64,000 nucleotides of DNA from assembly GCF_014779555.2 (NCBI RefSeq), contig NZ_CP094357.1:3100001-3164000 (forward strand). The letters run 5' to 3'. The stretch is from Lysobacter capsici. Lineage in GTDB: Bacteria > Pseudomonadota > Gammaproteobacteria > Xanthomonadales > Xanthomonadaceae. The number at the start of each line of letters is the position of its first letter. Positions within the stretch are counted from its first letter, which is position 1. Below the pieces are notes generated by a model that was not told the origin of the DNA, made no database searches, and saw nothing but the letters and a program-made list of their open reading frames with translations. This document shows positions 1 to 64,000 of this stretch, piece by piece. The position numbers were made by a program, and so were the translations under genes.

Positions 1-21
1 CGCACCACGAGAATCATGCCC

Positions 22-150
22 ACTTTGAAAAAGGGGGCGAGCGCCCGGCGCGACCATGCGGTCGCCGCGTCGCTGTCGCGCGGGGGATTTGCTTTTGGCG
101 GATCCCGATGCGCTGAAAGCAAATCCCCCTGCCCCCTTTTGCAGGGGGAA
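22..150. repeat. palindromic intergenic repeat, left copy
   Basis: An imperfect inverted repeat fills the space after the stop of the first minus-strand gene. Runs such as CTTTGAAAAAGGGGG and GGGGGATTTGCTTTT are mirrored by GCAAATCCCCCTGCCCCC. The same words occur in the same palindromic arrangement near the right end of the window (63681-63796), so this is a dispersed family rather than a unique sequence. No coding potential is seen in it. Confidence 0.6.
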
Positions 151-194
151 GCGAATTGGGGGACTCAACAATCAGCGGCAGCGCGGGCCGATTT

Positions 195-3100
195 CTATCG
201 GCCGCCGCCGAGCGGCCAATCGGGCCAGCCCGATGCATTGGGATCGGGCGCTTTCGTCGTCCACTGCCCGGTTTGCGGATCGATGTACCAGCGGCCGACG
301 TCGGCGGGAATCTCGGGCACGCCGTCGGGGAAGCGTTTGTTGAAGCTCTCCTCGACCGGACCCATGGTGTGGCCGACCGGGAACTTCGGCGGCAGCATCT
401 CGCGATGGCCCAGGGCGTCGGGCATGCCCGGAATATGATCCTGCAACCAGTTGAGTTCGTCGTTCTTGACCAGGTAGGCGCGCACTATGCCGCCTTGCTC
501 GGCGAAATACGGCGCCAGGTCGCGGCTGTTGGCGAAGGTGCCGCCGTCGGGCGCCTGCTGCACGCCGCCATCCTCGCGGAACAGCGGATTGTTGCGGGCC
601 AGATTGCGCGGATGCACGGCCGCCGGGTTGAACACGATCGCCGGCAGATTACCGCCGCCCACCGCCATCGCCGCCTGCGAGGCGAGCCCGCCGCCTAGCG
701 AATGTCCGGTCAACACCAGGTTCTCGCCATAGGTTTCATAAGCGCGACGGGTGAGATCCACCGCATGCCGGTATTGCGCGGTGTCGAAGCCCAAGCCCTG
801 CGCGGCGTCGGTGTAGATGTCCTTCAAGGCCGTGCGGCTGGTCGGCGCGGTGCCCTTGAACGCGAGCACGAACTGGCCCTCGCCGTTGGTGTACAGGCCC
901 GCGCGCAGGCCCGAGGAATGGTTGAAATCCGCCGGGGTGAAACCGGCCGGCAGATCGGCGTCGGCCACCTGGCGGAAGCTGCCTTCCAGGGCGGAACCGT
1001 CGGCCTTGTAGACGTGTTTGGCGACTTGCAGCAGATCGCCGTCGAGGCGATGCGGCGTGGTGCCCGCCATGTCGTCGGCGAACGAGCGGCCGGGCGGCAC
1101 CTGGTAGGCGCCGCTCGCGCCGGCCGGCGGCAAGGCATCGGGAGGATCGACGCCCTTGGCCACGGGCTGGAAGGGATCGTTCTTGCCGGCATAGATCTGC
1201 AGGCGTCCGCCTTCGGTCGGCATCGACAGGGTGTTGTCCGGTATCGCCCAGGTGTCGTCGATGCGGTTCGCGGTCGACACCAGCACCTGAGTGTCTTCGG
1301 TCAGCACGTAGCGCGTGGACACCTTGGACACGATGCCGTCGGGAGTGATTTCCGCGGCGTATTTGGGATCGACGCCGACATGCGGCTGAGCCTGGATATC
1401 GCGCACACGACCGTACACGCCCGGCCCGGGACCGATGTCGGCGATCCCGATGTCGGTGGGACGCGCGCTTTCGCTGAAGGAGAAGTAGTTGCCCTTCGGC
1501 CCGCCCGGCACCTGCCACTGATAGACCTCGGTGCCCTTGGGCAAGGTCCGCACTTCCACCGGGCGGGTGAAGTCGATGCCGGCCACATGCGAAAGATCCG
1601 CGGGCTTGCCGGTCGCGCGTTCGTAGAACGAAATCGCCGTGGCCTGGCGCTGGGCGATGACTTCCGCGGTCGGCGCCGCGTCGAGCGCCAGACGCTGCGG
1701 CGCGCCGCCGAGCACGCCGCTCGGCGGCGGCAGATCGGTGATGTTGTAGACGCCGTCGGGGCCTTGCGTCGCCAGACGCGGCTCGGTTGCCGGCGGCGTC
1801 ACCGGGCGGCCTTGCTGATCGATATAACGCAGCGGACTGTGGGCCACGTCGTCGACCGCGCCGGCCGCGCCGGGCAGTTTGATCTTGGGAATCTTGAGCG
1901 GGATAAGCAGCGAGGCCACGTCGAAGGTGACGTTGCCGAGCGCCTCGCCGTAGCGGCCTTCGCTCCAGGCCTTGCCGATGTGATCGAACATGTGCGGCAG
2001 GCCTTCGACCATCGCCTCGCCGGTCTCCATGCCGCGCTTGGCGCTGGGCAGGAACGCCGGCGCGTTGCCGCCGCTGATCTGATCGACGAGCACGCCGGTG
2101 CCGCTGAGGTCGTACGCGGTCCTGGCCAATGCGCCGAGGCCGACGACGAAGCCCACCGCCGCGTCCTTGACCCCGCCGCCGAAGCCCTGCAACTGGCCCA
2201 TGAACGAGGTTTCGCCGTTGCCGCGCACATCGGTGATCAGCTCGCGCATCTGCGGCGTGAACGCCTCGTTGCCTTCGGTGGCGCGGCTGATGATGCTGTC
2301 GCGCAGCCAGTTCAGACGCGCATCCGGATCGGTCTTGACGATCTGCCGCATCAGCGCCGCCTGATCGTCGGGATCGAGCGCGCCCATTTCCTTGACCAGC
2401 GCCTGCACCCGTTCTTCCTGGTTGTCGACCATGAAGCGGCGAACACCCGCGTCCATCACCCGGTCGCGCGCGGCGAGCACGGCGGGGCTCTTGTCGGCCG
2501 CGGTCTCCAGGCGATCGCCCATCAGCGTGTTGTAGGTGTCGCCGTCGATCTTGACCGTCTGCGCGGTGAAGGTCGTCACCCCGGTGTCGCGTGCGCTGGC
2601 CAGGTGTTCGTCGCTGAGGAAGCCTTCGGTGAACGCATCGCCGTGCATGCGGTTGTACAGCGCCACGAAGCGCGCCTGCGCGGCGGGGTCGGCCGCGCGC
2701 GCCTGATACTGGGTCATGAACGCCTGCAACTGCCCGGCGTTCTGTTCGTCGCTGGTCGCGGCCAGTTCGCCGTATTCGCCGGTGTAGTTGTCGCCGTTGG
2801 CGTTGTACTGATCGATGTCCTTGATCGCCTGCAGATCGGCGGCCTTGGTGCCGGGCACGCCGGTCATGATGTCCAGGCCGCCGTTTTCGAGCTGGGTCAT
2901 CTGCTCGGGCGACAGATTCTCGAGGATGCCGGTCTTGAACCACGACTGGCCCATGCCGGGATCTTTTTCCTGTAGCGCCGACAGCACCATCTGCTGGGAC
3001 ACCGGGTCGAGGTCCTGCAGCGTGTCCAGCGCGTAGTTCAGGCGCTTCTCGTAGTCGTCGCGCCACATCGTGCGGTCGCCCTGATCGAGAATCTCGTCGG

Positions 3101-4436
3101 CGACCTGCCCCGCTCTGCCCTGATCGATGCGCTCGCCCTTGAGCGAACCCAATTCCTTGACCACGCTGCCGTCGGCGGCGGTCTGGCGCACGCCGACCGG
3201 CTGCCGCTGAGCGTCGTACTCGGTCACCACCTTGCTGCCGTCGGCGTTGGTGGTGGTATCGCGAGCGGTGACGACCGGCAGGCCGCTGACCGACTCATGC
3301 TGGGTGGTCTGCTGCAGCGCGCCCTTGGCGTCGTAAGCCTGGGTCGTGGCGAGTTTGCCGTCGTCGCCCAGCGAGTACACGGTGCGGCTGCCGTTCGCGG
3401 CGGTGTCGATAACCTGCCTGCGTCCGTCTTCGCCGACCCGCTCGGTGCGCGCGACGCCTTTTTGTTCGAAAACCACGGTTCCGTCCTGCGCGACCAGCTT
3501 TTGCGACAGCTGCGCATCGGCGATGCCCTGCGATCCGGCCGGAGCCGCATGCACCTGGTACTCCATGCGATAGCCGCCGTCGTACTGGTGCGTCACGGTG
3601 CTGACGCCGGGCTGGCCGGCCACCGGGGTGGTGGTGATCTTGCTGACTTCGCCGGTATCGAAGCTGGTCGCGCCGTCGGCGGACACTTCGCGAATCCGCA
3701 GCGGCTGCGGCCCGGTGACGTCGGCGCCGTTGTCGCGCAGCGTCACCGACTGGACCTGATAGCCCTGTTCGTTCGGGATGACCGCATGCTGCACGATCCG
3801 CGCCGGATCGGCCGCGGTACCGCCGTAGGCATCGGTGATGACGGCGCTCTTGCCGTCAGGACCTTGTTGCACGGTGCGCTGCGGAAGCCCGCTGACGGTC
3901 GACACGCCGTTGTCGACGACGCTGCGGCTTTCCAGCGGCACCGCGGCGGCGGGACCGGTCGCCTTGGGATCGAAGACCTGGGTGGTGACCAGCGCATTGC
4001 CGTTGGCGTCGAGCCCATCGGTGTGTACGACGCGAGTGCCGTCGGCATAGGTGCTTTCGCGCACCGCCGCGCCATCGGCCGTCTGCGTGGTGCGGCTTTG
4101 CGTCGGCGCTTCCGGCTTGGCCTGGGCGACGACGTTGTCGGCATCCAGTCGCGCCTGCGCCTGATCGTAGGCGCGGTTGATGGTGTTGATGTCGCCGGTT
4201 CGGCCTTGTTGCGAGGCCTGATCGATCGCGCTGCGACGGCTGTCGCTGAGATTGGCGATGGTCTGCTGATGGGTCGGCCCTTGCAGGGTGCCGCCCTTGT
4301 CGAAAGTAGCCTGCGCCAGCGCGTCTTCCGGCTTCTCGATTTTGACCGGAGGTTTGAGCGGGGGCTTGACCGACTCCGGCGGCGGCGGAGGGGGCGGCGG
4401 CGGTGGCGGCAGCGGTTTGATTTTTTCGTCGCTCAT
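195..4436 (-). CDS. giant multidomain protein with C-terminal class 3 lipase, toxin-like
   Basis: The protein has 1413 residues. The start at 4436 follows GGAGACAGCCCCG; an upstream in-frame start lacks such a site. Residues 9-20 are a proline run. Residues about 100-440 are rich in D-G/N-G turns, resembling YD/RHS-like beta-hairpin repeats. A helical region follows, with hydrophobic stretches near 745-790 and 845-865. Residues about 955-1045 resemble a polymorphic-toxin linker or toxin module (LPKGTEVYQW, GNYFSFSE). The end is an alpha/beta-hydrolase of the lipase_3 type with GHSLGGG (nucleophile Ser1246). There is no signal peptide. Length and modular build suggest an effector exported by a contact-dependent system such as type VI, but no VgrG, PAAR or immunity gene is visible. 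The lipase fold is well supported; the toxin role is inference. Confidence 0.8.
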   Translation of the reverse strand: MSDEKIKPLPPPPPPPPPPPESVKPPLKPPVKIEKPEDALAQATFDKGGTLQGPTHQQTIANLSDSRRSAIDQASQQGRTGDINTINRAYDQAQARLDADNVVAQAKPEAPTQSRTTQTADGAAVRESTYADGTRVVHTDGLDANGNALVTTQVFDPKATGPAAAVPLESRSVVDNGVSTVSGLPQRTVQQGPDGKSAVITDAYGGTAADPARIVQHAVIPNEQGYQVQSVTLRDNGADVTGPQPLRIREVSADGATSFDTGEVSKITTTPVAGQPGVSTVTHQYDGGYRMEYQVHAAPAGSQGIADAQLSQKLVAQDGTVVFEQKGVARTERVGEDGRRQVIDTAANGSRTVYSLGDDGKLATTQAYDAKGALQQTTQHESVSGLPVVTARDTTTNADGSKVVTEYDAQRQPVGVRQTAADGSVVKELGSLKGERIDQGRAGQVADEILDQGDRTMWRDDYEKRLNYALDTLQDLDPVSQQMVLSALQEKDPGMGQSWFKTGILENLSPEQMTQLENGGLDIMTGVPGTKAADLQAIKDIDQYNANGDNYTGEYGELAATSDEQNAGQLQAFMTQYQARAADPAAQARFVALYNRMHGDAFTEGFLSDEHLASARDTGVTTFTAQTVKIDGDTYNTLMGDRLETAADKSPAVLAARDRVMDAGVRRFMVDNQEERVQALVKEMGALDPDDQAALMRQIVKTDPDARLNWLRDSIISRATEGNEAFTPQMRELITDVRGNGETSFMGQLQGFGGGVKDAAVGFVVGLGALARTAYDLSGTGVLVDQISGGNAPAFLPSAKRGMETGEAMVEGLPHMFDHIGKAWSEGRYGEALGNVTFDVASLLIPLKIPKIKLPGAAGAVDDVAHSPLRYIDQQGRPVTPPATEPRLATQGPDGVYNITDLPPPSGVLGGAPQRLALDAAPTAEVIAQRQATAISFYERATGKPADLSHVAGIDFTRPVEVRTLPKGTEVYQWQVPGGPKGNYFSFSESARPTDIGIADIGPGPGVYGRVRDIQAQPHVGVDPKYAAEITPDGIVSKVSTRYVLTEDTQVLVSTANRIDDTWAIPDNTLSMPTEGGRLQIYAGKNDPFQPVAKGVDPPDALPPAGASGAYQVPPGRSFADDMAGTTPHRLDGDLLQVAKHVYKADGSALEGSFRQVADADLPAGFTPADFNHSSGLRAGLYTNGEGQFVLAFKGTAPTSRTALKDIYTDAAQGLGFDTAQYRHAVDLTRRAYETYGENLVLTGHSLGGGLASQAAMAVGGGNLPAIVFNPAAVHPRNLARNNPLFREDGGVQQAPDGGTFANSRDLAPYFAEQGGIVRAYLVKNDELNWLQDHIPGMPDALGHREMLPPKFPVGHTMGPVEESFNKRFPDGVPEIPADVGRWYIDPQTGQWTTKAPDPNASGWPDWPLGGGR

Positions 4437-6510
<2,074 letters not shown>

Positions 6511-6555
6511 TCCGCGCGTGATGCTTCACAAGTCCGGCTGAGCATCGTTCGGACC

Positions 6556-6586
6556 GGCGAGTCGCTCCGCGCTGGAGCGGCTCGCC
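6556..6586 (+). terminator. hairpin after lysyl endopeptidase
   Basis: GGCGAGTCGCTCC pairs with GGAGCGGCTCGCC around a GCGCT loop, giving 13 paired positions including one T-G wobble. It starts 46 bases after the protease stop. No T-run follows, so it is either a weak intrinsic terminator or a 3'-end stabiliser. The rest of the 349-base gap (6511-6859) shows nothing recognisable. Confidence 0.5.
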
Positions 6587-6859
6587 CTTCGCGGCGCCGA
6601 GCCGCCGGACCGGCCGCTTGTCATGGCCGGCGCGCCTTCGAACTGCGGACCGTCAGGTCGTCGTCAGGTCGCCGCAGCGCGCCTGTGCCCGACATCGCGG
6701 GCGTATTGCGCCGGCCTTGCAACCGTCAGGTTTCCGAAAGGTGCGCACGCCCCGCGATGTGGATGCTGGACTCAACCACCGGCCAGGACGACGCCGGTGC
6801 GGCTCGCGCCGCAAGGCCGCGAGCACGAGTCGTCTCATCATCGGATCGAGGACAGCATC

Positions 6860-7090
6860 ATGTCGACCATCAGCTACGCCGGTTACGGCGTGTGGAACAG
6901 CACCAACGACGTCACCAGCAAGGTCACCCAGCAGTACGCCAACAAGCAGCGCGAGTTCTTCGCCAACAACGGCGATTACGGCGATCCGGCGCCGGGCGAG
7001 CGCAAGTACCTGTACATCGTGTGGAACAACAACGGCAGCGCCAGCGGCGTGGTCGGCGAAGACGACAGCCGCGGCATCATCCTGCCGTAA
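6860..7090 (+). CDS. small protein of unknown function (76 aa)
   Basis: A 76-residue product that I do not recognise. The chosen ATG follows GAGGACAGC; a longer frame reaching upstream to 6623 has low-complexity, arginine-rich composition and is unlikely to be coding. The peptide is soluble and polar with many Asn, Gly and aromatic residues (YAGYGVWNSTND, KYLYIVWNNNGSASG) and no signal peptide, membrane span or cysteine. A good terminator follows at 7135. It is a single-gene unit between a protease and the convergent siderophore operon. The end (GVVGEDDSRGIILP) looks like a finished beta-strand protein rather than a truncated one. Confidence 0.6.
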   Translation: MSTISYAGYGVWNSTNDVTSKVTQQYANKQREFFANNGDYGDPAPGERKYLYIVWNNNGSASGVVGEDDSRGIILP

Positions 7091-7134
7091 GCCGCGGCGG
7101 CGCCGACCCCGGCTTGATTCGATTACGCATCAAA

Positions 7135-7178
7135 ACGGGCTGGCCTGGGCAACTGGGCCGGCCCGTTCTATTTGTGGC
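7135..7178 (+). terminator. bidirectional rho-independent terminator
   Basis: ACGGGCTGGCC (7135-7145) pairs with GGCCGGCCCGT (7156-7166), 11 pairs including one wobble. On the plus strand TTCTATTTG follows; on the minus strand the stem is followed by the complement of CAAAA, giving TTTTG. It can therefore end both the 76-residue gene (+) and the siderophore operon (-), whose last gene stops at 7291. Confidence 0.7.
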
Positions 7179-7290
7179 GTCGCTTCGTCACCGTGGCTGG
7201 ACCGGTTGCAGTCTCGCGGCTGCGGCGACGCCTTGCTCACCCAAGCTCTGCCCTGCCTCACCGTTTCGCCGAGTCCGTCGGCCGATGATC

Positions 7291-8097
7291 TCAGGCGTCC
7301 AGGGTCGCGCCGCCATCCACGCGCAAGTCGTGCAAGGTGATGTGGCGCGCACGATCCGACAGCAGGAAGCAGATCGCCTCGGCGATGTCGTCCGGATCGG
7401 CGATGCGTTGCAACGGAATTCCCAGGCGATAACGCTCGGCCACGCCCATCAGAATGTCGCGCCGCGCCTGTTCGTCGTCGGCGAAGGCGCGCTGCATCGC
7501 GGTGTCGGTCGATCCGGGCGATACAAGATTGCAACGCACACCGAACGGCGCCAGTTCCAGAGCGAGGCAGCGCAGATACTGGCTCGCCGCGGCCTTGGAC
7601 GCCGCATAGGCCGCCATGCCCACGCGCGGCGTGGCGGCGGCGTTGGAGCCGACCGCGACGATGCTGCCGCGACCGCGCGCCTGCATCGATCGCGCGACCG
7701 CGCGGGTGGTGGTGAACACCGCGCGGGCGTTGACCGCCATGCACGCGTCCCAATCGTCCGGATCGAGCTGCAGGCAATCGCCGACCCGCAGGATGCCGGC
7801 GACATGCGCCAGATGTTCGATCGCGCCGAGCTCGTGTTCGATCTCGGCCACGGCGGTCTCGACCGCGGCCGCATCGCACAGGTCCAGCGCCCTCGCCCAT
7901 ACCGTCGCGCCGTGCGCGCGCAATCGCGCGACCAAGCTGGCCAGCGAATCCGCTTCGCGATCGATCAAGGCCAGCACGGCGCCCTCGCCCGCCAGCCGCC
8001 GCGCGGTCGCCGCGCCGATGCCCTGCGCCGCGCCGGTCACCACGGCGACGCGGCCGGCAAAGTCCCCTGTGCCCGCGCCAATCGCGTTACCGCTCAT
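7291..8097 (-). CDS. entA: 2,3-dihydro-2,3-dihydroxybenzoate dehydrogenase (EntA-type SDR)
   Basis: Oxidises 2,3-dihydro-2,3-dihydroxybenzoate to 2,3-dihydroxybenzoate with NAD+, the last step of catechol synthesis. The 268-residue short-chain dehydrogenase has the cofactor motif VVTGAAQGIG near residue 20 and the catalytic YAASK. Its length is slightly above the 248-261 typical of EntA homologues. It is the last gene of the operon and its ATG overlaps the preceding stop by four bases (ATGA), which suggests translational coupling. SDRs are a broad class; the EntA assignment rests on the neighbouring entC, entB and entE, so it is well supported by context. Confidence 0.88.
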   Translation of the reverse strand: MSGNAIGAGTGDFAGRVAVVTGAAQGIGAATARRLAGEGAVLALIDREADSLASLVARLRAHGATVWARALDLCDAAAVETAVAEIEHELGAIEHLAHVAGILRVGDCLQLDPDDWDACMAVNARAVFTTTRAVARSMQARGRGSIVAVGSNAAATPRVGMAAYAASKAAASQYLRCLALELAPFGVRCNLVSPGSTDTAMQRAFADDEQARRDILMGVAERYRLGIPLQRIADPDDIAEAICFLLSDRARHITLHDLRVDGGATLDA

Positions 8098-8921
8098 GCC
8101 TGCGCCTCATCGAACGCATCCATGATCCGATGGCGTTCCTCGTGATACCTGTCTTCGTCCCAGCGGTCCTTCCAGTACGGCACCGCGTACATCATCGACC
8201 GATGCACGCCGCGTTCGCCGGCGAGGAAATCGCGGATCGCCACGACCTGCGCGCTCTCCCCGGCCAGGGTCACCGAGACCGATTCGCCGTGCGGCCACGC
8301 CAAGGCCCGCACCGCATCGAGCAGCAAACGACTCGCGCCCGCGGGTTTTCCGTCGCGCGACAGCCAGCGCGAACGCAGGCGCGGATGCGGCGGCAGCGCC
8401 TGGATCTCGCTCGCGTCGGGCACTTCCAGCAAGGCGTCGATATCAACGCTGTCGGGCAGCCTGGCGATCACCGCGCACAGCAAGGCATAGCTGCTCGGAT
8501 CGCCGATCAGCACATGCCGCTGCGCGTCGGCGCGAAACAACTCGGGACCGCCCGGCCCGGCCAGACCGAGCGGATCGCCGACCCGCGCCGCGCTCGCCCA
8601 GCGCGACGCCGGCCCTTCGTCGCCATGCAGCACGATGTCGACATCGAGTTCGTTCAACCCCGGATCGATGCGCGCTACGGTGTAGGTGCGTATCAGCGGC
8701 CGGATCGCGCCTTCGGGCCAGACCGGGCCGTGTTCGCCCAGGGCCGGCAACTGCGGCGCTTCGCCGGCCAGCGCCGGAAACAGCAGCTTGATATGCGCGC
8801 CTTCGCTGCCGCCGGGAAACCCGGCCAGATCGATCCCGCCCAGGGTGATGCGCCGCATCTGCGGCGTGCGTTGCGCGATGCGAAGCACCCGCAGCAAGCG
8901 GGCGCGGGGACGCGTGCTCAT
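8094..8921 (-). CDS. siderophore-interacting protein (ViuB-like flavin reductase)
   Basis: A 275-residue protein of the SIP/ViuB family, cytoplasmic FAD enzymes that reduce ferric siderophores to release iron. Visible are an FAD-binding barrel region (GGSEGAHIKLLFP, IRTYTVARID near residues 50-100) and a C-terminal NAD(P)H-binding-like half. The TYTVARID segment corresponds to the R-x-Y-T flavin motif of the family. The start at 8921 overlaps the condensation-protein stop (ATGA) and its own stop overlaps entA (ATGA). Its place inside the biosynthetic operon couples siderophore production with iron recovery. The family call is firm; the natural substrate is inferred to be the product of this operon. 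Confidence 0.87.
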   Translation of the reverse strand: MSTRPRARLLRVLRIAQRTPQMRRITLGGIDLAGFPGGSEGAHIKLLFPALAGEAPQLPALGEHGPVWPEGAIRPLIRTYTVARIDPGLNELDVDIVLHGDEGPASRWASAARVGDPLGLAGPGGPELFRADAQRHVLIGDPSSYALLCAVIARLPDSVDIDALLEVPDASEIQALPPHPRLRSRWLSRDGKPAGASRLLLDAVRALAWPHGESVSVTLAGESAQVVAIRDFLAGERGVHRSMMYAVPYWKDRWDEDRYHEERHRIMDAFDEAQA

Positions 8922-10255
8922 GCGGCGCGCACCGCCGACTGCTGGGCGATACGGCCGCTCAGGACCTCGATGCGGCACTCGGGTTCGGCGATGATCCGCT
9001 GCAGCAAGGCCAACAGCGCCGCGTGATGCCCGGCCAGACAGGCCGCGTCGTAGGCCAGCGGATTGGCCTCGATGTCGAAACGCACGCCGTCGGCCATCGG
9101 CGACACGGTGATGTCGAGATCCTCGACCGAACCGACCGAAATCGGATGCGCGCGGCTGCGCAGCCCTTCGAACACGAAACCGCGGTCGAACGGCATCAGG
9201 TTGACCACCGGCCCGTACAACTGCGCATGGCTGTCGCCCAGGCCGAGATCGTTGCGCAGCCATTCGTAGTTGTAACGCTGGTGCGGCCGCAGCTCGCGCA
9301 ACTGCGCCGCGACCGCGCGCGCCAGCGCATCGAAACCTTGTTGCGGATCGACCCGCAGACGCAGCGGCACCACGTTCATCGCCATGCACGGCACGCCGAG
9401 CGCGGCCGAGCCGAGCCGGTTCATCACCAGCAGACCGACGCTGATATCACGTTCGCCGCTGCGCGCATGCATCCAGGCGAAGATCGCCGCCATCAGCCAG
9501 GCCGACCAGTCCACGCCGAGCCGGCGCGCCGCGGCCTGCCATTGCGCGTACTGCGACGGCAGCAACATGGCGCGTTGCGAATGCGAGCTGTCGCCGGGCG
9601 CGCGTTTCGGCCCCAGCGTGACCGGTTCGCCCAGGCCGCTCAGGCGCTGTGACCAGTATTCGCGATCGTCGGCGAAACGCTGCGATTGCCGGTAGTCGGC
9701 TTCCTCGGCGACCACCGGCTCCAGCGACCAGTCGCGTACCGGCGCCGGTTCGCGTCCCGCGATCCGCGCCGAATACAGCTCGGCGACGCGATGGATCAGC
9801 AGCAGATAGGCGAACCCGTCCAGGGCGATGTGATGCGCGCGCAGATACCACAGATGACGATCCGCGCCGAGCCGGATCAGGGCGCAGGCGAACAACGGAC
9901 GCCGGGCCAGATCGGCCTGACGCAGCAGGTCCTCGCTCATCCACTCGCGGGCGCTGCGCCACGGGTCGGCGCAGTTCGAATAATCCTGACGCTCGATCAC
10001 CACCGGGCGTTGCGGGTCCAGCGACTGCGCGACCTCGTCGCCGCGGCGGGTGTAGCGCATATGCAAGGCATCGCAGGCGCTCAGGGTTTCGCGCACGGCA
10101 TCTTCCAGCGCGCACGGATCGAGCGCGCCGTTCAATTCGATCGCTTCGGCGGTCCAGAACGAAGGGCTGTCCGGATCGAGCTGCTGCCCGGCCCACATGC
10201 CCAACTGCGGTCCGGTCAACGGCCACGACGCTGGGTTGCGTGCGTCGCGATCCAT
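8918..10255 (-). CDS. stand-alone NRPS condensation protein, VibH-like
   Basis: A 445-residue single condensation domain without adenylation or carrier domains. The catalytic HHxxxDG motif is intact (HHIALDG). Such free-standing domains, as in vibriobactin VibH, form an amide between a carrier-bound 2,3-dihydroxybenzoyl group and a soluble amine. Here the donor would be the carrier domain of the EntB homologue encoded just upstream. The start at 10255 is chosen because its ATG shares one base with the entB stop (TGATG); a frame extending 12 codons further up overlaps entB. No EntF-like multidomain synthetase is present, so the product is more likely a catechol-polyamine than enterobactin. The acceptor amine cannot be read from sequence. 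Confidence 0.88.
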   Translation of the reverse strand: MDRDARNPASWPLTGPQLGMWAGQQLDPDSPSFWTAEAIELNGALDPCALEDAVRETLSACDALHMRYTRRGDEVAQSLDPQRPVVIERQDYSNCADPWRSAREWMSEDLLRQADLARRPLFACALIRLGADRHLWYLRAHHIALDGFAYLLLIHRVAELYSARIAGREPAPVRDWSLEPVVAEEADYRQSQRFADDREYWSQRLSGLGEPVTLGPKRAPGDSSHSQRAMLLPSQYAQWQAAARRLGVDWSAWLMAAIFAWMHARSGERDISVGLLVMNRLGSAALGVPCMAMNVVPLRLRVDPQQGFDALARAVAAQLRELRPHQRYNYEWLRNDLGLGDSHAQLYGPVVNLMPFDRGFVFEGLRSRAHPISVGSVEDLDITVSPMADGVRFDIEANPLAYDAACLAGHHAALLALLQRIIAEPECRIEVLSGRIAQQSAVRAA

Positions 10256-11129
10256 CACGCCGCCCGCCGCGATTCGATCAAATCCCACCATTCCGACACG
10301 CTGCCGCGTTCGGCCAGTTCGACCAGGCCGATGCGCTCGCCGCGCGCCGACCAGCGTTCCAGCAAGGTCATCAGCCGGATCGAATCCAGCCCGGCCTCGA
10401 ACGGATTGTCCTGCGCGTCGATCTGCTCCAGCGGCAGTTCCATGATCAGCGCCAGTTCGGTACGCAGCGCGGTCAGGCTGCGCGGCAGGCCGATGCCGTC
10501 AGTCAGTGACTGGATGCACGAGGCGCGATCGCTGACCACGCCGCAGCGGCGCGAGACGTAGTTCAGGGCCAGCGCATGCTCTTCGGCCGAGAAATCGGCG
10601 ACCGCATCGGCGACCAGGAACGGCTGGATATCGTGCATGAACGCATCGCCGACGGTCATCATGCAGCCGATATGGGCGTAGATGCCGCACACGATCAGCT
10701 GATCGCGGCCTTGCGCGCGCATGCGTTCGCGCAGGTCGCTCGAGACGAAGGCGCTGTAACGCCACTTGGTCAGCACGGTGTCTTGCGGCCGCGGCGCCAG
10801 TTCGGCCGCGACCGGCGCGAGTTCGGGCCTGGCGGTGATGCCCGGCCCCCACCACGGTTGCAGCAGGCCGCGCTGTACCGCGCTCTGCTGCGTCGGCTGC
10901 GCGGTGTAGACCACCGGCACGCCGGCATCGTCGCAGGCATCGCGCAAGGCGCGGATGTTGCCGATCAGCTCCGGCACCGGCGCCTGGGCGCGGTCGTAGA
11001 ACGCAAGGAAATACTCCTGCATATCGTGGATCAACAGCACCGCCCGCGCCGGATCGGGATGCCAGTCGACGCGATTGGCCGGCCACGACTCGGCGCCGGG
11101 CATGGGGTAACTGGCGATGGTGGGAATCG

Positions 11130-11133
<4 letters not shown>
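10255..11133 (-). CDS. entB: isochorismatase with C-terminal aryl carrier domain (EntB-type)
   Basis: A 292-residue bifunctional protein. Residues 1-205 are an isochorismatase ([10 protein letters not shown] with the conserved Asp; [12 protein letters not shown]), which hydrolyses isochorismate to 2,3-dihydro-2,3-dihydroxybenzoate. Residues about 215-290 are an aryl carrier domain with GLDSIRLM, where Ser251 is the phosphopantetheine site. Length and domain order match EntB of enterobactin synthesis (285 residues). The ATG overlaps the entE stop by four bases. A phosphopantetheinyl transferase is required for activity but is not encoded in the window. Confidence 0.93.
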
Positions 11134-12832
<1,699 letters not shown>

Positions 12833-12836
<4 letters not shown>

Positions 12837-14098
12837 GCCCTGCCCTGCGTGCCGCCGGCCTCCGCCGCGTGCGCCAGCCCCATCGCGCCGAGCATGGTGC
12901 CGAGCTTGGCCGTGGTTTCGGCCAGTTCGTCGCGCGGTTGCGAACCGGCGACGATGCCGGCGCCGGCATACACCGTCGCGCATTCTTCTTCGACCACGGC
13001 GCAGCGGATCGTCACCGCCCATTCGCCGTCGCCTTCGTTGTCGCACCAGCCGACCAGGCCGGTGAACAGGCCGCGTTCGTAACCTTCGAACTCGCGGATC
13101 ACTTCGCGCGCACGTTCGGTCGGATAGCCGCATACCGCCGGCGTGGGATGCAGCGCCAGCGCGAGTCGCAGCGAACTGGTCGACGGATCGATCAGCACGC
13201 CGTCGACGCGGGTCGACAGATGCCACATGGTCGGCGTGGCGATCAGCGACGGCGTGGCCGGGACCTGCAATTCGCGGCAATACGGCCGCAACGCCGCCGC
13301 GACCGAGCCGATCACCAGCGCGTGTTCGTGCAGATCCTTGGCCGATTGCAGCAAACCGCGCGCACGGCGCTGGTCCTCCTGCGGATCGGGGTGGCGCGGA
13401 ATCGAACCGGCCAGCGGATTGGAAACGATGCGGGCGCCGCGCTTGGACAGCAGCAATTCCGGGCTGGAACCGATCAGGCACGCCTGCGGCCCGCCCGCGC
13501 CGGCCAGGTCCATCGCGAAGGTGTAGGCGCCGGGCGCGCGCGCCAGCAACTGAGCGAGCAACTGCGGCACGTCCACACGCGCGGCGATGCGCAGGCTGCG
13601 CGACATCACCACCTTGCTGATCCCGCCTTCGACGATGCGATCGAGCGAGCGCTCGACATTGCGCATGAACTGCGCCGGCGCCGGCACCGGTTCGACCCGC
13701 GGCATCGGCCGTTGCTCCGCGTTCAACGCGCTCAGCGCCGCGCCGCGATGACGCGCGCGACCGGCGGCGAATACCGCCTGCGACGGCAGCCACATGCGCG
13801 AGGGTTCGTCGCTGGCGAACGGCACCGCGCCGAGCATCGGCAAGCGGCCGGTTTCTGCGGCGACATAGGCCAGCAATCGCTCGCTGGCGCCGGCCAGGTC
13901 GTCGTCGATGCTCCGCGTCAGCGACTGCAACACGCCGCGCGCATGCAGTTGGGTCGATGACGAGGAAAACAGCGAATCGCGCGGCTGATAGTTCGACAGC
14001 AAGGCCGCGCCCGTCGTGGACGCGACCGCCGACAAGGCCGGCGCGAGCGCCGGCGCGAGGTCTTCGACCCCATGCAAGGAATACGCTTCGCCGATCAT
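12833..14098 (-). CDS. entC: isochorismate synthase (EntC-type)
   Basis: A 421-residue chorismate-utilising enzyme that converts chorismate to isochorismate and commits carbon to the siderophore. Recognisable family segments are [23 protein letters not shown], a stretch ending [27 protein letters not shown] and the C-terminal [12 protein letters not shown]. The start at 14098 is preceded by GCGGAGTCTGGCG; more upstream in-frame starts lack a ribosome site. It is the first gene of the six-gene operon, so the iron-responsive promoter should lie in 14099-14498. Isochorismate synthase is preferred over anthranilate or salicylate synthase because entA, entB and entE follow. Confidence 0.92.
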
Positions 14099-14498
14099 CG
14101 CCAGACTCCGCACCGCGCTTGCGCGGCTGTCGAAGCGGCACGATCGGATTGGGGAGCGCCGCAATGGGCACAGCTCTGCGCGCAAGCCGCGCGACGGAAT
14201 GCGTTCACTGATTCACCTGCAAGCTCTGAGTGTGATCGAGCTTGCGGGCGCGAACGCCGGCTGGCAGGAGGGACGGGACCGGCCCGTCGGGATGCGGCTT
14301 AAACTACGCCAAGCCCACCGCATCGGCAAGGTGTTGCGATGCGGCAAGCGCATGGCGTGTGATGGCGCACACGCGGATAATCCGCGCTCGCCGCTTGCGC
14401 AAGCGGGCCGAGCGCGAACCGCGTCACAGCGCGTGATATTCGCACTGCGACGCGGATCGCGGGATCGACTGCCGGCTCAGTCGCGGCGAATCTCCGAC
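14099..14498 (-). promoter_or_regulatory. upstream region of the siderophore operon with inverted repeat
   Basis: A 400-base gap between entC and the 3' end of the GH16 gene. At 14219-14245 GCAAGCTC and GAGCTTGC form a perfect 8-base inverted repeat around 11 bases, about 120 bases before the entC start. A second palindrome, CGCGGA-TAA-TCCGCG, is at 14372-14386. I see no clear match to the classical Fur box by eye. Either palindrome could be an operator, or the more distal one part of the GH16 3' end. Confidence 0.35.
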
Positions 14499-15851
14499 TC
14501 ACAAGTCTTGGTAGTAGACATTGTCGATGAACACCTCGACGTTGCTGCCCGGCGGATCGGACACCAGCATGAACATCTGCTTCACCGCATGCAGGTCCAG
14601 GTCGTGGAAGGCGCTGAACGGAATGCTGACCTCATGCCATTGGCCGTCGCGCACCAGGCCGTATTGCTGGCCGCCGTTGACGAAATCGATCCAACTGTCG
14701 CCGAATGAGGTGCTGATACCGATCTTGAAGATCGACGGCGTGGTCGTGCGCATGTGGAACTTCAATTTGCCGGGCGCGAAGCGGCTCATGTTCTTATAGT
14801 CGGTGGCCACGCCCAGCCCGTACCAGGCTCCGGCGTTGGCGCGGTACGCCATCAGCTGGCTGCCTTCGAACGGCGACGCCGCGATCGGGGTGAGGTTGTT
14901 CCACAGGTACAGGTTCGCATCGCCGTTGTAGTTCAGACGTGCGTTCATGTCGTTGCGTTCGGTGAACACGCCGAACTTGCCGCTGGGCGGATTGGCGCCG
15001 GTGTACAGGCTGCTGCCCGGGTTCTGGTACAGGCGGATGTAGTCGATCTCCATGCGCCCGGGCAAGGGCGCGGTGATGCCGCTGGCGTTGGGAATGCCGG
15101 TGTAGTTGCCGCCGACCGCGAGATTGAGCAGCAGGAAGTACGGCGCATGGAATTCATGCAGCGACGCGCCTTCGATATTGGAAATGGCGAACTCGAAGAA
15201 CTGCTGGCCGTCGATCGACACGCGCACGAACTGCGGGTCCCAGGTCAGGCGATAGGTATGGAAGCCGCCGTTGAGGTCGCTGCCGCTGTTGAAATCCTGG
15301 CCGAAGTCGGCCTGCGATCCCCGATAGTCCCAATGCACCGCCGCGCCGACGCGGCGGTTGGTCATGTTGGCGGCGATGGCCGCGGCCGAGCCCATTTCCA
15401 GCAGATCGATCTCGCCGCGCGCCGGCCAGTTGCCGGTGGTGCCGAGCATCCAGTACGCCGGCCACAGGCCGTTGCGCAGGTCGGGCACCTTGATCCGCGC
15501 TTCCAGCGTGCCGTACTTGAAGTGCATGCGGCCTTCGGTCTTCAGGCGCGCCGAGGTGAAGCCGCGGCTGCCGAAATTCTCGCGCCGCGCTTCGATCACC
15601 AGGCTGCCGTTCTCGATGCGCGCGTTTTCCGGGCGGCTGGTGTAGTACTGCAATTCGTTGTTGCCCCAGCCGCACAGGCCGATCTGGCAGCCGTCGCCGA
15701 CGTCGTAGATCCATTTTTCGCCGTCGATCGAGGGGCCGTTGAAATTGTCTTCCCAGACCAGGGTCTGGGCTTGCGCGGTCTGTGGCGACAAGCAGACGCC
15801 GGCGGCGATCAAGGCCGCGGCGGACACTGCGTATGCGCGTGCGAAGTTCAT
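14499..15851 (-). CDS. secreted GH16 endo-beta-1,3-glucanase (laminarinase type)
   Basis: A 450-residue exported enzyme. Residues 1-28 form a signal peptide ending in AQAQ. Residues about 30-280 are a GH16 domain; EIDLLE carries the nucleophile Glu147, helper Asp149 and acid/base Glu152. The extra residue in the E-x-D-x-x-E spacing is typical of bacterial laminarinases rather than lichenases. A C-terminal beta-sandwich of about 165 residues (from SGKFGVF) resembles carbohydrate-binding modules in Lysobacter glucanases. The start follows AGGAGCGCACC. The likely substrates are beta-1,3-glucans of fungal or oomycete walls. A LacI-type palindrome lies about 75 bases upstream. The same frame stays open far upstream, antisense to the next gene, and is not coding there. 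Confidence 0.92.
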   Translation of the reverse strand: MNFARAYAVSAAALIAAGVCLSPQTAQAQTLVWEDNFNGPSIDGEKWIYDVGDGCQIGLCGWGNNELQYYTSRPENARIENGSLVIEARRENFGSRGFTSARLKTEGRMHFKYGTLEARIKVPDLRNGLWPAYWMLGTTGNWPARGEIDLLEMGSAAAIAANMTNRRVGAAVHWDYRGSQADFGQDFNSGSDLNGGFHTYRLTWDPQFVRVSIDGQQFFEFAISNIEGASLHEFHAPYFLLLNLAVGGNYTGIPNASGITAPLPGRMEIDYIRLYQNPGSSLYTGANPPSGKFGVFTERNDMNARLNYNGDANLYLWNNLTPIAASPFEGSQLMAYRANAGAWYGLGVATDYKNMSRFAPGKLKFHMRTTTPSIFKIGISTSFGDSWIDFVNGGQQYGLVRDGQWHEVSIPFSAFHDLDLHAVKQMFMLVSDPPGSNVEVFIDNVYYQDL

Positions 15852-15925
15852 GGTGCGCTCCTGAAGGGGGACGGACCCGCGCGAAACAGCGCCGCGCCGG
15901 GTTCGCGGCCGAAGCTGTCTTCCTA

Positions 15926-15939
15926 TGACAGCGCTGTCA
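15926..15939. promoter_or_regulatory. LacI-family operator, TGACAGCGCTGTCA
   Basis: A perfect 14-base palindrome with a central CG, the hallmark of LacI-family operators. It sits 75-88 bases before the GH16 start and about 213 bases before the divergent metallo-hydrolase gene. The position suits repression of the glucanase until a sugar inducer appears. No LacI-type regulator gene is in the window, so the regulator must be encoded elsewhere. Confidence 0.7.
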
Positions 15940-16151
15940 ACGGCTTGTTTTTCGGTGCTTCCTTTTACCCGGACGGGTTCACATTCCGGATGTGGGCTGG
16001 TTGGTAGTCCCCGGTCAGACGCGGACGATGCGTGTTGCACGACAGCACGCGCGTCCGGCTCAACGGTTCGCGCGTCCGACTCGATGCGGCAAATCGGCCA
16101 CTGCGTCCCGCGATGGCCGATAATCCCGGCCTCGCCGCTTGCCGAACCGTC

Positions 16152-17645
16152 ATGACCGTGCTGTCGCGTTTGCTGTTTTCGTTGGTGCTGGCCGCGGCAT
16201 CGCCGGCCTGGGCCGCCACCGTTGCCCTGCCCTCTGCCTGGATCCACGGCGCCGGCGACGAACCTCCCTTGCAGGTGCAGCCGGCCGCGCCGGGCCTGTG
16301 GGTGCTGCGCCAATCCAGGGCCAGCAACTTCGAAGCGCCGTTTCTGTACCTGATCGCCGGCGACGAACGCGCCTTGCTGCTGGACACCGGCGCCGAGCCG
16401 GAGATCGACAATTCGTTGCCGCTGCGCCAAGTCGTCGACGATCTGCTGGCGCAATGGCAGCGCGAGCGCGGTCTGAGTTCGATGCCGCTGATCGTCGCCC
16501 ACACCCACAGTCATCGCGATCACGTCTTCGGCGACAGGCAGTTCGGCGATCGTCCCGATACCCGCATCGTCGGTTTGCGTCCCGAGCAGGTCGCCATGGT
16601 CTTCGGCCTGGACCGCTGGCCCGACGGCGAGGCTTCGTTCGACCTGGGCCATCGCGAACTGATCGTGCTGCCGCTGCCGGGGCATGAGCCGGCGCATATC
16701 GCGATCTACGATAGGCAGACCGCCAGCTTGTTCAGTGGCGACACGCTGTATCCCGGGCTGCTGACGGTGCGCGATCTGGCCGCGTACCGGGCCAGCGCCG
16801 CGCGATTGACTGCGTTCGCGCAGCGGCATCGAGTCGAGCGCGTGCTCGGCGCGCATGTCGAGATGAGCACGACGCCCGGCGTGCTGTATCCGCTCGGCGG
16901 ACCGTATCAGCCGCACGAGCACGGGCTGGCGCTCGGCGCGAAGCAGCTCGCGCAATGGCAGGCCGCGCTGACCGATGCCGGCGATTTCGTGCACGAACAT
17001 ATCAGCGACGATTTCGTGCTGGGACGCGTCGCCCAGCCCGGTGAATTCGCCGACTCGCCCAACACCCACGGCATGCTGGTGGTCGGTACCGACGCGGTGT
17101 ATCTGTCGCATCTGCCGATGTTCCATCCCCCGCATCACTATCAGCTGATTTTCGAAGCGAACCTGCCGGCCGACGGGCTGCGCGAGTATCGCGACGATGC
17201 GGCCGCGCATCCGGACACCTACTACACCCTCGCCCCGACCCAGCGCTGGGTCTTGCCGGACACGATCAAACCCGACGCGCATTTCAAGGCCGACCTGTAT
17301 CGCGGTCATTTCGAACGCGGCGGCACGCCGATCGCGCGCGACATCGATGTGTCGGTGCGCCGGATCGTGCATTTCCGCCGCTTCGAAGCCGGCCGCACCC
17401 CGCAGCCCTCACGCTGGATCGGTTTCGGCCGCGGCAGCCAGCGCTTCGCGGCGCATCGGATCGAAGCCGCGCCGGACATGGACCAGATCGTGCAGATCAG
17501 CGCGCCTGCCGCCGCGGCGCGAATCGAGGATCAGCCACTCGTCCATCCGGCGCGAGGCAGCGGCGAGCTGCGACGCGGCGATCGCATCGGTGGCGGCCGG
17601 GTCGAACGGGTGATCTACACCGAGTACGGCGATCTGGCCCAATGA
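16152..17645 (+). CDS. secreted metallo-beta-lactamase-fold protein with extra C-terminal domain
   Basis: A 497-residue protein beginning with a signal peptide (MTVLSRLLFSLVLAAASPAWA). Residues about 30-290 are a metallo-beta-lactamase fold with the zinc motif HTHSHRDH (His119, His121, Asp123, His124) and later ligands in LPGHEPAH and SGDTLYPG. From about residue 310 a different module begins (VVGTDAVYLSHLPMFHPPHHYQ) and runs to the end; I know similar segments as separate proteins, so this may be a fusion. The substrate is unknown. The ATG at 16152 is chosen because the signal peptide starts there. The gene is divergent from the GH16 gene and followed by copL. Confidence 0.8.
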   Translation: MTVLSRLLFSLVLAAASPAWAATVALPSAWIHGAGDEPPLQVQPAAPGLWVLRQSRASNFEAPFLYLIAGDERALLLDTGAEPEIDNSLPLRQVVDDLLAQWQRERGLSSMPLIVAHTHSHRDHVFGDRQFGDRPDTRIVGLRPEQVAMVFGLDRWPDGEASFDLGHRELIVLPLPGHEPAHIAIYDRQTASLFSGDTLYPGLLTVRDLAAYRASAARLTAFAQRHRVERVLGAHVEMSTTPGVLYPLGGPYQPHEHGLALGAKQLAQWQAALTDAGDFVHEHISDDFVLGRVAQPGEFADSPNTHGMLVVGTDAVYLSHLPMFHPPHHYQLIFEANLPADGLREYRDDAAAHPDTYYTLAPTQRWVLPDTIKPDAHFKADLYRGHFERGGTPIARDIDVSVRRIVHFRRFEAGRTPQPSRWIGFGRGSQRFAAHRIEAAPDMDQIVQISAPAAAARIEDQPLVHPARGSGELRRGDRIGGGRVERVIYTEYGDLAQ

Positions 17646-17822
17646 GGCCTGCGCGGCGCGGCGTTGACGGCCGGGCTCGACGCGTCTGGAGCGACAACCT
17701 TCCTACTGTGGACAGGTCGATTGCAGGCCAAAGACTCACAATCCATTAACGCGCGCGTCGGCGAAACGGTTGAAACTCGCGTCCACCTGCACCATCCTGT
17801 GCCGCACTCGATCCGGCGCCCA

Positions 17823-18314
17823 ATGACCTATTTCTCGCTCCTGCTGCGCATCGTGCTGATCGTCTCGATCAGCCTGAACGGTTACGCCGCCGCGGCGATG
17901 ACCGTCGGCGGCGCGCAGGCGATGCATCGGGCGCATACCGTCGCGGCGGTATCGAGCGATGCGGCGTCCAGCGAGACGGCGATGACGGCCGAATGCCACG
18001 AAGGCGTGGCGGCCGGCGTGGGTCCTGCCGCCATGAATCACGACGGCATGAACCACGCGGGCATGAATCCCGCCGCGATGAACCACGATGCCGAAGCGAC
18101 GACCGCGCAATCCACGGACGCCACGCTGTCGGCCCAGCCCGACGATTGCTGCGGCACGTTCCGCTGCCAATGCGACTGCACCCACGCGGTCGCGATCGTG
18201 CGGGTCGCCCTGCGCCTGGCGCCGGCCCTGGCCGGCCCCGCGCTCGCCCTGCCGCCGGAAGCGGCCGCGCCCAACGGCGTGTCGAGCCTGCCGATCCGAC
18301 CTCCGATCGCCTGA
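17823..18314 (+). CDS. copL: CopL-family metal-binding regulatory protein
   Basis: A 163-residue protein with an N-terminal hydrophobic export or anchor segment (MTYFSLLLRIVLIVSISLNGYA), a Met/His-rich middle (repeats of MNHDGMNHAGMN type) and a Cys cluster (DDCCGTFRCQCDCTH). This composition and its place directly before copA-copB match CopL of Xanthomonas and Stenotrophomonas, which is needed for copper-induced copAB expression. How CopL senses copper is not established by this sequence. No good ribosome site precedes the ATG, so the start is probable rather than certain. Confidence 0.85.
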   Translation: MTYFSLLLRIVLIVSISLNGYAAAAMTVGGAQAMHRAHTVAAVSSDAASSETAMTAECHEGVAAGVGPAAMNHDGMNHAGMNPAAMNHDAEATTAQSTDATLSAQPDDCCGTFRCQCDCTHAVAIVRVALRLAPALAGPALALPPEAAAPNGVSSLPIRPPIA

Positions 18315-18502
18315 TCGCCGTTACCGGGTCTCGCCCGGTTTACGACTCCGCGCAGATTTCACGCAGCCTCGCGAGGGTTCTCGCGACCCTGCACGCGTCG
18401 GCGTCGTTCGTTCGCGCACCTTGACGACCATCCATTCGGGAACGGGTCGCAGCCTGCGCACATCGCGAGACATTCGCGACTCTTCCAGTTGTAGGAAGCC
18501 CA

Positions 18503-20308
18503 ATGAACAGATTTTTCTCCGACGACGGCGGCGCATCGATCGATGCCGGCCGTCGCCGTTTCGTCACCGGCCTGGCGGTCGGCGGCCTCGCCGCGGGCAG
18601 CGGCCTGTGGCGTTCGGCTTATGCCGCGCCCGCGCTGGCCGGTGCGCCGCAGGTATTGAGCGGGACCGAATTCGATCTCTCGATCGGCTCGTCGCTGGCC
18701 AACTTCACCGGCAATACGCGCCCGGCGATCACCGTCAACGGCAGCCTGCCCGCGCCGATCCTGCGCTGGCGCGAAGGCGATACGGTGACCTTGCGGGTCG
18801 CCAACCGGCTCGCCGAAGGCATGAGCTCGATCCATTGGCACGGCCTGATCCTGCCGGCCAACATGGACGGCGTGCCGGGCCTGAGCTTCGACGGCATCCA
18901 TCCGGGCGAAAGCTACGTGTACCGCTTCCGGGTCGGGCAATCGGGCACGTACTGGTATCACAGCCATTCGATGTTCCAAGAACAGGCCGGGCTGTACGGC
19001 GCGATCGTGATCGATCCGCGCGAACCGGCGCCGTTCCACTTCGATCGCGAGCACGTGCTGCTGCTGTCGGACTGGACCGACATGGACCCGGCGGCGCTGT
19101 TCCGGCGCTTGAAGAAGATGTCGAGTTACGACAACTACGCCAAGCGCACGGTCGGCGATTTCATGCGCGACGCGCGCGAACGCGGGCTGGCCGCGACCCT
19201 GCGCGATCGCGGCGAATGGGGCCGCATGCGCATGACCCCGACCGATCTGTCCGACGTCAACGGCAACACCTACACCTACCTGCTCAACGGCGCCGCGCCG
19301 GCCGGCAACTGGACCGGGCTGTTCCGTCCGGGCGAAAAGGTGTTGCTGCGTTTCATCAACGGCTCGGCGATGACCTACTTCGACGTGCGCATTCCCGGCT
19401 TGAAGATGACCGTGGTCGCCGCCGACGGCCAGTACATCCATCCGGTCACGGTCGACGAATTCCGCATCGCGGTGGCCGAAACCTTCGACGTGCTGGTCGA
19501 ACCCGCCGGCCAGGACGCGTACACCATCTTCGCCCAGGACAACGGCCGTACCGGCCATGCGCGCGGCACCCTGGCGGTGCGCGAAGGCCTGCAGGCCGAG
19601 GTGCCGCCGCACGATCCGCGGCCGTTGCTGACCATGGACGACATGGGCCATGGCGGCATGAGCGGCATGGATCACGGCGCGATGGGCGGCGGCGGTCACG
19701 ACATGAGCAAGATGAAAGGCATGGAAGGCGGTTGCGGCGCGAATATGGGCATGGCCGGCATGGATCGCGGCGCGATGCAGCACGGCGCCGCGGCCACGCC
19801 CGCCCAGGGCGACGAACGCCTGATCGACATGCGCGCGATGGCGACCTCGCCCAAGCTCGACGATCCGGGCATCGGTCTGCGCAACAACGGCCGTAAAGTG
19901 CTGACCTACAGCGACTTGCGCAGTGTGTTCGACGATCCCGATGGTCGCGAACCCAGCCGCGAGATCGAACTGCACCTGACCGGCCACATGGAGAAATTCG
20001 CCTGGTCGTTCGACGGCCAGAAATTCATGGGCGCCGAGCCGATCCGCCTGACCTACGGCGAGCGCATGCGCATCGTCCTGGTCAACGACACCATGATGAC
20101 CCACCCGATCCATCTGCACGGTCTGTGGAGCGACCTGGAGAACGAGGCCGGCGAATTCCAGGTGCGCAAGCACACCATCGACATGCCGCCGGGAACGCGG
20201 CGCAGCTACCGCGTGCGCGCCGATGCGCTCGGCCGCTGGGCCTACCACTGCCACCTGCTGTACCACATGGAAGCCGGGATGATGCGCGAAGTGAGGGTCG
20301 AGGAATGA
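18503..20308 (+). CDS. copA: copper-resistance multicopper oxidase CopA
   Basis: A 601-residue periplasmic multicopper oxidase that oxidises or sequesters copper. A Tat signal with RRRFVTGL starts at residue 17. Copper ligands are in HWHG (111-114), HSHS (153-156), HPIHLHG (534-540) and HCHLLYHMEAGM (from 582), so the type 1 and trinuclear sites are complete. A Met/His-rich insert at about residues 375-430 (MGHGGMSGMDHG-like) is typical of CopA and binds extra copper. TAGGAAGCCC precedes the ATG. The stop overlaps the copB start. Confidence 0.95.
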   Translation: MNRFFSDDGGASIDAGRRRFVTGLAVGGLAAGSGLWRSAYAAPALAGAPQVLSGTEFDLSIGSSLANFTGNTRPAITVNGSLPAPILRWREGDTVTLRVANRLAEGMSSIHWHGLILPANMDGVPGLSFDGIHPGESYVYRFRVGQSGTYWYHSHSMFQEQAGLYGAIVIDPREPAPFHFDREHVLLLSDWTDMDPAALFRRLKKMSSYDNYAKRTVGDFMRDARERGLAATLRDRGEWGRMRMTPTDLSDVNGNTYTYLLNGAAPAGNWTGLFRPGEKVLLRFINGSAMTYFDVRIPGLKMTVVAADGQYIHPVTVDEFRIAVAETFDVLVEPAGQDAYTIFAQDNGRTGHARGTLAVREGLQAEVPPHDPRPLLTMDDMGHGGMSGMDHGAMGGGGHDMSKMKGMEGGCGANMGMAGMDRGAMQHGAAATPAQGDERLIDMRAMATSPKLDDPGIGLRNNGRKVLTYSDLRSVFDDPDGREPSREIELHLTGHMEKFAWSFDGQKFMGAEPIRLTYGERMRIVLVNDTMMTHPIHLHGLWSDLENEAGEFQVRKHTIDMPPGTRRSYRVRADALGRWAYHCHLLYHMEAGMMREVRVEE

Positions 20309-21336
20309 ACACGATGCCGTCCCTTCCCTATCGCGCGCTCGCGTTGAGTCTGGGCCTGGCCTTGGCCGGCGCCGCGCAGGCGCAAGGCCACGACCATTCG
20401 AAAATGGATCACGCCGCTCATCAGGCCGCGCAGAAGCCGCCGGCGAAACCCGCGGCCGCGGTCGATCACTCGACGATGGATCATTCGAAGATGGATCACG
20501 CCGGCATGGGCGACACCAAGCCCGCCGCGCCCGAAGCCAAGCCCGCGCCGATGGATCACAGCCAGATGGACCATTCGCAAATGGACCATTCGCGGATGAA
20601 TCAGGCAAAGCCCGCCGCCAGCGAACCGCGCGAACCGATCCCGCAGCCCACCGACGCCGATCGTGCCGCCGCGTTCGCCCCGATCAAACTGCACATGCAG
20701 CACGCGCCGGAGTTCAATCATTACGTGTTGATCAACCGTCTCGAAGCGGTCGACGCCGAGCACGGCAACGCGCAAGCCTGGGAAGGCCAGGCCTGGTTCG
20801 GCAACGACACCGACCGGCTGTGGCTGCGCAGCGAAGGCGAGCGCGAGGACGGCCGCGTCGAATCGGCCGACCTGGAAGCGCTGTACGGCCGCGCGATCTC
20901 GCCGTGGTGGGACGTGGTGGTCGGCGCCAAGCACGATCTGCGTCCCGAGCATGGGCAGACCTGGGCCGCGTTCGGCGTACAGGGCATGGCGCCGTACAAG
21001 TTCGAAATCGCGGCGACCGCTTACATCGGCGAAGCCGGCCGCACCGCGTTGAACTTCGAAGCCGAGTACGAACTGCTGCTGACCAACCGGCTGATCCTGC
21101 AGCCGCTGATCGAAGTCGATCTGTACGGCCGCGACGATCCGCAACGCGGGATCGGCGCAGGCCTGAGCACGGTCGAAGCCGGTCTGCGCCTGCGCTACGA
21201 GATCACCCGGCAATTCTCGCCCTACCTCGGGGTGACCTGGGAACGCGCGTTCGGCGACACGGCCGATTACCGACGCGCCGCGGGCGAAGACAATAACGAT
21301 GCTCAGTTGGTCGCCGGCGTGCGCGTGTGGTTCTGA
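20305..21336 (+). CDS. copB: outer-membrane copper-resistance protein CopB
   Basis: A 343-residue precursor with a signal peptide ending in AQAQ. Residues about 25-110 are low-complexity Met/His repeats (MDHSKMDH, MDHSQMDH) that bind copper. Residues about 120-343 form the CopB beta-barrel domain, with FAPIKLHMQHAPEFNHY-like and YDLRPEHG-like family segments and an aromatic end (VRVWF) typical of outer-membrane barrels. The ATG overlaps the copA stop by four bases, so the two are translationally coupled. Shorter or longer Met/His repeat regions are common among CopB homologues. Confidence 0.93.
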   Translation: MNTMPSLPYRALALSLGLALAGAAQAQGHDHSKMDHAAHQAAQKPPAKPAAAVDHSTMDHSKMDHAGMGDTKPAAPEAKPAPMDHSQMDHSQMDHSRMNQAKPAASEPREPIPQPTDADRAAAFAPIKLHMQHAPEFNHYVLINRLEAVDAEHGNAQAWEGQAWFGNDTDRLWLRSEGEREDGRVESADLEALYGRAISPWWDVVVGAKHDLRPEHGQTWAAFGVQGMAPYKFEIAATAYIGEAGRTALNFEAEYELLLTNRLILQPLIEVDLYGRDDPQRGIGAGLSTVEAGLRLRYEITRQFSPYLGVTWERAFGDTADYRRAAGEDNNDAQLVAGVRVWF

Positions 21337-21481
21337 GCTGGGCGATTGGCGATGCGCCGAGTTTGCTCGGGCCCGGGAGCCGAGGCCCGGCGATGGCTCG
21401 GCCGTTGCGGATCGACGCGGCGCGGGCTCTCGCGCAAAGCGTGAACGCGGGCAGGTTGTTGCTTGCGTGAGCGCTGTCTCT

Positions 21482-21511
21482 GCCGCGTCCGGGCTCGGGT
21501 CCGGACGCGGC
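21482..21511 (+). terminator. strong hairpin downstream of copLAB
   Basis: GCCGCGTCCGG and CCGGACGCGGC form an 11-base perfect stem with an 8-base loop, about 145 bases after the copB stop and before the next gene. No T-run follows, so rho-independent termination is uncertain. It lies in the 298-base gap 21337-21634, which shows nothing else. Confidence 0.4.
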
Positions 21512-21634
21512 GGTGTGTCGTATCTGCCTGAATTTACGGGCGCTTTGGCTGAACGAAAGCGCGCGCGGGTTCAGCCCGACCGGCCGACAGGCTATGATTC
21601 GGCCAGGACGAACCGGCCTCACCGAGGAGCCACC

Positions 21635-22063
21635 ATGTCGATCAACTCCAAGGCCCGCCGCGACGCCAAGAAGCGCAAAATCGCCAAGGCCCGCAACGCG
21701 CCGTTGCCGGGCCCCAGCATCGAACCGCATGCCGAACTGCGCGACGCCCAGGGGCGTCTGCTCGGCGGCATCGTGCGCCGCGAAGGCGAATGGACCCTCG
21801 GCCTGGGCGGCCGCATCGTCGGCGGCTCCGACAGCGCCGCGCGGGTGCTGGCCCTGCTCGAACGCGCGGCCGACCTGCACCGTCGCGACGGTCTGGAGGT
21901 CCGCCTGGGCTGCTCGAGCGCGCTGCGCGCCGCGGCGAACACCGAGGTCGCCGAACGCGGCATCAGCTTCGAACAGTTCCAGCTCGAACTCGAAAAGGAA
22001 CTCGCGATCGATCCCTCGCCCGGCCTGCACGTGGTGCAGCCGATGAGCGAAGTGCGTCACTGA
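21635..22063 (+). CDS. conserved small protein, function unknown
   Basis: A 142-residue soluble protein that I cannot assign to a function. The start follows GAGGAGCCACC. The N-terminus is strongly basic (SKARRDAKKRKIAKARN), suggesting nucleic-acid or ribosome contact. The middle is alpha/beta-like (GGIVRREGEWTLGLGGRIVGGS), then a helix (ARVLALLERAADLHRR), ending in acidic FEQFQLELEKEL. No cysteine cluster or membrane segment is present. It is monocistronic, with its own ribosome site and 130 bases to the next gene. Confidence 0.75.
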   Translation: MSINSKARRDAKKRKIAKARNAPLPGPSIEPHAELRDAQGRLLGGIVRREGEWTLGLGGRIVGGSDSAARVLALLERAADLHRRDGLEVRLGCSSALRAAANTEVAERGISFEQFQLELEKELAIDPSPGLHVVQPMSEVRH

Positions 22064-22193
22064 ACGCTTCACCGTAGTCGTATCGCGTCGATCGGAAGCG
22101 CGATCGGCGACGCGCAATCACCCTGCCGTTACGCCGCGCCGGGTTTGCTAGGGGCATGACCTACTCGCCCCCTATCTCATTGCATTTGACTCC

Positions 22194-23408
22194 GTGGACC
22201 TGAAAAGCGGCTATCCCTTCTGGGCGATCCACAATGGCCTGATGCACGCGTTCCCGCGCCTGGAGCGCGATCTGCGCTGCGAGATCGTGGTGATCGGCGG
22301 CGGCATCAGCGGCGCCTTGATCGCCGACGAACTGGCCGCGCACGGCCACGACGTGGCGGTGATCGAACAACGCGATATCGGCTGGGGCAGCACCGCCGCC
22401 AGCACCGCGTTGTTGCAGTACGAAATCGACACCCATCTGATCGACCTGTGCAAGCAATACGGCGAGGCCGACGGCGCCCTGGCCTATCGCGCCTGCGCGC
22501 AGGCGATCGACGATCTGGGCGAAGTCGCGCGCGGTCTGCGCGATGTCGACTTCCGCCGCAGCGCGAGCCTGTACTACGCCAGCAAGCCCGGCCACATCCC
22601 GGTGCTGCGCGAGGAAGCCGCGCTGCGCAGCCGGCACGGCCTGAGGCTGCGCTGGCTGGAAGCCGATGCGCTCGAATCCGACTACGGCCTGCGGGCGCCC
22701 GGCGGCATCCTCAGCGAATGCGCGGCCTCGGTCGATCCGTATCGCATGGCCCAGCGCCTGCTCGCGCGGCTGCAACGCAATGGCGCCCAGGTGTTCGACC
22801 GCACCAAGGTGGCGACGATGCGCACGACTCAACGCTCGGTCGAACTGCGTACCGACGATGGCCTGCGCGTGCGCGCCGAGCATGCGGTGATCTGCGCCGG
22901 TTACGCCGCGCAGAAGTGGATCGACCAACGGCTGGCGCGCAATCGCAGCAGCTACGCCTTCGTCACCGATCCGCTGCATAAGGACGAACTGCAGGCGCTC
23001 GACACCACCATGGTGTGGGAATCGGCGCGACCGTATCTGTATATGCGCAGCACCGGCGACGGCCGCTTGGTGGTCGGCGGCTGCGACGATGCGATCGATC
23101 TGCCGGCGCGGCGCGATCGCCGGGTCGAGTCGAAGGCGCGGGAGTTGGTCAAGAAAGTCGGCCAGCGTTTCGCACGCCTGCAATTGAAACCCGCCTTCGC
23201 CTGGGCCGGCACCTTCGCCGAGACCGCCGACGGCTTGCCCTGGTTCGGCCCGCATGAGCAACACGGCCCGCGCGTGCAGTTCGCGATGGCCTATGGCGGC
23301 AACGGCATCACCTACAGCATGATCGGCGCGGGCCTGGTGCGCGCGCGGATCGAGCGCCGCCAGCATCCGCTGGCGCGGCTGTTTTCGTTCGAACGCGGCG
23401 AGCGCTGA
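22194..23408 (+). CDS. FAD-dependent oxidoreductase, DAO family
   Basis: A 404-residue flavoprotein of the D-amino-acid oxidase / PuuB-like fold. The dinucleotide motif VVIGGGISG begins near residue 31, and the FAD-binding C-terminal segment GLPWFGPHE...FAMAYGGNGITYSMIGA is complete. Family members oxidise amino acids, polyamine adducts or sarcosine-like amines; the substrate cannot be read here. The start is a GTG, chosen because it leaves the usual 30-residue lead before the FAD motif; no strong ribosome site is seen. It converges with the sensor kinase gene that ends at 23460. Confidence 0.85.
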   Translation: MDLKSGYPFWAIHNGLMHAFPRLERDLRCEIVVIGGGISGALIADELAAHGHDVAVIEQRDIGWGSTAASTALLQYEIDTHLIDLCKQYGEADGALAYRACAQAIDDLGEVARGLRDVDFRRSASLYYASKPGHIPVLREEAALRSRHGLRLRWLEADALESDYGLRAPGGILSECAASVDPYRMAQRLLARLQRNGAQVFDRTKVATMRTTQRSVELRTDDGLRVRAEHAVICAGYAAQKWIDQRLARNRSSYAFVTDPLHKDELQALDTTMVWESARPYLYMRSTGDGRLVVGGCDDAIDLPARRDRRVESKARELVKKVGQRFARLQLKPAFAWAGTFAETADGLPWFGPHEQHGPRVQFAMAYGGNGITYSMIGAGLVRARIERRQHPLARLFSFERGER

Positions 23409-23459
23409 AGCGACCGGCCCGCGGTTTGGATCGGGCGCGAAGCATCGCGCCGCCGGGGT

Positions 23460-26400
23460 TCAAAGCGTCGCCGCCAGCCGTCCCTGCAAGCCGCGCACGC
23501 CGCGGGTGAAAGCGGCCACCGCATGATCGAGATCGGCCACCGCCTCGCTACGCAGTTGCGCTTCCAGTTGCTGGCCGATCCGGGCCAATCCGACATCGAA
23601 CAAGGCGATGCTGCCGACCGCGCGATGCACCGCGGCGGCCGCGGCCTGGCCGCTGCCGCTGGCGATGGCCTGATCGATGCGGGCGAGATCGCGCGGCAGT
23701 TCGCGCAACAGCACCGGCACCACTGGCTGCAGGCCCGGCGCGACCACGAGCGCCGGCGCGGCGTCCGCGGACGCGGTCTCGCCCGGCCCGTCGCCCGCCT
23801 CGGCCGGCAGCCAGCGCTGCAGGGTTTCGCGCAACTGCGACAGATGCACGGGCTTGATCAGATACGCGTCCATGCCCGCGGCGATGCATTGATCGACTTG
23901 CTCGGGCAAGGCGCTGGCGGTGATGGCGATGATCGGCAGGCGCGATCCGCCGCCGCGACGCGCGCCGGCGTCGCGTTCGCTAGCGTTGTGCTCGCGAGCG
24001 CGAATCTCGCGGGTCAGGGCGTAGCCGTCGACCAGCGGCATCTGGCAATCGGTCAACAGCAGGTCGTAGCGTTGCCTGGCTAGCGCGGCCAGGGCCGCGT
24101 TGCCGTCCTCGCACAGATCGCAGCCATAGCCCAGCTGCGCGAGCTGGCGGCGGATCAGTTCGCGATTGACCGCGTTGTCCTCGACCACCAGGATGCGCGC
24201 GGCGCGCGTCGCTTCGATCGCGGCGGACGGCAGGCGCTCGCCATGGCCTTCGCCGGCCGGATCGCGACACCAGGCGCAGGCGCGCACGACGTGCAGATGC
24301 AACAGCGGATTGGCGTCGATGACGCAGTCCGCCGCGGCCGCCGAATCCGGCTGGCGCACCACTCGCACCGTATCGGCGATCTCGCCGTCGACGAACAACA
24401 GCTCGACCGCGTCACCGGGTTCGACCTGGTGGCCCAGCGCCGCCAGTTGCTGCCGCAGCGCATCGGCGCGGCGCGGATCGCGCACGGCGACCGCGACCCG
24501 CAGCGGCGGCGGATCGGCGACGGACAGCTCGGCCCGGCACAGCGGCAAGCTGGCGATCACCCGCGTGCCCTCGCCTTCGCGGCTGTCGATATGGATCGAC
24601 CCGCCCATCAACTCGACCAGGCTGCGGCAGATCGACAGGCCCAGGCCGGTACCGCCGAAACGGCGCGAGGTCGAATCGTCGGCCTGATGGAACGGCTCGA
24701 ACACGCGCGCGACCTGTTCGGCGCTCATGCCGATGCCGGTGTCGCCGATCTCGATGCGCAGCCGCGCGGACGGCGCCGGACCGCCCTCGCCCGCGGACGC
24801 TACGGCGTCGTCCAGGCCCATCGTCAGCCACACGCCGCCGTGCTCGGTGAACTTGACCGCGTTGCCGAGCAGGTTCAGCAACACCTGCCGCAGCCGCATC
24901 GCGTCGCCGAGATAGCAGCGCGCGACCGCGGCGTCGATGTGCACGTCCAGGCGCAGGCCTTTCTTGCGGCAGGCCGACGCGGTGTGCATGGCGACCGTGT
25001 CGGCGAGCACGCGCGGCTGCAGCGGCGCGTGTTCCAGGCGCAGATGACCGGCCTCGATCTTGGACACATCGAGAATGTCGTCGAGGATCTCCTGCAACGA
25101 GCGCGCCGAGTCCTGCATATGCCCGAGCAGGACCTTCTGGTCCTCGTTCAAGTCGGACTGGCCCATCAGTTCGAGCATGCCGATCATGCCGCCCATCGGC
25201 GTGCGGATCTCATGGCTCATGGTCGCCAGGAAATTGGATTTCGCCCGCGTCGCCGCCTCGGCCTGTTCCTTGGCCGCGGCCAGCGCCTCGGCCTGGGCGT
25301 GGGCGTCGGTGATGTCGACGAAATAGCCGGCGTAACTGGCCTGGCCGTCCTCGTCGTCGGGTTGCGGACGCTGCGGCAGCGCGCTGACCCGCACCCAGCG
25401 GATCGAACCGTCGTCGGTCAACACGCGAAAATCGGCGCTGATCTCGCCGCGGGTCAGCGCGGCGTCCGCGATCGCCTGGCTCAGGCCGCGCCGATCGGCG
25501 GGATGGATGCGCGAATAGATCAGCCGCTCCTCGGCGACGAGGCGCTCGGCGTCGACCCCGAACAGCAGTTCCGGTCGGCCGGTCAGATAGGGAAAACGGA
25601 TATGCCCGCTGGCGCTGCGCTGGGCCTTGAACACCACGCCGGGCAGATTCCCGGCGACTTCGCGCAGCTTGCGGTCGGCCAATTCGCGACGGCGCGATTC
25701 CTGGCGCAGGCGCAGGTAGAACGCGCTGATCGCGGCGATCGCCAGCAGCGAACCGGCCACGATCAAGATCACGTTGGACCAGGCCAGACCGTAGTTGTAA
25801 TCGGCGCTGATCCAGTGCGTGTGGATGCGCTGGCGCTCGGCTTCCGACAGGCTCGACAGTTGCCGGTCGATGATCGGAATCAGCGGCGCCAGGCGTTCGT
25901 CGACGACGAAGGCGATGTCCTCCTCCATGCCCGCCGGCGCGACCTGGAACGAACGCGGGTCGAACTGGGTGTTGATGACCTGATCGATCACCGCCAGATT
26001 GCCCACATGCGCGTCGACCTTGCCGGCCGCGACCAGGCGCAGGCCCTCGGCGTGGGTGGTCACGCCGACCACGCGCGCGTCCGGCGCGGCCTTGAGCACC
26101 GCCGCGCCGATGCGATGCAGCTGATTCACCGCGACCCGCTTGCCGGCGAGGCTTTCCATGCCGATCGCGGCCGGGTTGTCGTGGCGGGTCACGATCACCG
26201 TGGGCATGCGATCGACCGGCTGGCTGTAGACCCAATGCTCGCCGGGCAAGCCGCCGATCGGTATCAGGGCGATATCGGCGGTGCCGGTCAGCATCGCGTT
26301 GGCCACGCTCTTGTAGCCGTTGCCGAACACCGGTTCGAACTGCACCCCGAGGTGCTCCTCGACCATATGGATGTAGTCCGGCAGGATGCCCTCGGCCTTG

Positions 26401-27515
26401 CCGTCGCCGTCGATGGTGCTCAGCGGCGCGGAATTGTCGGCGATCGCGACGCGCAGCTTGGGTTGCTTGCCCAGCCATTCGCGCTGCGCGTTGGTCATGC
26501 CCGCGACGCTGCTCTCATCGAGTGCGTCCTCGCCCAGCCACTGCGTGCGCAGGCGCTGTATGCGTTCGGGGTCGCGCTTGAGTTCGGCATCGATCTGGCG
26601 CAACAGCGGCAGTTGCGCGTGCGGCGCGGTGAACAGCAGCGAGATCACCGGCTCGCGTATCGCCGCCGGCAACTGATCGGTGGCCAGCACGTTCAGATGC
26701 GGGTAGCGCTCGTGCTCGAGGTGCCAGCGGATGATCGGCGGCGTATCGAAGTACAGATCGGCGCGGCCCTCGTCGACCAGGCGCAGGGCTTCGCCGACGT
26801 TGGCGACTTCGATCAGGTGCGCCTTCGGAAACCAGTCCGGCGCCTGCACCTTGATCTGCGAGCCCTTGAGCACCGGAATGCGCATGCGCTTGAGGGTTTC
26901 GCTGTTGATCACCCGGGTATCGGCGCTGTGACGCACCGCGTACACGCCCAATTGCAGGTAGGGATCGGTGTAGGCGATGCAGCGGGTGCGCGCGGTGGTC
27001 AGGGTCACGCTCATGGCCAGGTCGACCCGGCCCTCGCACATCGCCCTGGCGATTTCGTCGACATTGGCCAGCGGCACGTACTTCAACCGGATGCCCTTGG
27101 CGCCCAGGATCTCGCGGATCAGCGCCACGCTCATGCCCTGCGGCTTGCCCTGGTTGTAGTCCGCATGCGGCATCGCGCCGTAGGTCGGCACGGCCAGACG
27201 CACGACGCTCGGCAAGGTCGGCGCGCGGGGCGCGTCCGCGGCCCGTTGCGCGCTGGCGGGCACCGCCGCGTTGGTCGCGGCTTGCGCGTTCGGCGCGGGC
27301 GCATCCGCCGCGACCGCGACACCGACCGTGTTGTCGGCGCCCGGCTGCGACGACGCCTGCGGTGCATGCTGCGCTTCCAGCGGCGACAGCCCCAGGCACA
27401 GCGTGCACACCACCGCGCAGGCCCAGCGCCGCCACCGCGCCGACGGCGGGGCCGTCGTTGTCGCGGTTTGCGGCGTCGCGGCCGAAGCCGCTTCGATGTC
27501 GGGCCCGCGCGGCAT
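23460..27515 (-). CDS. EvgS/BvgS-like hybrid sensor histidine kinase
   Basis: A 1351-residue unorthodox sensor. After a signal/anchor (residues about 29-48) come two periplasmic solute-binding type 3 (Venus flytrap) domains at about 105-325 and 345-565, a membrane span near 585-605, a PAS domain, HisKA with MSHEIRTP (His768), a HATPase domain (IGDTGIGM, GGTGLGLSI), a receiver with DCQMP (Asp1156) and a C-terminal Hpt domain (His1297 in VHRAVGS). This order matches EvgS/BvgS, with a four-step His-Asp-His-Asp relay. The ligand is unknown. It starts 10 bases after the response-regulator stop, so both form one operon. The Hpt motif is atypical (HRAVGS, not HxLKGS). Confidence 0.92.
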   Translation of the reverse strand: MPRGPDIEAASAATPQTATTTAPPSARWRRWACAVVCTLCLGLSPLEAQHAPQASSQPGADNTVGVAVAADAPAPNAQAATNAAVPASAQRAADAPRAPTLPSVVRLAVPTYGAMPHADYNQGKPQGMSVALIREILGAKGIRLKYVPLANVDEIARAMCEGRVDLAMSVTLTTARTRCIAYTDPYLQLGVYAVRHSADTRVINSETLKRMRIPVLKGSQIKVQAPDWFPKAHLIEVANVGEALRLVDEGRADLYFDTPPIIRWHLEHERYPHLNVLATDQLPAAIREPVISLLFTAPHAQLPLLRQIDAELKRDPERIQRLRTQWLGEDALDESSVAGMTNAQREWLGKQPKLRVAIADNSAPLSTIDGDGKAEGILPDYIHMVEEHLGVQFEPVFGNGYKSVANAMLTGTADIALIPIGGLPGEHWVYSQPVDRMPTVIVTRHDNPAAIGMESLAGKRVAVNQLHRIGAAVLKAAPDARVVGVTTHAEGLRLVAAGKVDAHVGNLAVIDQVINTQFDPRSFQVAPAGMEEDIAFVVDERLAPLIPIIDRQLSSLSEAERQRIHTHWISADYNYGLAWSNVILIVAGSLLAIAAISAFYLRLRQESRRRELADRKLREVAGNLPGVVFKAQRSASGHIRFPYLTGRPELLFGVDAERLVAEERLIYSRIHPADRRGLSQAIADAALTRGEISADFRVLTDDGSIRWVRVSALPQRPQPDDEDGQASYAGYFVDITDAHAQAEALAAAKEQAEAATRAKSNFLATMSHEIRTPMGGMIGMLELMGQSDLNEDQKVLLGHMQDSARSLQEILDDILDVSKIEAGHLRLEHAPLQPRVLADTVAMHTASACRKKGLRLDVHIDAAVARCYLGDAMRLRQVLLNLLGNAVKFTEHGGVWLTMGLDDAVASAGEGGPAPSARLRIEIGDTGIGMSAEQVARVFEPFHQADDSTSRRFGGTGLGLSICRSLVELMGGSIHIDSREGEGTRVIASLPLCRAELSVADPPPLRVAVAVRDPRRADALRQQLAALGHQVEPGDAVELLFVDGEIADTVRVVRQPDSAAAADCVIDANPLLHLHVVRACAWCRDPAGEGHGERLPSAAIEATRAARILVVEDNAVNRELIRRQLAQLGYGCDLCEDGNAALAALARQRYDLLLTDCQMPLVDGYALTREIRAREHNASERDAGARRGGGSRLPIIAITASALPEQVDQCIAAGMDAYLIKPVHLSQLRETLQRWLPAEAGDGPGETASADAAPALVVAPGLQPVVPVLLRELPRDLARIDQAIASGSGQAAAAAVHRAVGSIALFDVGLARIGQQLEAQLRSEAVADLDHAVAAFTRGVRGLQGRLAATL

Positions 27516-27525
27516 CTCTAGCGAC

Positions 27526-28173
27526 TCAGGACACCAGGCCCATCGAGCGGGCGTAGTCGTAGATCTCCAGATCGTTCTTCAAGCCGAGCTTGTCCATCGC
27601 GTCGGTCTTCTGCCGGCTGATGGTCTGCTTGCTACGATGCAGTTTGGCGGCGATTTCCGAGACCGAATTGCCGGCCACGAACAAGCGCAGCACCTCGGTT
27701 TCGCGCGGCGACAGCGCCAAGTGTTCCTCGCGTTCGCCGCCGCTGCCCTCCAGCACGCCGCGCAGCGCTTCGCCGTAGTACTCGCGGCCCTGCATCACCG
27801 AGCGCACCACGTTCGGCAATTCGGTCGCCGCGGCGGCCTTGTCGAGCAGGCCGCGCACGCCGGCGTCGGCGATCGCGCGCAGCACCGGCACGTTGCTGAT
27901 CATGGTCAGCACGATCACCGGCAGATCGGGATAGCGGCGGCGGATCATGCCGATCAGGGTGAGCCCGTCGCCGGCGCGGCTGCCGGGCATCGAGAAATCG
28001 GTGATCAACAGATCCAGCTGGGTTTCGGCCAGCAGGTTCAGCAGTTCGTCGGCGTTGGCCGCCTCGGCCACCACCTTCCAGTCTTCGTTGAGACCCGAAG
28101 CGGTTTCGAGCAGCGCGCGCACGCCGGCGCGAACCACGGGATGATCGTCGGATAGGGCGATGCGCAGACTCAT
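27526..28173 (-). CDS. LuxR/NarL-family response regulator, EvgA-like
   Basis: A 215-residue regulator, first gene of the two-gene operon. The receiver has the acidic pair DD at 9-10 and phospho-acceptor Asp59 (LLITDFSMPG). A LuxR-type helix-turn-helix follows at about residues 150-210 (LSPRETEVLRLFVAGNSVSEIA, HRSKQTISRQK). It should take phosphate from the hybrid kinase downstream and bind DNA. Target genes are unknown. The start (MSLRIALSDDH) gives the standard receiver N-terminus; the ribosome site is weak. Confidence 0.92.
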   Translation of the reverse strand: MSLRIALSDDHPVVRAGVRALLETASGLNEDWKVVAEAANADELLNLLAETQLDLLITDFSMPGSRAGDGLTLIGMIRRRYPDLPVIVLTMISNVPVLRAIADAGVRGLLDKAAAATELPNVVRSVMQGREYYGEALRGVLEGSGGEREEHLALSPRETEVLRLFVAGNSVSEIAAKLHRSKQTISRQKTDAMDKLGLKNDLEIYDYARSMGLVS

Positions 28174-28869
28174 GCAAGGCTCACAGTGAATTGTCTTGAA
28201 GGATGACCACCCGCCGGATCGCCCGGTTTTCGATTCGACATCCCGATCAGGGGATTCGAAGCGCCGACTCCGCGGCGACCGTCGTTGATCCGGTTGGCGC
28301 TGTTGACACGGTGCTGCGTCCGACGCGTCCCCCCGCTCCGCCTGCGCGCCGCGCATGCCCGGCCTTGACGACCGTTGCGATAGCGGGCTGGGTATGGCGC
28401 GCTGCGACTGCGGTGGCTTGCCTTATCGCCTGCCCGCCTCGATCGAAGGTGGCGGACTTACCTCACTCATCGCGGCTTGCGCATCAATCAGGACACCATC
28501 AGCGGGCATTTGCGGCACATTGCGTATAAGCCGCAGGCATAGGCGTGGGCGGCGGCGATGAATGGGCGGATATGACGGAGTCCTGGAGCGGCCGGGCGAT
28601 GGCGGATCAACAGGGCTAATCGTGGATTCCGTTCGCGGGCGGACATCGGTGGCCGAAGCTCGATACGGCGGCCGCTGCGGGCTCGTCGCCCGCGCTCGAT
28701 GCGACGCATGCTTATGCGGCCGCGCTGCGGTCGCATGCTGAATGCGGTGAAGTTCGGGTTGGCGGCGATGAGGGGTCGACCGATAAGGTCAGCCGCTGGT
28801 CGCGATGGCCAGGATCCGTTGGGCCGACCGCTCCGGTTGCCGCCGGCGCGTGGCGCGGCGGTGCCATGC
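28174..28869. other. long intergenic region, no gene seen
   Basis: About 700 bases between the response-regulator start and the OmpA-gene terminator. Open frames exist on both strands, but their translations are Arg/Ala/Pro-rich, without family motifs or ribosome sites, as expected from GC-rich noncoding sequence. The promoter of the two-component operon should lie at its left end. Confidence 0.4.
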
Positions 28870-28897
28870 AAAAAAACGGGCCGCATGCGCGGCCCGT
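28870..28897 (-). terminator. rho-independent terminator of the OmpA-family gene
   Basis: On the minus strand ACGGGCCGC-GCAT-GCGGCCCGT forms a 9-pair stem with a 4-base loop, followed by a run of seven T residues (the A-run at 28870-28876 on the plus strand). It lies 77 bases after the stop at 28974 and is the clearest intrinsic terminator in the window. Confidence 0.85.
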
Positions 28898-28973
28898 CAT
28901 TGTGCTTCGACGATGGGGTCTGGCCGCGACGGACGTTGCGTCCGCCGTGGCCGAAGCTCATGCCGCGATCAGG

Positions 28974-29708
28974 TCACGAACGAACCGGGACCAGGGTGAT
29001 CTCGACGCGGCGGTTCTGCGCGCGGCCGGCGTCGGTGTCGTTGCTCGCGATCGGACGGGTCTTGCCGGCGCCGGTCAGGATGAAGCGGTCGCGCACCAGG
29101 CCCTTGGACATCAGGTAATTGCCGACGCTCGCGGCGCGCTGCTCGGACAGGCGCTGATTGACCGCGTCGGTGCCGATGCTGTCGGTGTGGCCGGCGACTT
29201 CGACGATGGTCTGGTTGTACTCGGTCAGGGTGCTGGCGACGTTGTCGAGCACGCCGTAGAACTGCGGGTCGAGGTTGGCGCTGTTAAAGGCGAAGGTGAT
29301 GTTGCTGGGCATGTTCAGGGTGATGTTGTCGCCCTGACGGACCACGTCGACGCCAGTGCCGGCCATGCGGTCACGCAAGGCGCGTTCCTGACGGTCCTGG
29401 TAGTTGCCGATCGCGCCGCCGGCGAGGCCGCCGACGCCGGCGCCGATCAGGGCGCGCTGGCGGCGTTCGGTCGCATCGTCGCCGCTGAGCAGGCCGGCCG
29501 CGACACCGGCCAGCGCGCCGATCAGGGCGCCCTTCTGGGTGCGGTTCATGCCGCCCTGCTGCTGCGGCGGGTTCTGGCCCTGCGGGTACTGATTATTGGG
29601 GTAAGGCTGTTGCTGGCCGCCGTAGTAGCCGCCACCGCCGGTGGCGCAGCCGGCGAGCAGCGCGGTCATGGTGGCGGCCGCAAGCGCGAGCTTGAGTTGG
29701 GTCTTCAT
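28974..29708 (-). CDS. OmpA-family lipoprotein with glycine-zipper segment (YiaD-like)
   Basis: A 244-residue envelope protein. The signal ends in a lipobox LLAGC (Cys21), so it should be lipidated. A Gly/Tyr/Gln/Pro-rich linker follows, then a glycine-zipper segment at about residues 60-105 (GALIGALAGVAAG, GAGVGGLAGGAIG) and a C-terminal OmpA peptidoglycan-binding domain (FNSANLDP, VAGHTDSIG, NQRLSEQRA). It probably anchors the outer membrane to peptidoglycan. It has its own terminator. The 294-base region upstream to 30002 holds only a small hairpin (29782-29799) and presumably the promoter. Confidence 0.92.
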   Translation of the reverse strand: MKTQLKLALAAATMTALLAGCATGGGGYYGGQQQPYPNNQYPQGQNPPQQQGGMNRTQKGALIGALAGVAAGLLSGDDATERRQRALIGAGVGGLAGGAIGNYQDRQERALRDRMAGTGVDVVRQGDNITLNMPSNITFAFNSANLDPQFYGVLDNVASTLTEYNQTIVEVAGHTDSIGTDAVNQRLSEQRAASVGNYLMSKGLVRDRFILTGAGKTRPIASNDTDAGRAQNRRVEITLVPVRS

Positions 29709-30002
29709 CGGGAATCCTCGTCTGTGTGGCGGAGCGCACCCAAGCTAATCACGTCGCCGTGGGGGACGAGTGACGAGGCCGGTCGCCTGTTCAGGCGACG
29801 GCAGGCGTAAACCGTTTTCAGGCGTGTCGAAGGGCGCGCGGGTTGTGCGGGCGCTGGCGGCGGCCTGGATCGACCACGTCGTGTGCCGCCACGTCCTGTA
29901 CGCCCTGCCCGCGCACCGACACGGCGCGAGCACGGTGCATCCGCCAAGGTCGACCGGCGACAGACGGGCGTCGCCGGTGACTGCGAACGCTGCCTTCAAG
30001 CC

Positions 30003-31472
30003 TCAGGCGATCAACGCATCCGCGGCGTCGGCATCCAGGGTCACGTCCCAGTTGCCCATCAGCGACAGGTACAGCAGTTTGTCGAACTCGGCGCCGAAAC
30101 GGCTGATGACTTCGTCCGGATCCGGGATCAGCTTGCCGTCGGCGATCAGGCCGAAGTGGACCCGGCCGTTGTAGCTCAGGATCGAGATGCCCACGCCGAT
30201 CGAGCCGGTCTGCGGCACCCAGAACATCATCTCGTCCAGGCGGCAGCCGGCCATGTACAGCGGCTGCTGCGGACCGGGCACGTTGGTCGCCACCGCCGTC
30301 GCCTTGCGGCTGAACAGCTCCAGCGCCAGCCCCTGGACCTGGGCCGGCGCCATGCCGAGCGCGGCTAAAAGTCCAAATGCAACAATGGCTTGGCGTGAAT
30401 TCTTGAGATTATTCATGCACTCGGCGACGCGCTCGACCCGGCGGATCGGATTGCTCTCGCCGACCGGCAGGTCCAGGAACACCAGGCCGAAATGGTTGCC
30501 GAGCTTACGCGCGTGTTCGAGCGGACGCAGGTTGACCGGCACGGTCGCGCGCAGGGTCAGCCCGTCGACCTGATCGCCGCGCTCGATCATGTAGCTGCGC
30601 AGCGCGCCGGCCGCGGTCGCCATCAGCACGTCGTTGACGGTGCAATCGCAGGCGCGTCCGACCGCCTTGACCTCTTCCAGGTTCAGCGGCTCGGCCCAGG
30701 CCACGCGCTTGCTGACCCCGAGCTTGCCGCGCAGCATCGACGGCGGGTCGTCCGACAGCGACAACGCATGCAACAACTCGCGCGCGATCTCGCCGCCCTC
30801 CTTGGCCAGCATCGCGGCCAGGGTCGGGTCGCGGTACATCTCCATGCCCTTTTCGATCGCGCGGCTGCCGAGCTTCATGTAGCGATCGACCGCGCCCACG
30901 CGCCGCGCCACATCGGCGCCGTCCTGCTTGAGCCAGGCATGGGCCAGATCGCTGCCCTTGGCCGGTTGCGCGGTGGTGTCGGTCAGCGACAGCAGCACCT
31001 GCACCAGGGCGATGCCGTCGGCATAGCTGTGGTGGATGCGCGCGACCAGTGCCGAACCGCCGTTGTAGCGTTCGACCAGATGGAACTGCCACAGCGGCCG
31101 GCTCGCATCGAGCGGACTCGACGCGAGCTGGCTGACGAAACGCTCCAGCGCGCGCTTGCCGCCGCGCCCCGGCAACGCCGTGTGCTGGACGTGCCAGTCC
31201 AGTTCGAAATCCTCGTCGGTCTGCCAGTACGCGCCGGCCGCGGTGTCGACCGCCTTCTGCCGGAACCGCGAATAGGCGAGAAAACGTTGCTTGACCACGC
31301 GCTTGAGCGCATCGACCGACATCGGCTCGGCGAACATCAACACGCCGGTGATCATCATCGGATTGGTCGGACGTTCCATCCGCAGCCAGGCCGTATCGAC
31401 CCGCGACATCGCTTCGCGGCGCGCGCGCTTGCGCGATGGTGCTTCCGAACCGGCGTTTTCTGCAGTGGCCAT
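30003..31472 (-). CDS. wax ester synthase / diacylglycerol acyltransferase (WS/DGAT)
   Basis: A 489-residue acyl-CoA-dependent acyltransferase that esterifies diacylglycerol or fatty alcohols to make storage lipids. The catalytic HHxxxDG is HHSYADG (His147, His148, Asp152). Family segments PLWQFHLVERY, NLRPLEHARKLGNHFGLVFLDLPVG and ATNVPGPQQPLYMAG are present. The ATG at 31472 follows GGGAGGGCTC; a TTG four codons earlier overlaps that ribosome site and is rejected. The gene is monocistronic. A stretch near residue 375 (NNLKNSRQAIVAF) uses visibly more AT-rich codons than its neighbours. Confidence 0.9.
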   Translation of the reverse strand: MATAENAGSEAPSRKRARREAMSRVDTAWLRMERPTNPMMITGVLMFAEPMSVDALKRVVKQRFLAYSRFRQKAVDTAAGAYWQTDEDFELDWHVQHTALPGRGGKRALERFVSQLASSPLDASRPLWQFHLVERYNGGSALVARIHHSYADGIALVQVLLSLTDTTAQPAKGSDLAHAWLKQDGADVARRVGAVDRYMKLGSRAIEKGMEMYRDPTLAAMLAKEGGEIARELLHALSLSDDPPSMLRGKLGVSKRVAWAEPLNLEEVKAVGRACDCTVNDVLMATAAGALRSYMIERGDQVDGLTLRATVPVNLRPLEHARKLGNHFGLVFLDLPVGESNPIRRVERVAECMNNLKNSRQAIVAFGLLAALGMAPAQVQGLALELFSRKATAVATNVPGPQQPLYMAGCRLDEMMFWVPQTGSIGVGISILSYNGRVHFGLIADGKLIPDPDEVISRFGAEFDKLLYLSLMGNWDVTLDADAADALIA

Positions 31473-31534
31473 GAGCCCTCCCAAGCGAGTCCAGCGAGTG
31501 AATCACGCGCTTGTTAGCGACGTCAACGCGGGAG

Positions 31535-31620
31535 AGCCGGGAATGGGGAATCGGGAATGGGGAATCGGAACAGCAAGAGCCAGCGTCCGATTCCCTATTC
31601 CCCATTCCCGATTCCCGGCT
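31535..31620. repeat. inverted repeat of GGGAATCGGGAAT type, abutting the photolyase stop
   Basis: Two 35-base arms (31535-31569 and 31586-31620), built from GGGAATGGGGAATCGGG-type units, are complementary with three mismatches around a 16-base spacer. The right arm ends directly before the photolyase stop codon. The same family is at 36291-36420 and 63908-63940, each time next to a minus-strand stop codon. Confidence 0.85.
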
Positions 31621-33051
31621 TCAATCGCGCATCTTCCGATACGCCGCCAGCGCCGCATCGCGCCCCGCCGCCAGATCGACCAGCGGTTGCGGCGGATAGT
31701 CGGGGGCCACGCGCTGCAAGGTGCGCGGTTCGCGCCACGGGGCGTGCCGCAGCGGCGCGGGCAATGGCGTCAGTTCCGGCACCCAGCGCGCGATGTACTC
31801 GCCGTCGGGATCGAATTTCTCGGCCTGGGTCACCGGGTTGAACACACGGAAGTACGGCGCGGCGTCGGCGCCGGTGCCGGCCACCCATTGCCAGCCCAGG
31901 GTGTTGCTGGCGAGGTCGGCGTCGACCAGGGTGTCCCAGAACCAGCGCGCGCCATGACGCCAGTGATAACGCAGGTGCTTGGTCAGGTAGCTGGCGACGA
32001 TCATGCGCACGCGGTTGTGCATCCAGCCGGTGGCCCACAGCTCGCGCAGGCCGGCGTCGACGATCGGCACACCGGTGCGGCCTTGTTGCCAGGCCTCGAG
32101 CTTCGGCTCGGACACCTTCGCCCAATCGAAATCGATGAAGCGCGGGTTGAAGTTCTGTTCCGGCGTGTCCGGAAAATGGTGCAGCAGGTGATGGGCGAAT
32201 TCGCGCCAGCCCAGTTCGCGCACCGCCGAGTCGACGTCGCCGGCATTGGCCGCGGTGCGGTGCTGGCGCAGCACCGCGGCCGCTCGCCACGGCGCGATTT
32301 CGCCGAAATGCAGATGCGGCGACAAACGCGAGGTGCCGACCCGATCGGGCCGGTCGCGTTGTTCGCCATAGCCGCGCAAGGCGCCGTCGACGAAGACCTC
32401 GAGCGCGGCATGCGCGCCGGCTTCGCCAGGCGTCCAGTGGTCCCAGAAACCGTCGGCCCAATCGCGCCGCGGCGACAGGCGCAGCGCCGTCAGCGGCACG
32501 CCCTCGGGCCCTTCGCGGGTGCTCGGCAGCGAGGCCGGCGGTTCCCACAAGGGTTCGTCCTTCCAGTTCGCCAATGCGCTGCGCCAGAACGGGGTGAACA
32601 CCTTGAACGGTCCGCCCTGCTTGGTGCGCAAGGTCCACGGTTCGAACATCAACGCGCTGTTGAAGCTTTCGACCTCCAGGTCCATGCGCCGCAGCGCCTG
32701 CTTGATCCTGGTGTCGCGTTTTTCGATGTAGGGCTCGTAGCGGCGATTCCAGAACACCGCCTTGGCATCGGTCGCCAGCACCAGCGATTGCAGCGTGGCC
32801 AGGCTGGGACCGAAGAAACGGCGCAGGTGCGAGCCGCGTTTGCGCAGGTCGCGATCGAGCGCGTCGAGCGAGCGATGCCGCCAGGCGTCGGAGGCGGCGC
32901 CGGGGCGCCAGCTGCCGTGCTCGTCGGGCGCATGGATGTAGATCGGGACCGGGATATAGCCCGCGTCCAGCGCGGCGCGCAGGGCCGGGTTGTCGGACAG
33001 GCGCAGGTCGTTGCGGAACCAGACCAAGGCGATGGCGTTGGTATCGGGCAT
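31621..33051 (-). CDS. phrB: deoxyribodipyrimidine photolyase (class I)
   Basis: A 476-residue flavoprotein that repairs UV-induced cyclobutane pyrimidine dimers using blue light. The N-terminal antenna domain begins with LVWFRNDLRLSDN. The C-terminal FAD domain has TGVPIVDAGLRELWATGWMHN, followed by RVRMIVASYLTKHL, and WQWVAGTGADAAPYFRVFNP. These are the strongest photolyase/cryptochrome signatures, and TGWMHNR with the Trp-rich C-terminal region fits a CPD photolyase rather than a cryptochrome. The length is normal (about 470). The 3' end directly meets a repeat. Confidence 0.94.
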   Translation of the reverse strand: MPDTNAIALVWFRNDLRLSDNPALRAALDAGYIPVPIYIHAPDEHGSWRPGAASDAWRHRSLDALDRDLRKRGSHLRRFFGPSLATLQSLVLATDAKAVFWNRRYEPYIEKRDTRIKQALRRMDLEVESFNSALMFEPWTLRTKQGGPFKVFTPFWRSALANWKDEPLWEPPASLPSTREGPEGVPLTALRLSPRRDWADGFWDHWTPGEAGAHAALEVFVDGALRGYGEQRDRPDRVGTSRLSPHLHFGEIAPWRAAAVLRQHRTAANAGDVDSAVRELGWREFAHHLLHHFPDTPEQNFNPRFIDFDWAKVSEPKLEAWQQGRTGVPIVDAGLRELWATGWMHNRVRMIVASYLTKHLRYHWRHGARWFWDTLVDADLASNTLGWQWVAGTGADAAPYFRVFNPVTQAEKFDPDGEYIARWVPELTPLPAPLRHAPWREPRTLQRVAPDYPPQPLVDLAAGRDAALAAYRKMRD

Positions 33052-33190
33052 CGCGACGACCGTGATGGAAGAGACCGGCAGTATGCCGTGTCGTCGGCGC
33101 GCGTGGTCGGGACGTGGATCGTGGCGTGGGGCGCGTGTTCGGGCCGTGCACGGATGCGGCAGCCCTCGCCCGCCCCGCTGGCTCGTCGAA

Positions 33191-33216
33191 CCCCTCTCCC
33201 CGCGAAGGGAGAGGGG
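33191..33216. repeat. short palindrome CCCCTCTCCC/GGGAGAGGGG
   Basis: A perfect 10-base stem with loop CGCGAA, 20 bases after the subtilase stop. A closely related palindrome (CCCTCTCCCGC/GCGGGAGAGGG) occurs at 47087-47110 in the ribosomal operon, so this is a dispersed element. It may also help end the subtilase transcript, although no T-run follows. Confidence 0.6.
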
Positions 33217-33236
33217 CCGAAGCTTGGACTATGGGT

Positions 33237-34886
33237 TTACTGCGACTGCAACTCGGCGATCGCGGCCGGGATTTGCACCAGTCCCCAGCCGGTGTTGTTG
33301 TCGCGGCCGGCCGCGTCGATGTCGAGCGCGGAGGTTTCCAGCGCCTCGAGCACCTGCTGCGCGGTCGCGGTCGGCTTGCTGCTCCACACCACCGCGGCCG
33401 CGCCGGCCACGTGCGGGGTCGCCATCGAGGTGCCGCTCTTGTTCTCGTAGGCCACGTTGCTGAGCGACGGGGTGGCGTCGACGGTGGCGGTCTGCCCGGC
33501 CAGGCTGGCGATGATGGTTTCGCCGTCGGCCTTGCTGATGCCGACCGCCGGCAAGGTGCTGGTCACCGGCTGCGGCGGCGTGGCGGTGTTGAAGAACGCG
33601 GCCGACAAGGGGCCGTCGACGTTGTTGTAGACGACCATGGCCAGGCCGCCGCCGGTTTTGACCCGGGTGACCTTGTCGTTGAAGGTGTTGGTGCCGCGCT
33701 GGCACAGCACGACCTTGTTGCGCCAGGTCGACGAAGAGGCCGTGCACAAGCCGCCGTTGACCCAGCCGGCGCTGGCGGTGGTCTGCCTGGAACCGGCGAT
33801 CGGATTGGCCGCGAACTGGCTGTTGCCGATAACCAGCGGATCGTTGGCCAGCGGCGTGGTGCTCAAGGTGTCCACGCCCGGGCCGGCCAGTTCGACCTCG
33901 GCGTTGAACTGCGAGAAGCTGGCCTTGACGTTGTTCTGGTCGACCGCGGCCACCGACACCACGCTCGGGTAGGAGGCCGGATAGCTCAGGGTCGCGTTGC
34001 CGTCGTTGCCGGCCGCGGCGATGCTCAGCACGCCGTTGTTGGCCAGGGTCTGGAACGCGTTGCGTTCGGTGGTGGAGCTGTTGGCGCCGCCCAGGCTCAT
34101 GTTGATGACCTTGGCGCCGGCGCTGGCGCATCGCTGCGCCGCGTCGACCAGGGTCGAGCTGTAGGTCCACGAGCACTGGCCGTGGCCGCTGCCGTTGTAG
34201 CCGTTGCTGCCGAAGATCTTGATGATGTGCAGCGAGACCTTGCCCGGGCTGACGCCGACCACGCCGGTGGCGTTGTTGGCCGCGGCGATGGTGCCGGCGA
34301 CATGGGTGCCGTGGCTGCAGGTGTCGGTGTTCCAGCCGGTCGGGTAGCCGGTCAGGGCGACGCCGGCGAAATCCTCGTGGGTGGAATTAATGCCCGAGTC
34401 GATCACGCAGACCTTGATGCCGGCGCCGGTCGCCGCGCCCGCGTCGATCGTGCCGTCGCGGTTGGCGTCCCACGCGTCGCGCGCCTGGACCTGGTCGATG
34501 CCGTAGGGAACGCTCTGCGCCATCGGGTAGCGCGGGTAGTCGATCTCGACCGACTCGACGTCTGGATTGGCGCGCAAGGCCTTGATCGCGTCGGCCGACG
34601 GCAGGGTCAGCACCGCGGCATTGAGCTTGTCGAACTGGAAGTTCACCGTCGCATCGCCGGCCTTCGAGGCGGCCAGCTTGTTGCGCAGCGCGCTCACCCG
34701 CTGCTGCAGGCTGAGCGGAATGGCGCTCGCGCTCTTGCCCAGGGCGCCGGCGGCGGTGTTGTTGTTCTGCTTGAACTTGACCCACACGCGGTTCGGATTG
34801 GGCTGTTCCTGCGCCATCGACGTCGCGGACGACACCATCGCGGCCAGACCCAGGCCCAGCGCGCATACCAACTTGCTCTGCTTCAT
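33237..34886 (-). CDS. secreted subtilisin-like serine protease (S8) with PA insert
   Basis: A 549-residue precursor. A signal peptide (to about residue 25, SMAQ) and an I9-type propeptide (about 28-120) precede the catalytic domain. Triad residues are Asp163 (VIDSGIN), His192 (SHGTHVAGT) and Ser487 (GTSMATPH). A protease-associated domain is inserted between the His and Ser regions at about residues 345-455 (VVLCQRGTNTFNDKV, AMVVYNN). The ATG follows CAGGGGGATCG. It probably acts as an extracellular protease in prey or host degradation, together with the lysyl endopeptidase. There is no C-terminal P-domain, in contrast to several other Lysobacter proteases. Confidence 0.93.
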   Translation of the reverse strand: MKQSKLVCALGLGLAAMVSSATSMAQEQPNPNRVWVKFKQNNNTAAGALGKSASAIPLSLQQRVSALRNKLAASKAGDATVNFQFDKLNAAVLTLPSADAIKALRANPDVESVEIDYPRYPMAQSVPYGIDQVQARDAWDANRDGTIDAGAATGAGIKVCVIDSGINSTHEDFAGVALTGYPTGWNTDTCSHGTHVAGTIAAANNATGVVGVSPGKVSLHIIKIFGSNGYNGSGHGQCSWTYSSTLVDAAQRCASAGAKVINMSLGGANSSTTERNAFQTLANNGVLSIAAAGNDGNATLSYPASYPSVVSVAAVDQNNVKASFSQFNAEVELAGPGVDTLSTTPLANDPLVIGNSQFAANPIAGSRQTTASAGWVNGGLCTASSSTWRNKVVLCQRGTNTFNDKVTRVKTGGGLAMVVYNNVDGPLSAAFFNTATPPQPVTSTLPAVGISKADGETIIASLAGQTATVDATPSLSNVAYENKSGTSMATPHVAGAAAVVWSSKPTATAQQVLEALETSALDIDAAGRDNNTGWGLVQIPAAIAELQSQ

Positions 34887-35144
34887 CGATCCCCCTGCTT
34901 GCAACCATGGGCCTGACTCCGGGCGGAGCGGCCGCCGGCGCGCATTGCGCGCCCGACATGGGTGCAAACGGGTCGACGGTTGAGCACCCCTACCCAGAAA
35001 TCGGATTTTCAGACCAATCCGAGCACCACGAGGCACAAAAGACGGACCTGATGCACAGAACGTGCATGCATCGCAGGTATCGAGTGCGCCCTGCCCGCCG
35101 CAGACCGGACACGGGTCCGGCGACGGCGGACCAAACCGGCAGGC

Positions 35145-36236
35145 TCAGCTCTCGACGAAACGGACCCGGCGCGTAATCGAACAGGTCAGCTCGTAACCGA
35201 TCGTGCCGCTGACCTGGGCGATGCGTTCGACCGGCAGCTCCGGCCCCCACAGCACCACCGGATCGCCGACCTTGGCCTGCGGGATGCCGCGCAGGTCGAT
35301 GGTCATCAGGTCCATCGAGACCCGGCCGATGACCTGGGTGTCGTGCCCGGCCACGCGCACCGGCGTGCCCGAGGGCGCGGCGCGCGGGTAGCCGTCGCCG
35401 TAACCGATCGCGGCCACGCCGATCAGCATGTCTTCCGGGCATACCCAGGTCGCCGCGTAACCGATGCGTTCGCCCTTGCGCACCGCGTTGACCGCGATCA
35501 GGCGGGTCGACAGGGTCATCGCCGGACGCAGGCCGAAGTCCTCGCCGTTGCGGCCTTCGACCGCGCTGATCCCGTACAGCAGGCCGCCCGGACGGATCCA
35601 GTCGGCATGCGCGTCCGGCCAGCCGAGCACCGCGGCCGAATTGGCCAGCGAGCGCGCGCCGGCCAGGCCTTCGATCGCGGCGGCGAATGCGCGCTGTTGT
35701 TCGCGGGTCTGGCGGCTGCCCGGCGAGGCGGGGTCGAATTCGTCGGAGCTGGCGAAATGGTTCATCAGCACGATGCCGTCGGCGACGCTGGCCGCCGCGC
35801 TCAGTCGCGCGTGCGCCTGATGCACCTGTTCGGGCGCGAAGCCGAGCCGGTGCATGCCGGTGTCGACCTTGAGCCAGCAGCGGATCGGATCGCCATCGCC
35901 GGCCTGTTCGAGCATCTCGACCTGGCTGATGTGGTGGACCACGGTTTCGACCCCGAGCCGGCGCAGTTGCGGCAGGTCGTCGGCTTCGTCGAAGCCCGAC
36001 AGCAGCACGATCGGCTGCGACAGCCCGGCCGCGCGCAGGCGGTCGGCGTCGGACAGCGCGGCCACGCCGAAGGCGTCGGCGCCTTCGAGCGCGCGGGCGA
36101 CGCGTTCGAGCCCGTGGCCGTAGCCGTCGGCCTTGACCACCGCCATCACCCGGCTGTGGGGTGCGAGCGCGCGGGCCTGGGCGAGGTTGTGACGCAGGGC
36201 GTCGGTGTGAATGAGTGCGGAAGTCGGTCGTGCCAT
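35145..36236 (-). CDS. alr: alanine racemase
   Basis: A 363-residue PLP enzyme that makes D-alanine for peptidoglycan. The PLP lysine is Lys35 in VVKADGYGHG. The catalytic tyrosine is in AAIGYGDGYPR, and RVSMDLMTIDL is the dimer/PLP-site signature. The length is normal. The start at MARPTSALIH aligns with the family; in-frame codons upstream run into repeat DNA (36291-36420). The 258-base region to the subtilase start (34887-35144) holds only a small palindrome, CCGGAC/GTCCGG. Confidence 0.94.
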   Translation of the reverse strand: MARPTSALIHTDALRHNLAQARALAPHSRVMAVVKADGYGHGLERVARALEGADAFGVAALSDADRLRAAGLSQPIVLLSGFDEADDLPQLRRLGVETVVHHISQVEMLEQAGDGDPIRCWLKVDTGMHRLGFAPEQVHQAHARLSAAASVADGIVLMNHFASSDEFDPASPGSRQTREQQRAFAAAIEGLAGARSLANSAAVLGWPDAHADWIRPGGLLYGISAVEGRNGEDFGLRPAMTLSTRLIAVNAVRKGERIGYAATWVCPEDMLIGVAAIGYGDGYPRAAPSGTPVRVAGHDTQVIGRVSMDLMTIDLRGIPQAKVGDPVVLWGPELPVERIAQVSGTIGYELTCSITRRVRFVES

Positions 36237-36290
36237 GGCGCACATTCTAGCGAGACGGCTTCGCGCGCCGATGAGGCGAATGTGAAGTGC

Positions 36291-36420
36291 CGGGATTGGG
36301 GATTCGAGATTTGGGATTCGGCAAAGCGGTTCGTGGCCGATCCCAAATCCTGCGCCCCAAAAGAAATCGGGACTGGCTTTCGCCAATCCCGAATCTCGAA
36401 TCTCGAATCCCGAATCCCAG
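36291..36420. repeat. inverted repeat of GGGATTCGGGATT type
   Basis: The left part (36291-36321) carries GGGATTGGGGATTCGAGATTTGGGATTCGG. This exceeds one unit; its complement appears at 36382-36420 as CCAATCCCGAATCTCGAATC and further units. The element ends four bases before the stop codon of the glycine-zipper gene. It is a variant of the family at 31535 and 63908. Confidence 0.7.
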
Positions 36421-36423
36421 CTT

Positions 36424-36762
36424 TTAATCGCAACGACGCTCGATCACGGTCTCGGTCTTGTTCTGCTGGTTTTCCTGGATCTTGCGTCCGGCGAACGCAC
36501 CGCCGACCGCGCCGGCCGCGGTGGCCAGCTTCTTGCCATTGCCGCCGCCGACCTGATTGCCCAGCAGACCACCCGCGACCGCGCCGATCGCGGTGCCGGC
36601 TATCTTGTGCTGGTCCTTGATCTGCTTGGGACGCTGCACTTGCACGTCGTAGCAACGCGGCGTCTTCGACTTGGAAGACTTGCTCTGCGCGGTCGCGGCG
36701 CCGGTCACCATGACGCAGGACATCAGCGCGGCGGCGATCACGGATTTGAAATGGGTGTTCAT
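36424..36762 (-). CDS. exported glycine-zipper 2TM protein
   Basis: A 112-residue envelope protein with a signal peptide (to about residue 26, GAATAQ) and a glycine-zipper segment (HKIAGTAIGAVAGGLLGNQVGG) typical of the Rick_17kDa/SlyB-like 2TM domain. It has no lipobox cysteine, so it is probably periplasmic or membrane-inserted without lipid. The basic start of the mature part (SKSSKSK) and a C-terminal Cys are notable. Its precise role is unknown; relatives affect envelope integrity. Confidence 0.82.
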   Translation of the reverse strand: MNTHFKSVIAAALMSCVMVTGAATAQSKSSKSKTPRCYDVQVQRPKQIKDQHKIAGTAIGAVAGGLLGNQVGGGNGKKLATAAGAVGGAFAGRKIQENQQNKTETVIERRCD

Positions 36763-37382
36763 GGACTCACCGATTGGGTTATGGGCAACGGTCACCATGC
36801 GCCGCGGCTTGTCATGAGAACGTCAAACCCCATTCGGGCGCCGCGGGCACTGCCGAGCGATCAGGCTAGTCCGCGACAGCTGAACGGGCGCATGCCCGCG
36901 CCCGCGGCCGCGAAACCGGCGAGGCGGAGCGTGCGCGGCGTCAAGGATCGCGGGGTTGCCGGCCATGCAGTGGGATGCGGTCGCGATGGCCAGCGCGAGG
37001 CGGCAAGCGAATTGCGCGACACCTGCGTACGACGCACCTTTGTGATTGATCGGCGTTGCATGGCGACCCAGACGACGTCATCGCGCCGCGATGGCCGTCG
37101 GTACCGCGGCGGTCTTCCGCGCAAAGGAACTTCAATCCGAGCGTTCTTGTTCAGTGCTGGCCAACCTGCATCTCCCGAGCGAGAGCCTCGCGCTGACGCC
37201 GCTCGCACCAGCGACCTCGTGGCGTCTTCCACTGCTCCATCGGCGACGTGGTCCACCTCGCCCATGCACACAAGCATCGCGCTTCGAACGCAGTCCGCAT
37301 TCTGCGCAATCGGTCGCTCACATCCGTGCATGCGCACCCGCATTATGGACAGCCCGATAACGGCCAGCTCGATGGAGCCATC
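36763..37382. other. intergenic region upstream of the flavoprotein gene
   Basis: 620 bases between divergent genes. Translations in all frames are low-complexity and lack motifs. It should contain the promoters of both the glycine-zipper gene and the flavoprotein gene. No peptide gene with a good ribosome site was found here. Confidence 0.4.
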
Positions 37383-38837
37383 ATGCCGACCTATGACGTC
37401 GTAGTAGCAGGCAACGGAGTGCTCGGCATGGCGACCGCGCGCGCCTTGCAATTGCGCGATCCGCGGTTGCGGGTGGCGGTGATCGGCCCTGCCGCGCGCG
37501 GCGGCGCGGCCTCGGCGGCGGCCGGCGCGATGATGGGCTGCTACGGCGAAGTCACCGCGCAACTGCTGCGCACCGATTCGGGCCGGGCCAAGCTGGCCAA
37601 AGGCAAGCTCGCCGCGCGGCATTGGCCGGCCTGGCTCGAGGGCATCAACGCCGAACTGGCGCAGGCCGATCGGGTGTCGATGACGCCGGGCACGGTGGTT
37701 TTCAGCAACGCCAAGTCCGGCACGATCGAAGACGAAAACTACGCCGCCATCCAGCAGGCCCTGCGCGAAAGCGGCGAGGCCTGCGAAGAACTCGATCCCA
37801 ACCGCATACCCGGCCTGAACCCGGCGGAGGATTGCCGTCCCTCGCGCGCCTTGTTCCTGCCCGGCGAAGGCTCGATCGATGCGGCCCGGCTGTTGCAGGC
37901 GATGACCACGCTGATCGAACGCTCGGCGACCCTGAGTTTCGTCGACGCCACGGTGAAGGCGCTCGACATCCAGGGCGGGCAGATCAAGGGCGTGCGGCTT
38001 CAGGACGACAGCGTGGTGTCGTCCCCGCAGGTGGTGCTCGCGGCCGGCGTGTGGACGCAGACGATTCTCGATGCGCACCCCGATCTGGCGCGGCGCATTC
38101 CGCGCCTGTTCTCCGGCGGCGGCACCTCGCTGGTGCTGGAAACCGCGGCGGCGACCTCGCAGCAGCATGTGCTGCGCACGCCCAACCGCGCCTTCGCCTG
38201 CGGGCTGCACGCGGTGCCGCGCGGCGGCCGTCAGCTCTACATCGGCGCGACCAATACCTTGTTCGCGCAACCGATGCTGCGCACCTCGCCCGCGGACATG
38301 TTCTTCCTGCTCGAATGCGCCCTGGATCAGCTCGATCAGGATCTGTGCGCGGCGCAGCTGGTGACCTGGCAAGCGGGCAATCGGCCGGTCGCGGTCGACA
38401 CCTGCCCGCTGATCGGCCCGACCTCGGTCGACGGCCTGTGGCTGCTTACCGGCACCTACCGCGACGGCTTGTTTCTGTCGCCGTTGCTCGCCCAGCACAT
38501 GGCCGACCGCGTCTGCGGCGGTGCCGGGCTGTTCGAGGAAAGCTTCCGCCCCGAGCGCAAGCCGATCCGCCTGTACACCCAGGCGCAGGCCCGCGCCGAA
38601 GCGCTCAAGCACTATCTGGCGATGGGCTCGGAACACGGCATCCGCCTGCCCCGGGTCGGCTGGCATCGGGCCTTCCCGCGCTTCTACGAGCAGATGCTCA
38701 ATGGCCTGTACGACGAACTGGGCGAGGACGAATACGTATTGCCGCCGGAGCTGCTGGCGATCGTCGCCAGCGATCGCGCGAGGATGGTTCCGTTCTTCCG
38801 CGACTACTACGCGCAGGTTCGTCAGGCCTGGGCCTGA
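37383..38837 (+). CDS. FAD-dependent oxidoreductase converging on the RiPP-like operon
   Basis: A 484-residue flavoprotein of the DAO/glycine-oxidase fold. The FAD motif is VVVAGNGVLGMATARAL at residues 5-21, with N in place of the usual middle Gly. PVAVDTCPLIGP and LLTGTYRDGLFLSPLLA form the C-terminal FAD site. A 90-residue tail after the usual end is unusual. Its stop is 10 bases from the stop of the methyltransferase on the other strand, so the genes converge with no terminator between. It may oxidise an amine or peptide residue in the RiPP pathway, or be unrelated; the sequence alone does not decide. Confidence 0.82.
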   Translation: MPTYDVVVAGNGVLGMATARALQLRDPRLRVAVIGPAARGGAASAAAGAMMGCYGEVTAQLLRTDSGRAKLAKGKLAARHWPAWLEGINAELAQADRVSMTPGTVVFSNAKSGTIEDENYAAIQQALRESGEACEELDPNRIPGLNPAEDCRPSRALFLPGEGSIDAARLLQAMTTLIERSATLSFVDATVKALDIQGGQIKGVRLQDDSVVSSPQVVLAAGVWTQTILDAHPDLARRIPRLFSGGGTSLVLETAAATSQQHVLRTPNRAFACGLHAVPRGGRQLYIGATNTLFAQPMLRTSPADMFFLLECALDQLDQDLCAAQLVTWQAGNRPVAVDTCPLIGPTSVDGLWLLTGTYRDGLFLSPLLAQHMADRVCGGAGLFEESFRPERKPIRLYTQAQARAEALKHYLAMGSEHGIRLPRVGWHRAFPRFYEQMLNGLYDELGEDEYVLPPELLAIVASDRARMVPFFRDYYAQVRQAWA

Positions 38838-38847
38838 AGGCGCGCGG

Positions 38848-39693
38848 TCATTGCGCCGGTGAATCGGCCGGAGCGTAACCCGGCCGATGGAACCACGCGG
38901 CGAAGCTGTTTTTCCATTCGCGGAAATACGCGCTGTCGAACTCGGGCGCGATCGTCGCCGAGCGCTTGTCCACGGCCAGCTTGTGCGTATAGCCCAGCGT
39001 CGCCATCGCCTGTTCGATCAGCCGGTCGCCGAGCACCAGCGAGAAGCCGCAGTCGGGGCGTTGGTTGTAGCGGTAATTGCAGCTGTTGATCATGTGCGGC
39101 ACCACCACCCGCAACTCGTCGACGCCATGGTTCAAGGTATCGATCAGGATCCGTTGCGGCGCCAGATACGCCATCGCCTCGAGCAACACGAACGGATGCG
39201 CGGAGTGATACAGCACGCCCGCGCAGACCACCACCTCGAAGCGGTTCGGCTCGAACCGCCACAGTTCGTGATGCATATCGCCTTCGATGACCGTCAGCCG
39301 ATCGCCGAACCGATCGCGCAGATGGGCGACGCAACGCGGGTTATTTTCGATGGCCGTGACCGACGCGGCGTGGCCGATGATCGATTCGGTCAGACCGCCG
39401 GTGTGCGCGCCGAGTTCGAGCACCGATTTGCCGCGCAACCATGCCGCGCAATCGTCGATCAGATGCCGGCGCCTCACCGGCGTCGCATGGGCGTGATCGG
39501 ACTGCTCCAGCACGATCGCAAACCGCGAATGCCACTGCGCGGCCGAAGCGCTGCCGTCGCTGTCGGACTCGCCGTCGAGCCAGGCGTAGTCGATCGTTTC
39601 GGCCGAGCATCGCAATACGACGACGGCCTTGTCGCGGTCGTTCAGGGGGCGCCATATCTCGCCCACGGTCGGCGGAGCACTCAACTCGCCCAT
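38848..39693 (-). CDS. class I SAM-dependent methyltransferase, RiPP cluster
   Basis: A 281-residue protein with a Rossmann methyltransferase core: motif I VLELGAHTGGLT, acidic end of strand 2 in AIENNP, IEGDMHHELW, and motif IV-like VVVCAGVLYHSAHP. An N-terminal region of about 85 residues precedes the core. The ATG at 39693 has GGAAGG touching it, so spacing is poor; a GTG further up (39795) would overlap the peptide gene and is less likely. It is the last gene of the operon and lies 56 bases after the peptide gene, which suggests it methylates that peptide. The target residue is unknown. Confidence 0.8.
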   Translation of the reverse strand: MGELSAPPTVGEIWRPLNDRDKAVVVLRCSAETIDYAWLDGESDSDGSASAAQWHSRFAIVLEQSDHAHATPVRRRHLIDDCAAWLRGKSVLELGAHTGGLTESIIGHAASVTAIENNPRCVAHLRDRFGDRLTVIEGDMHHELWRFEPNRFEVVVCAGVLYHSAHPFVLLEAMAYLAPQRILIDTLNHGVDELRVVVPHMINSCNYRYNQRPDCGFSLVLGDRLIEQAMATLGYTHKLAVDKRSATIAPEFDSAYFREWKNSFAAWFHRPGYAPADSPAQ

Positions 39694-39749
39694 CCTTCCA
39701 GTCCAAGAAACCTGCCGCACCCGTTGCGAGCGCGGCAGATCCCCGTTAC

Positions 39750-39902
39750 CTAGGAATTCGCCGCCTGGGTCGGCGCAACGCTGTACGGCGGCCACCAGCG
39801 ACGTTCATCGGCGGAGCCGGTGGTCACTTCCGATTCTTCCAGAGTCTTCTTGTTGCTCAGGAGGCTCTTGAGCGTCTCCAGGCAAGTTGATTCATTGTTC
39901 AT
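39750..39902 (-). CDS. putative RiPP precursor peptide (50 aa)
   Basis: A 50-residue peptide, too short for routine gene calling. Its ATG is preceded by AGAGGAG with 7-base spacing, one of the best ribosome sites in the window. The N-terminal part is a plausible helical leader (MNNESTCLETLKSLLSNKK), followed by an acidic/Thr stretch (TLEESEVTTGSADE) and a distinct tail, RRWWPPYSVAPTQAANS, which is a likely core. It lies between the PqqD-like gene and the methyltransferase gene on the same strand, where RiPP precursors often sit. There is no Gly-Gly site; the Asp-Glu before RRWWPPY may be a target or cleavage region. The function is inferred from context; it matches no family I can name. Confidence 0.68.
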   Translation of the reverse strand: MNNESTCLETLKSLLSNKKTLEESEVTTGSADERRWWPPYSVAPTQAANS

Positions 39903-40011
39903 GAACTATCTCCTCTGTGGTGGAAGTACTGCTTGCTTTGCTACGGTCGCGACATCCGTGTCGGCTGACTCCCCTGCTCCATAACTGTCCTGTTTCAAGA
40001 CGACTCGTCCG

Positions 40012-40299
40012 TCACGCGGGCGCGGCTTCGATCAGCCGGCTGCCCAACAGCGATTCGAGTCCGCGCTGCGCCTGCCGCCGCGCGCCGTCTTCGTTCAACT
40101 TGTCGCCGGCGAGTTCGGCATAGCCGCGCTCCACTTGCTCGACCGTGCGGCCGTCGCACAGCTCGAACACCAGCCAGGTGTTGAGGCCGAGCCAGTGGAT
40201 CTTTCCCGACTGCGGCGAGAACACCATCAGGCAATCGGCCTGCGGCACCGGGCGCGAACGCAATCCGCTCGCCTTGCGTACCGTCAATTCGTCGCGCAT
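40012..40299 (-). CDS. free-standing PqqD-like domain (RiPP recognition element)
   Basis: A 95-residue protein with the PqqD-like pattern: beta-hairpin start (QADCLMVFSPQSGKIHWL), then the helix LNTWLVFELCDGRTVEQVERGYAEL. PqqD-like domains bind leader peptides and hand them to modifying enzymes. The C-terminal part of the first gene of this operon repeats the same signature (LNTAAWLMFELCDGR), showing two recognition modules in one locus. The start (MRDELTVRK) overlaps the upstream HExxH gene by 16 bases. It is followed after 109 bases by the peptide gene. Confidence 0.85.
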   Translation of the reverse strand: MRDELTVRKASGLRSRPVPQADCLMVFSPQSGKIHWLGLNTWLVFELCDGRTVEQVERGYAELAGDKLNEDGARRQAQRGLESLLGSRLIEAAPA

Positions 40300-41447
40300 A
40301 AGGCCTCCGGCGCTTCGCTGAACACCGCCTCGTCGACCGGGTCGAGCGAGCTCCTGAGCCAATCCACGAAGTCGATCCCGCCGGCCGACAGCAACGGCGA
40401 CCATTGGGTCTGCAGCATGTGGCCCAGATAGCGGGCGCGGTCGATGGAGCGGCCGTACTGCGCGGCGGTGTCGTTGTTGACCACCGACATGGCATGCGGC
40501 CGGATCACGTACGCCGACGGGTCGCCGAACAGTTCGAAGCTGCGCTTGTCCGCGCACAGCGCCGCGGCCTTGAACAAGGAAAGATGCACGTACACGTGAT
40601 AGGCGAAGATCGCCCGCACGATCGACCAGCGCACGTTGCGCCACGGCACCTGGATGGTTTCGTCCGGCGCCTTCGCCAGCGAAACCGAACGCGCCGCGTC
40701 GAACAGCTTCATGTGCAGGCCCTCGTGCAGCAGGCAGCCGGCGATGTCCCACGGGTTGCCGAGTTGCTCGAGCGAAATGAACACGGTCGACGGGGTCAGG
40801 TCGCCGCCTGCGGCGGACAGCACGATGCCGCCCTCGAGCTGCGCATCCAGCAGCGCGATCGCGCCGACGTGGCGCAACGCCGCGGTGCCCGAGTTCGGCA
40901 ACAGCATCGACAACAGCGCGATCGCATCCTGCACCTTGGTTTGCGCGGCGGCATCGGGATTGAGCAAGGTGCCGCGGTTGGCCGGGCTGGCCGAGAAAAT
41001 GCCGTCGAACGCGGTCTGCAATTGCGCCGCATACGGATCGGAGCTGCCGGCGATCGCCCACATCCAGTGGCGCTCGTCCGAACTCAGGTCCCAGCGCGCC
41101 AGCATATGCGACTGGCACAGGCCCGACGGCAATGCGGCGATCGCCTTCGGCAACAGGTCTTCGAGCCGGTGCGGCGATGCCAGCTGCCCGGTTTCCAGTT
41201 CTGTGAATGCATCTTCTGTCGCCAGACGAACCAGCGGATCGAAGAAGATGCGCCGCACGTCGGCATCGGGCATCGTGTCCAGACGCTCCAGCGCCGCGGC
41301 GACCCCGGGCAAACGATCGGCGAACAATTCCGCTCCGAACCGATAGCGCGCATACACCTTGGCCAGAATCCGGTTCGAATCGCCGAAGTTCGGATGCTCG
41401 GACAGGATGCGGTCGGCGGTGGCGACGACCTTCGCGGTCGTGCTCAT
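40284..41447 (-). CDS. HExxH-motif putative peptide-modifying enzyme (387 aa)
   Basis: A 387-residue protein with HEGLH (His241, Glu242, His245) and, further on, FAYHVYVHL and RPHAMSVVN. All three segments are conserved in the paralogue upstream (HEAVH, FAFHAYVHL, RPHAMSVVN), so a metal site is likely. HExxH domains of this kind are found in RiPP clusters, and at least some studied members, fused to radical SAM enzymes, are 2-oxoglutarate-dependent beta-hydroxylases rather than peptidases. The ATG overlaps the preceding stop by four bases. Hydroxylation of the peptide is inference; the family resemblance is seen. Confidence 0.78.
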   Translation of the reverse strand: MSTTAKVVATADRILSEHPNFGDSNRILAKVYARYRFGAELFADRLPGVAAALERLDTMPDADVRRIFFDPLVRLATEDAFTELETGQLASPHRLEDLLPKAIAALPSGLCQSHMLARWDLSSDERHWMWAIAGSSDPYAAQLQTAFDGIFSASPANRGTLLNPDAAAQTKVQDAIALLSMLLPNSGTAALRHVGAIALLDAQLEGGIVLSAAGGDLTPSTVFISLEQLGNPWDIAGCLLHEGLHMKLFDAARSVSLAKAPDETIQVPWRNVRWSIVRAIFAYHVYVHLSLFKAAALCADKRSFELFGDPSAYVIRPHAMSVVNNDTAAQYGRSIDRARYLGHMLQTQWSPLLSAGGIDFVDWLRSSLDPVDEAVFSEAPEALCATN

Positions 41448-42949
41448 GCCGCCCTGCCTTCGCGGGCGGCCGCCGCGTCGTCGATCGGTACGATCATGCC
41501 GCTGGCGACAAGATGCCCGAGCATCGGCTCGACCTTCTGCCAGGCGCGGTCCTCGGCGACGCCGGTGATCTGCGCATAGGCCTGGGCCAGGTCGCGCTCG
41601 TTGCGACCGTCGCACAACTCGAACATCAGCCACGCGGCGGTGTTGAGCTTGCGGATCTGCGGCTGTTCGATCGCGGATGCGAACAGGATGCCGTGCTCTT
41701 TCAGCGGGCGCAGGTGCAGCTTGGGATTCTTCGCGTAACGCGTGGTCGGTGCCGGCGCGGTCGCGGTCTGCGCCTCGTCTGCCGTCGCCTGCGCGTTGTC
41801 GAGACGTTCAATGCGCATGTCGACCATCGGACTGATCGCTTCGCACAGCCAATCGACCATGCGGCGCGCGGCCGGGGTCAGGTACGAAGCCCAGGTCGTT
41901 CTGAACTGCTCGCCCAGATAGATCATGCGCTGATGACCGCGCGAGAACGGCGTGGTCGCGGCGGTATTGACCACCGACATCGCATGCGGACGCGTGTTAG
42001 CCAGATACGACTCCGGCGCGCCGTAGACCGCGTAGTGCTGCGGCCCCAGTTGTTCGACCGCGGTGCGGAACACCTGCAGATGCACATAGGCGTGAAACGC
42101 GAACAGGCAATTCGACACCGAGATTTCCCGGCCCCACGGCAAGGTCACCATGGCTTCGTCGACGACCGCCGCGCTGGTGCGCACCATGTCCGACAACTTC
42201 AGATGCACGGCTTCGTGCATGATGTGAACGGCCGTGTCCCAGGGATTGGCCAGTTCCTCCGGCGCGATGAAGATCATGCACGGCGTGGAATCACCGCCGG
42301 ACGCGGTGAGCATCGGCCCGCGCTCGTTGCGCATGTGCGCGATCGCGACCGAGTGCAGATGCGAAAACACGCTGTGCGCGACCTGCGGCACCAGCGCCTG
42401 CAGCAAGGTGCAGGCGCGATCGAGTTGCGCCACCATCTCCGGCGTTGGCCGGATAATCTGCGCCTCGCAGTGGCCGCCGGGCATGAACCCCAGTCGCAGC
42501 GCTTCGCGCAGCGCATCGGCCACCGGTTCGGATCCATCGGGAAGATCCCAGACCCAGATCCGCCGGCCGTCGATCTGAGGTCCCACCTGAAAATCGCGCT
42601 CCATCGCAGCAGCGGACATGCTTTTGCTCTCGCCGGCGATGGCCAGGCTGCGCTCCAGGCACCAGACCAGCCGTTGCGTGTCCTGAGCAGCCGACGCATC
42701 GGTTTCCAGGCGTTCGATGGCCGCTTCGAGTTCGGCCCGGACCAACAGATCGCCGAGGATCTTGTTGGCGAGCGCCTCGTCCAGCCGCTCCACCGCCGGC
42801 AGCAAGGCCTGCAGCTTCGCGTCGTTCTGCGCGAGCACGGCCAGGGCGAATTTATAGCGCTCGATATTGAGCGCGATGATCTGTCGTGAATTTCCGAATT
42901 CTTCGTGAGCCTGCAGATTGGCGTCGACTTGCTCGATCAGATCTTTCAT
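41444..42949 (-). CDS. HExxH-motif protein fused to C-terminal PqqD-like domain (501 aa)
   Basis: First gene of the operon. Residues about 20-400 are homologous to the next protein: GGDSTPCMIFIAPEELANPWD, then HEAVH (His245, Glu246, His249), FAFHAYVHLQVF and RPHAMSVVN. After an Ala/Thr-rich linker (about residues 385-405), residues about 410-490 form a PqqD-like module (QIRKLNTAAWLMFELCDGR). Thus one polypeptide carries both leader recognition and the putative catalytic domain, while its paralogue relies on a separate PqqD protein. The start is preceded by AGGGTCTTGAG. No signal peptide is present, so it acts in the cytoplasm. Confidence 0.8.
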   Translation of the reverse strand: MKDLIEQVDANLQAHEEFGNSRQIIALNIERYKFALAVLAQNDAKLQALLPAVERLDEALANKILGDLLVRAELEAAIERLETDASAAQDTQRLVWCLERSLAIAGESKSMSAAAMERDFQVGPQIDGRRIWVWDLPDGSEPVADALREALRLGFMPGGHCEAQIIRPTPEMVAQLDRACTLLQALVPQVAHSVFSHLHSVAIAHMRNERGPMLTASGGDSTPCMIFIAPEELANPWDTAVHIMHEAVHLKLSDMVRTSAAVVDEAMVTLPWGREISVSNCLFAFHAYVHLQVFRTAVEQLGPQHYAVYGAPESYLANTRPHAMSVVNTAATTPFSRGHQRMIYLGEQFRTTWASYLTPAARRMVDWLCEAISPMVDMRIERLDNAQATADEAQTATAPAPTTRYAKNPKLHLRPLKEHGILFASAIEQPQIRKLNTAAWLMFELCDGRNERDLAQAYAQITGVAEDRAWQKVEPMLGHLVASGMIVPIDDAAAAREGRAA

Positions 42950-43412
42950 CTCAAGACCCTGTCCTTGCGCATCCAGCGTTCGAGTCGGAATGGCGCGCGC
43001 GACGACGGATGCCGATGGATCGCTGCGCGGCCTTCATCTACTTGCAACGCTTATAACAAGAAGGCGTCACGCGCATAGGCGACGCCGATCGCAAAGCGAA
43101 CAGGTGGTGCATCGCATCGTCGCAATGCGATGACCGATAGGTAGCCATGCGCGCGATTCATCGAAAAAACGCGATGCAACGCGCAAAATCACATAGTGAC
43201 GCACGCGTTAAGCGGGTGTTCGGATGATCGGACTTGAAGGCGCGGGCGAGTGCCGGTGGCAATGCAATCGCCATGCTCGATGAAACGTAGCGGACTTATA
43301 TCGGCGATGTGTGCCGGGAAAATCGTCGCCCGTACATCTCCTCGGACGCGCGTAAGCCCATGTGCGGGACACGACATCGCACATCCACATCGACAAGACC
43401 GAAAGAAGCTCG
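42950..43412 (-). promoter_or_regulatory. upstream region of the RiPP-like operon, with inverted repeat
   Basis: 463 bases, visibly richer in A and T than neighbouring DNA. At 43110-43132 CATCGCAT and ATGCGATG form a perfect 8-base inverted repeat with a 7-base spacer, about 160 bases before the operon start; it could be an operator. TTATAA on the minus strand (43051-43056) is a possible -10 box without a clear -35. A 78-codon frame on the minus strand here lacks a ribosome site and motifs. Confidence 0.35.
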
Positions 43413-44081
43413 CTACTCGAAGCAATACTCGAAATTCTGCCGATCCATCGGCAGCGCATTGAACTTCTTCACGAACGACTCCGGCTTGCGCACGAATCCC
43501 TCGAAACGCGCCTGACCACTGGAAACCGCATAGGCCAGGGCGTCGTAAAAACTATCGTCGCCGCCGAGAAACAACTGTCGCCGCGCGGCTTTTTCCGCCT
43601 TCTCCACGGCGCGTTGCAGTTCGCGCCGCATGCGCGCGGCCGTGCGCAGCAGCCGGCTCAGATCCTGCTGGCGATAGCATTCGCGCAAGACCGATCGGGC
43701 CGTATCGGCATAGCCGTCGTCCTGGGCGAATTTCGGCCAGTTCAGCGCCGCGACCACCGCCCAGAAATCCTTGGGATCGGTCTTTTGCAGACGCGACAGC
43801 AGCGTTTTCGCCCGCGGATGCGAGTGCGCCGAAGCGTCCGTCAGCGGACTGCTTTTCTTGAGCAGGCCGAGCACCTCCTGCTCGGACAGCGAAAACACCA
43901 TGCGCGGGCCCAACTCGCGCACGATCAGGCGATAAACGCCTTTCTTCGATCCGGCCTGGCGCAGGCCGAAGATCCGGCCCTTGATCAGAGACTCGGTCCG
44001 GCCACGCGCGTTCTCCAGGCGGTAAACCGCCTTGGCGTTGTAGACGCGCCATTCGTAAGCGGCATTTTCGACGATCGTCAT
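43413..44081 (-). CDS. protein of unknown function (222 aa)
   Basis: A 222-residue soluble protein that I do not recognise. The N-terminal half is alpha/beta (YEWRVYNAKAVYRLENARG, FGLRQAGSKKGVYRLIVRELG); the middle has DFWAVVAALNWPKFAQDDGYADT; the C-terminal half is helical and basic (AARMRRELQRAVEKAEKAARR). The chosen start (MTIVENAAYEW) begins the well-behaved sequence. It lies 463 bases upstream of the RiPP-like operon on the same strand but appears independent. Confidence 0.75.
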   Translation of the reverse strand: MTIVENAAYEWRVYNAKAVYRLENARGRTESLIKGRIFGLRQAGSKKGVYRLIVRELGPRMVFSLSEQEVLGLLKKSSPLTDASAHSHPRAKTLLSRLQKTDPKDFWAVVAALNWPKFAQDDGYADTARSVLRECYRQQDLSRLLRTAARMRRELQRAVEKAEKAARRQLFLGGDDSFYDALAYAVSSGQARFEGFVRKPESFVKKFNALPMDRQNFEYCFE

Positions 44082-44289
44082 GCGGTCAGCACCCGCGGCG
44101 GCCCGATCCTGGGCACGCGCCGAATGATCCACGTTTCTGCGCTCAGCGCCAATCCCGGCCGCGACGCGGCCGGAGACTCAGCCGCGGCAGCGCTTTGCGA
44201 TAAAGTCGGCGCGAGCCGCGCCCGCGTCTCATCCGAACCTGTCTGCCTCAACGCGCCAGCGCATCGACGCATCGCGGCCCGGCCATCGC

Positions 44290-44533
44290 CTAGTGCTGCT
44301 TACGAGCGGGACGCCGGCCGCCTTGCGTTGCGGTCTTTCGCTCAGGCTCTGCGCGCTGCTCGACGACATCGGGCTGGATCATGCGCAGGTCGATAACGCA
44401 CTCCGGACCGTATACCTGGACGAAAGCAGCCACGTGATCCGCAATCCGGCGTCGGCCGTGCCCCCTGGCGGTGCTGTGCCACCACGGCGATCGCGGCGTC
44501 CATGCCGCCGAACATTTGCGTCGCCTGGGCCAT
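44290..44533 (-). pseudogene. possible frameshifted small gene
   Basis: Reading from an ATG at 44533 gives MAQATQMFGGMDAAIAVVAQHRQG. In another frame the continuation is a protein-like sequence, ADHVAAFVQVYGPECVIDLR, that goes on through MIQPDVVEQRAEPERK to a stop at 44290. The two halves join if one G is removed from a five-G run near 44464. The joined product would have about 80 residues. No ribosome site is clear and I do not recognise the family. It is either a decayed gene, a sequencing error in the G-run, or chance. The rest of the gap 44082-44673 shows nothing. Confidence 0.35.
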
Positions 44534-44673
44534 CGGGATGTGTACTAATCGAAGGCGGCATCGAGGCCTGAGCCAATCTTGTCGACCCCTCGATTCCGCA
44601 CTATTGAAGCCACACCCTGCCCGCCCGCGAACCGCGGCACACGCTTGTGCGCGCGGTTCGGACCAGCCCGACG

Positions 44674-46089
44674 CTATTCGAAACTGCCGATCGAATCGTG
44701 GGCCAGATTGTCGAAGCGGGTGTATTCGCCGAAGAACTTGAGCTTGAGCGAACCGGTCGGGCCGGAACGCTGCTTGCCGATGATGACCTCGGCCAGACCT
44801 TTGTCGGGCGAAGTTTCCTTGTTGTAGTAATCGTCGCGGTAAATGAACACGATCACGTCGGCGTCCTGCTCGATGGCGCCCGACTCGCGCAAGTCGGCCA
44901 TCACCGGGCGTTTGTCGGCGCGCTGTTCCAGCGAGCGGTTGAGCTGCGACAGCGCGATCACCGGCAGGTTGAGTTCCTTGGCCAGATGCTTGAGCGAGCG
45001 CGAGATCTCGGAGATTTCGGTCGCGCGGTTTTCGTTGTTGCCCGGCACCGACATCAGCTGCAGGTAGTCGATCACGATCAGGCCTAGGTCGTGCTCGCGC
45101 TTGAGCCGGCGCGACTTGGCGCGCAGCACTTCCGGCGACAGGCCCGGGGTGTCGTCGATGAAGATCTTGGCTTCGCGCAGCTGACGGATCGCGCCGGTGA
45201 CGCGGCTCCAGTCCTCGTCCTCGAGCTGGCCCGAGCGCAAGCGCTGCGCGTTGACCCGGCCGACCGAGGAAATCAGACGCAGCGCGAGCTGGCTGGCCGA
45301 CATTTCCATCGAGAACACCGCGACCGCTTTCTTGGTGCGGAACGCGGCATGCTCGGCGATGTTCAAGGCGAACGCGGTCTTGCCCATCGCCGGACGCGCG
45401 GCCAGGATCAGCAGGTCGGTGTTCTGCAGACCGGCGGTCATCTCGTCGAATTCGGTGTAGCCGGTCGGGATGCCGGTGACCGAGCCGCCGTTGGCGTAAC
45501 GCGTCTGCAGCACGTCGAAGGCTTCCGACAGCGCCTTGGTGACCGGGGTGAAGTCGGTGCGTCCGCGCGAGCCGGCTTCGGCGATCGCGAACACCTGCTG
45601 CTCGGCCTTGGCCAGGATCTCGCCGCTGTCGCGACCATCGGGTTGGAAACCGTCGTTGACGATCTCGGTGCCGACCTCGATCAGCTTGCGCATCACCGCC
45701 TTGTCGCGAACGATCTCGGCGTAGGCGGTGATGTTGGCCGCCGACGGCGTGGTGCTGGCCAGTTCGATCAGATAAGCGCCGCCGGCGACTTCTTCGACCA
45801 GGCCCTGCGATTCGAACCACTCGCCCAGGGTCACCGCGTCGAACGGCCGGCTCTTTTCCGCCAGTTCGCGGATCGCGCGGTAGATCAGCTGGTGATCGCG
45901 GCGATAGAAGTCTTCCTCGACGATCTGGTCGGCGACGCGGTCATAGGCGTCGGGCGCGAGCATCAGGCCGCCGAGCACGGCCTGCTCGGCCTCGATCGAC
46001 TGCGGCGGCACGCGCAACTGGTCGATGCGCTGCTCGGCACGGGTCTCGAAACGTTTTTCGCCGCGGAATCCGCCGGCACGTGCGCTCAT
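44674..46089 (-). CDS. dnaB: replicative DNA helicase DnaB
   Basis: The hexameric helicase that unwinds DNA at the replication fork. The 471-residue protein has an N-terminal primase/loader-binding domain (QSIEAEQAVLGGLML) and a RecA-like C-terminal domain with Walker A ARPAMGKTAFAL (Lys237), VIDYLQLM (Walker B), SRSLKHLAKEL and the ADVIVFIYRDDYYN segment. No intein is present. The start (MSARAGGFRG) follows GAGGAGCGCCTCCACG. It lies downstream of rplI, the usual gammaproteobacterial order, but a terminator and a separate upstream region (46090-46441) suggest its own promoter. Confidence 0.96.
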   Translation of the reverse strand: MSARAGGFRGEKRFETRAEQRIDQLRVPPQSIEAEQAVLGGLMLAPDAYDRVADQIVEEDFYRRDHQLIYRAIRELAEKSRPFDAVTLGEWFESQGLVEEVAGGAYLIELASTTPSAANITAYAEIVRDKAVMRKLIEVGTEIVNDGFQPDGRDSGEILAKAEQQVFAIAEAGSRGRTDFTPVTKALSEAFDVLQTRYANGGSVTGIPTGYTEFDEMTAGLQNTDLLILAARPAMGKTAFALNIAEHAAFRTKKAVAVFSMEMSASQLALRLISSVGRVNAQRLRSGQLEDEDWSRVTGAIRQLREAKIFIDDTPGLSPEVLRAKSRRLKREHDLGLIVIDYLQLMSVPGNNENRATEISEISRSLKHLAKELNLPVIALSQLNRSLEQRADKRPVMADLRESGAIEQDADVIVFIYRDDYYNKETSPDKGLAEVIIGKQRSGPTGSLKLKFFGEYTRFDNLAHDSIGSFE

Positions 46090-46262
46090 CGTGGAGGCGC
46101 TCCTCGTCGGTTCGGGCGCTCGCGCGCCCAACCGAGCCCGCGAGGGCCCGGAACTTTAAGTGATTGGCGTGCCGGCCGCTTGTCCGTCAAGGCCGTGTGC
46201 GAGCGCCAGACCGGCAAAACGGAGTCGAATGCACATCGTAGACGCGAAAGCCCTCATCCGGT

Positions 46263-46293
46263 TGCAGATAACGTTGTGGATAAAAAGGGATAA
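46263..46293 (-). promoter_or_regulatory. DnaA-box cluster upstream of dnaB
   Basis: On the minus strand three related nonamers lie within 31 bases: TTATCCCTT, TTATCCACA (46275-46283, a perfect match to the DnaA box) and TTATCTGCA. They are 175-205 bases before the dnaB start, in the 406-base gap after rplI. Binding of DnaA here could tie dnaB expression to initiation. Only one box is perfect, so a chance occurrence remains possible. Confidence 0.45.
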
Positions 46294-46441
46294 CTCGCCT
46301 TTCTATCGCACGCGCGGGTCGCAACCGCTGAGACGGTGTCGATCGGCGGCCAGTTTCGGCGAACGACCGCGATCGGGACCTCGTTGCCGGTCCATCGCGC
46401 CCGCTCGCATGCGCTTGGAAATCCGATCCGTGCGCGCCGAC

Positions 46442-46470
46442 AAAAACGAAAGGCGCCTTGCGGCGCCTCT
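46442..46470 (-). terminator. rho-independent terminator after rplI
   Basis: On the minus strand AGGCGCC-GCAA-GGCGCCT forms a 7-pair GC stem followed by TTCGTTTTTG. It lies about 28 bases after the rplI stop and should end the rpsF-rpsR-rplI transcript. Confidence 0.75.
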
Positions 46471-46495
46471 CGTAAGTACCGCGATCAGGCTGCGA

Positions 46496-46948
46496 TCAGG
46501 CGACTTCGCCGGCGACCGTGACCTTGACCGTGACTTCGACGTCGGCGTGCAGGTGGATCAGCACGTCGTATTCGCCGGTGCGGCGGATCGGGCCTTCGCC
46601 CATGATCACTTCCGACTTGTTGACCGGGAAACCGGCCTTGGTCAGCGCCTCGGCGATATCGCGCGGGGTCACCGAACCGTACAGCTTGCCTTCGGTCGCG
46701 GCGTTGGCGTGGACCGTGACGGCCGCGCCTTCCAGCTGCGCCTTGCGGCCTTCGGCACCGTCGAGCTGCGACTTGGCCTTGGCTTCGTACTCGGCGCGAC
46801 GGGTTTCGAAATCGGCCAGGTTCGAGGCGGTGGCCGGCACGGCCTTGCCCTGCGGCACGAGGAAGTTACGGCCGTAACCCGGCTTGACGTTGACCTTGTC
46901 GCCGAGCTTGCCGAGGTTGGTGACGTTCTGCAGGAGGATCAGTTGCAT
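46496..46948 (-). CDS. rplI: 50S ribosomal protein L9
   Basis: 150 residues with the L9 N-terminal signature ([35 protein letters not shown]), the long connecting helix ([10 protein letters not shown]) and the C-terminal domain ([14 protein letters not shown]). Length and order (rpsF-rpsR-rplI) match gammaproteobacteria. It is separated from rpsR by a 202-base gap with two hairpins. Confidence 0.97.
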
Positions 46949-47086
46949 GGTCTTGCTCCGTATTCGTTAGCGGGCCTGTAGGTCCGCAGCGGGATTCGCT
47001 GTCCGAAGAGCTGGAATCGATGAGTTGCGCTGGGAGTGATAGGCGGGTTGCGATGCAGAGCGTCGCGACCTTGGCCCTCACCCCTG

Positions 47087-47150
47087 CCCTCTCCCGCGTG
47101 CGGGAGAGGGGGACAAAGAGTCAGTCCGCTGAGCGGACTGACTGCTTTTT
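47087..47150. repeat. two hairpins between rpsR and rplI
   Basis: A palindrome CCCTCTCCCGC/GCGGGAGAGGG (47087-47110) of the family also seen at 33191 is followed by a perfect 11-pair stem AGTCAGTCCGC-TGA-GCGGACTGACT (47119-47143). A six-T run follows the second stem on the plus strand, so in the direction of the operon the stem is preceded by A residues. It may act as an antisense terminator or a processing/attenuation site between the two ribosomal genes. Confidence 0.6.
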
Positions 47151-47381
47151 TCAGGCGTTGTGGTTGTCGGTGTACGGGATCAGCGCGAGGAAACGCGCGC
47201 GCTTGACCGCCGTGGCCAGCTGGCGCTGGTACTTCGACTTGGTGCCGGTGACGCGGCTCGGCACGATCTTGCCGGTCTCGGTCAGGTACTGGCGCAGGGT
47301 GTTGAGATCCTTGTAGTCGATCTCTTTGACGCCTTCGGCGGTGAACTTGCAGAACTTGCGGCGACGGAAAAATTTGGACAT
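47151..47381 (-). CDS. rpsR: 30S ribosomal protein S18
   Basis: 76 residues with the S18 signature: [44 protein letters not shown] (given here by its first and last words) and [13 protein letters not shown]. It starts 11 bases after the rpsF stop. The primosomal gene priB, often between rpsF and rpsR in enterobacteria, is absent. Confidence 0.97.
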
Positions 47382-47392
47382 GGGATCGATCC

Positions 47393-47821
47393 TCAGGCGG
47401 CTTCGGCGTTGTCTTCGGCGCTGTCGGCGGTGCCGACTGCGTTGTCGCTGTCGTCGTCACGACGACGGCGCTCACCGCGCTCGGGCTTGTCGCCCTTCTC
47501 GTCCTTGAACTTCATGATCAGCGACTGCTCGGTGTCGGCGTCGTCGCGCTTCATGACCAGGTGACGCAGGATCGCATCGTTGAAACGGAAACCGTCGACC
47601 AGCTCGTTGAGCACGGTCTGGGTGACTTCGATGTTCAGCAGGACGTAGTGGGCCTTGACCAGGTTCTCGATCGGGTACGCCAGCTGACGGCGGCCCCAGT
47701 CTTCGAGACGGTGGATCTTGCCTTCACCGGCTTCGATCAGCGACTTGTAGCGCTCGATCATGGCCGGCACCTGCTCGCTCTGGTCCGGATGGACCAGGAA
47801 CACGACTTCGTAATGACGCAT
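47393..47821 (-). CDS. rpsF: 30S ribosomal protein S6
   Basis: 142 residues. The S6 fold is clear ([46 protein letters not shown]). The C-terminal tail is extended and charged ([14 protein letters not shown], then Ala/Glu-rich), common in xanthomonads. The ATG is set by the conserved N-terminus; the frame stays open upstream without a start signal. It is the first gene of the operon, with a candidate promoter at 47952-47981. Confidence 0.97.
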
Positions 47822-47951
47822 GGTGTGATTCCTTGTGGATGATGGATCGCCAACGGCGAACCCGTCGGCAACCCGGTTCAGCCCCCCGACGTCCGTAGCG
47901 GATGCGGTGGAGCAAGGTCCCAGAAGGCCAGTCGCCTCTTGGGAGCCGCGT

Positions 47952-47981
47952 ATTATGGCGGTGTTTGGCGGCCGGGAGCAA
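47952..47981 (-). promoter_or_regulatory. candidate sigma-70 promoter for rpsF-rpsR-rplI
   Basis: On the minus strand TTGCTC (-35, 47976-47981) and CATAAT (-10, 47952-47957) are separated by 18 bases and followed by a GC-rich discriminator (ACGCGGC). The site is about 130 bases before rpsF, within a 399-base gap (47822-48220) with no gene. The match to consensus is moderate. Confidence 0.45.
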
Positions 47982-48220
47982 ATCGCGGCCTGGCGTGGGC
48001 ATGGCTGGCCCCGCATGCGGGAGCGTTCGACGGGCTGCCGATGCCGGCCTGGGCGAGGACTTCGGCCAGTCGCGCAATTCTATGCGACTGCCAGTCAGGT
48101 CGCGATCGGGCCGGACCGGCAACTCGAAACCGATGTCTCAACACCGATTGCGACACGGCCTCGCACGAGCAGCGGAACCGGTCCGCCGCTCGCGCCATGC
48201 GATTCGTGGACGCCGTGGGA

Positions 48221-50026
48221 TCAGCGCCCGGCCTTCTTGCTCGCGATCCACTCGTCGATGTGCTTCTCCAGCACGCTCAACGGCACCGAACCGGTCGAGA
48301 GCACTTCGTCGTTGAAGTCGCGCACGTCGAAGCCCTCGCCCAGTGCCTGCTTCGAACGCTCGCGCAGTTCGGAGATCTTGAGCTGGCCGATCTTGTACGC
48401 CAGCGCCTGGCCCGGGGTGCCGATGTAGCGGTCGATTTCGTTGACGATGTCCTGCTCGGTCTTGGGCGCGTTGTCGGTGAAATAGGCGATCGCCTTGTCC
48501 CGGCTCCAGCCCTTGGCGTGCATGCCGGTGTCGACCACCAGGCGCACCGCGCGCCACATGTCGTAGGCCAGCTGGCCCATGCGGTCGTAAGGATCGTCGT
48601 ACAGGCCCATGTCGTAGCCCAGACGCTCGGCGTACAGGCCCCAGCCTTCGCCGTAGGCGACGAAATAGCCGGTGCGGCGGAACATCGGCGCATCCGGCAG
48701 CTCCAGGCCGCAGGCGAACTGGAAGTGGTGGCCCGGCACCGCTTCGTGCAGCGACAGCGGGATCATTTCCCAGGTCGGCCGCACTTCGGGCTTGTACAGA
48801 TTGACGTAGTAGAAACCCGCGCGGCTGCCATCCACGGCGCCGGGCTGGTAGTACGCGGTGGTGGTGTCGGGCGCGACGTTGTCGGGGATCGGTCGCACGC
48901 CATAAGGCTGGCGCGGGATGATCTTCGACACTTTGACCAGTTCCGGATCGATGCGCTTGGCGGTGGCCTGGTAGGCCTCCAGCAGTGCGGCCGGGGTCTT
49001 GTGGAAGAACTTGGGATCGCTGCGCAGGTAGGTGAAGAATTCGCCCAGGCTGCCCTTGAACCCGACCTCGGCCTTGATCTTTTCCATCTCGGCGCGGATG
49101 CGCGCGACTTCCTTCACGCCGATCTGGTGGATCGCATCGGCGCTCAGGTCGGTGGTGGTGTAGTACGCGGCGAGGAAGTCGTAATAGGCCTTGCCGTCGG
49201 GCAGATCGCTGACCGCGATGCTGGTGACGGTGTGCGGCAGATAGTCCTTGTCGAAGAACTCGCCGAAACGGCGATACGCGGGCACCAGAATGTCGGCGAT
49301 GACTTTCTTCGCCTCGGCCTGCAAGGCCGCGCGATCGGCCGCGCCGATGCTGTCGGGGAAGCGGTTGAAGGGCTTGTAGAACGGGCTGCGGGTCGGATCG
49401 GCGACCACCTGCTTGGCGATCTGCGCCGGCACGCGCTGCATCAACACCCGCGGCGGGGTGATGCCGGCCTTGACGCCTTCGCGCATCAGCACCTGATTCT
49501 GCTCGATCACCGCGGGCAAGGCGCGCATGCGCGCGAGCCAGTCGCGGTAATCCTTGACCTGATCGAACTGCAGCACTTCGACCATGCCGTCGGCGCTCTG
49601 CACGCCGCCGGCCTGCCCCACCGGCGACAGGTACTCGCGGAATTTCTGCCGCTCGATGCCTTTTTCCAGATCCCAGGCGAACACGTCGTAGTTGAGCTGG
49701 TCGGCGACCGACAAGTCGCCGCGGTCGATGGCCTTGAGCTTGGCCAGCGCGTCGGGATCGGCCTGGTTGCGCGCTTCGATCGCGGCCAGGCTGTAATCGG
49801 TCCAGCGGTCGTTGAAGCGCTTGTCGCCGTTGTAGCTGGCGTTTTCCGGGCTCTCGCGCAGGCCGCGTTCCCACTGCGCGTCGAACAAGGCGTGCAGCGC
49901 CAGCGCGCTGGGCTTGCGCGCGACCGGGCCGGCGGTGGTGGTGGATGCGGGCGCGGCGAAGGTGGCGGGCGATGCGGCCAGCACCACGGCGGCGATCGCC
50001 ATGGCGAGCAGGACGGGACGGAGCAT
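48221..50026 (-). CDS. DUF885 family exported protein, probable metallopeptidase
   Basis: A 601-residue protein with a signal peptide (to about residue 24, ATFA). The region PLSLHEAVPGHHFQ carries an HExxxGHH zinc motif, and GYFVAYGEGWGLYAERLG supplies the downstream Glu, both typical of DUF885 proteins. Relatives are described as gluzincin-type metallopeptidases. It is a monocistronic gene with a normal length (about 600). The natural substrate is unknown. Confidence 0.88.
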   Translation of the reverse strand: MLRPVLLAMAIAAVVLAASPATFAAPASTTTAGPVARKPSALALHALFDAQWERGLRESPENASYNGDKRFNDRWTDYSLAAIEARNQADPDALAKLKAIDRGDLSVADQLNYDVFAWDLEKGIERQKFREYLSPVGQAGGVQSADGMVEVLQFDQVKDYRDWLARMRALPAVIEQNQVLMREGVKAGITPPRVLMQRVPAQIAKQVVADPTRSPFYKPFNRFPDSIGAADRAALQAEAKKVIADILVPAYRRFGEFFDKDYLPHTVTSIAVSDLPDGKAYYDFLAAYYTTTDLSADAIHQIGVKEVARIRAEMEKIKAEVGFKGSLGEFFTYLRSDPKFFHKTPAALLEAYQATAKRIDPELVKVSKIIPRQPYGVRPIPDNVAPDTTTAYYQPGAVDGSRAGFYYVNLYKPEVRPTWEMIPLSLHEAVPGHHFQFACGLELPDAPMFRRTGYFVAYGEGWGLYAERLGYDMGLYDDPYDRMGQLAYDMWRAVRLVVDTGMHAKGWSRDKAIAYFTDNAPKTEQDIVNEIDRYIGTPGQALAYKIGQLKISELRERSKQALGEGFDVRDFNDEVLSTGSVPLSVLEKHIDEWIASKKAGR

Positions 50027-50134
50027 GCGGAATTCCCCTCGGAGTCAGCGTCCGAGTCTAGCCCGGCGTCGCGGGGACGCCGCATGGCGAAAGTTGGGCT
50101 GGGTCTGGATCGGCCCGCCGTGTCCGCCGCGTAT

Positions 50135-50434
50135 CCGACTGTAGGAGCTGCGCGAGCTGCGACCGCGAATTTACGCAGGCCGGCGCGGGTTTCGATCAGG
50201 CGTGTCGGATGGCGGTCGCGGCTTGCGCCGCTCCTACAGGAGGCTGACGGAGCTGCGCGGCGGTTGGATCAGGTTGCGAGGCATTGCGGATGCCGACTGT
50301 AAGAGCTGCGCGAGCTGCGACCGCGAATTGGCGTAGGCCGGCGCGGGTTTCGATCAGGCGTGTCGGATGGCGGTCGCGGCTTACGCCGCTCCTACAGGGG
50401 GCTGACGGAGCTATGCGGCGGTGGATCAGGTCGC
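50135..50434. repeat. tandem copies of a palindromic repeat
   Basis: Two adjacent units of about 150 bases (50135-50292 and 50293-50434) share most bases. Each opens with CCGACTGTAGGAGCTGCGCG (or TAAGAG), contains GGTTTCGATCAGGCGTGTCG, and closes with GCCGCTCCTACAGG, so it is itself an inverted repeat (TGTAGGAGC/GCTCCTACA). A third partial copy of the unit end, GCGCGGCGGTTGGATCAGG, lies at 50445-50463 and includes the stop codon of the next gene. No coding sequence is seen in 50027-50458. Confidence 0.85.
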
Positions 50435-50458
50435 CACGATTTATGCGCGGCGGTTGGA

Positions 50459-50797
50459 TCAGGCCGCGTCAGCCTGGGTGGTGAAGCTCTCGCCGCAGCC
50501 GCATTCGGCGGTGGCGTTGGGGTTCTGGAACACGAACATCTCGCCCAGGCCCTGCTTGAGGAAATCGATGCGGGTGCCTTCGACCAGCGGCAGGCTGATC
50601 GGATCGACGTAGATGCGCACGCCGTCTTGTTCGAACACGGTGTCGCCTTCGCGCTGTTCGCGGGCGAGGTCGGCGGTGTGTTGCCAGCCCGAGCAGCCGG
50701 TGCGGGTCACGCCGAAACGCAGGCCCAGGGCGGTCGGCGTTTCCGTCAGGAAGTGCTGGACTCGGGCAAGCGCGGCGGGGGCGAGGGTAACGGGCAT
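50459..50797 (-). CDS. IscA-type iron-sulfur cluster assembly protein
   Basis: A 112-residue A-type carrier that accepts and passes on Fe-S clusters. The three ligands are Cys35 (GCSGW), Cys99 and Cys101 (ECGCGESF), the same positions as in Escherichia coli IscA. YVDPISLPLVEGTRIDFL and FVFQNPNA are family segments. No iscS, iscU or suf gene adjoins it, so whether it acts in general assembly or a dedicated target is open. ErpA homologues are longer at the N-terminus, so IscA-like is preferred. Its stop overlaps a dispersed repeat word. Confidence 0.9.
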   Translation of the reverse strand: MPVTLAPAALARVQHFLTETPTALGLRFGVTRTGCSGWQHTADLAREQREGDTVFEQDGVRIYVDPISLPLVEGTRIDFLKQGLGEMFVFQNPNATAECGCGESFTTQADAA

Positions 50798-51140
50798 GGC
50801 GGTACTCGTAGGGTGGGCATGGCGGCACGACGACCGGCGGATCGGAGCGATTGGACTGAATCTGAGCGACTGTCGATCAGATCGCGTCCATCGCGATGGT
50901 CTCGTGCACGAACACGCGTGGACATGCATCGATTGGCCGATGCCGGAATGGTAGCAGCCCGGCATCCACGGGCTGTACCCGATATGGCGGCATGGGTCGC
51001 GGGGTTCAAGGCGTGGCCAGGTCCGCATGGCGGGCTGCGGATAGCCGTCGCGCCGGCTTCGGCCTGCCCTGCACCGCCTCAAGGCGTGCCGCTGATCCAC
51101 CGATCCCTAAGGAACGCTCGGACCTGCTGCCCCGCCCCGT
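50798..51140. other. intergenic region, nothing recognised
   Basis: 343 bases between two minus-strand genes. It must contain the promoter of the IscA-type gene. No hairpin with a T-run, peptide gene or repeat was found. Confidence 0.4.
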
Positions 51141-52358
51141 TCAGTCCCCGCGACCGGCCGCCGCGCCCGCAGCCGCTGCCGGCACATCAGGCGGCGCCAG
51201 CAGATAGGTCGCGAAGCTGCCCAGCCAGTGCGCGCCGGCGTAATGGGTGTCGCCGACCGCGATCAGGCCGAGCTTGCGGTGCTCGGTCGCCGCCGCGCGC
51301 AGGGCCGGGATCCGGCGGTCGCCCGAGGCCAGTCCGCGGGCGATGCCCTCCAGCATCCAGGCGCGGCTGAGGTTGAGGCCGTCGAGATGGGCCAGCTTGC
51401 CGTCGGCCGGGTCCAGCACCAGTCCCGGGGTCAGCCAGTCGTTGCGGGCGCGGCGCGGGATCTGCGGCAGGAAGGTCTTGAGCCAGCGCGAGAATTCCTC
51501 CGGCGCCAGCACCCGCCGCATTAGGTCGGCCTCGGCCAGGCACGGCGACAGGAAGTCCTGGCCGGACGGCTCGTAGGCCAGCGGGCAGTTACGGTCGGCC
51601 AGGTAGTAATAGCGCGAGCGGGCAATCAGCGCGTCGCGCAGGACCTGATCACCGCTGACAGCGGTCCAGTCCAGGGCCAGGCCGAACGCGAACGCGGTCT
51701 GGCTGTGTTCGCCGACCCGGATCGGCTTGGTCAGCTTGGGCAGCCAGCGCAGCAGACGGCCGGCGGCCTCGCGTTCCAGCGGTTCCAGCGCCGCGGCCCA
51801 TTGCCGCGCCTGCGGGTCGTCCCAGCCGCGCAGCTGCGCGCCCAGTTGCAGCAGCCAGGCCAGGCCGTAGGGCCGCTCGAAGCTGTCGTCGTCGCCGCGG
51901 CGCAGATAGGCCAGCTCGCCGGCGATGTTCTGCGCGGTCAGGTTGCGCGCCAGCGCGGCGCGCGCGGGCGCCGCGAACGCCGCCTGCGGGAAGCGCTGGA
52001 CCAGACGCGCCAGCAGCCAGTGGCCGTGGACCGAGGAATGCCAGTCGTAGCAGCCGTAGAACGCCGGATACAGCTGGCTCGGCGCCTGCACGTCGCGCGC
52101 GTTGTCCAGGCGGTGGGCGATCTTGTTCGGGTATTCGCGACCGACGCAGCTCAACGCCAATCCGGCGAAATGGGCGGCGTGGGCTTCGTCGAGCACCACG
52201 TCCGGCGCCGGCGCCGGGATCGGCAGGGCCTTGGGCACGGCCTCTTGCTGCTGCGCGAAGGCCGCGCCCGTCCACAACACGAATGCCGCGATCAGGCTGC
52301 CTCGCACGCTCGCACCCCAGCCGTTCGTCCCGTTCCGACCTGCCCCGCCCTTGCCCAT
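51141..52358 (-). CDS. DUF2891 family exported protein
   Basis: A 405-residue protein with a hydrophobic export segment (SLIAAFVLWTGAAFA, residues 21-35). The core has YPAFYGCYDWHSSVHGHWLL, ERPYGLAWLLQL, NCPLAYEPSGQDFLSPCLAEADLMRRVL and a C-terminal HYAGAHWLGSFATYLL. These alpha/alpha-barrel-like motifs are typical of DUF2891, whose function is not known; the His/Asp/Trp-rich pocket suggests an enzyme. The ATG at 52358 gives a long N-region before the export segment; a GTG at 52307 is an alternative. Confidence 0.82.
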   Translation of the reverse strand: MGKGGAGRNGTNGWGASVRGSLIAAFVLWTGAAFAQQQEAVPKALPIPAPAPDVVLDEAHAAHFAGLALSCVGREYPNKIAHRLDNARDVQAPSQLYPAFYGCYDWHSSVHGHWLLARLVQRFPQAAFAAPARAALARNLTAQNIAGELAYLRRGDDDSFERPYGLAWLLQLGAQLRGWDDPQARQWAAALEPLEREAAGRLLRWLPKLTKPIRVGEHSQTAFAFGLALDWTAVSGDQVLRDALIARSRYYYLADRNCPLAYEPSGQDFLSPCLAEADLMRRVLAPEEFSRWLKTFLPQIPRRARNDWLTPGLVLDPADGKLAHLDGLNLSRAWMLEGIARGLASGDRRIPALRAAATEHRKLGLIAVGDTHYAGAHWLGSFATYLLAPPDVPAAAAGAAAGRGD

Positions 52359-52474
52359 GCCGCGTCCCCCCGTGATCGACTTGGCAGTCTACGATCGCGC
52401 GCGCCGCCGCGCTTCGCCGGAATCATCCGTTATGATCGCCGTCCCTCACACGCAACGCGCTAAGGCGGCACGAC

Positions 52475-53875
<1,401 letters not shown>

Positions 53876-53880
53876 TTCGA

Positions 53881-53917
53881 GGGCGCGCCGACAGTGATCT
53901 GTCGCGCGCCTTGTTTT
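53881..53917 (+). terminator. rho-independent terminator of asnS
   Basis: GGCGCGCCGACAG and CTGTCGCGCGCC pair around TGAT with one bulged C, followed by TTGTTTT. It begins six bases after the asnS stop. Confidence 0.85.
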
Positions 53918-53951
53918 GATCCGTCTTTCGCCCTGCTTTTTTGCTTTTGCT

Positions 53952-54037
53952 CGTCATTCCCGCGAACGCGGGAATTCAGCGACTTTGATCGCAACCGGCA
54001 CGAAAGGCACTGGATCCCCGCGTTCGCGGGGATGACG
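53952..54037. repeat. paired palindromic repeat (CGTCATTCCCGCGAACGCGGG type)
   Basis: Two inverted copies face each other: CGTCATTCCCGCGAACGCGG at the left and the complement of CGTCATCCCCGCGAACGCGG at the right (ending GGGGATGACG). Each is itself a palindrome with centre GAAC or GTTC. This arrangement is a common REP-type element of proteobacteria. It lies in the 260-base gap after asnS. Confidence 0.85.
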
Positions 54038-54136
54038 TTCTTGGAGAGATGCGCCTCGGATACGCCATTGATGCATAACCGGCGTCTCATGCAAAACCGG
54101 CGTCGTCTCCCAGCACCGCAACGAGGTAAGCAACAC

Positions 54137-54442
54137 GTGATCCTGTTCCTGGCCCTGACCTTCGTAGGCATCGCGGTATCGGCCTTCTGCGCGTTCGCGA
54201 TCTTCTGGCCGCTGGCGCTGGTGCATCTGCGCGATCGCCATCCGCCGCTGCGGCATGAGCTCGGCGAGGCGGCCTTCGTCAATCCGGCGGCCTGGAGCTG
54301 GCTGCTGCGCCAGCGTTACCGCGCCGCCAGCGATCGCAATCTCGACGGCCTGGCCACGCCGGCGCGGGTGTCGTTGCTGATCGTTTTCGTGTCGCTGGCC
54401 TGCGCCGGCGTGTTGTGGATCCTGTCTGCGGTGGTGGCGTGA
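54137..54442 (+). CDS. small two-span membrane protein
   Basis: A 101-residue inner-membrane protein. Hydrophobic spans are at about residues 1-25 (ILFLALTFVGIAVSAFCAFAIFW) and 80-100 (VSLLIVFVSLACAGVLWIL), with a polar loop between that contains RDRHPPLRHELGEA and AAWSWLLRQRYRA. The spans exceed the usual quoting length only in part and are cited by key words. The start is a GTG with GAGG upstream. Its stop shares one base with the next ATG (TGATG). The layout resembles UspB-like stress membrane proteins, but the assignment is uncertain. Confidence 0.65.
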   Translation: MILFLALTFVGIAVSAFCAFAIFWPLALVHLRDRHPPLRHELGEAAFVNPAAWSWLLRQRYRAASDRNLDGLATPARVSLLIVFVSLACAGVLWILSAVVA

Positions 54443-54750
54443 TGAGCGAATATTCCGACGAGAGCTGGTGGCTGGCGACCCTGGGCCGCACCGTGGTGTG
54501 GGCGCGGCTGCGCGTGCGCGAGGCCGGCACCGCAGAGGTCTTCGACAGCGACGGCAAGATCCTGCCCTACGACAGCGAAGACACCGCGCGCGCGGCCTTG
54601 ATGGACGCCGAGTTCGTCGAACTTAGCGGTCTGGACGACGACGATGCGCAGGCGCGCGGTTTCGCTCTGGCCGAGCTGGTTCCGCCGCGGGCCGGCGATG
54701 ATGCCGCGCTGGCGTCGCTGATGATCCAGAAACTGCCGCAGCCGCACTGA
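54442..54750 (+). CDS. small acidic protein, unknown function
   Basis: A 102-residue soluble protein. It opens with MSEYSDESWWLATLGRTVVW and has a conserved-looking middle, RVREAGTAEVFDSDGKILPY, then an acidic stretch (LSGLDDDDAQARGF). It has no signal peptide. Translation is coupled to the membrane protein upstream (TGATG) and the PaiB-like gene begins eight bases downstream, so the three form an operon. I do not recognise the family. Confidence 0.72.
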   Translation: MSEYSDESWWLATLGRTVVWARLRVREAGTAEVFDSDGKILPYDSEDTARAALMDAEFVELSGLDDDDAQARGFALAELVPPRAGDDAALASLMIQKLPQPH

Positions 54751-54758
54751 GCACGGCC

Positions 54759-55394
54759 ATGTACCTGCCGCGCGCCTTCGCCGAAACCGACCTGGGCGCG
54801 CTCGATCGCCTGGCCGAGCAGTACGACTTCGCCACCCTGATCACCGTGCGCGACGAACTGCCGACGGTGAGTCATCTGCCGCTGCTGTACCGCCGCGACG
54901 GCGATCAGGTCGAACTGCGCGGCCATTGGGCGCGGCCGAACCCGCAGGCGCGGCACGCCGGCCCGGCGCTGGCGATCCTGCAAGGCCCGCAGGCTTATAT
55001 CTCGCCGGGCTGGTACCCCGACAAGGAAACCGCGGCGCGGGTGCCGACCTGGAACTACGCGATCGCGCATCTGCACGGCCAGTTGGAAACCTTCGAGGAC
55101 GAGCCCGGACTGGCCCGGGTCGTCGACGATCTGAGCGTGCGTCACGAAACCCGCATCGGCAGCGACTGGCGCTTCGAAGTCGAACGCGAGGAACTGCGCC
55201 GGCAACTGCGCGGCATCGTCGGTTTCCGCTTCCGGGTCGAGCGCATGGAACTCAAGTTCAAGCTCAGCCAGAACCATCCGCTGGCCAATCGCGAAAACGT
55301 CGCCGCGCAATTGCAGGCGCAGGACCGCGACGACAGCCGCGCGGTCGCCGCGTTGATGCGCGAGCGCATGCGGCACACCGTCGCGGACGATTGA
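54759..55394 (+). CDS. FMN-binding PaiB-family protein
   Basis: A 211-residue protein of the PaiB/FMN-binding split-barrel family. The order MYLPRAFAETD, FATLITV, SHLPLLYR, GHWARPNPQ, YISPGWYPDKETAARVPTWNY and GFRFRVERMELKFKLSQN (each a short family word) is diagnostic. In Bacillus, PaiB is a negative regulator of sporulation and protease genes, although the fold suggests flavin or haem binding. There is no DNA-binding domain in view. It is the last gene of a three-gene operon. Confidence 0.88.
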   Translation: MYLPRAFAETDLGALDRLAEQYDFATLITVRDELPTVSHLPLLYRRDGDQVELRGHWARPNPQARHAGPALAILQGPQAYISPGWYPDKETAARVPTWNYAIAHLHGQLETFEDEPGLARVVDDLSVRHETRIGSDWRFEVEREELRRQLRGIVGFRFRVERMELKFKLSQNHPLANRENVAAQLQAQDRDDSRAVAALMRERMRHTVADD

Positions 55395-55461
55395 CCGCGT
55401 CAGACTTCCACTTGCGCCGCGTATTGCCACGCAGATCGCGCCGCCACCATCGGAGACCGAC

Positions 55462-56247
55462 ATGGACCTCAACCTCACCGGCAAACACGCGCTGGTCTGC
55501 GGCGCCTCCGAAGGCATCGGTCGCGCCGCCGCGCACGAACTGGCCCTGCTCGGCTGCGATGTGACCGTGCTGGCGCGCCGCGCCGACGCCCTGGCCGCGG
55601 TCGCCGAGGCCTTGCCGCGCAGCGGCGCGCAGGCGCACGGCTGGATCGCCGCCGACGTCGCCGATGCCGCCGCGCTGAGCGTGCAGGTCGAGGCGCTCGC
55701 CGCCGGCAAGCCGGTGCAGATCCTGATCAACAACACCGGCGGCCCGCCGGGCGGCCCGGCGCATTCGGCGACCGACACCGCGTATCTCGATGCATTCGCG
55801 CGCCATCTGCTCGCCAACCAGACCCTGGTGCGCGCGGTGTTGCCGGGCATGCGCTCGGCGCAGTGGGGCCGCGTGGTCAACGTGATCTCGACCTCGGTCA
55901 AGGAACCCATCGTCGGCCTGGGCGTGTCCAACACCATCCGCGGCGCGGTCGCGAGCTGGGCCAAGACCTTGTCGCGCGAACTCGGCGGCGACGGCATCAC
56001 CGTCAACAACGTGCTGCCCGGTTACACCCGGACCGCGCGCATCGAACAGATCGTCGGCGATCGCGCGCGCACGACCGGCTTGTCCGAAGAAGCCGTAATG
56101 GATGCGATGCGCAAGACCGTGCCGCTCAACCGCTTCGCGGATGCATCTGAAATCGCTGCGTGCATCGCCTTCCTGTGCTCGCCGGCGGCGGGTTACGTCG
56201 ACGGCGTGAGTCTGGCCGTGGACGGTGGGCGGATGCAGTCGATCTGA
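55462..56247 (+). CDS. SDR-family oxidoreductase lacking the YxxxK catalytic motif
   Basis: A 261-residue short-chain dehydrogenase-like protein. The Rossmann motif is altered (VCGASEGIG) and the NNAG-like motif is NNTGG. Where the catalytic Ser-Tyr-x-x-x-Lys is expected the sequence reads ISTSVKEPIVGLGVSNTIRG, with no Tyr or matching Lys. The end (GRMQSI) is normal. This matches a known divergent FabG-like subgroup without the classic tetrad. Whether it is an enzyme is open. The start follows CGGAGACCGAC. Confidence 0.88.
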   Translation: MDLNLTGKHALVCGASEGIGRAAAHELALLGCDVTVLARRADALAAVAEALPRSGAQAHGWIAADVADAAALSVQVEALAAGKPVQILINNTGGPPGGPAHSATDTAYLDAFARHLLANQTLVRAVLPGMRSAQWGRVVNVISTSVKEPIVGLGVSNTIRGAVASWAKTLSRELGGDGITVNNVLPGYTRTARIEQIVGDRARTTGLSEEAVMDAMRKTVPLNRFADASEIAACIAFLCSPAAGYVDGVSLAVDGGRMQSI

Positions 56248-56442
56248 GGGATCGAGTGATCGGGTGACGCCGAAGATGCCCTGCGATCGAAACTGAAGGG
56301 TCGCGAGATGCTTCGTGGTTCAGCGGAAGGGACTTCAGCCCGCCCCTGCCCCGATCGCCGCGTTCGATCATGAAGAGTCCTTGACGATCACAGCCGAAGC
56401 GCCTTCGCGCGGACGCTTCGTGCCGACGCCGATGCTTGCCGA

Positions 56443-58341
56443 TCAGCTTTGCGCGGACGTTGCGGCATCCGCGCCATAGCGCCCCAGTCGCGAACGCTCC
56501 AGCCACCACAGCCCCGCGGCGCAAACCAACCAGAGCAGGAACCACGGCCATGCCGGTCCGCGCGGCAGGTCGCTCGCGAACAGATCTTCCCAGCCGTCGC
56601 GCTCGGGCGCATCGGCGCCGGCGTCGTCACGCCGCGGCTGCGGCGACACCAGCGCCAAGGTCGCCTCGCGTAATTCGTTCGCGCGCAATCCGGGCGCATC
56701 GTCGCGGGCGCGAACGAAGAACGCGGTCGTACGCTCGCCTTGTTTCAACGCATGCCAGCCGGCCGCCTCGGGCCAGAACGCGGCGCAACGCTCGGCGCCG
56801 CGCACCGGGTCGATCAGCAGGCTGAGCGATTTGTTTTGCGGGTCGGACACCTGCGCGCCGTCGGCCAGCCCGCACAGCACCATGCGTTCGCCCTGCCGCG
56901 CCACGCCTTCGATACGCAATGTGTCGCGCGGCTTGGCCCGCGCCAAGGTCGCGAACGCCTGACTCCACAACTGCGCATGCAGATCGTCGCGCCCGGCCAG
57001 GGCCAGCACGAAGCTGTCGCCCAGGCTCCACAGGCCGATGCGCCCCTGCCCGTTCGCGCGCCAGGCGGCGAAGGCGTTACCGTCGGCATCGCGCAGCAGA
57101 CTTTGCACCTTCGGCCCGGCCAGCGACAGATTGCGCCGGGTCAGCGCCGGCACCGCCGCGACCGGTTGATCGCGCGGGCGCGGCGCGTGCTCGCTGCCCG
57201 GCCCGAGTCGCGCGCGCAGCGCATCTTCGTCGATCGACGGCGCCGGCAAGCGCATCGCGATCGAGTCCGCGCCCACGCCCAGTTCGAATCCGAGTTCGCG
57301 CAGCTGCGCGCGTGTGCGCGGCGACAAGGGCCCGGCGATGCGCAGCATCACGCCTAACCCCGTGCGCATCGCCGCCATCAGCGCCTCGCGCTGCGGCGCG
57401 CCCAGCGCATCCCAGGCACGCTCGTCGAGCACGACCAGATCGAACCCGGCCAGGGTCGCGGCATTCAGCGCAACCGGCGCATCGCCGAGCTGCATGCCGG
57501 CACCGACGCTGATCTGGGTATGCAGCTTCAGCCCCGCATCCAGCGCCCAGCGACGCAGGTATTTGAGTTCCGGTCCGGGCGCGCCGGCCAGCAGCAATAC
57601 CTTGGGTTGCGCATCGGGCAACACCGAAACCGGCAGTTCGATCTCCTCGATCACGTTCTGGCGAGCATCGCGCAGCCGCAAAGTAAATGCAGTCAGTCCG
57701 GCGCCGCGCGCGACCGCGCTGAGCGCGAACCCGCCATCGCGATCGGGCGCGATCCGATCCACGCGCCGCCGGCCCGGATCGAGCAGTTCGATCGTGCCGT
57801 CCTGCAAGCCCTGCACTCGACCATGAACCGCGAACGTCGCACCGACGCCGACCCGCGACGGCGCCCACACACCGACCAAACCGCGCGGCAATGCCGGCAG
57901 CTGGAATTCGATCGCCAGTCCGCGCGCGGCGTCGCGATCGCGCGCTTCCAGTCCCGCGCCGATCACCCGCACTCGTTGCGTGCCGGGATGGCGGCGCAAG
58001 GCCGTGGCCAGGTCCGGCGCACGCTCGCGTTCGGCCGACAACGGCGCTTCGGGCAGGCCGATCTGCAGGTCGCCCGCTGTCGCAACACCGCTTTGCGCCG
58101 CGCCGGCGGTCGCGACCACCATCGTGCCGGCCTGGGTGCGCAGCGGCGGCGGCAGCAAGCTCAGGTACAACAACACCGCGAGGATCGGCTGCGCCGCGAG
58201 CAACAACGCCAGACGCCAGCCGCGCGAACGCGCCGGGCGATCGGTACGGCGCTGGCGGTGGATCAGGCTCGCCATCGCGATCAGCGCCGCGAGGCCCAGG
58301 ACGACGGCGATCAGGATGGGCAAGTTGATGGGCAAGTTCAT
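56443..58341 (-). CDS. large membrane protein of the MoxR operon
   Basis: A 632-residue protein with two N-terminal membrane spans (about residues 7-27 and 42-64), a large periplasmic region and a final span near residues 600-620 (WPWFLLWLVCAAGLWWLERSR). The periplasmic part has a beta-sandwich (VGVGATFAVHGRVQGLQDG) and a class I glutamine-amidotransferase-like region (FDLVVLDERAWDALG). The topology suggests a BatA/BatD-type scaffold. The start overlaps the upstream stop (ATGA). Last gene of the operon in view; function unknown. Confidence 0.78.
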   Translation of the reverse strand: MNLPINLPILIAVVLGLAALIAMASLIHRQRRTDRPARSRGWRLALLLAAQPILAVLLYLSLLPPPLRTQAGTMVVATAGAAQSGVATAGDLQIGLPEAPLSAERERAPDLATALRRHPGTQRVRVIGAGLEARDRDAARGLAIEFQLPALPRGLVGVWAPSRVGVGATFAVHGRVQGLQDGTIELLDPGRRRVDRIAPDRDGGFALSAVARGAGLTAFTLRLRDARQNVIEEIELPVSVLPDAQPKVLLLAGAPGPELKYLRRWALDAGLKLHTQISVGAGMQLGDAPVALNAATLAGFDLVVLDERAWDALGAPQREALMAAMRTGLGVMLRIAGPLSPRTRAQLRELGFELGVGADSIAMRLPAPSIDEDALRARLGPGSEHAPRPRDQPVAAVPALTRRNLSLAGPKVQSLLRDADGNAFAAWRANGQGRIGLWSLGDSFVLALAGRDDLHAQLWSQAFATLARAKPRDTLRIEGVARQGERMVLCGLADGAQVSDPQNKSLSLLIDPVRGAERCAAFWPEAAGWHALKQGERTTAFFVRARDDAPGLRANELREATLALVSPQPRRDDAGADAPERDGWEDLFASDLPRGPAWPWFLLWLVCAAGLWWLERSRLGRYGADAATSAQS

Positions 58342-60527
58342 CGGCCGCCCTCGCCTTGCAGCGCTTCGAAATAGCGTCGGTCGAGCGCGTCGCCGGCATC
58401 GCGCGGCGTGACCGAAGCCGGCGGCCGGGTCAGCAACGGCCACAACAGGCTGCGCAGTTGCGCGCGGCACGATGCGCAATCGGGCTGGTTGCGCAGGTTG
58501 TCGAGCGCGGCCGCGAACGCGAGCGGATCGGCGACCCGCGCATCGTGTTCGCCGAGCCAGCGTTCCAGCGCGCCGTAATCGATGGCCGCCACATCGCGGC
58601 TGCCCGGCGCGGTCTGCAACTGCAGCCACAGGGAACCGAGCAAGGGATCGGCCGCATTCGCCGCGATCAAGGCATCCTCGCGCCGCGCCAGGCCTTTGCG
58701 GTCGCCGCTCAGGCGCCGGCTCTCGTCGATCGGCGGCAGCTCCGGGCCGACCCGCGCCAGGTAGATGCGGCTGGCCTGCTGCACCTGCTTGATGAATCCC
58801 AACGCCTTGTACGCATACGGTAAGGCCAGCTTCGGCTCGCCCTGGCGCAGATGCAGCTCGGATTGCCACATCTCGTCGAGCGCGGCCTTGAGCAACTTGC
58901 GCGTTCCCGGATCGAGCAAGGTCGCGGCCTCGGCGTGATCGTGGGTGTGGCCGTATTCCTCCAGCACCGCGCCTTCTTCGCCGAACTTCGCCGGCGCCGC
59001 GTTCGGCGCGTGATCGTGATCGTCGTGGGGCGCGTCCTGCGTCGCAGCGGGTTTATCGCCGTGCTCGTCTTTATGCTCGGCGTCGGCCGCGGGCGCTTCG
59101 TCGTTGGTCGGCAAACGCGGCTCGCCCTCGGCCTCTTCGCCGAGGAACTGACCGTAGCGCAGGCGCAACAGGCGCTGGTCGACGCCGATCGCGTCGGAGC
59201 GCTCGAGGAACTCGTCGGCGCCGAGCTTGCGCCGCTGCGGGATCAGGGCTTCGGCGTCGATGATGATCTGGCGCTGGCTGCGGAAATACGCCGGCAAGGT
59301 GGTCTTGACCATGCCTTCGAGGCCGGTGGCTTCGCTGCCCAGATCGGCCGGCCAGCGCAGGATCAGGCTCGGACTCAGCGCGGTCTGCGGCTGCGGGCTG
59401 CGGTTGTCGTCGACGCTGAGCTGCACGATCAGATCGTCGCCGACCGCGAAGCCCAGCGCGGTCAGATCCAGCCGCTGCGCATAGCGTTTCTGCGTGGCCG
59501 CGCCGATGCCGCGCAGGCTGATGCGCTGCTCGCGGAAGGTGATGTTCTCGCCGCTGCCCTGGGCCAGGGTGATGCGCAACTGCGCGCTGGACGCCAGGCC
59601 GTAATCGTCGGTGGCTTCGAACATCAGCGGCCAGGCGCGTTGCCCTTGCGCCATCAACGTCAGGCCGCGATCGGGTTCGAGCACGCGCAGTTGCGGAGCG
59701 CGGTCGGGCGTCACATCGAGTCGATACAGACGCCGCGACTGCGCCGGCGCAGCGCCGGCCGCTTCGATCCGGTACAGCGCCGACTTGGCCAGGCTGCGCT
59801 GCGCGATCCAGTCCTCGCCCTGCCGGCGCAGCGGCAAGCGCAGGCCATCGTGGAATACCAGCGCGACGCTGGCCGGTTGCGGCTGGAAACGCAGGGTCCA
59901 GCGCAGGTTCGAACCTTGCGGCACGCGCGCTTCCAGCGTCGGTTCGCTGCGTGGCGGCAAACGCGTATAGCTCGGCGGATCGACCCGCAGCGCCTGCTCG
60001 GTCAATCGAGGCTGCCCTGGAAGCGCGGCGACGGTCGGCGCGGGCGACAGTGCGTCCAATGCCTGCGCGGCGGGTTTGGGTGCTGGCCACAGTGCGATCA
60101 CCGCGAACACCAGCGCGGCGATCAGCAGCGAGAGCAGCGATCGCTTCGTCGACCACGCCGGTCGCAGGTCCACTGGCGTTGCGTGTGCGAGGCGATCCTG
60201 CAAGCGCGAACGCTGCAGGCTCTGCAAGCCGGTAAGCCCCTGGGCCGACGCGAACAGCAGATCGGCGCTGTCGTCCATGTCCGCGCGCAAGGTGTTGAGG
60301 CGACGGATCAGCCACAGCGCGTCCAGGCGTCTGGCGCGGTACGCACTTGCCACCGCGATCAGCGCGAGTGCAACCATCAGCGCGACCACCGCGGCGGCGA
60401 TGCCATGGAAACGCAGCACCATCGCCGCGACGACCAAGGCCCACGGCGCGCAGCTCAGCGCCAGATCGAGTCCGCGCCGGATGCGTACGCCGCGCAACAA
60501 GCTGTGCAATCGTTCGCTGGCGTTCAT
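58338..60527 (-). CDS. DUF4175-like membrane protein with His-rich segment
   Basis: A 729-residue protein with two N-terminal spans (about residues 25-65) and a third near 130-150, then a long periplasmic region (LTEQALRVDPPSYTRLPPRSE, cited as PPSYTRLPP; ATDDYGLASSAQLRI). This layout resembles DUF4175 proteins found beside MoxR/DUF58 genes. A stretch at about residues 490-535 is rich in His, Asp and Glu (EHKDEHGDK, DDHDHAP) and may bind metal. The start is the ATG at 60527, just inside the preceding gene (ATGA overlap). Confidence 0.78.
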   Translation of the reverse strand: MNASERLHSLLRGVRIRRGLDLALSCAPWALVVAAMVLRFHGIAAAVVALMVALALIAVASAYRARRLDALWLIRRLNTLRADMDDSADLLFASAQGLTGLQSLQRSRLQDRLAHATPVDLRPAWSTKRSLLSLLIAALVFAVIALWPAPKPAAQALDALSPAPTVAALPGQPRLTEQALRVDPPSYTRLPPRSEPTLEARVPQGSNLRWTLRFQPQPASVALVFHDGLRLPLRRQGEDWIAQRSLAKSALYRIEAAGAAPAQSRRLYRLDVTPDRAPQLRVLEPDRGLTLMAQGQRAWPLMFEATDDYGLASSAQLRITLAQGSGENITFREQRISLRGIGAATQKRYAQRLDLTALGFAVGDDLIVQLSVDDNRSPQPQTALSPSLILRWPADLGSEATGLEGMVKTTLPAYFRSQRQIIIDAEALIPQRRKLGADEFLERSDAIGVDQRLLRLRYGQFLGEEAEGEPRLPTNDEAPAADAEHKDEHGDKPAATQDAPHDDHDHAPNAAPAKFGEEGAVLEEYGHTHDHAEAATLLDPGTRKLLKAALDEMWQSELHLRQGEPKLALPYAYKALGFIKQVQQASRIYLARVGPELPPIDESRRLSGDRKGLARREDALIAANAADPLLGSLWLQLQTAPGSRDVAAIDYGALERWLGEHDARVADPLAFAAALDNLRNQPDCASCRAQLRSLLWPLLTRPPASVTPRDAGDALDRRYFEALQGEGGR

Positions 60528-61726
60528 GGCGCCGCTCCACGGCGCGGCCGCGTCGCCAGCCAACGTTCGAACAGGAACACCAGCGCGATCAACAGCGCCA
60601 GCCACAGGCGCAGATCGCGCGGCGGCAACGCGAATGCGGCCGTGCCGGTCGACGGTGCATGCTCGCGCGCCATCACCCGCGACGGCGGTTCGTGCGGCGG
60701 TTCGAACAAGTTACGCAGTTGTCCGGCGAATCCGGGTTCGAGCAATTCCGGCATCGTCTGCGGGGTCAATGCGCGGGTCCAGCGCATGACCTTGCCGCGG
60801 CCGTAACGTGCACCCTCGACCAGAACTACGCCGTCGGCGTTGCGCCACAACGGCACCGGCATGATCGCCGCGCCCTCGCCCGCACCGCCAGGCCGGGCGC
60901 TCGCAGCGTCGAGCAAAACCGTGCCGCCGCCGGCGATCCATTGGCTCACCGCGTTCGGCAGCGGGCCGGGCTTGAGCCACAGCAACTGCCTGGAGCCCGC
61001 ATCCAGCGGCTGCGTGTCCGGCGCGATCGAACCGTTGACGCGACCCGCCGTGGTCGCGCCGGGCTCACGCCACGACGCGATCGCCGCGCGCAGGTACGGC
61101 AGCGCCGCCGCGCGATCGGCGGCGTAGCGAATCGATGGGTCGGGCACGGCGACGGCCTGCGCGGTTCGCATCGTCATCGCGCCGGGCAGCACCCGCCATT
61201 CGACTTGTCGCGACAGCCGCGGTCGCTGCGCATCGGCGCCTTGCAGTTGCTCGGGTACGAGCACGGTCACGGCGACCTGCGCCGGCAGCGTGGCGTCGAG
61301 TTCGCGCAGCAGGCTCGATACCGGCAATTCGAACGACGTCGGCGGCGCGGGCGCGGCTGGATCGAAGGCCGGGAATCCCGGCGTCAACCAGTGCATGCGC
61401 GCATCCGCGGGCCGGTCCAGCGCCGCCAAGGCCTGTCCCTGCACCCCCGGCACCACCGCGATCCACGGCGCATCGCTCTGCGCGCCGTACAGCGCCGGCC
61501 GCGCCAGCAACACAGCCAGCAGTGCCAACAACAACAGGCGCACCGCCAGCAGCAGCCGCTCGTCGAAACGGATGCGATGGCGCGGCTTGGGTCGCTGCCG
61601 CAGCCAGCGCAGCGCGGCGAAATCGGTCGGACGCTGTTCGCTGCGCCGGGCCAGATGGATCAGCAACGGCACGATCAGCGCGGCGAGCGCGGCCAGGCCG
61701 ATCGGCAGCAACAGGACCGGGTTCAC
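60524..61726 (-). CDS. BatA-like membrane protein without visible VWA domain
   Basis: A 400-residue protein with the N-terminal double-membrane-span domain seen in BatA-type proteins (LLLPIGLAALAALIVPLLIHL, cited as IGLAALAALIVPLLIHL; LLLAVRLLLLALLAVLLARP) and a final span (LALLIALVFLFERW). The middle is a Rossmann-like region with WLKPGPLPNAVSQWIAGGG but no MIDAS motif (DxSxS), so it is probably not a metal-binding VWA protein. The start is GTG, overlapping the DUF58 gene stop (GTGA). Confidence 0.82.
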   Translation of the reverse strand: MNPVLLLPIGLAALAALIVPLLIHLARRSEQRPTDFAALRWLRQRPKPRHRIRFDERLLLAVRLLLLALLAVLLARPALYGAQSDAPWIAVVPGVQGQALAALDRPADARMHWLTPGFPAFDPAAPAPPTSFELPVSSLLRELDATLPAQVAVTVLVPEQLQGADAQRPRLSRQVEWRVLPGAMTMRTAQAVAVPDPSIRYAADRAAALPYLRAAIASWREPGATTAGRVNGSIAPDTQPLDAGSRQLLWLKPGPLPNAVSQWIAGGGTVLLDAASARPGGAGEGAAIMPVPLWRNADGVVLVEGARYGRGKVMRWTRALTPQTMPELLEPGFAGQLRNLFEPPHEPPSRVMAREHAPSTGTAAFALPPRDLRLWLALLIALVFLFERWLATRPRRGAAP

Positions 61727-62604
61727 GCCGCCCCCGCGCCGAACAATCGCCGCAGCGGCAGATCCAGCGCTTCGTCGAGCACGTACTCGGCGTGACGGAT
61801 GCCGCTCGCGTCCAGACGCGCGTCCAGCGCCGTGCGCGCGGCGGCGAAGCGGTTGAGGAAGTCCTCGCGCAAGGCGGCGCCGTCGCCGAGCAATTCCCCG
61901 CCGGTTTCCTGATCGCGGAAACGGTAGCCGCCGCGGAACGGGAAATCGCGTTCCTCGGCGGTCAGGATGCGGATGCTCAACACTTCGCGCCGTGCCGCGG
62001 CCAGCCGTTCGGCGGCTTCGAGCGCGCCCTCGTCGAAGCCGTCGCCGATCATCACCACCAGATCGCCGGCGCCGATGCGTTCCCACAGCGGTCGCAAAGC
62101 ATCGGCCGAGGGCCACGCGCCCTGCGCCGACAAGCCGTGCAGTTCCAGCAGCAAACGATCGCGCTGACGCACGCCGGTCGCGGGCGCGGCCAGGCGCAGG
62201 CCGTCGCCGCGCAATGCGATCAGTCCGAACCGGTCGCCCTGGCGCAGCGCCAGTTCGGTGATGCAGGCCACCAGCGCCTTGCCCGCTTGAAGGCGCGACC
62301 AGCCAGGCCGCGCCGCATCGCCCTGGCTCATCGACGCGGTCGCATCGAGCAACAGCCACACCGCGAGCGGACTCTCGCGTTCGGCTTCGCGCACGAAGAA
62401 ACGGTCGGAGCGTGCGTACAGTTTCCAGTCGACCTGACGCAGTTCGTCGCCGGGCTCGTAAGCGCGGTATTGGGCGAATTCCAGCCCGGCGCCGCGACTG
62501 CGGCTGCTGTGCAGGCCGATGCCGTGGTTGCCGACCGCGCGCCGCGACAGCAACTGCAGGCTGCGCAATCGCGCCCGCACCTCGGGTGGAATCAGGTCGT
62601 TCAC
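61723..62604 (-). CDS. DUF58 domain protein
   Basis: A 293-residue cytoplasmic protein of the DUF58 family. The signature [20 protein letters not shown] is complete, followed by a VWA-like core with LLLDATASM in place of the MIDAS-type DxSxS. DUF58 proteins pair with MoxR ATPases, probably as chaperone or assembly partners. The start is GTG, 20 bases after the MoxR stop. The operon order MoxR-DUF58-BatA is the standard one. Confidence 0.92.
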
Positions 62605-62623
62605 TGTCCGATCCGCGCCGCGC

Positions 62624-63634
<1,011 letters not shown>

Positions 63635-63680
63635 TTCATCGTCCCGGGGGCCAACGCCACATCAGTCACCACGTCAAAGT

Positions 63681-63796
63681 CCCCCTTTGAAAAAGAGGAG
63701 TTAGGGGGGATTTGCTTTTGCCTTCGACAAACAGCAAGAGCAAAAGCAAATCCCCCGCGTCCGCTGCGCGGTCGCCGCCCCCTTTTTCAAAGGGGG
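63681..63796. repeat. palindromic intergenic repeat, right copy
   Basis: The arms CCCCCTTTGAAAAAG (63681-63695) and CTTTTTCAAAGGGGG (63782-63796) are exactly complementary. Inside, GGGGGGATTTGCTTTTG and CAAAAGCAAATCCCCC form a second nested arm pair. It is the same family as 22-150 and lies just upstream of the MoxR gene. Confidence 0.85.
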
Positions 63797-63907
63797 CAAA
63801 AGCAACCACCACGCCGTACATCAGACTTCGCCGGCATCCATTCCCGCCTCACCACACTCAGCCCGCAGATCCCGCGTCACAACACAGCGCTTCGCAAGCC
63901 GCCTTTG

Positions 63908-63940
63908 CGATTCCCGACTCCCAATTCCCGATTCCCGGCC
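63908..63940. repeat. GGGAATCGGGAAT-type repeat next to a stop codon
   Basis: A run of units of the form ATTCCCGACTCCCAATTCCC, ending one base before the stop codon of the partial gene at 63942. Only one arm is present, in contrast with the full inverted repeats at 31535 and 36291. Confidence 0.7.
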
Positions 63941-63941
63941 T

Positions 63942-64000
63942 TCAAGCCCCCAACGCATACATCACGATATTGACCCCGAACTTGGTATTGTCCTCGGCCA
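63942..64000 (-). CDS. 3' end of a probable DUF4159 gene (partial)
   Basis: The minus strand encodes AEDNTKFGVNIVMYALGA followed by a stop; the rest lies outside the window. This ending (D-N-x-K-F-G-x-N...YAL) is characteristic of DUF4159 proteins, which commonly accompany MoxR, DUF58 and BatA-like genes. With only 18 residues visible the call rests on this short match and the neighbourhood. Confidence 0.55.
   Translation of the reverse strand, partial: AEDNTKFGVNIVMYALGA

Follow-up and report, generated by a model that had tools for sequence, protein, structure and literature searches.

A conserved six-gene block of some Lysobacter that very probably makes a modified small peptide

Introduction

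What does a bacterium make with two HExxH proteins, two PqqD-like modules, a 50-residue peptide, a methyltransferase and a flavoprotein encoded side by side? The question is raised by positions 37383-42949 of a 64,000-nucleotide stretch of Lysobacter capsici DNA, hereafter the window, which an original prediction read as a candidate new RiPP cluster. These positions correspond to a six-gene block that is conserved in Lysobacter and flanked by dnaB and alr; the set, which some soil Lysobacter carry, is very probably the source of a small peptide that undergoes chemical modification. Our preferred reading, to which we give a probability of roughly 0.6, is a RiPP cluster whose peptide is recruited by RiPP recognition elements (RREs), hydroxylated, methylated and capped at an amine with a glycine-derived group.

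Gene content and organisation

Five genes of the block lie on the minus strand. HX1 (41444..42949, 501 aa) combines an aKG-HExxH-type peptide beta-hydroxylase domain, with HEAVH at residues 245-249, and a C-terminal PqqD/RRE part. HX2 (40284..41447, 387 aa), a second hydroxylase of this type with HEGLH at residues 241-245, is without the PqqD part. It is followed by a stand-alone PqqD-like RRE (40012..40299, 95 aa), the HX1/HX2 overlap being 4 bases and the HX2/PqqD-like overlap 16. Then come the putative precursor peptide (39750..39902, 50 aa), preceded by the ribosome-binding site GAGGAG (39910..39915), of which AGGAG is kept in 6/6 aligned genomes, and a SAM-dependent methyltransferase (38848..39693, 281 aa; PF13649 39.3 bits, PF08241 32.3 bits), which is present in 7/7 clusters and has no counterpart on plasmids at 1e-12. 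On the plus strand a FAD enzyme of 484 aa (37383..38837) is convergent with the methyltransferase gene, their stop codons being 10 bases apart. The gene calls, both overlaps, the ribosome site, the methyltransferase and the two HExxH motifs had all been predicted earlier and were confirmed on re-reading. Among the six block proteins, Pfam and NCBIfam families revealed no leader protease or exporter and no MNIO or radical SAM partner.

Neighbouring genes were rejected as members. An S8 protease (33237-35036) and alr do not belong to the cluster, since S8 adjoins alr (within 1.5 kb) in 12 of the 13 Lysobacter genomes that lack the block; in the thirteenth, L066, alr stands alone with no S8 alongside. 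A DUF4240 gene (43413-44132) accompanies the block in just two of the six further genomes that have it, G090 and G297, which belong to the window's clade. A role in defence was likewise dismissed: PADLOC matched just the methyltransferase (mads_2) and none of the other five proteins.

Distribution in Lysobacter

The block is found between dnaB and alr in 7/20 Lysobacter genomes and is missing from that site in the other 13. Gene order and orientation are identical in all six other cluster genomes, G297 among them. Genome-wide searches of the 13 cluster-less genomes yielded no flavoprotein ortholog, no HExxH gene and no exact ERRWWPPY coding pattern in any of them; the methyltransferase and the stand-alone PqqD-like gene are absent from their dnaB-alr stretch, the region searched for these two. 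The block occurs in two separated clades, with the negative genome G241 nested within one, and by parsimony three changes explain its distribution. Flavoprotein, peptide and hydroxylases have been gained or lost together between the flanking genes dnaB and alr (all in 7/20 genomes, none in 13/20). It counts against the preferred reading that this linkage comes from about three gain or loss events and that dnaB and alr flank the block.

Proposed pathway

The analysis establishes what the genes encode, how far they are conserved and linked, which catalytic residues they keep and that an RRE fold is predicted; from this we infer substrates and order of the enzymes, site of modification, product and role. 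The ribosome would make a peptide of about 50 residues, which two RRE modules would hold: the HX1-fused domain and the stand-alone protein, the latter probably serving HX2. HX1 and HX2, using Fe(II) and 2-oxoglutarate, would hydroxylate residues of the C-terminal half, conserved as SADERRWWPPY[SN]V, most likely at Pro, Asp or Asn to judge by precedent, and the methyltransferase, which the original prediction had put forward as the capping enzyme, would add a methyl group. A protease encoded outside the block would free an amine. There is no lysine in the conserved half of the peptide from SEVTTG onward, amines elsewhere being the N-terminus and leader lysines, so that in this half an amine appears only after cleavage; this, with the lack of a protease or exporter gene in the block, counts against the proposed pathway. 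Finally, by analogy with Orf1, which acts on glycinothricin-type amines, the flavoprotein would oxidise free glycine at its FAD, bind it through its own cysteine and pass it on to the freed amine, which would gain +27 Da as an N-formimidoyl group or +71 Da as an N-iminoacetyl group.

The flavoprotein and its possible substrates

The flavoprotein had been recognised earlier as such, and it is indeed a FAD enzyme; its kinship with N-formimidoyl synthases, the most unusual part of the locus, had been missed. With Orf1 of BD-12, an N-formimidoyl/N-iminoacetyl synthase, it aligns over residues 4-483 of 484 at E 7e-98, the extra C-terminal domain included, with 192/475 aligned residues identical (40%). 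The glycine and FAD residues A54, G55, A56, M57, H284, Y294, R342 and R368 (Orf1 numbering) are identical (8/8) in 7/7 genomes, and so are T298, N299 and F316. The NOS cysteine C281 and E426 of Orf1 correspond to C273 and E417 in 7/7 Lysobacter. Four plasmid relatives all have C281, and three have E426, the fourth showing D; four ordinary DAO relatives (one in the window's genome, two in G190 and one in G293) are all without C281, H284, Y294 and E426. The protein is a full-length relative of N-formimidoyl/iminoacetyl synthases that may transfer a glycine-derived group to an amine. In 398 genomes a search at E 1e-20, with at most four candidates scored per genome and limited sensitivity, returned its own genome only.

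Other positions have changed. E312 and E313 of Orf1 are A and D in the flavoprotein, the counterpart of E312 being A304 in 7/7, and the pocket residues R306, T423, E434, M438 and F470 differ. In Orf1, E312 favours decarboxylation. Since these glutamates and most of the acceptor pocket are altered, acceptor and outcome may differ from those of Orf1; since the E312 position is not E in the four plasmid relatives either, it is perhaps not family-defining.

These changes, together with a Pfam/NCBIfam label that is only DAO/ThiO-like, would suit a RiPP cluster in which the flavoprotein is a plain amine or amino-acid oxidase acting on the peptide, for example on the N-terminal residue after leader removal. 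We consider this unlikely, though the best placed of the alternatives. The flavoprotein is far closer to Orf1 than to ThiO/glycine oxidase (E 1e-14), which we rejected as its identity, and it retains features for which a plain oxidase would have no obvious need: the NOS cysteine, F316, E426 and the additional C-terminal domain.

Somewhat less likely again is a locus shared by two modules, in which flavoprotein and methyltransferase act on a separate small amine and the peptide is only hydroxylated. The flavoprotein gene is convergent, on the opposite strand and outside the operon, which weighs against capping and fits such an arrangement, as do its plasmid relatives, which have an NRPS gene nearby or belong to different sets of genes, and two Streptomyces loci described below (L056 and L057), where no Orf1-like flavoprotein lies next to the HX-PqqD and peptide pair. 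The block, however, is without a gene for a small-molecule scaffold, and flavoprotein and peptide occur together or are missing together throughout the 20 Lysobacter genomes.

Capping of the peptide remains the preferred role of the flavoprotein. In its fuller form this reading would define a RiPP class: HExxH enzymes guided by RREs would hydroxylate an ERRWWPPY core, and an N-formimidoyl synthase-like flavoenzyme would then cap an amine of the peptide. NOS-bridge chemistry, otherwise directed at aminoglycoside-type antibiotics, would here be used for the first time on a ribosomal peptide. We put this fuller form at an even balance.

Predicted hydroxylases and RRE modules

Both HExxH proteins exceed the cut-off of 40 for TIGR04267, HX1 with 61.0 bits and HX2 with 61.7 bits. 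They are 31% identical, and HEAVH and HEGLH are invariant in six aligned genomes. The best PDB fold for the HX1 model is the aKG-HExxH domain of ChlB (8s5f; E 2e-6, TM 0.45 by query and 0.64 by target), at a modest model confidence (pLDDT 64.8) and for HX1 alone of the pair. Against PDB sequences the HX1 profile found nothing meaningful and the HX2 profile ChlH only, at E 0.035. The HX1 profile had no match in viral contigs, and the HX2 profile, run on 398 Pseudomonadota genomes with at most four candidates scored in each and limited sensitivity, recovered its own genome only. HX1 and HX2 are well supported by sequence as predicted 2-oxoglutarate-dependent peptide hydroxylases.

HExxH is also the zincin motif, and PflC hydrolyses a truncated peptide without leader (PMC12636437); both proteins could on this basis be metallopeptidases that cut the peptide. 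Given that both score above the aKG-HExxH family cut-off and that the HX1 model matches an aKG-HExxH domain, we hold this to be quite improbable, and we retain hydroxylation as their probable function.

The stand-alone PqqD-like protein has no Pfam or NCBIfam match. It is 32% identical to the HX1 C-terminus of the window (E 8e-11) and 33-39% identical to those of five other genomes. Its model (pLDDT 92.7) matches the TbiB1-leader complex 5v1v (E 1.4e-4), PqqD 5sxy (E 1.1e-3) and also 5v1u; leader-bound RREs are the structures closest to it in the PDB. The HX1 C-terminus reaches 24.8 bits with PF05402 (cut-off 23.4). The HX1 C-terminus by profile and the stand-alone protein by fold are both PqqD-type RREs, with predicted leader binding. 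Of the signature formerly said to be present in two copies, WL.FELCDGR is common to both and in register, while LNT occurs in both out of register.

The putative precursor peptide

Peptide length is 48-50 residues across clusters, and SEVTTGSADERRWWPPY is invariant in 7/7 cluster genomes. The exact ERRWWPPY coding pattern was found in 6/297 family genomes, which are the same six with the HExxH pair in that sample. In the conserved 29-codon block, the peptide is under purifying selection: non-synonymous sites outnumber synonymous ones 3.4 to 1, yet the window is separated from four genomes of the other clade by 8-11 synonymous changes against 2-3 non-synonymous ones. Conservation beside homologous HExxH genes, on which the original prediction had staked itself, was found in 7/7 Lysobacter clusters and extends to a motif-sharing Streptomyces ORF. 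The peptide had no match on plasmids.

In scaffold-peptide pathways a small molecule is assembled on a carrier peptide and then released, and peptide aminoacyl-tRNA ligases are their hallmark enzymes. That the peptide is such a carrier, and the product no peptide, would agree with several tailoring enzymes for one short peptide and with a block that encodes no exporter or leader protease, but is the least probable alternative, because no peptide aminoacyl-tRNA ligase is among the Pfam/NCBIfam families found and variation in the peptide falls at its C-terminus, whereas the ERRWWPPY block does not vary.

Comparison with known systems

That this is a RiPP cluster in which RREs guide HExxH hydroxylases is well supported by TIGR04267, the RRE folds and the conserved peptide. 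The claimed unlikeness to known classes, based on the lack of a radical SAM enzyme, lanthipeptide synthetase or YcaO, has to be given up: such HExxH clusters have been published (pfl/pos, nitrilobacillin), so the absence of those enzymes is not the novelty. In the pfl/pos clusters of Pseudomonas (PflC, PosC; PMC12636437) a ribosomal peptide is likewise the substrate of an aKG-HExxH enzyme, and no protease gene is present. Those clusters, however, rely on an MNIO-nitroreductase partner, a nitrile-hydratase-like leader and a poly-Gln plus ARMD core, whereas the Lysobacter block has two HExxH enzymes, PqqD domains, a methyltransferase, an ERRWWPPY core and a flavoprotein resembling N-formimidoyl synthases. 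The nitrilobacillin (pes) and biphenomycin (bip/bpm) clusters also count an aKG-HExxH enzyme among their tailoring enzymes, PesO performing Pro C3-hydroxylation, but combine it with MNIO and an asparagine-synthetase-like enzyme, or with MNIO, a B12 radical SAM enzyme and arginase; in the parts available of PMC13060819, PMC12707348 and PMC12257519 nothing resembles the Lysobacter set. Unlike the ChlB-type fusion of radical SAM and aKG-HExxH domains (8s5f), HX1 is without a radical SAM domain and is fused to an RRE instead. The similarity between Orf1 and the flavoprotein runs from end to end and takes in the C-terminal domain, the glycine site and the NOS cysteine as well as F316 and E426, but the known acceptors of Orf1 and of Fsm14 of fortimicin/dactimicin are streptothricin- and fortimicin-type amines (PMC10156733), whereas the Lysobacter gene is linked to a ribosomal peptide.

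Among the open-access literature matches listed, none described this six-gene cluster. No listed match on HExxH with PqqD described this system, none was relevant to formimidoyl chemistry on RiPPs, and in a broader mixed search PMC10156733 was the only one listed for formimidoyl or iminoacetyl.

The aKG-HExxH enzymes are a young RiPP family whose members, as described in the sources cited here, act together with an MNIO or a radical SAM enzyme. A tandem HExxH pair that is RRE-fused and has neither of these partners offers a less complicated setting in which to learn how residues are chosen. If the flavoprotein acts on the peptide, a glycine-derived amidine cap would be an unusual modification, new to ribosomal peptides. 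In aminoglycosides the N-formimidoyl or iminoacetyl change defeats modifying enzymes (PMC10156733), and by analogy such a cap could block aminopeptidases. The hosts include L. enzymogenes, which is used in biocontrol (PMC9410377), so the product may matter in antagonism.

Relatives on Streptomyces plasmids

The closest relatives of the hydroxylases found outside Lysobacter are HX-PqqD fusions on two Streptomyces plasmids (L056 and L057), 28-29% identical to HX1. On both plasmids read, a 45-residue ORF lies just upstream of the HX-PqqD gene and shares [DE]ER.W.P.Y with the Lysobacter peptide; of 20000 shuffles, 5-14 scored as high as the local alignments (46-49). Fusion and peptide motif are thus common to both genera, but the Streptomyces loci have a single HExxH gene and stand beside an FDLD-family class I lanthipeptide cluster with a sulfotransferase. 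At L057 a FAD oxidoreductase is encoded 6.5 kb from the peptide.

Gene block and putative precursor peptide

The window covers positions 3100001-3164000 of a genome that is a single contig of 6.24 Mb. The minus strand carries HX1 (42949-41444) and HX2 (41447-40284), two enzymes of the aKG-HExxH type, followed by a stand-alone PqqD-like protein (40299-40012), a peptide (39902-39750) and a methyltransferase (39693-38848); the flavoprotein gene lies on the plus strand (37383-38837), tail to tail with the methyltransferase gene. The peptide gene is preceded by a gap of 109 bases and has its own GAGGAG. The original prediction, a RiPP cluster with two HExxH enzymes, was borne out as a description of the genes, all of which are present as described with overlaps of 4 and 16 bases. 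Order and orientation of all six genes are identical in the six other cluster genomes. A gene for a DUF4240 protein upstream of HX1 (43413-44132) occurs in two of these six (G090 and G297), both of the same clade as the window.

The peptide has 48-50 residues across the clusters. SEVTTGSADERRWWPPY is unchanged in all seven cluster peptides and the tail beyond it is variable. A 29-codon peptide block offers approximately 19.5 synonymous and 67.5 non-synonymous sites. In it the window and the four genomes of the other clade are separated by 8-11 synonymous changes, against 2-3 non-synonymous ones. The DNA pattern coding for ERRWWPPY was found in six of 297 family genomes, exactly the six that have the HExxH pair in this draw; among two genus genomes outside it, G297, with the pair, has the pattern and G298, without the pair, lacks it.

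HExxH enzymes, RRE domains and methyltransferase

Both HX1 (61.0 bits) and HX2 (61.7 bits) exceed the cut-off of 40 for TIGR04267, the aKG-HExxH-type peptide beta-hydroxylases, and the C-terminus of HX1 scores 24.8 bits against PqqD PF05402 (cut-off 23.4). The stand-alone PqqD-like protein had no match in the family profile libraries and shows 32% identity (E 8e-11) to the C-terminus of the window's HX1. Its model (pLDDT 92.7) has as top PDB matches TbiB1 with bound lasso leaders (5v1v, E 1.4e-4; 5v1u), followed by a sactipeptide enzyme and PqqD 5sxy, the latter ranking first of these two. For HX1 the model is of lower confidence (pLDDT 64.8, pTM 0.54); 8s5f, the HExxH domain of ChlB, accounts for its top four PDB matches (E 2e-6 to 3e-5), and SjiH 22ob comes next (E 3e-3). 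The methyltransferase belongs to class I and is of a generic type.

Flavoprotein

The family libraries label the flavoprotein DAO/ThiO-like. Its best PDB-sequence matches are entries of N-formimidoyl fortimicin A synthase (7xqa, 8gri and others, E 7e-98 to 7e-96), spanning residues 4-483, with glycine oxidase far weaker (E 1e-14). We identify these structures with Orf1 from BD-12 biosynthesis, since the chain contains AFAC(281)GLHLVPR, named in PMC10156733, and one entry has Ala at the position of the E312A mutant. According to that paper, Orf1 oxidises glycine at FAD to form a glycine-imine N-O-S adduct on C281, from which an amine receives an N-formimidoyl or N-iminoacetyl group; mutants of C281 or E426 give no end product, and in E312A and F316A N-iminoacetyl becomes the major product, on glycylthricin (PMC10156733).

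In all seven genomes the flavoprotein keeps the eight listed glycine/FAD residues of Orf1 as well as C281, T298, N299, F316 and E426. Substitutions are E312 to A, E313 to D and L124 to I; of the pocket, R306, T423, E434, M438 and F470 are changed, F279, S310 and W435 are retained, and T466 falls in an alignment gap. As a control, three Lysobacter genomes supplied four ordinary DAO relatives; these retain R342 and lack C281, H284, Y294 and E426. Kept catalytic residues, a changed pocket and the contrast with these controls therefore make the flavoprotein look like a synthase-type enzyme with an acceptor of its own. A304, at the E312 position, hints weakly at N-iminoacetyl (+71) over N-formimidoyl (+27), weakly because E312 is also replaced in four plasmid relatives.

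These four (Agrobacterium, S. finlayi, S. avidinii and P. cerasi) retain C281, H284, Y294 and R368; F316 is lost in two and E426 is D in one. The P. cerasi relative (L065:7779-9230; C281 retained, E426 = D, F316 = G) directly follows a 2-oxoglutarate/iron oxygenase gene, and nine further Pseudomonas plasmids carry such relatives. Those of Agrobacterium (L062:8983-10473) and S. finlayi (L063:9968-11425, near an NRPS gene) retain C281, H284, Y294 and E426, in surroundings that look like other biosynthetic gene sets; the family seems to extend past aminoglycosides.

Proposed pathway and novelty

Gene identities, order and conservation, the predicted RRE fold and the catalytic residues are directly supported here, and a pathway may be proposed. 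The RREs would hold the N-terminal half of the peptide while HX1 and HX2, by analogy, hydroxylate residues in its conserved half; precedents for such hydroxylation are Gln, Asp, His and Pro (PMC12636437, PMC13060819). The methyltransferase would also act on the peptide, a protease from outside the block might free an amine, and the flavoprotein would cap it. Since the half from SEVTTG onward contains no lysine, a new N-terminus is indicated as acceptor.

The original prediction based novelty on the absence of a radical SAM enzyme, lanthipeptide synthetase or YcaO, which is insufficient, since HExxH RiPP enzymes without radical SAM, pfl/pos and pes, are already described (PMC12636437, PMC13060819). 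As far as our searches go, two features are new: the HExxH enzymes form a tandem RRE-fused pair, and this pair is linked with a relative of the N-formimidoyl synthases; a literature search joining formimidoyl with RiPP returned no relevant paper. A cap proven on the peptide would constitute a new RiPP modification class.

Distribution between dnaB and alr

A flavoprotein ortholog (79.5-100% identity, at least 477 residues) occurs in seven of 20 genus genomes; the other 13 gave weak distant matches (five genomes, best E 2.7e-8) or none at E 0.001 (eight). The HExxH genes are present in the same seven and absent from the same 13. In the seven, the block lies in a dnaB-alr interval of 7.7-9.1 kb; in the 13 the interval measures 1.7-7.7 kb, and the stretches read there held no flavoprotein, methyltransferase, PqqD, HX2 or HX1 gene. 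The alr-dnaB site (window 36387-44676), 1.7 to 9.1 kb over 20 Lysobacter genomes, is a variable site for accessory genes.

In a dnaB+alr tree, cluster-positive genomes form two separated groups (three and four genomes), and the negative G241 (interval 1.7 kb) is nested in the second, with support of 94 for the node but a low 38 for where G241 sits inside it. Because parsimony requires three changes, the gene set has been gained or lost as one block about three times, and the linkage of its genes represents few events, not 20 independent ones. Since dnaB and alr flank the block, they may have been carried along with it.

Relatives outside the genus

Within the genus, close HX2 relatives are present in Lysobacter sp. 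Root690 and L. enzymogenes ATCC 29487. An HX2 profile found no relative in 397 other Pseudomonadota genomes, with at most four candidates scored per genome, and TIGR04267 matched 10 of 369 Gammaproteobacteria, including the window's own genome. The closest outside relatives found are HX-PqqD fusions on Streptomyces plasmids, with 29.5-31.4% identity to HX2 (93-94% coverage) and 28-29% to HX1. On plasmids of S. sp. Mg1 and S. globosus this gene is flanked on one side by a 45-residue ORF, annotated as hypothetical (L056:7703-7840, L057:7710-7847), and on the other by a class I lanthipeptide cluster of the FDLD family. The ORF ends in RDAAEERAWVPAYWA.PAAA, shares [DE]ER.W.P.Y with the Lysobacter peptides and is perhaps a second RiPP precursor in the lanthipeptide locus. 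Ungapped BLOSUM62 alignment to the Lysobacter peptides scores 46-49, reached by 5, 13, 14 and 12 of 20000 shuffles for four pairs, a suggestive to good likeness and not a corrected probability, because this ORF was one of several short ones considered across four loci. The window peptide had no match in plasmid sequences; residues 1-32 of the ORF matched eight Streptomyces plasmids, seven at 100% and one at 81%.

On pADI95-16a (L061:6001-6548) the same ORF is followed by one of 109 residues, and only HX residues 25-64 were matched, which looks like a decayed copy. An S. xanthophaeus plasmid (L059:5734-8545) holds another HExxH-family match of weak identity, with a 67-residue His-rich ORF, a different type of precursor, and a divergent methyltransferase upstream.
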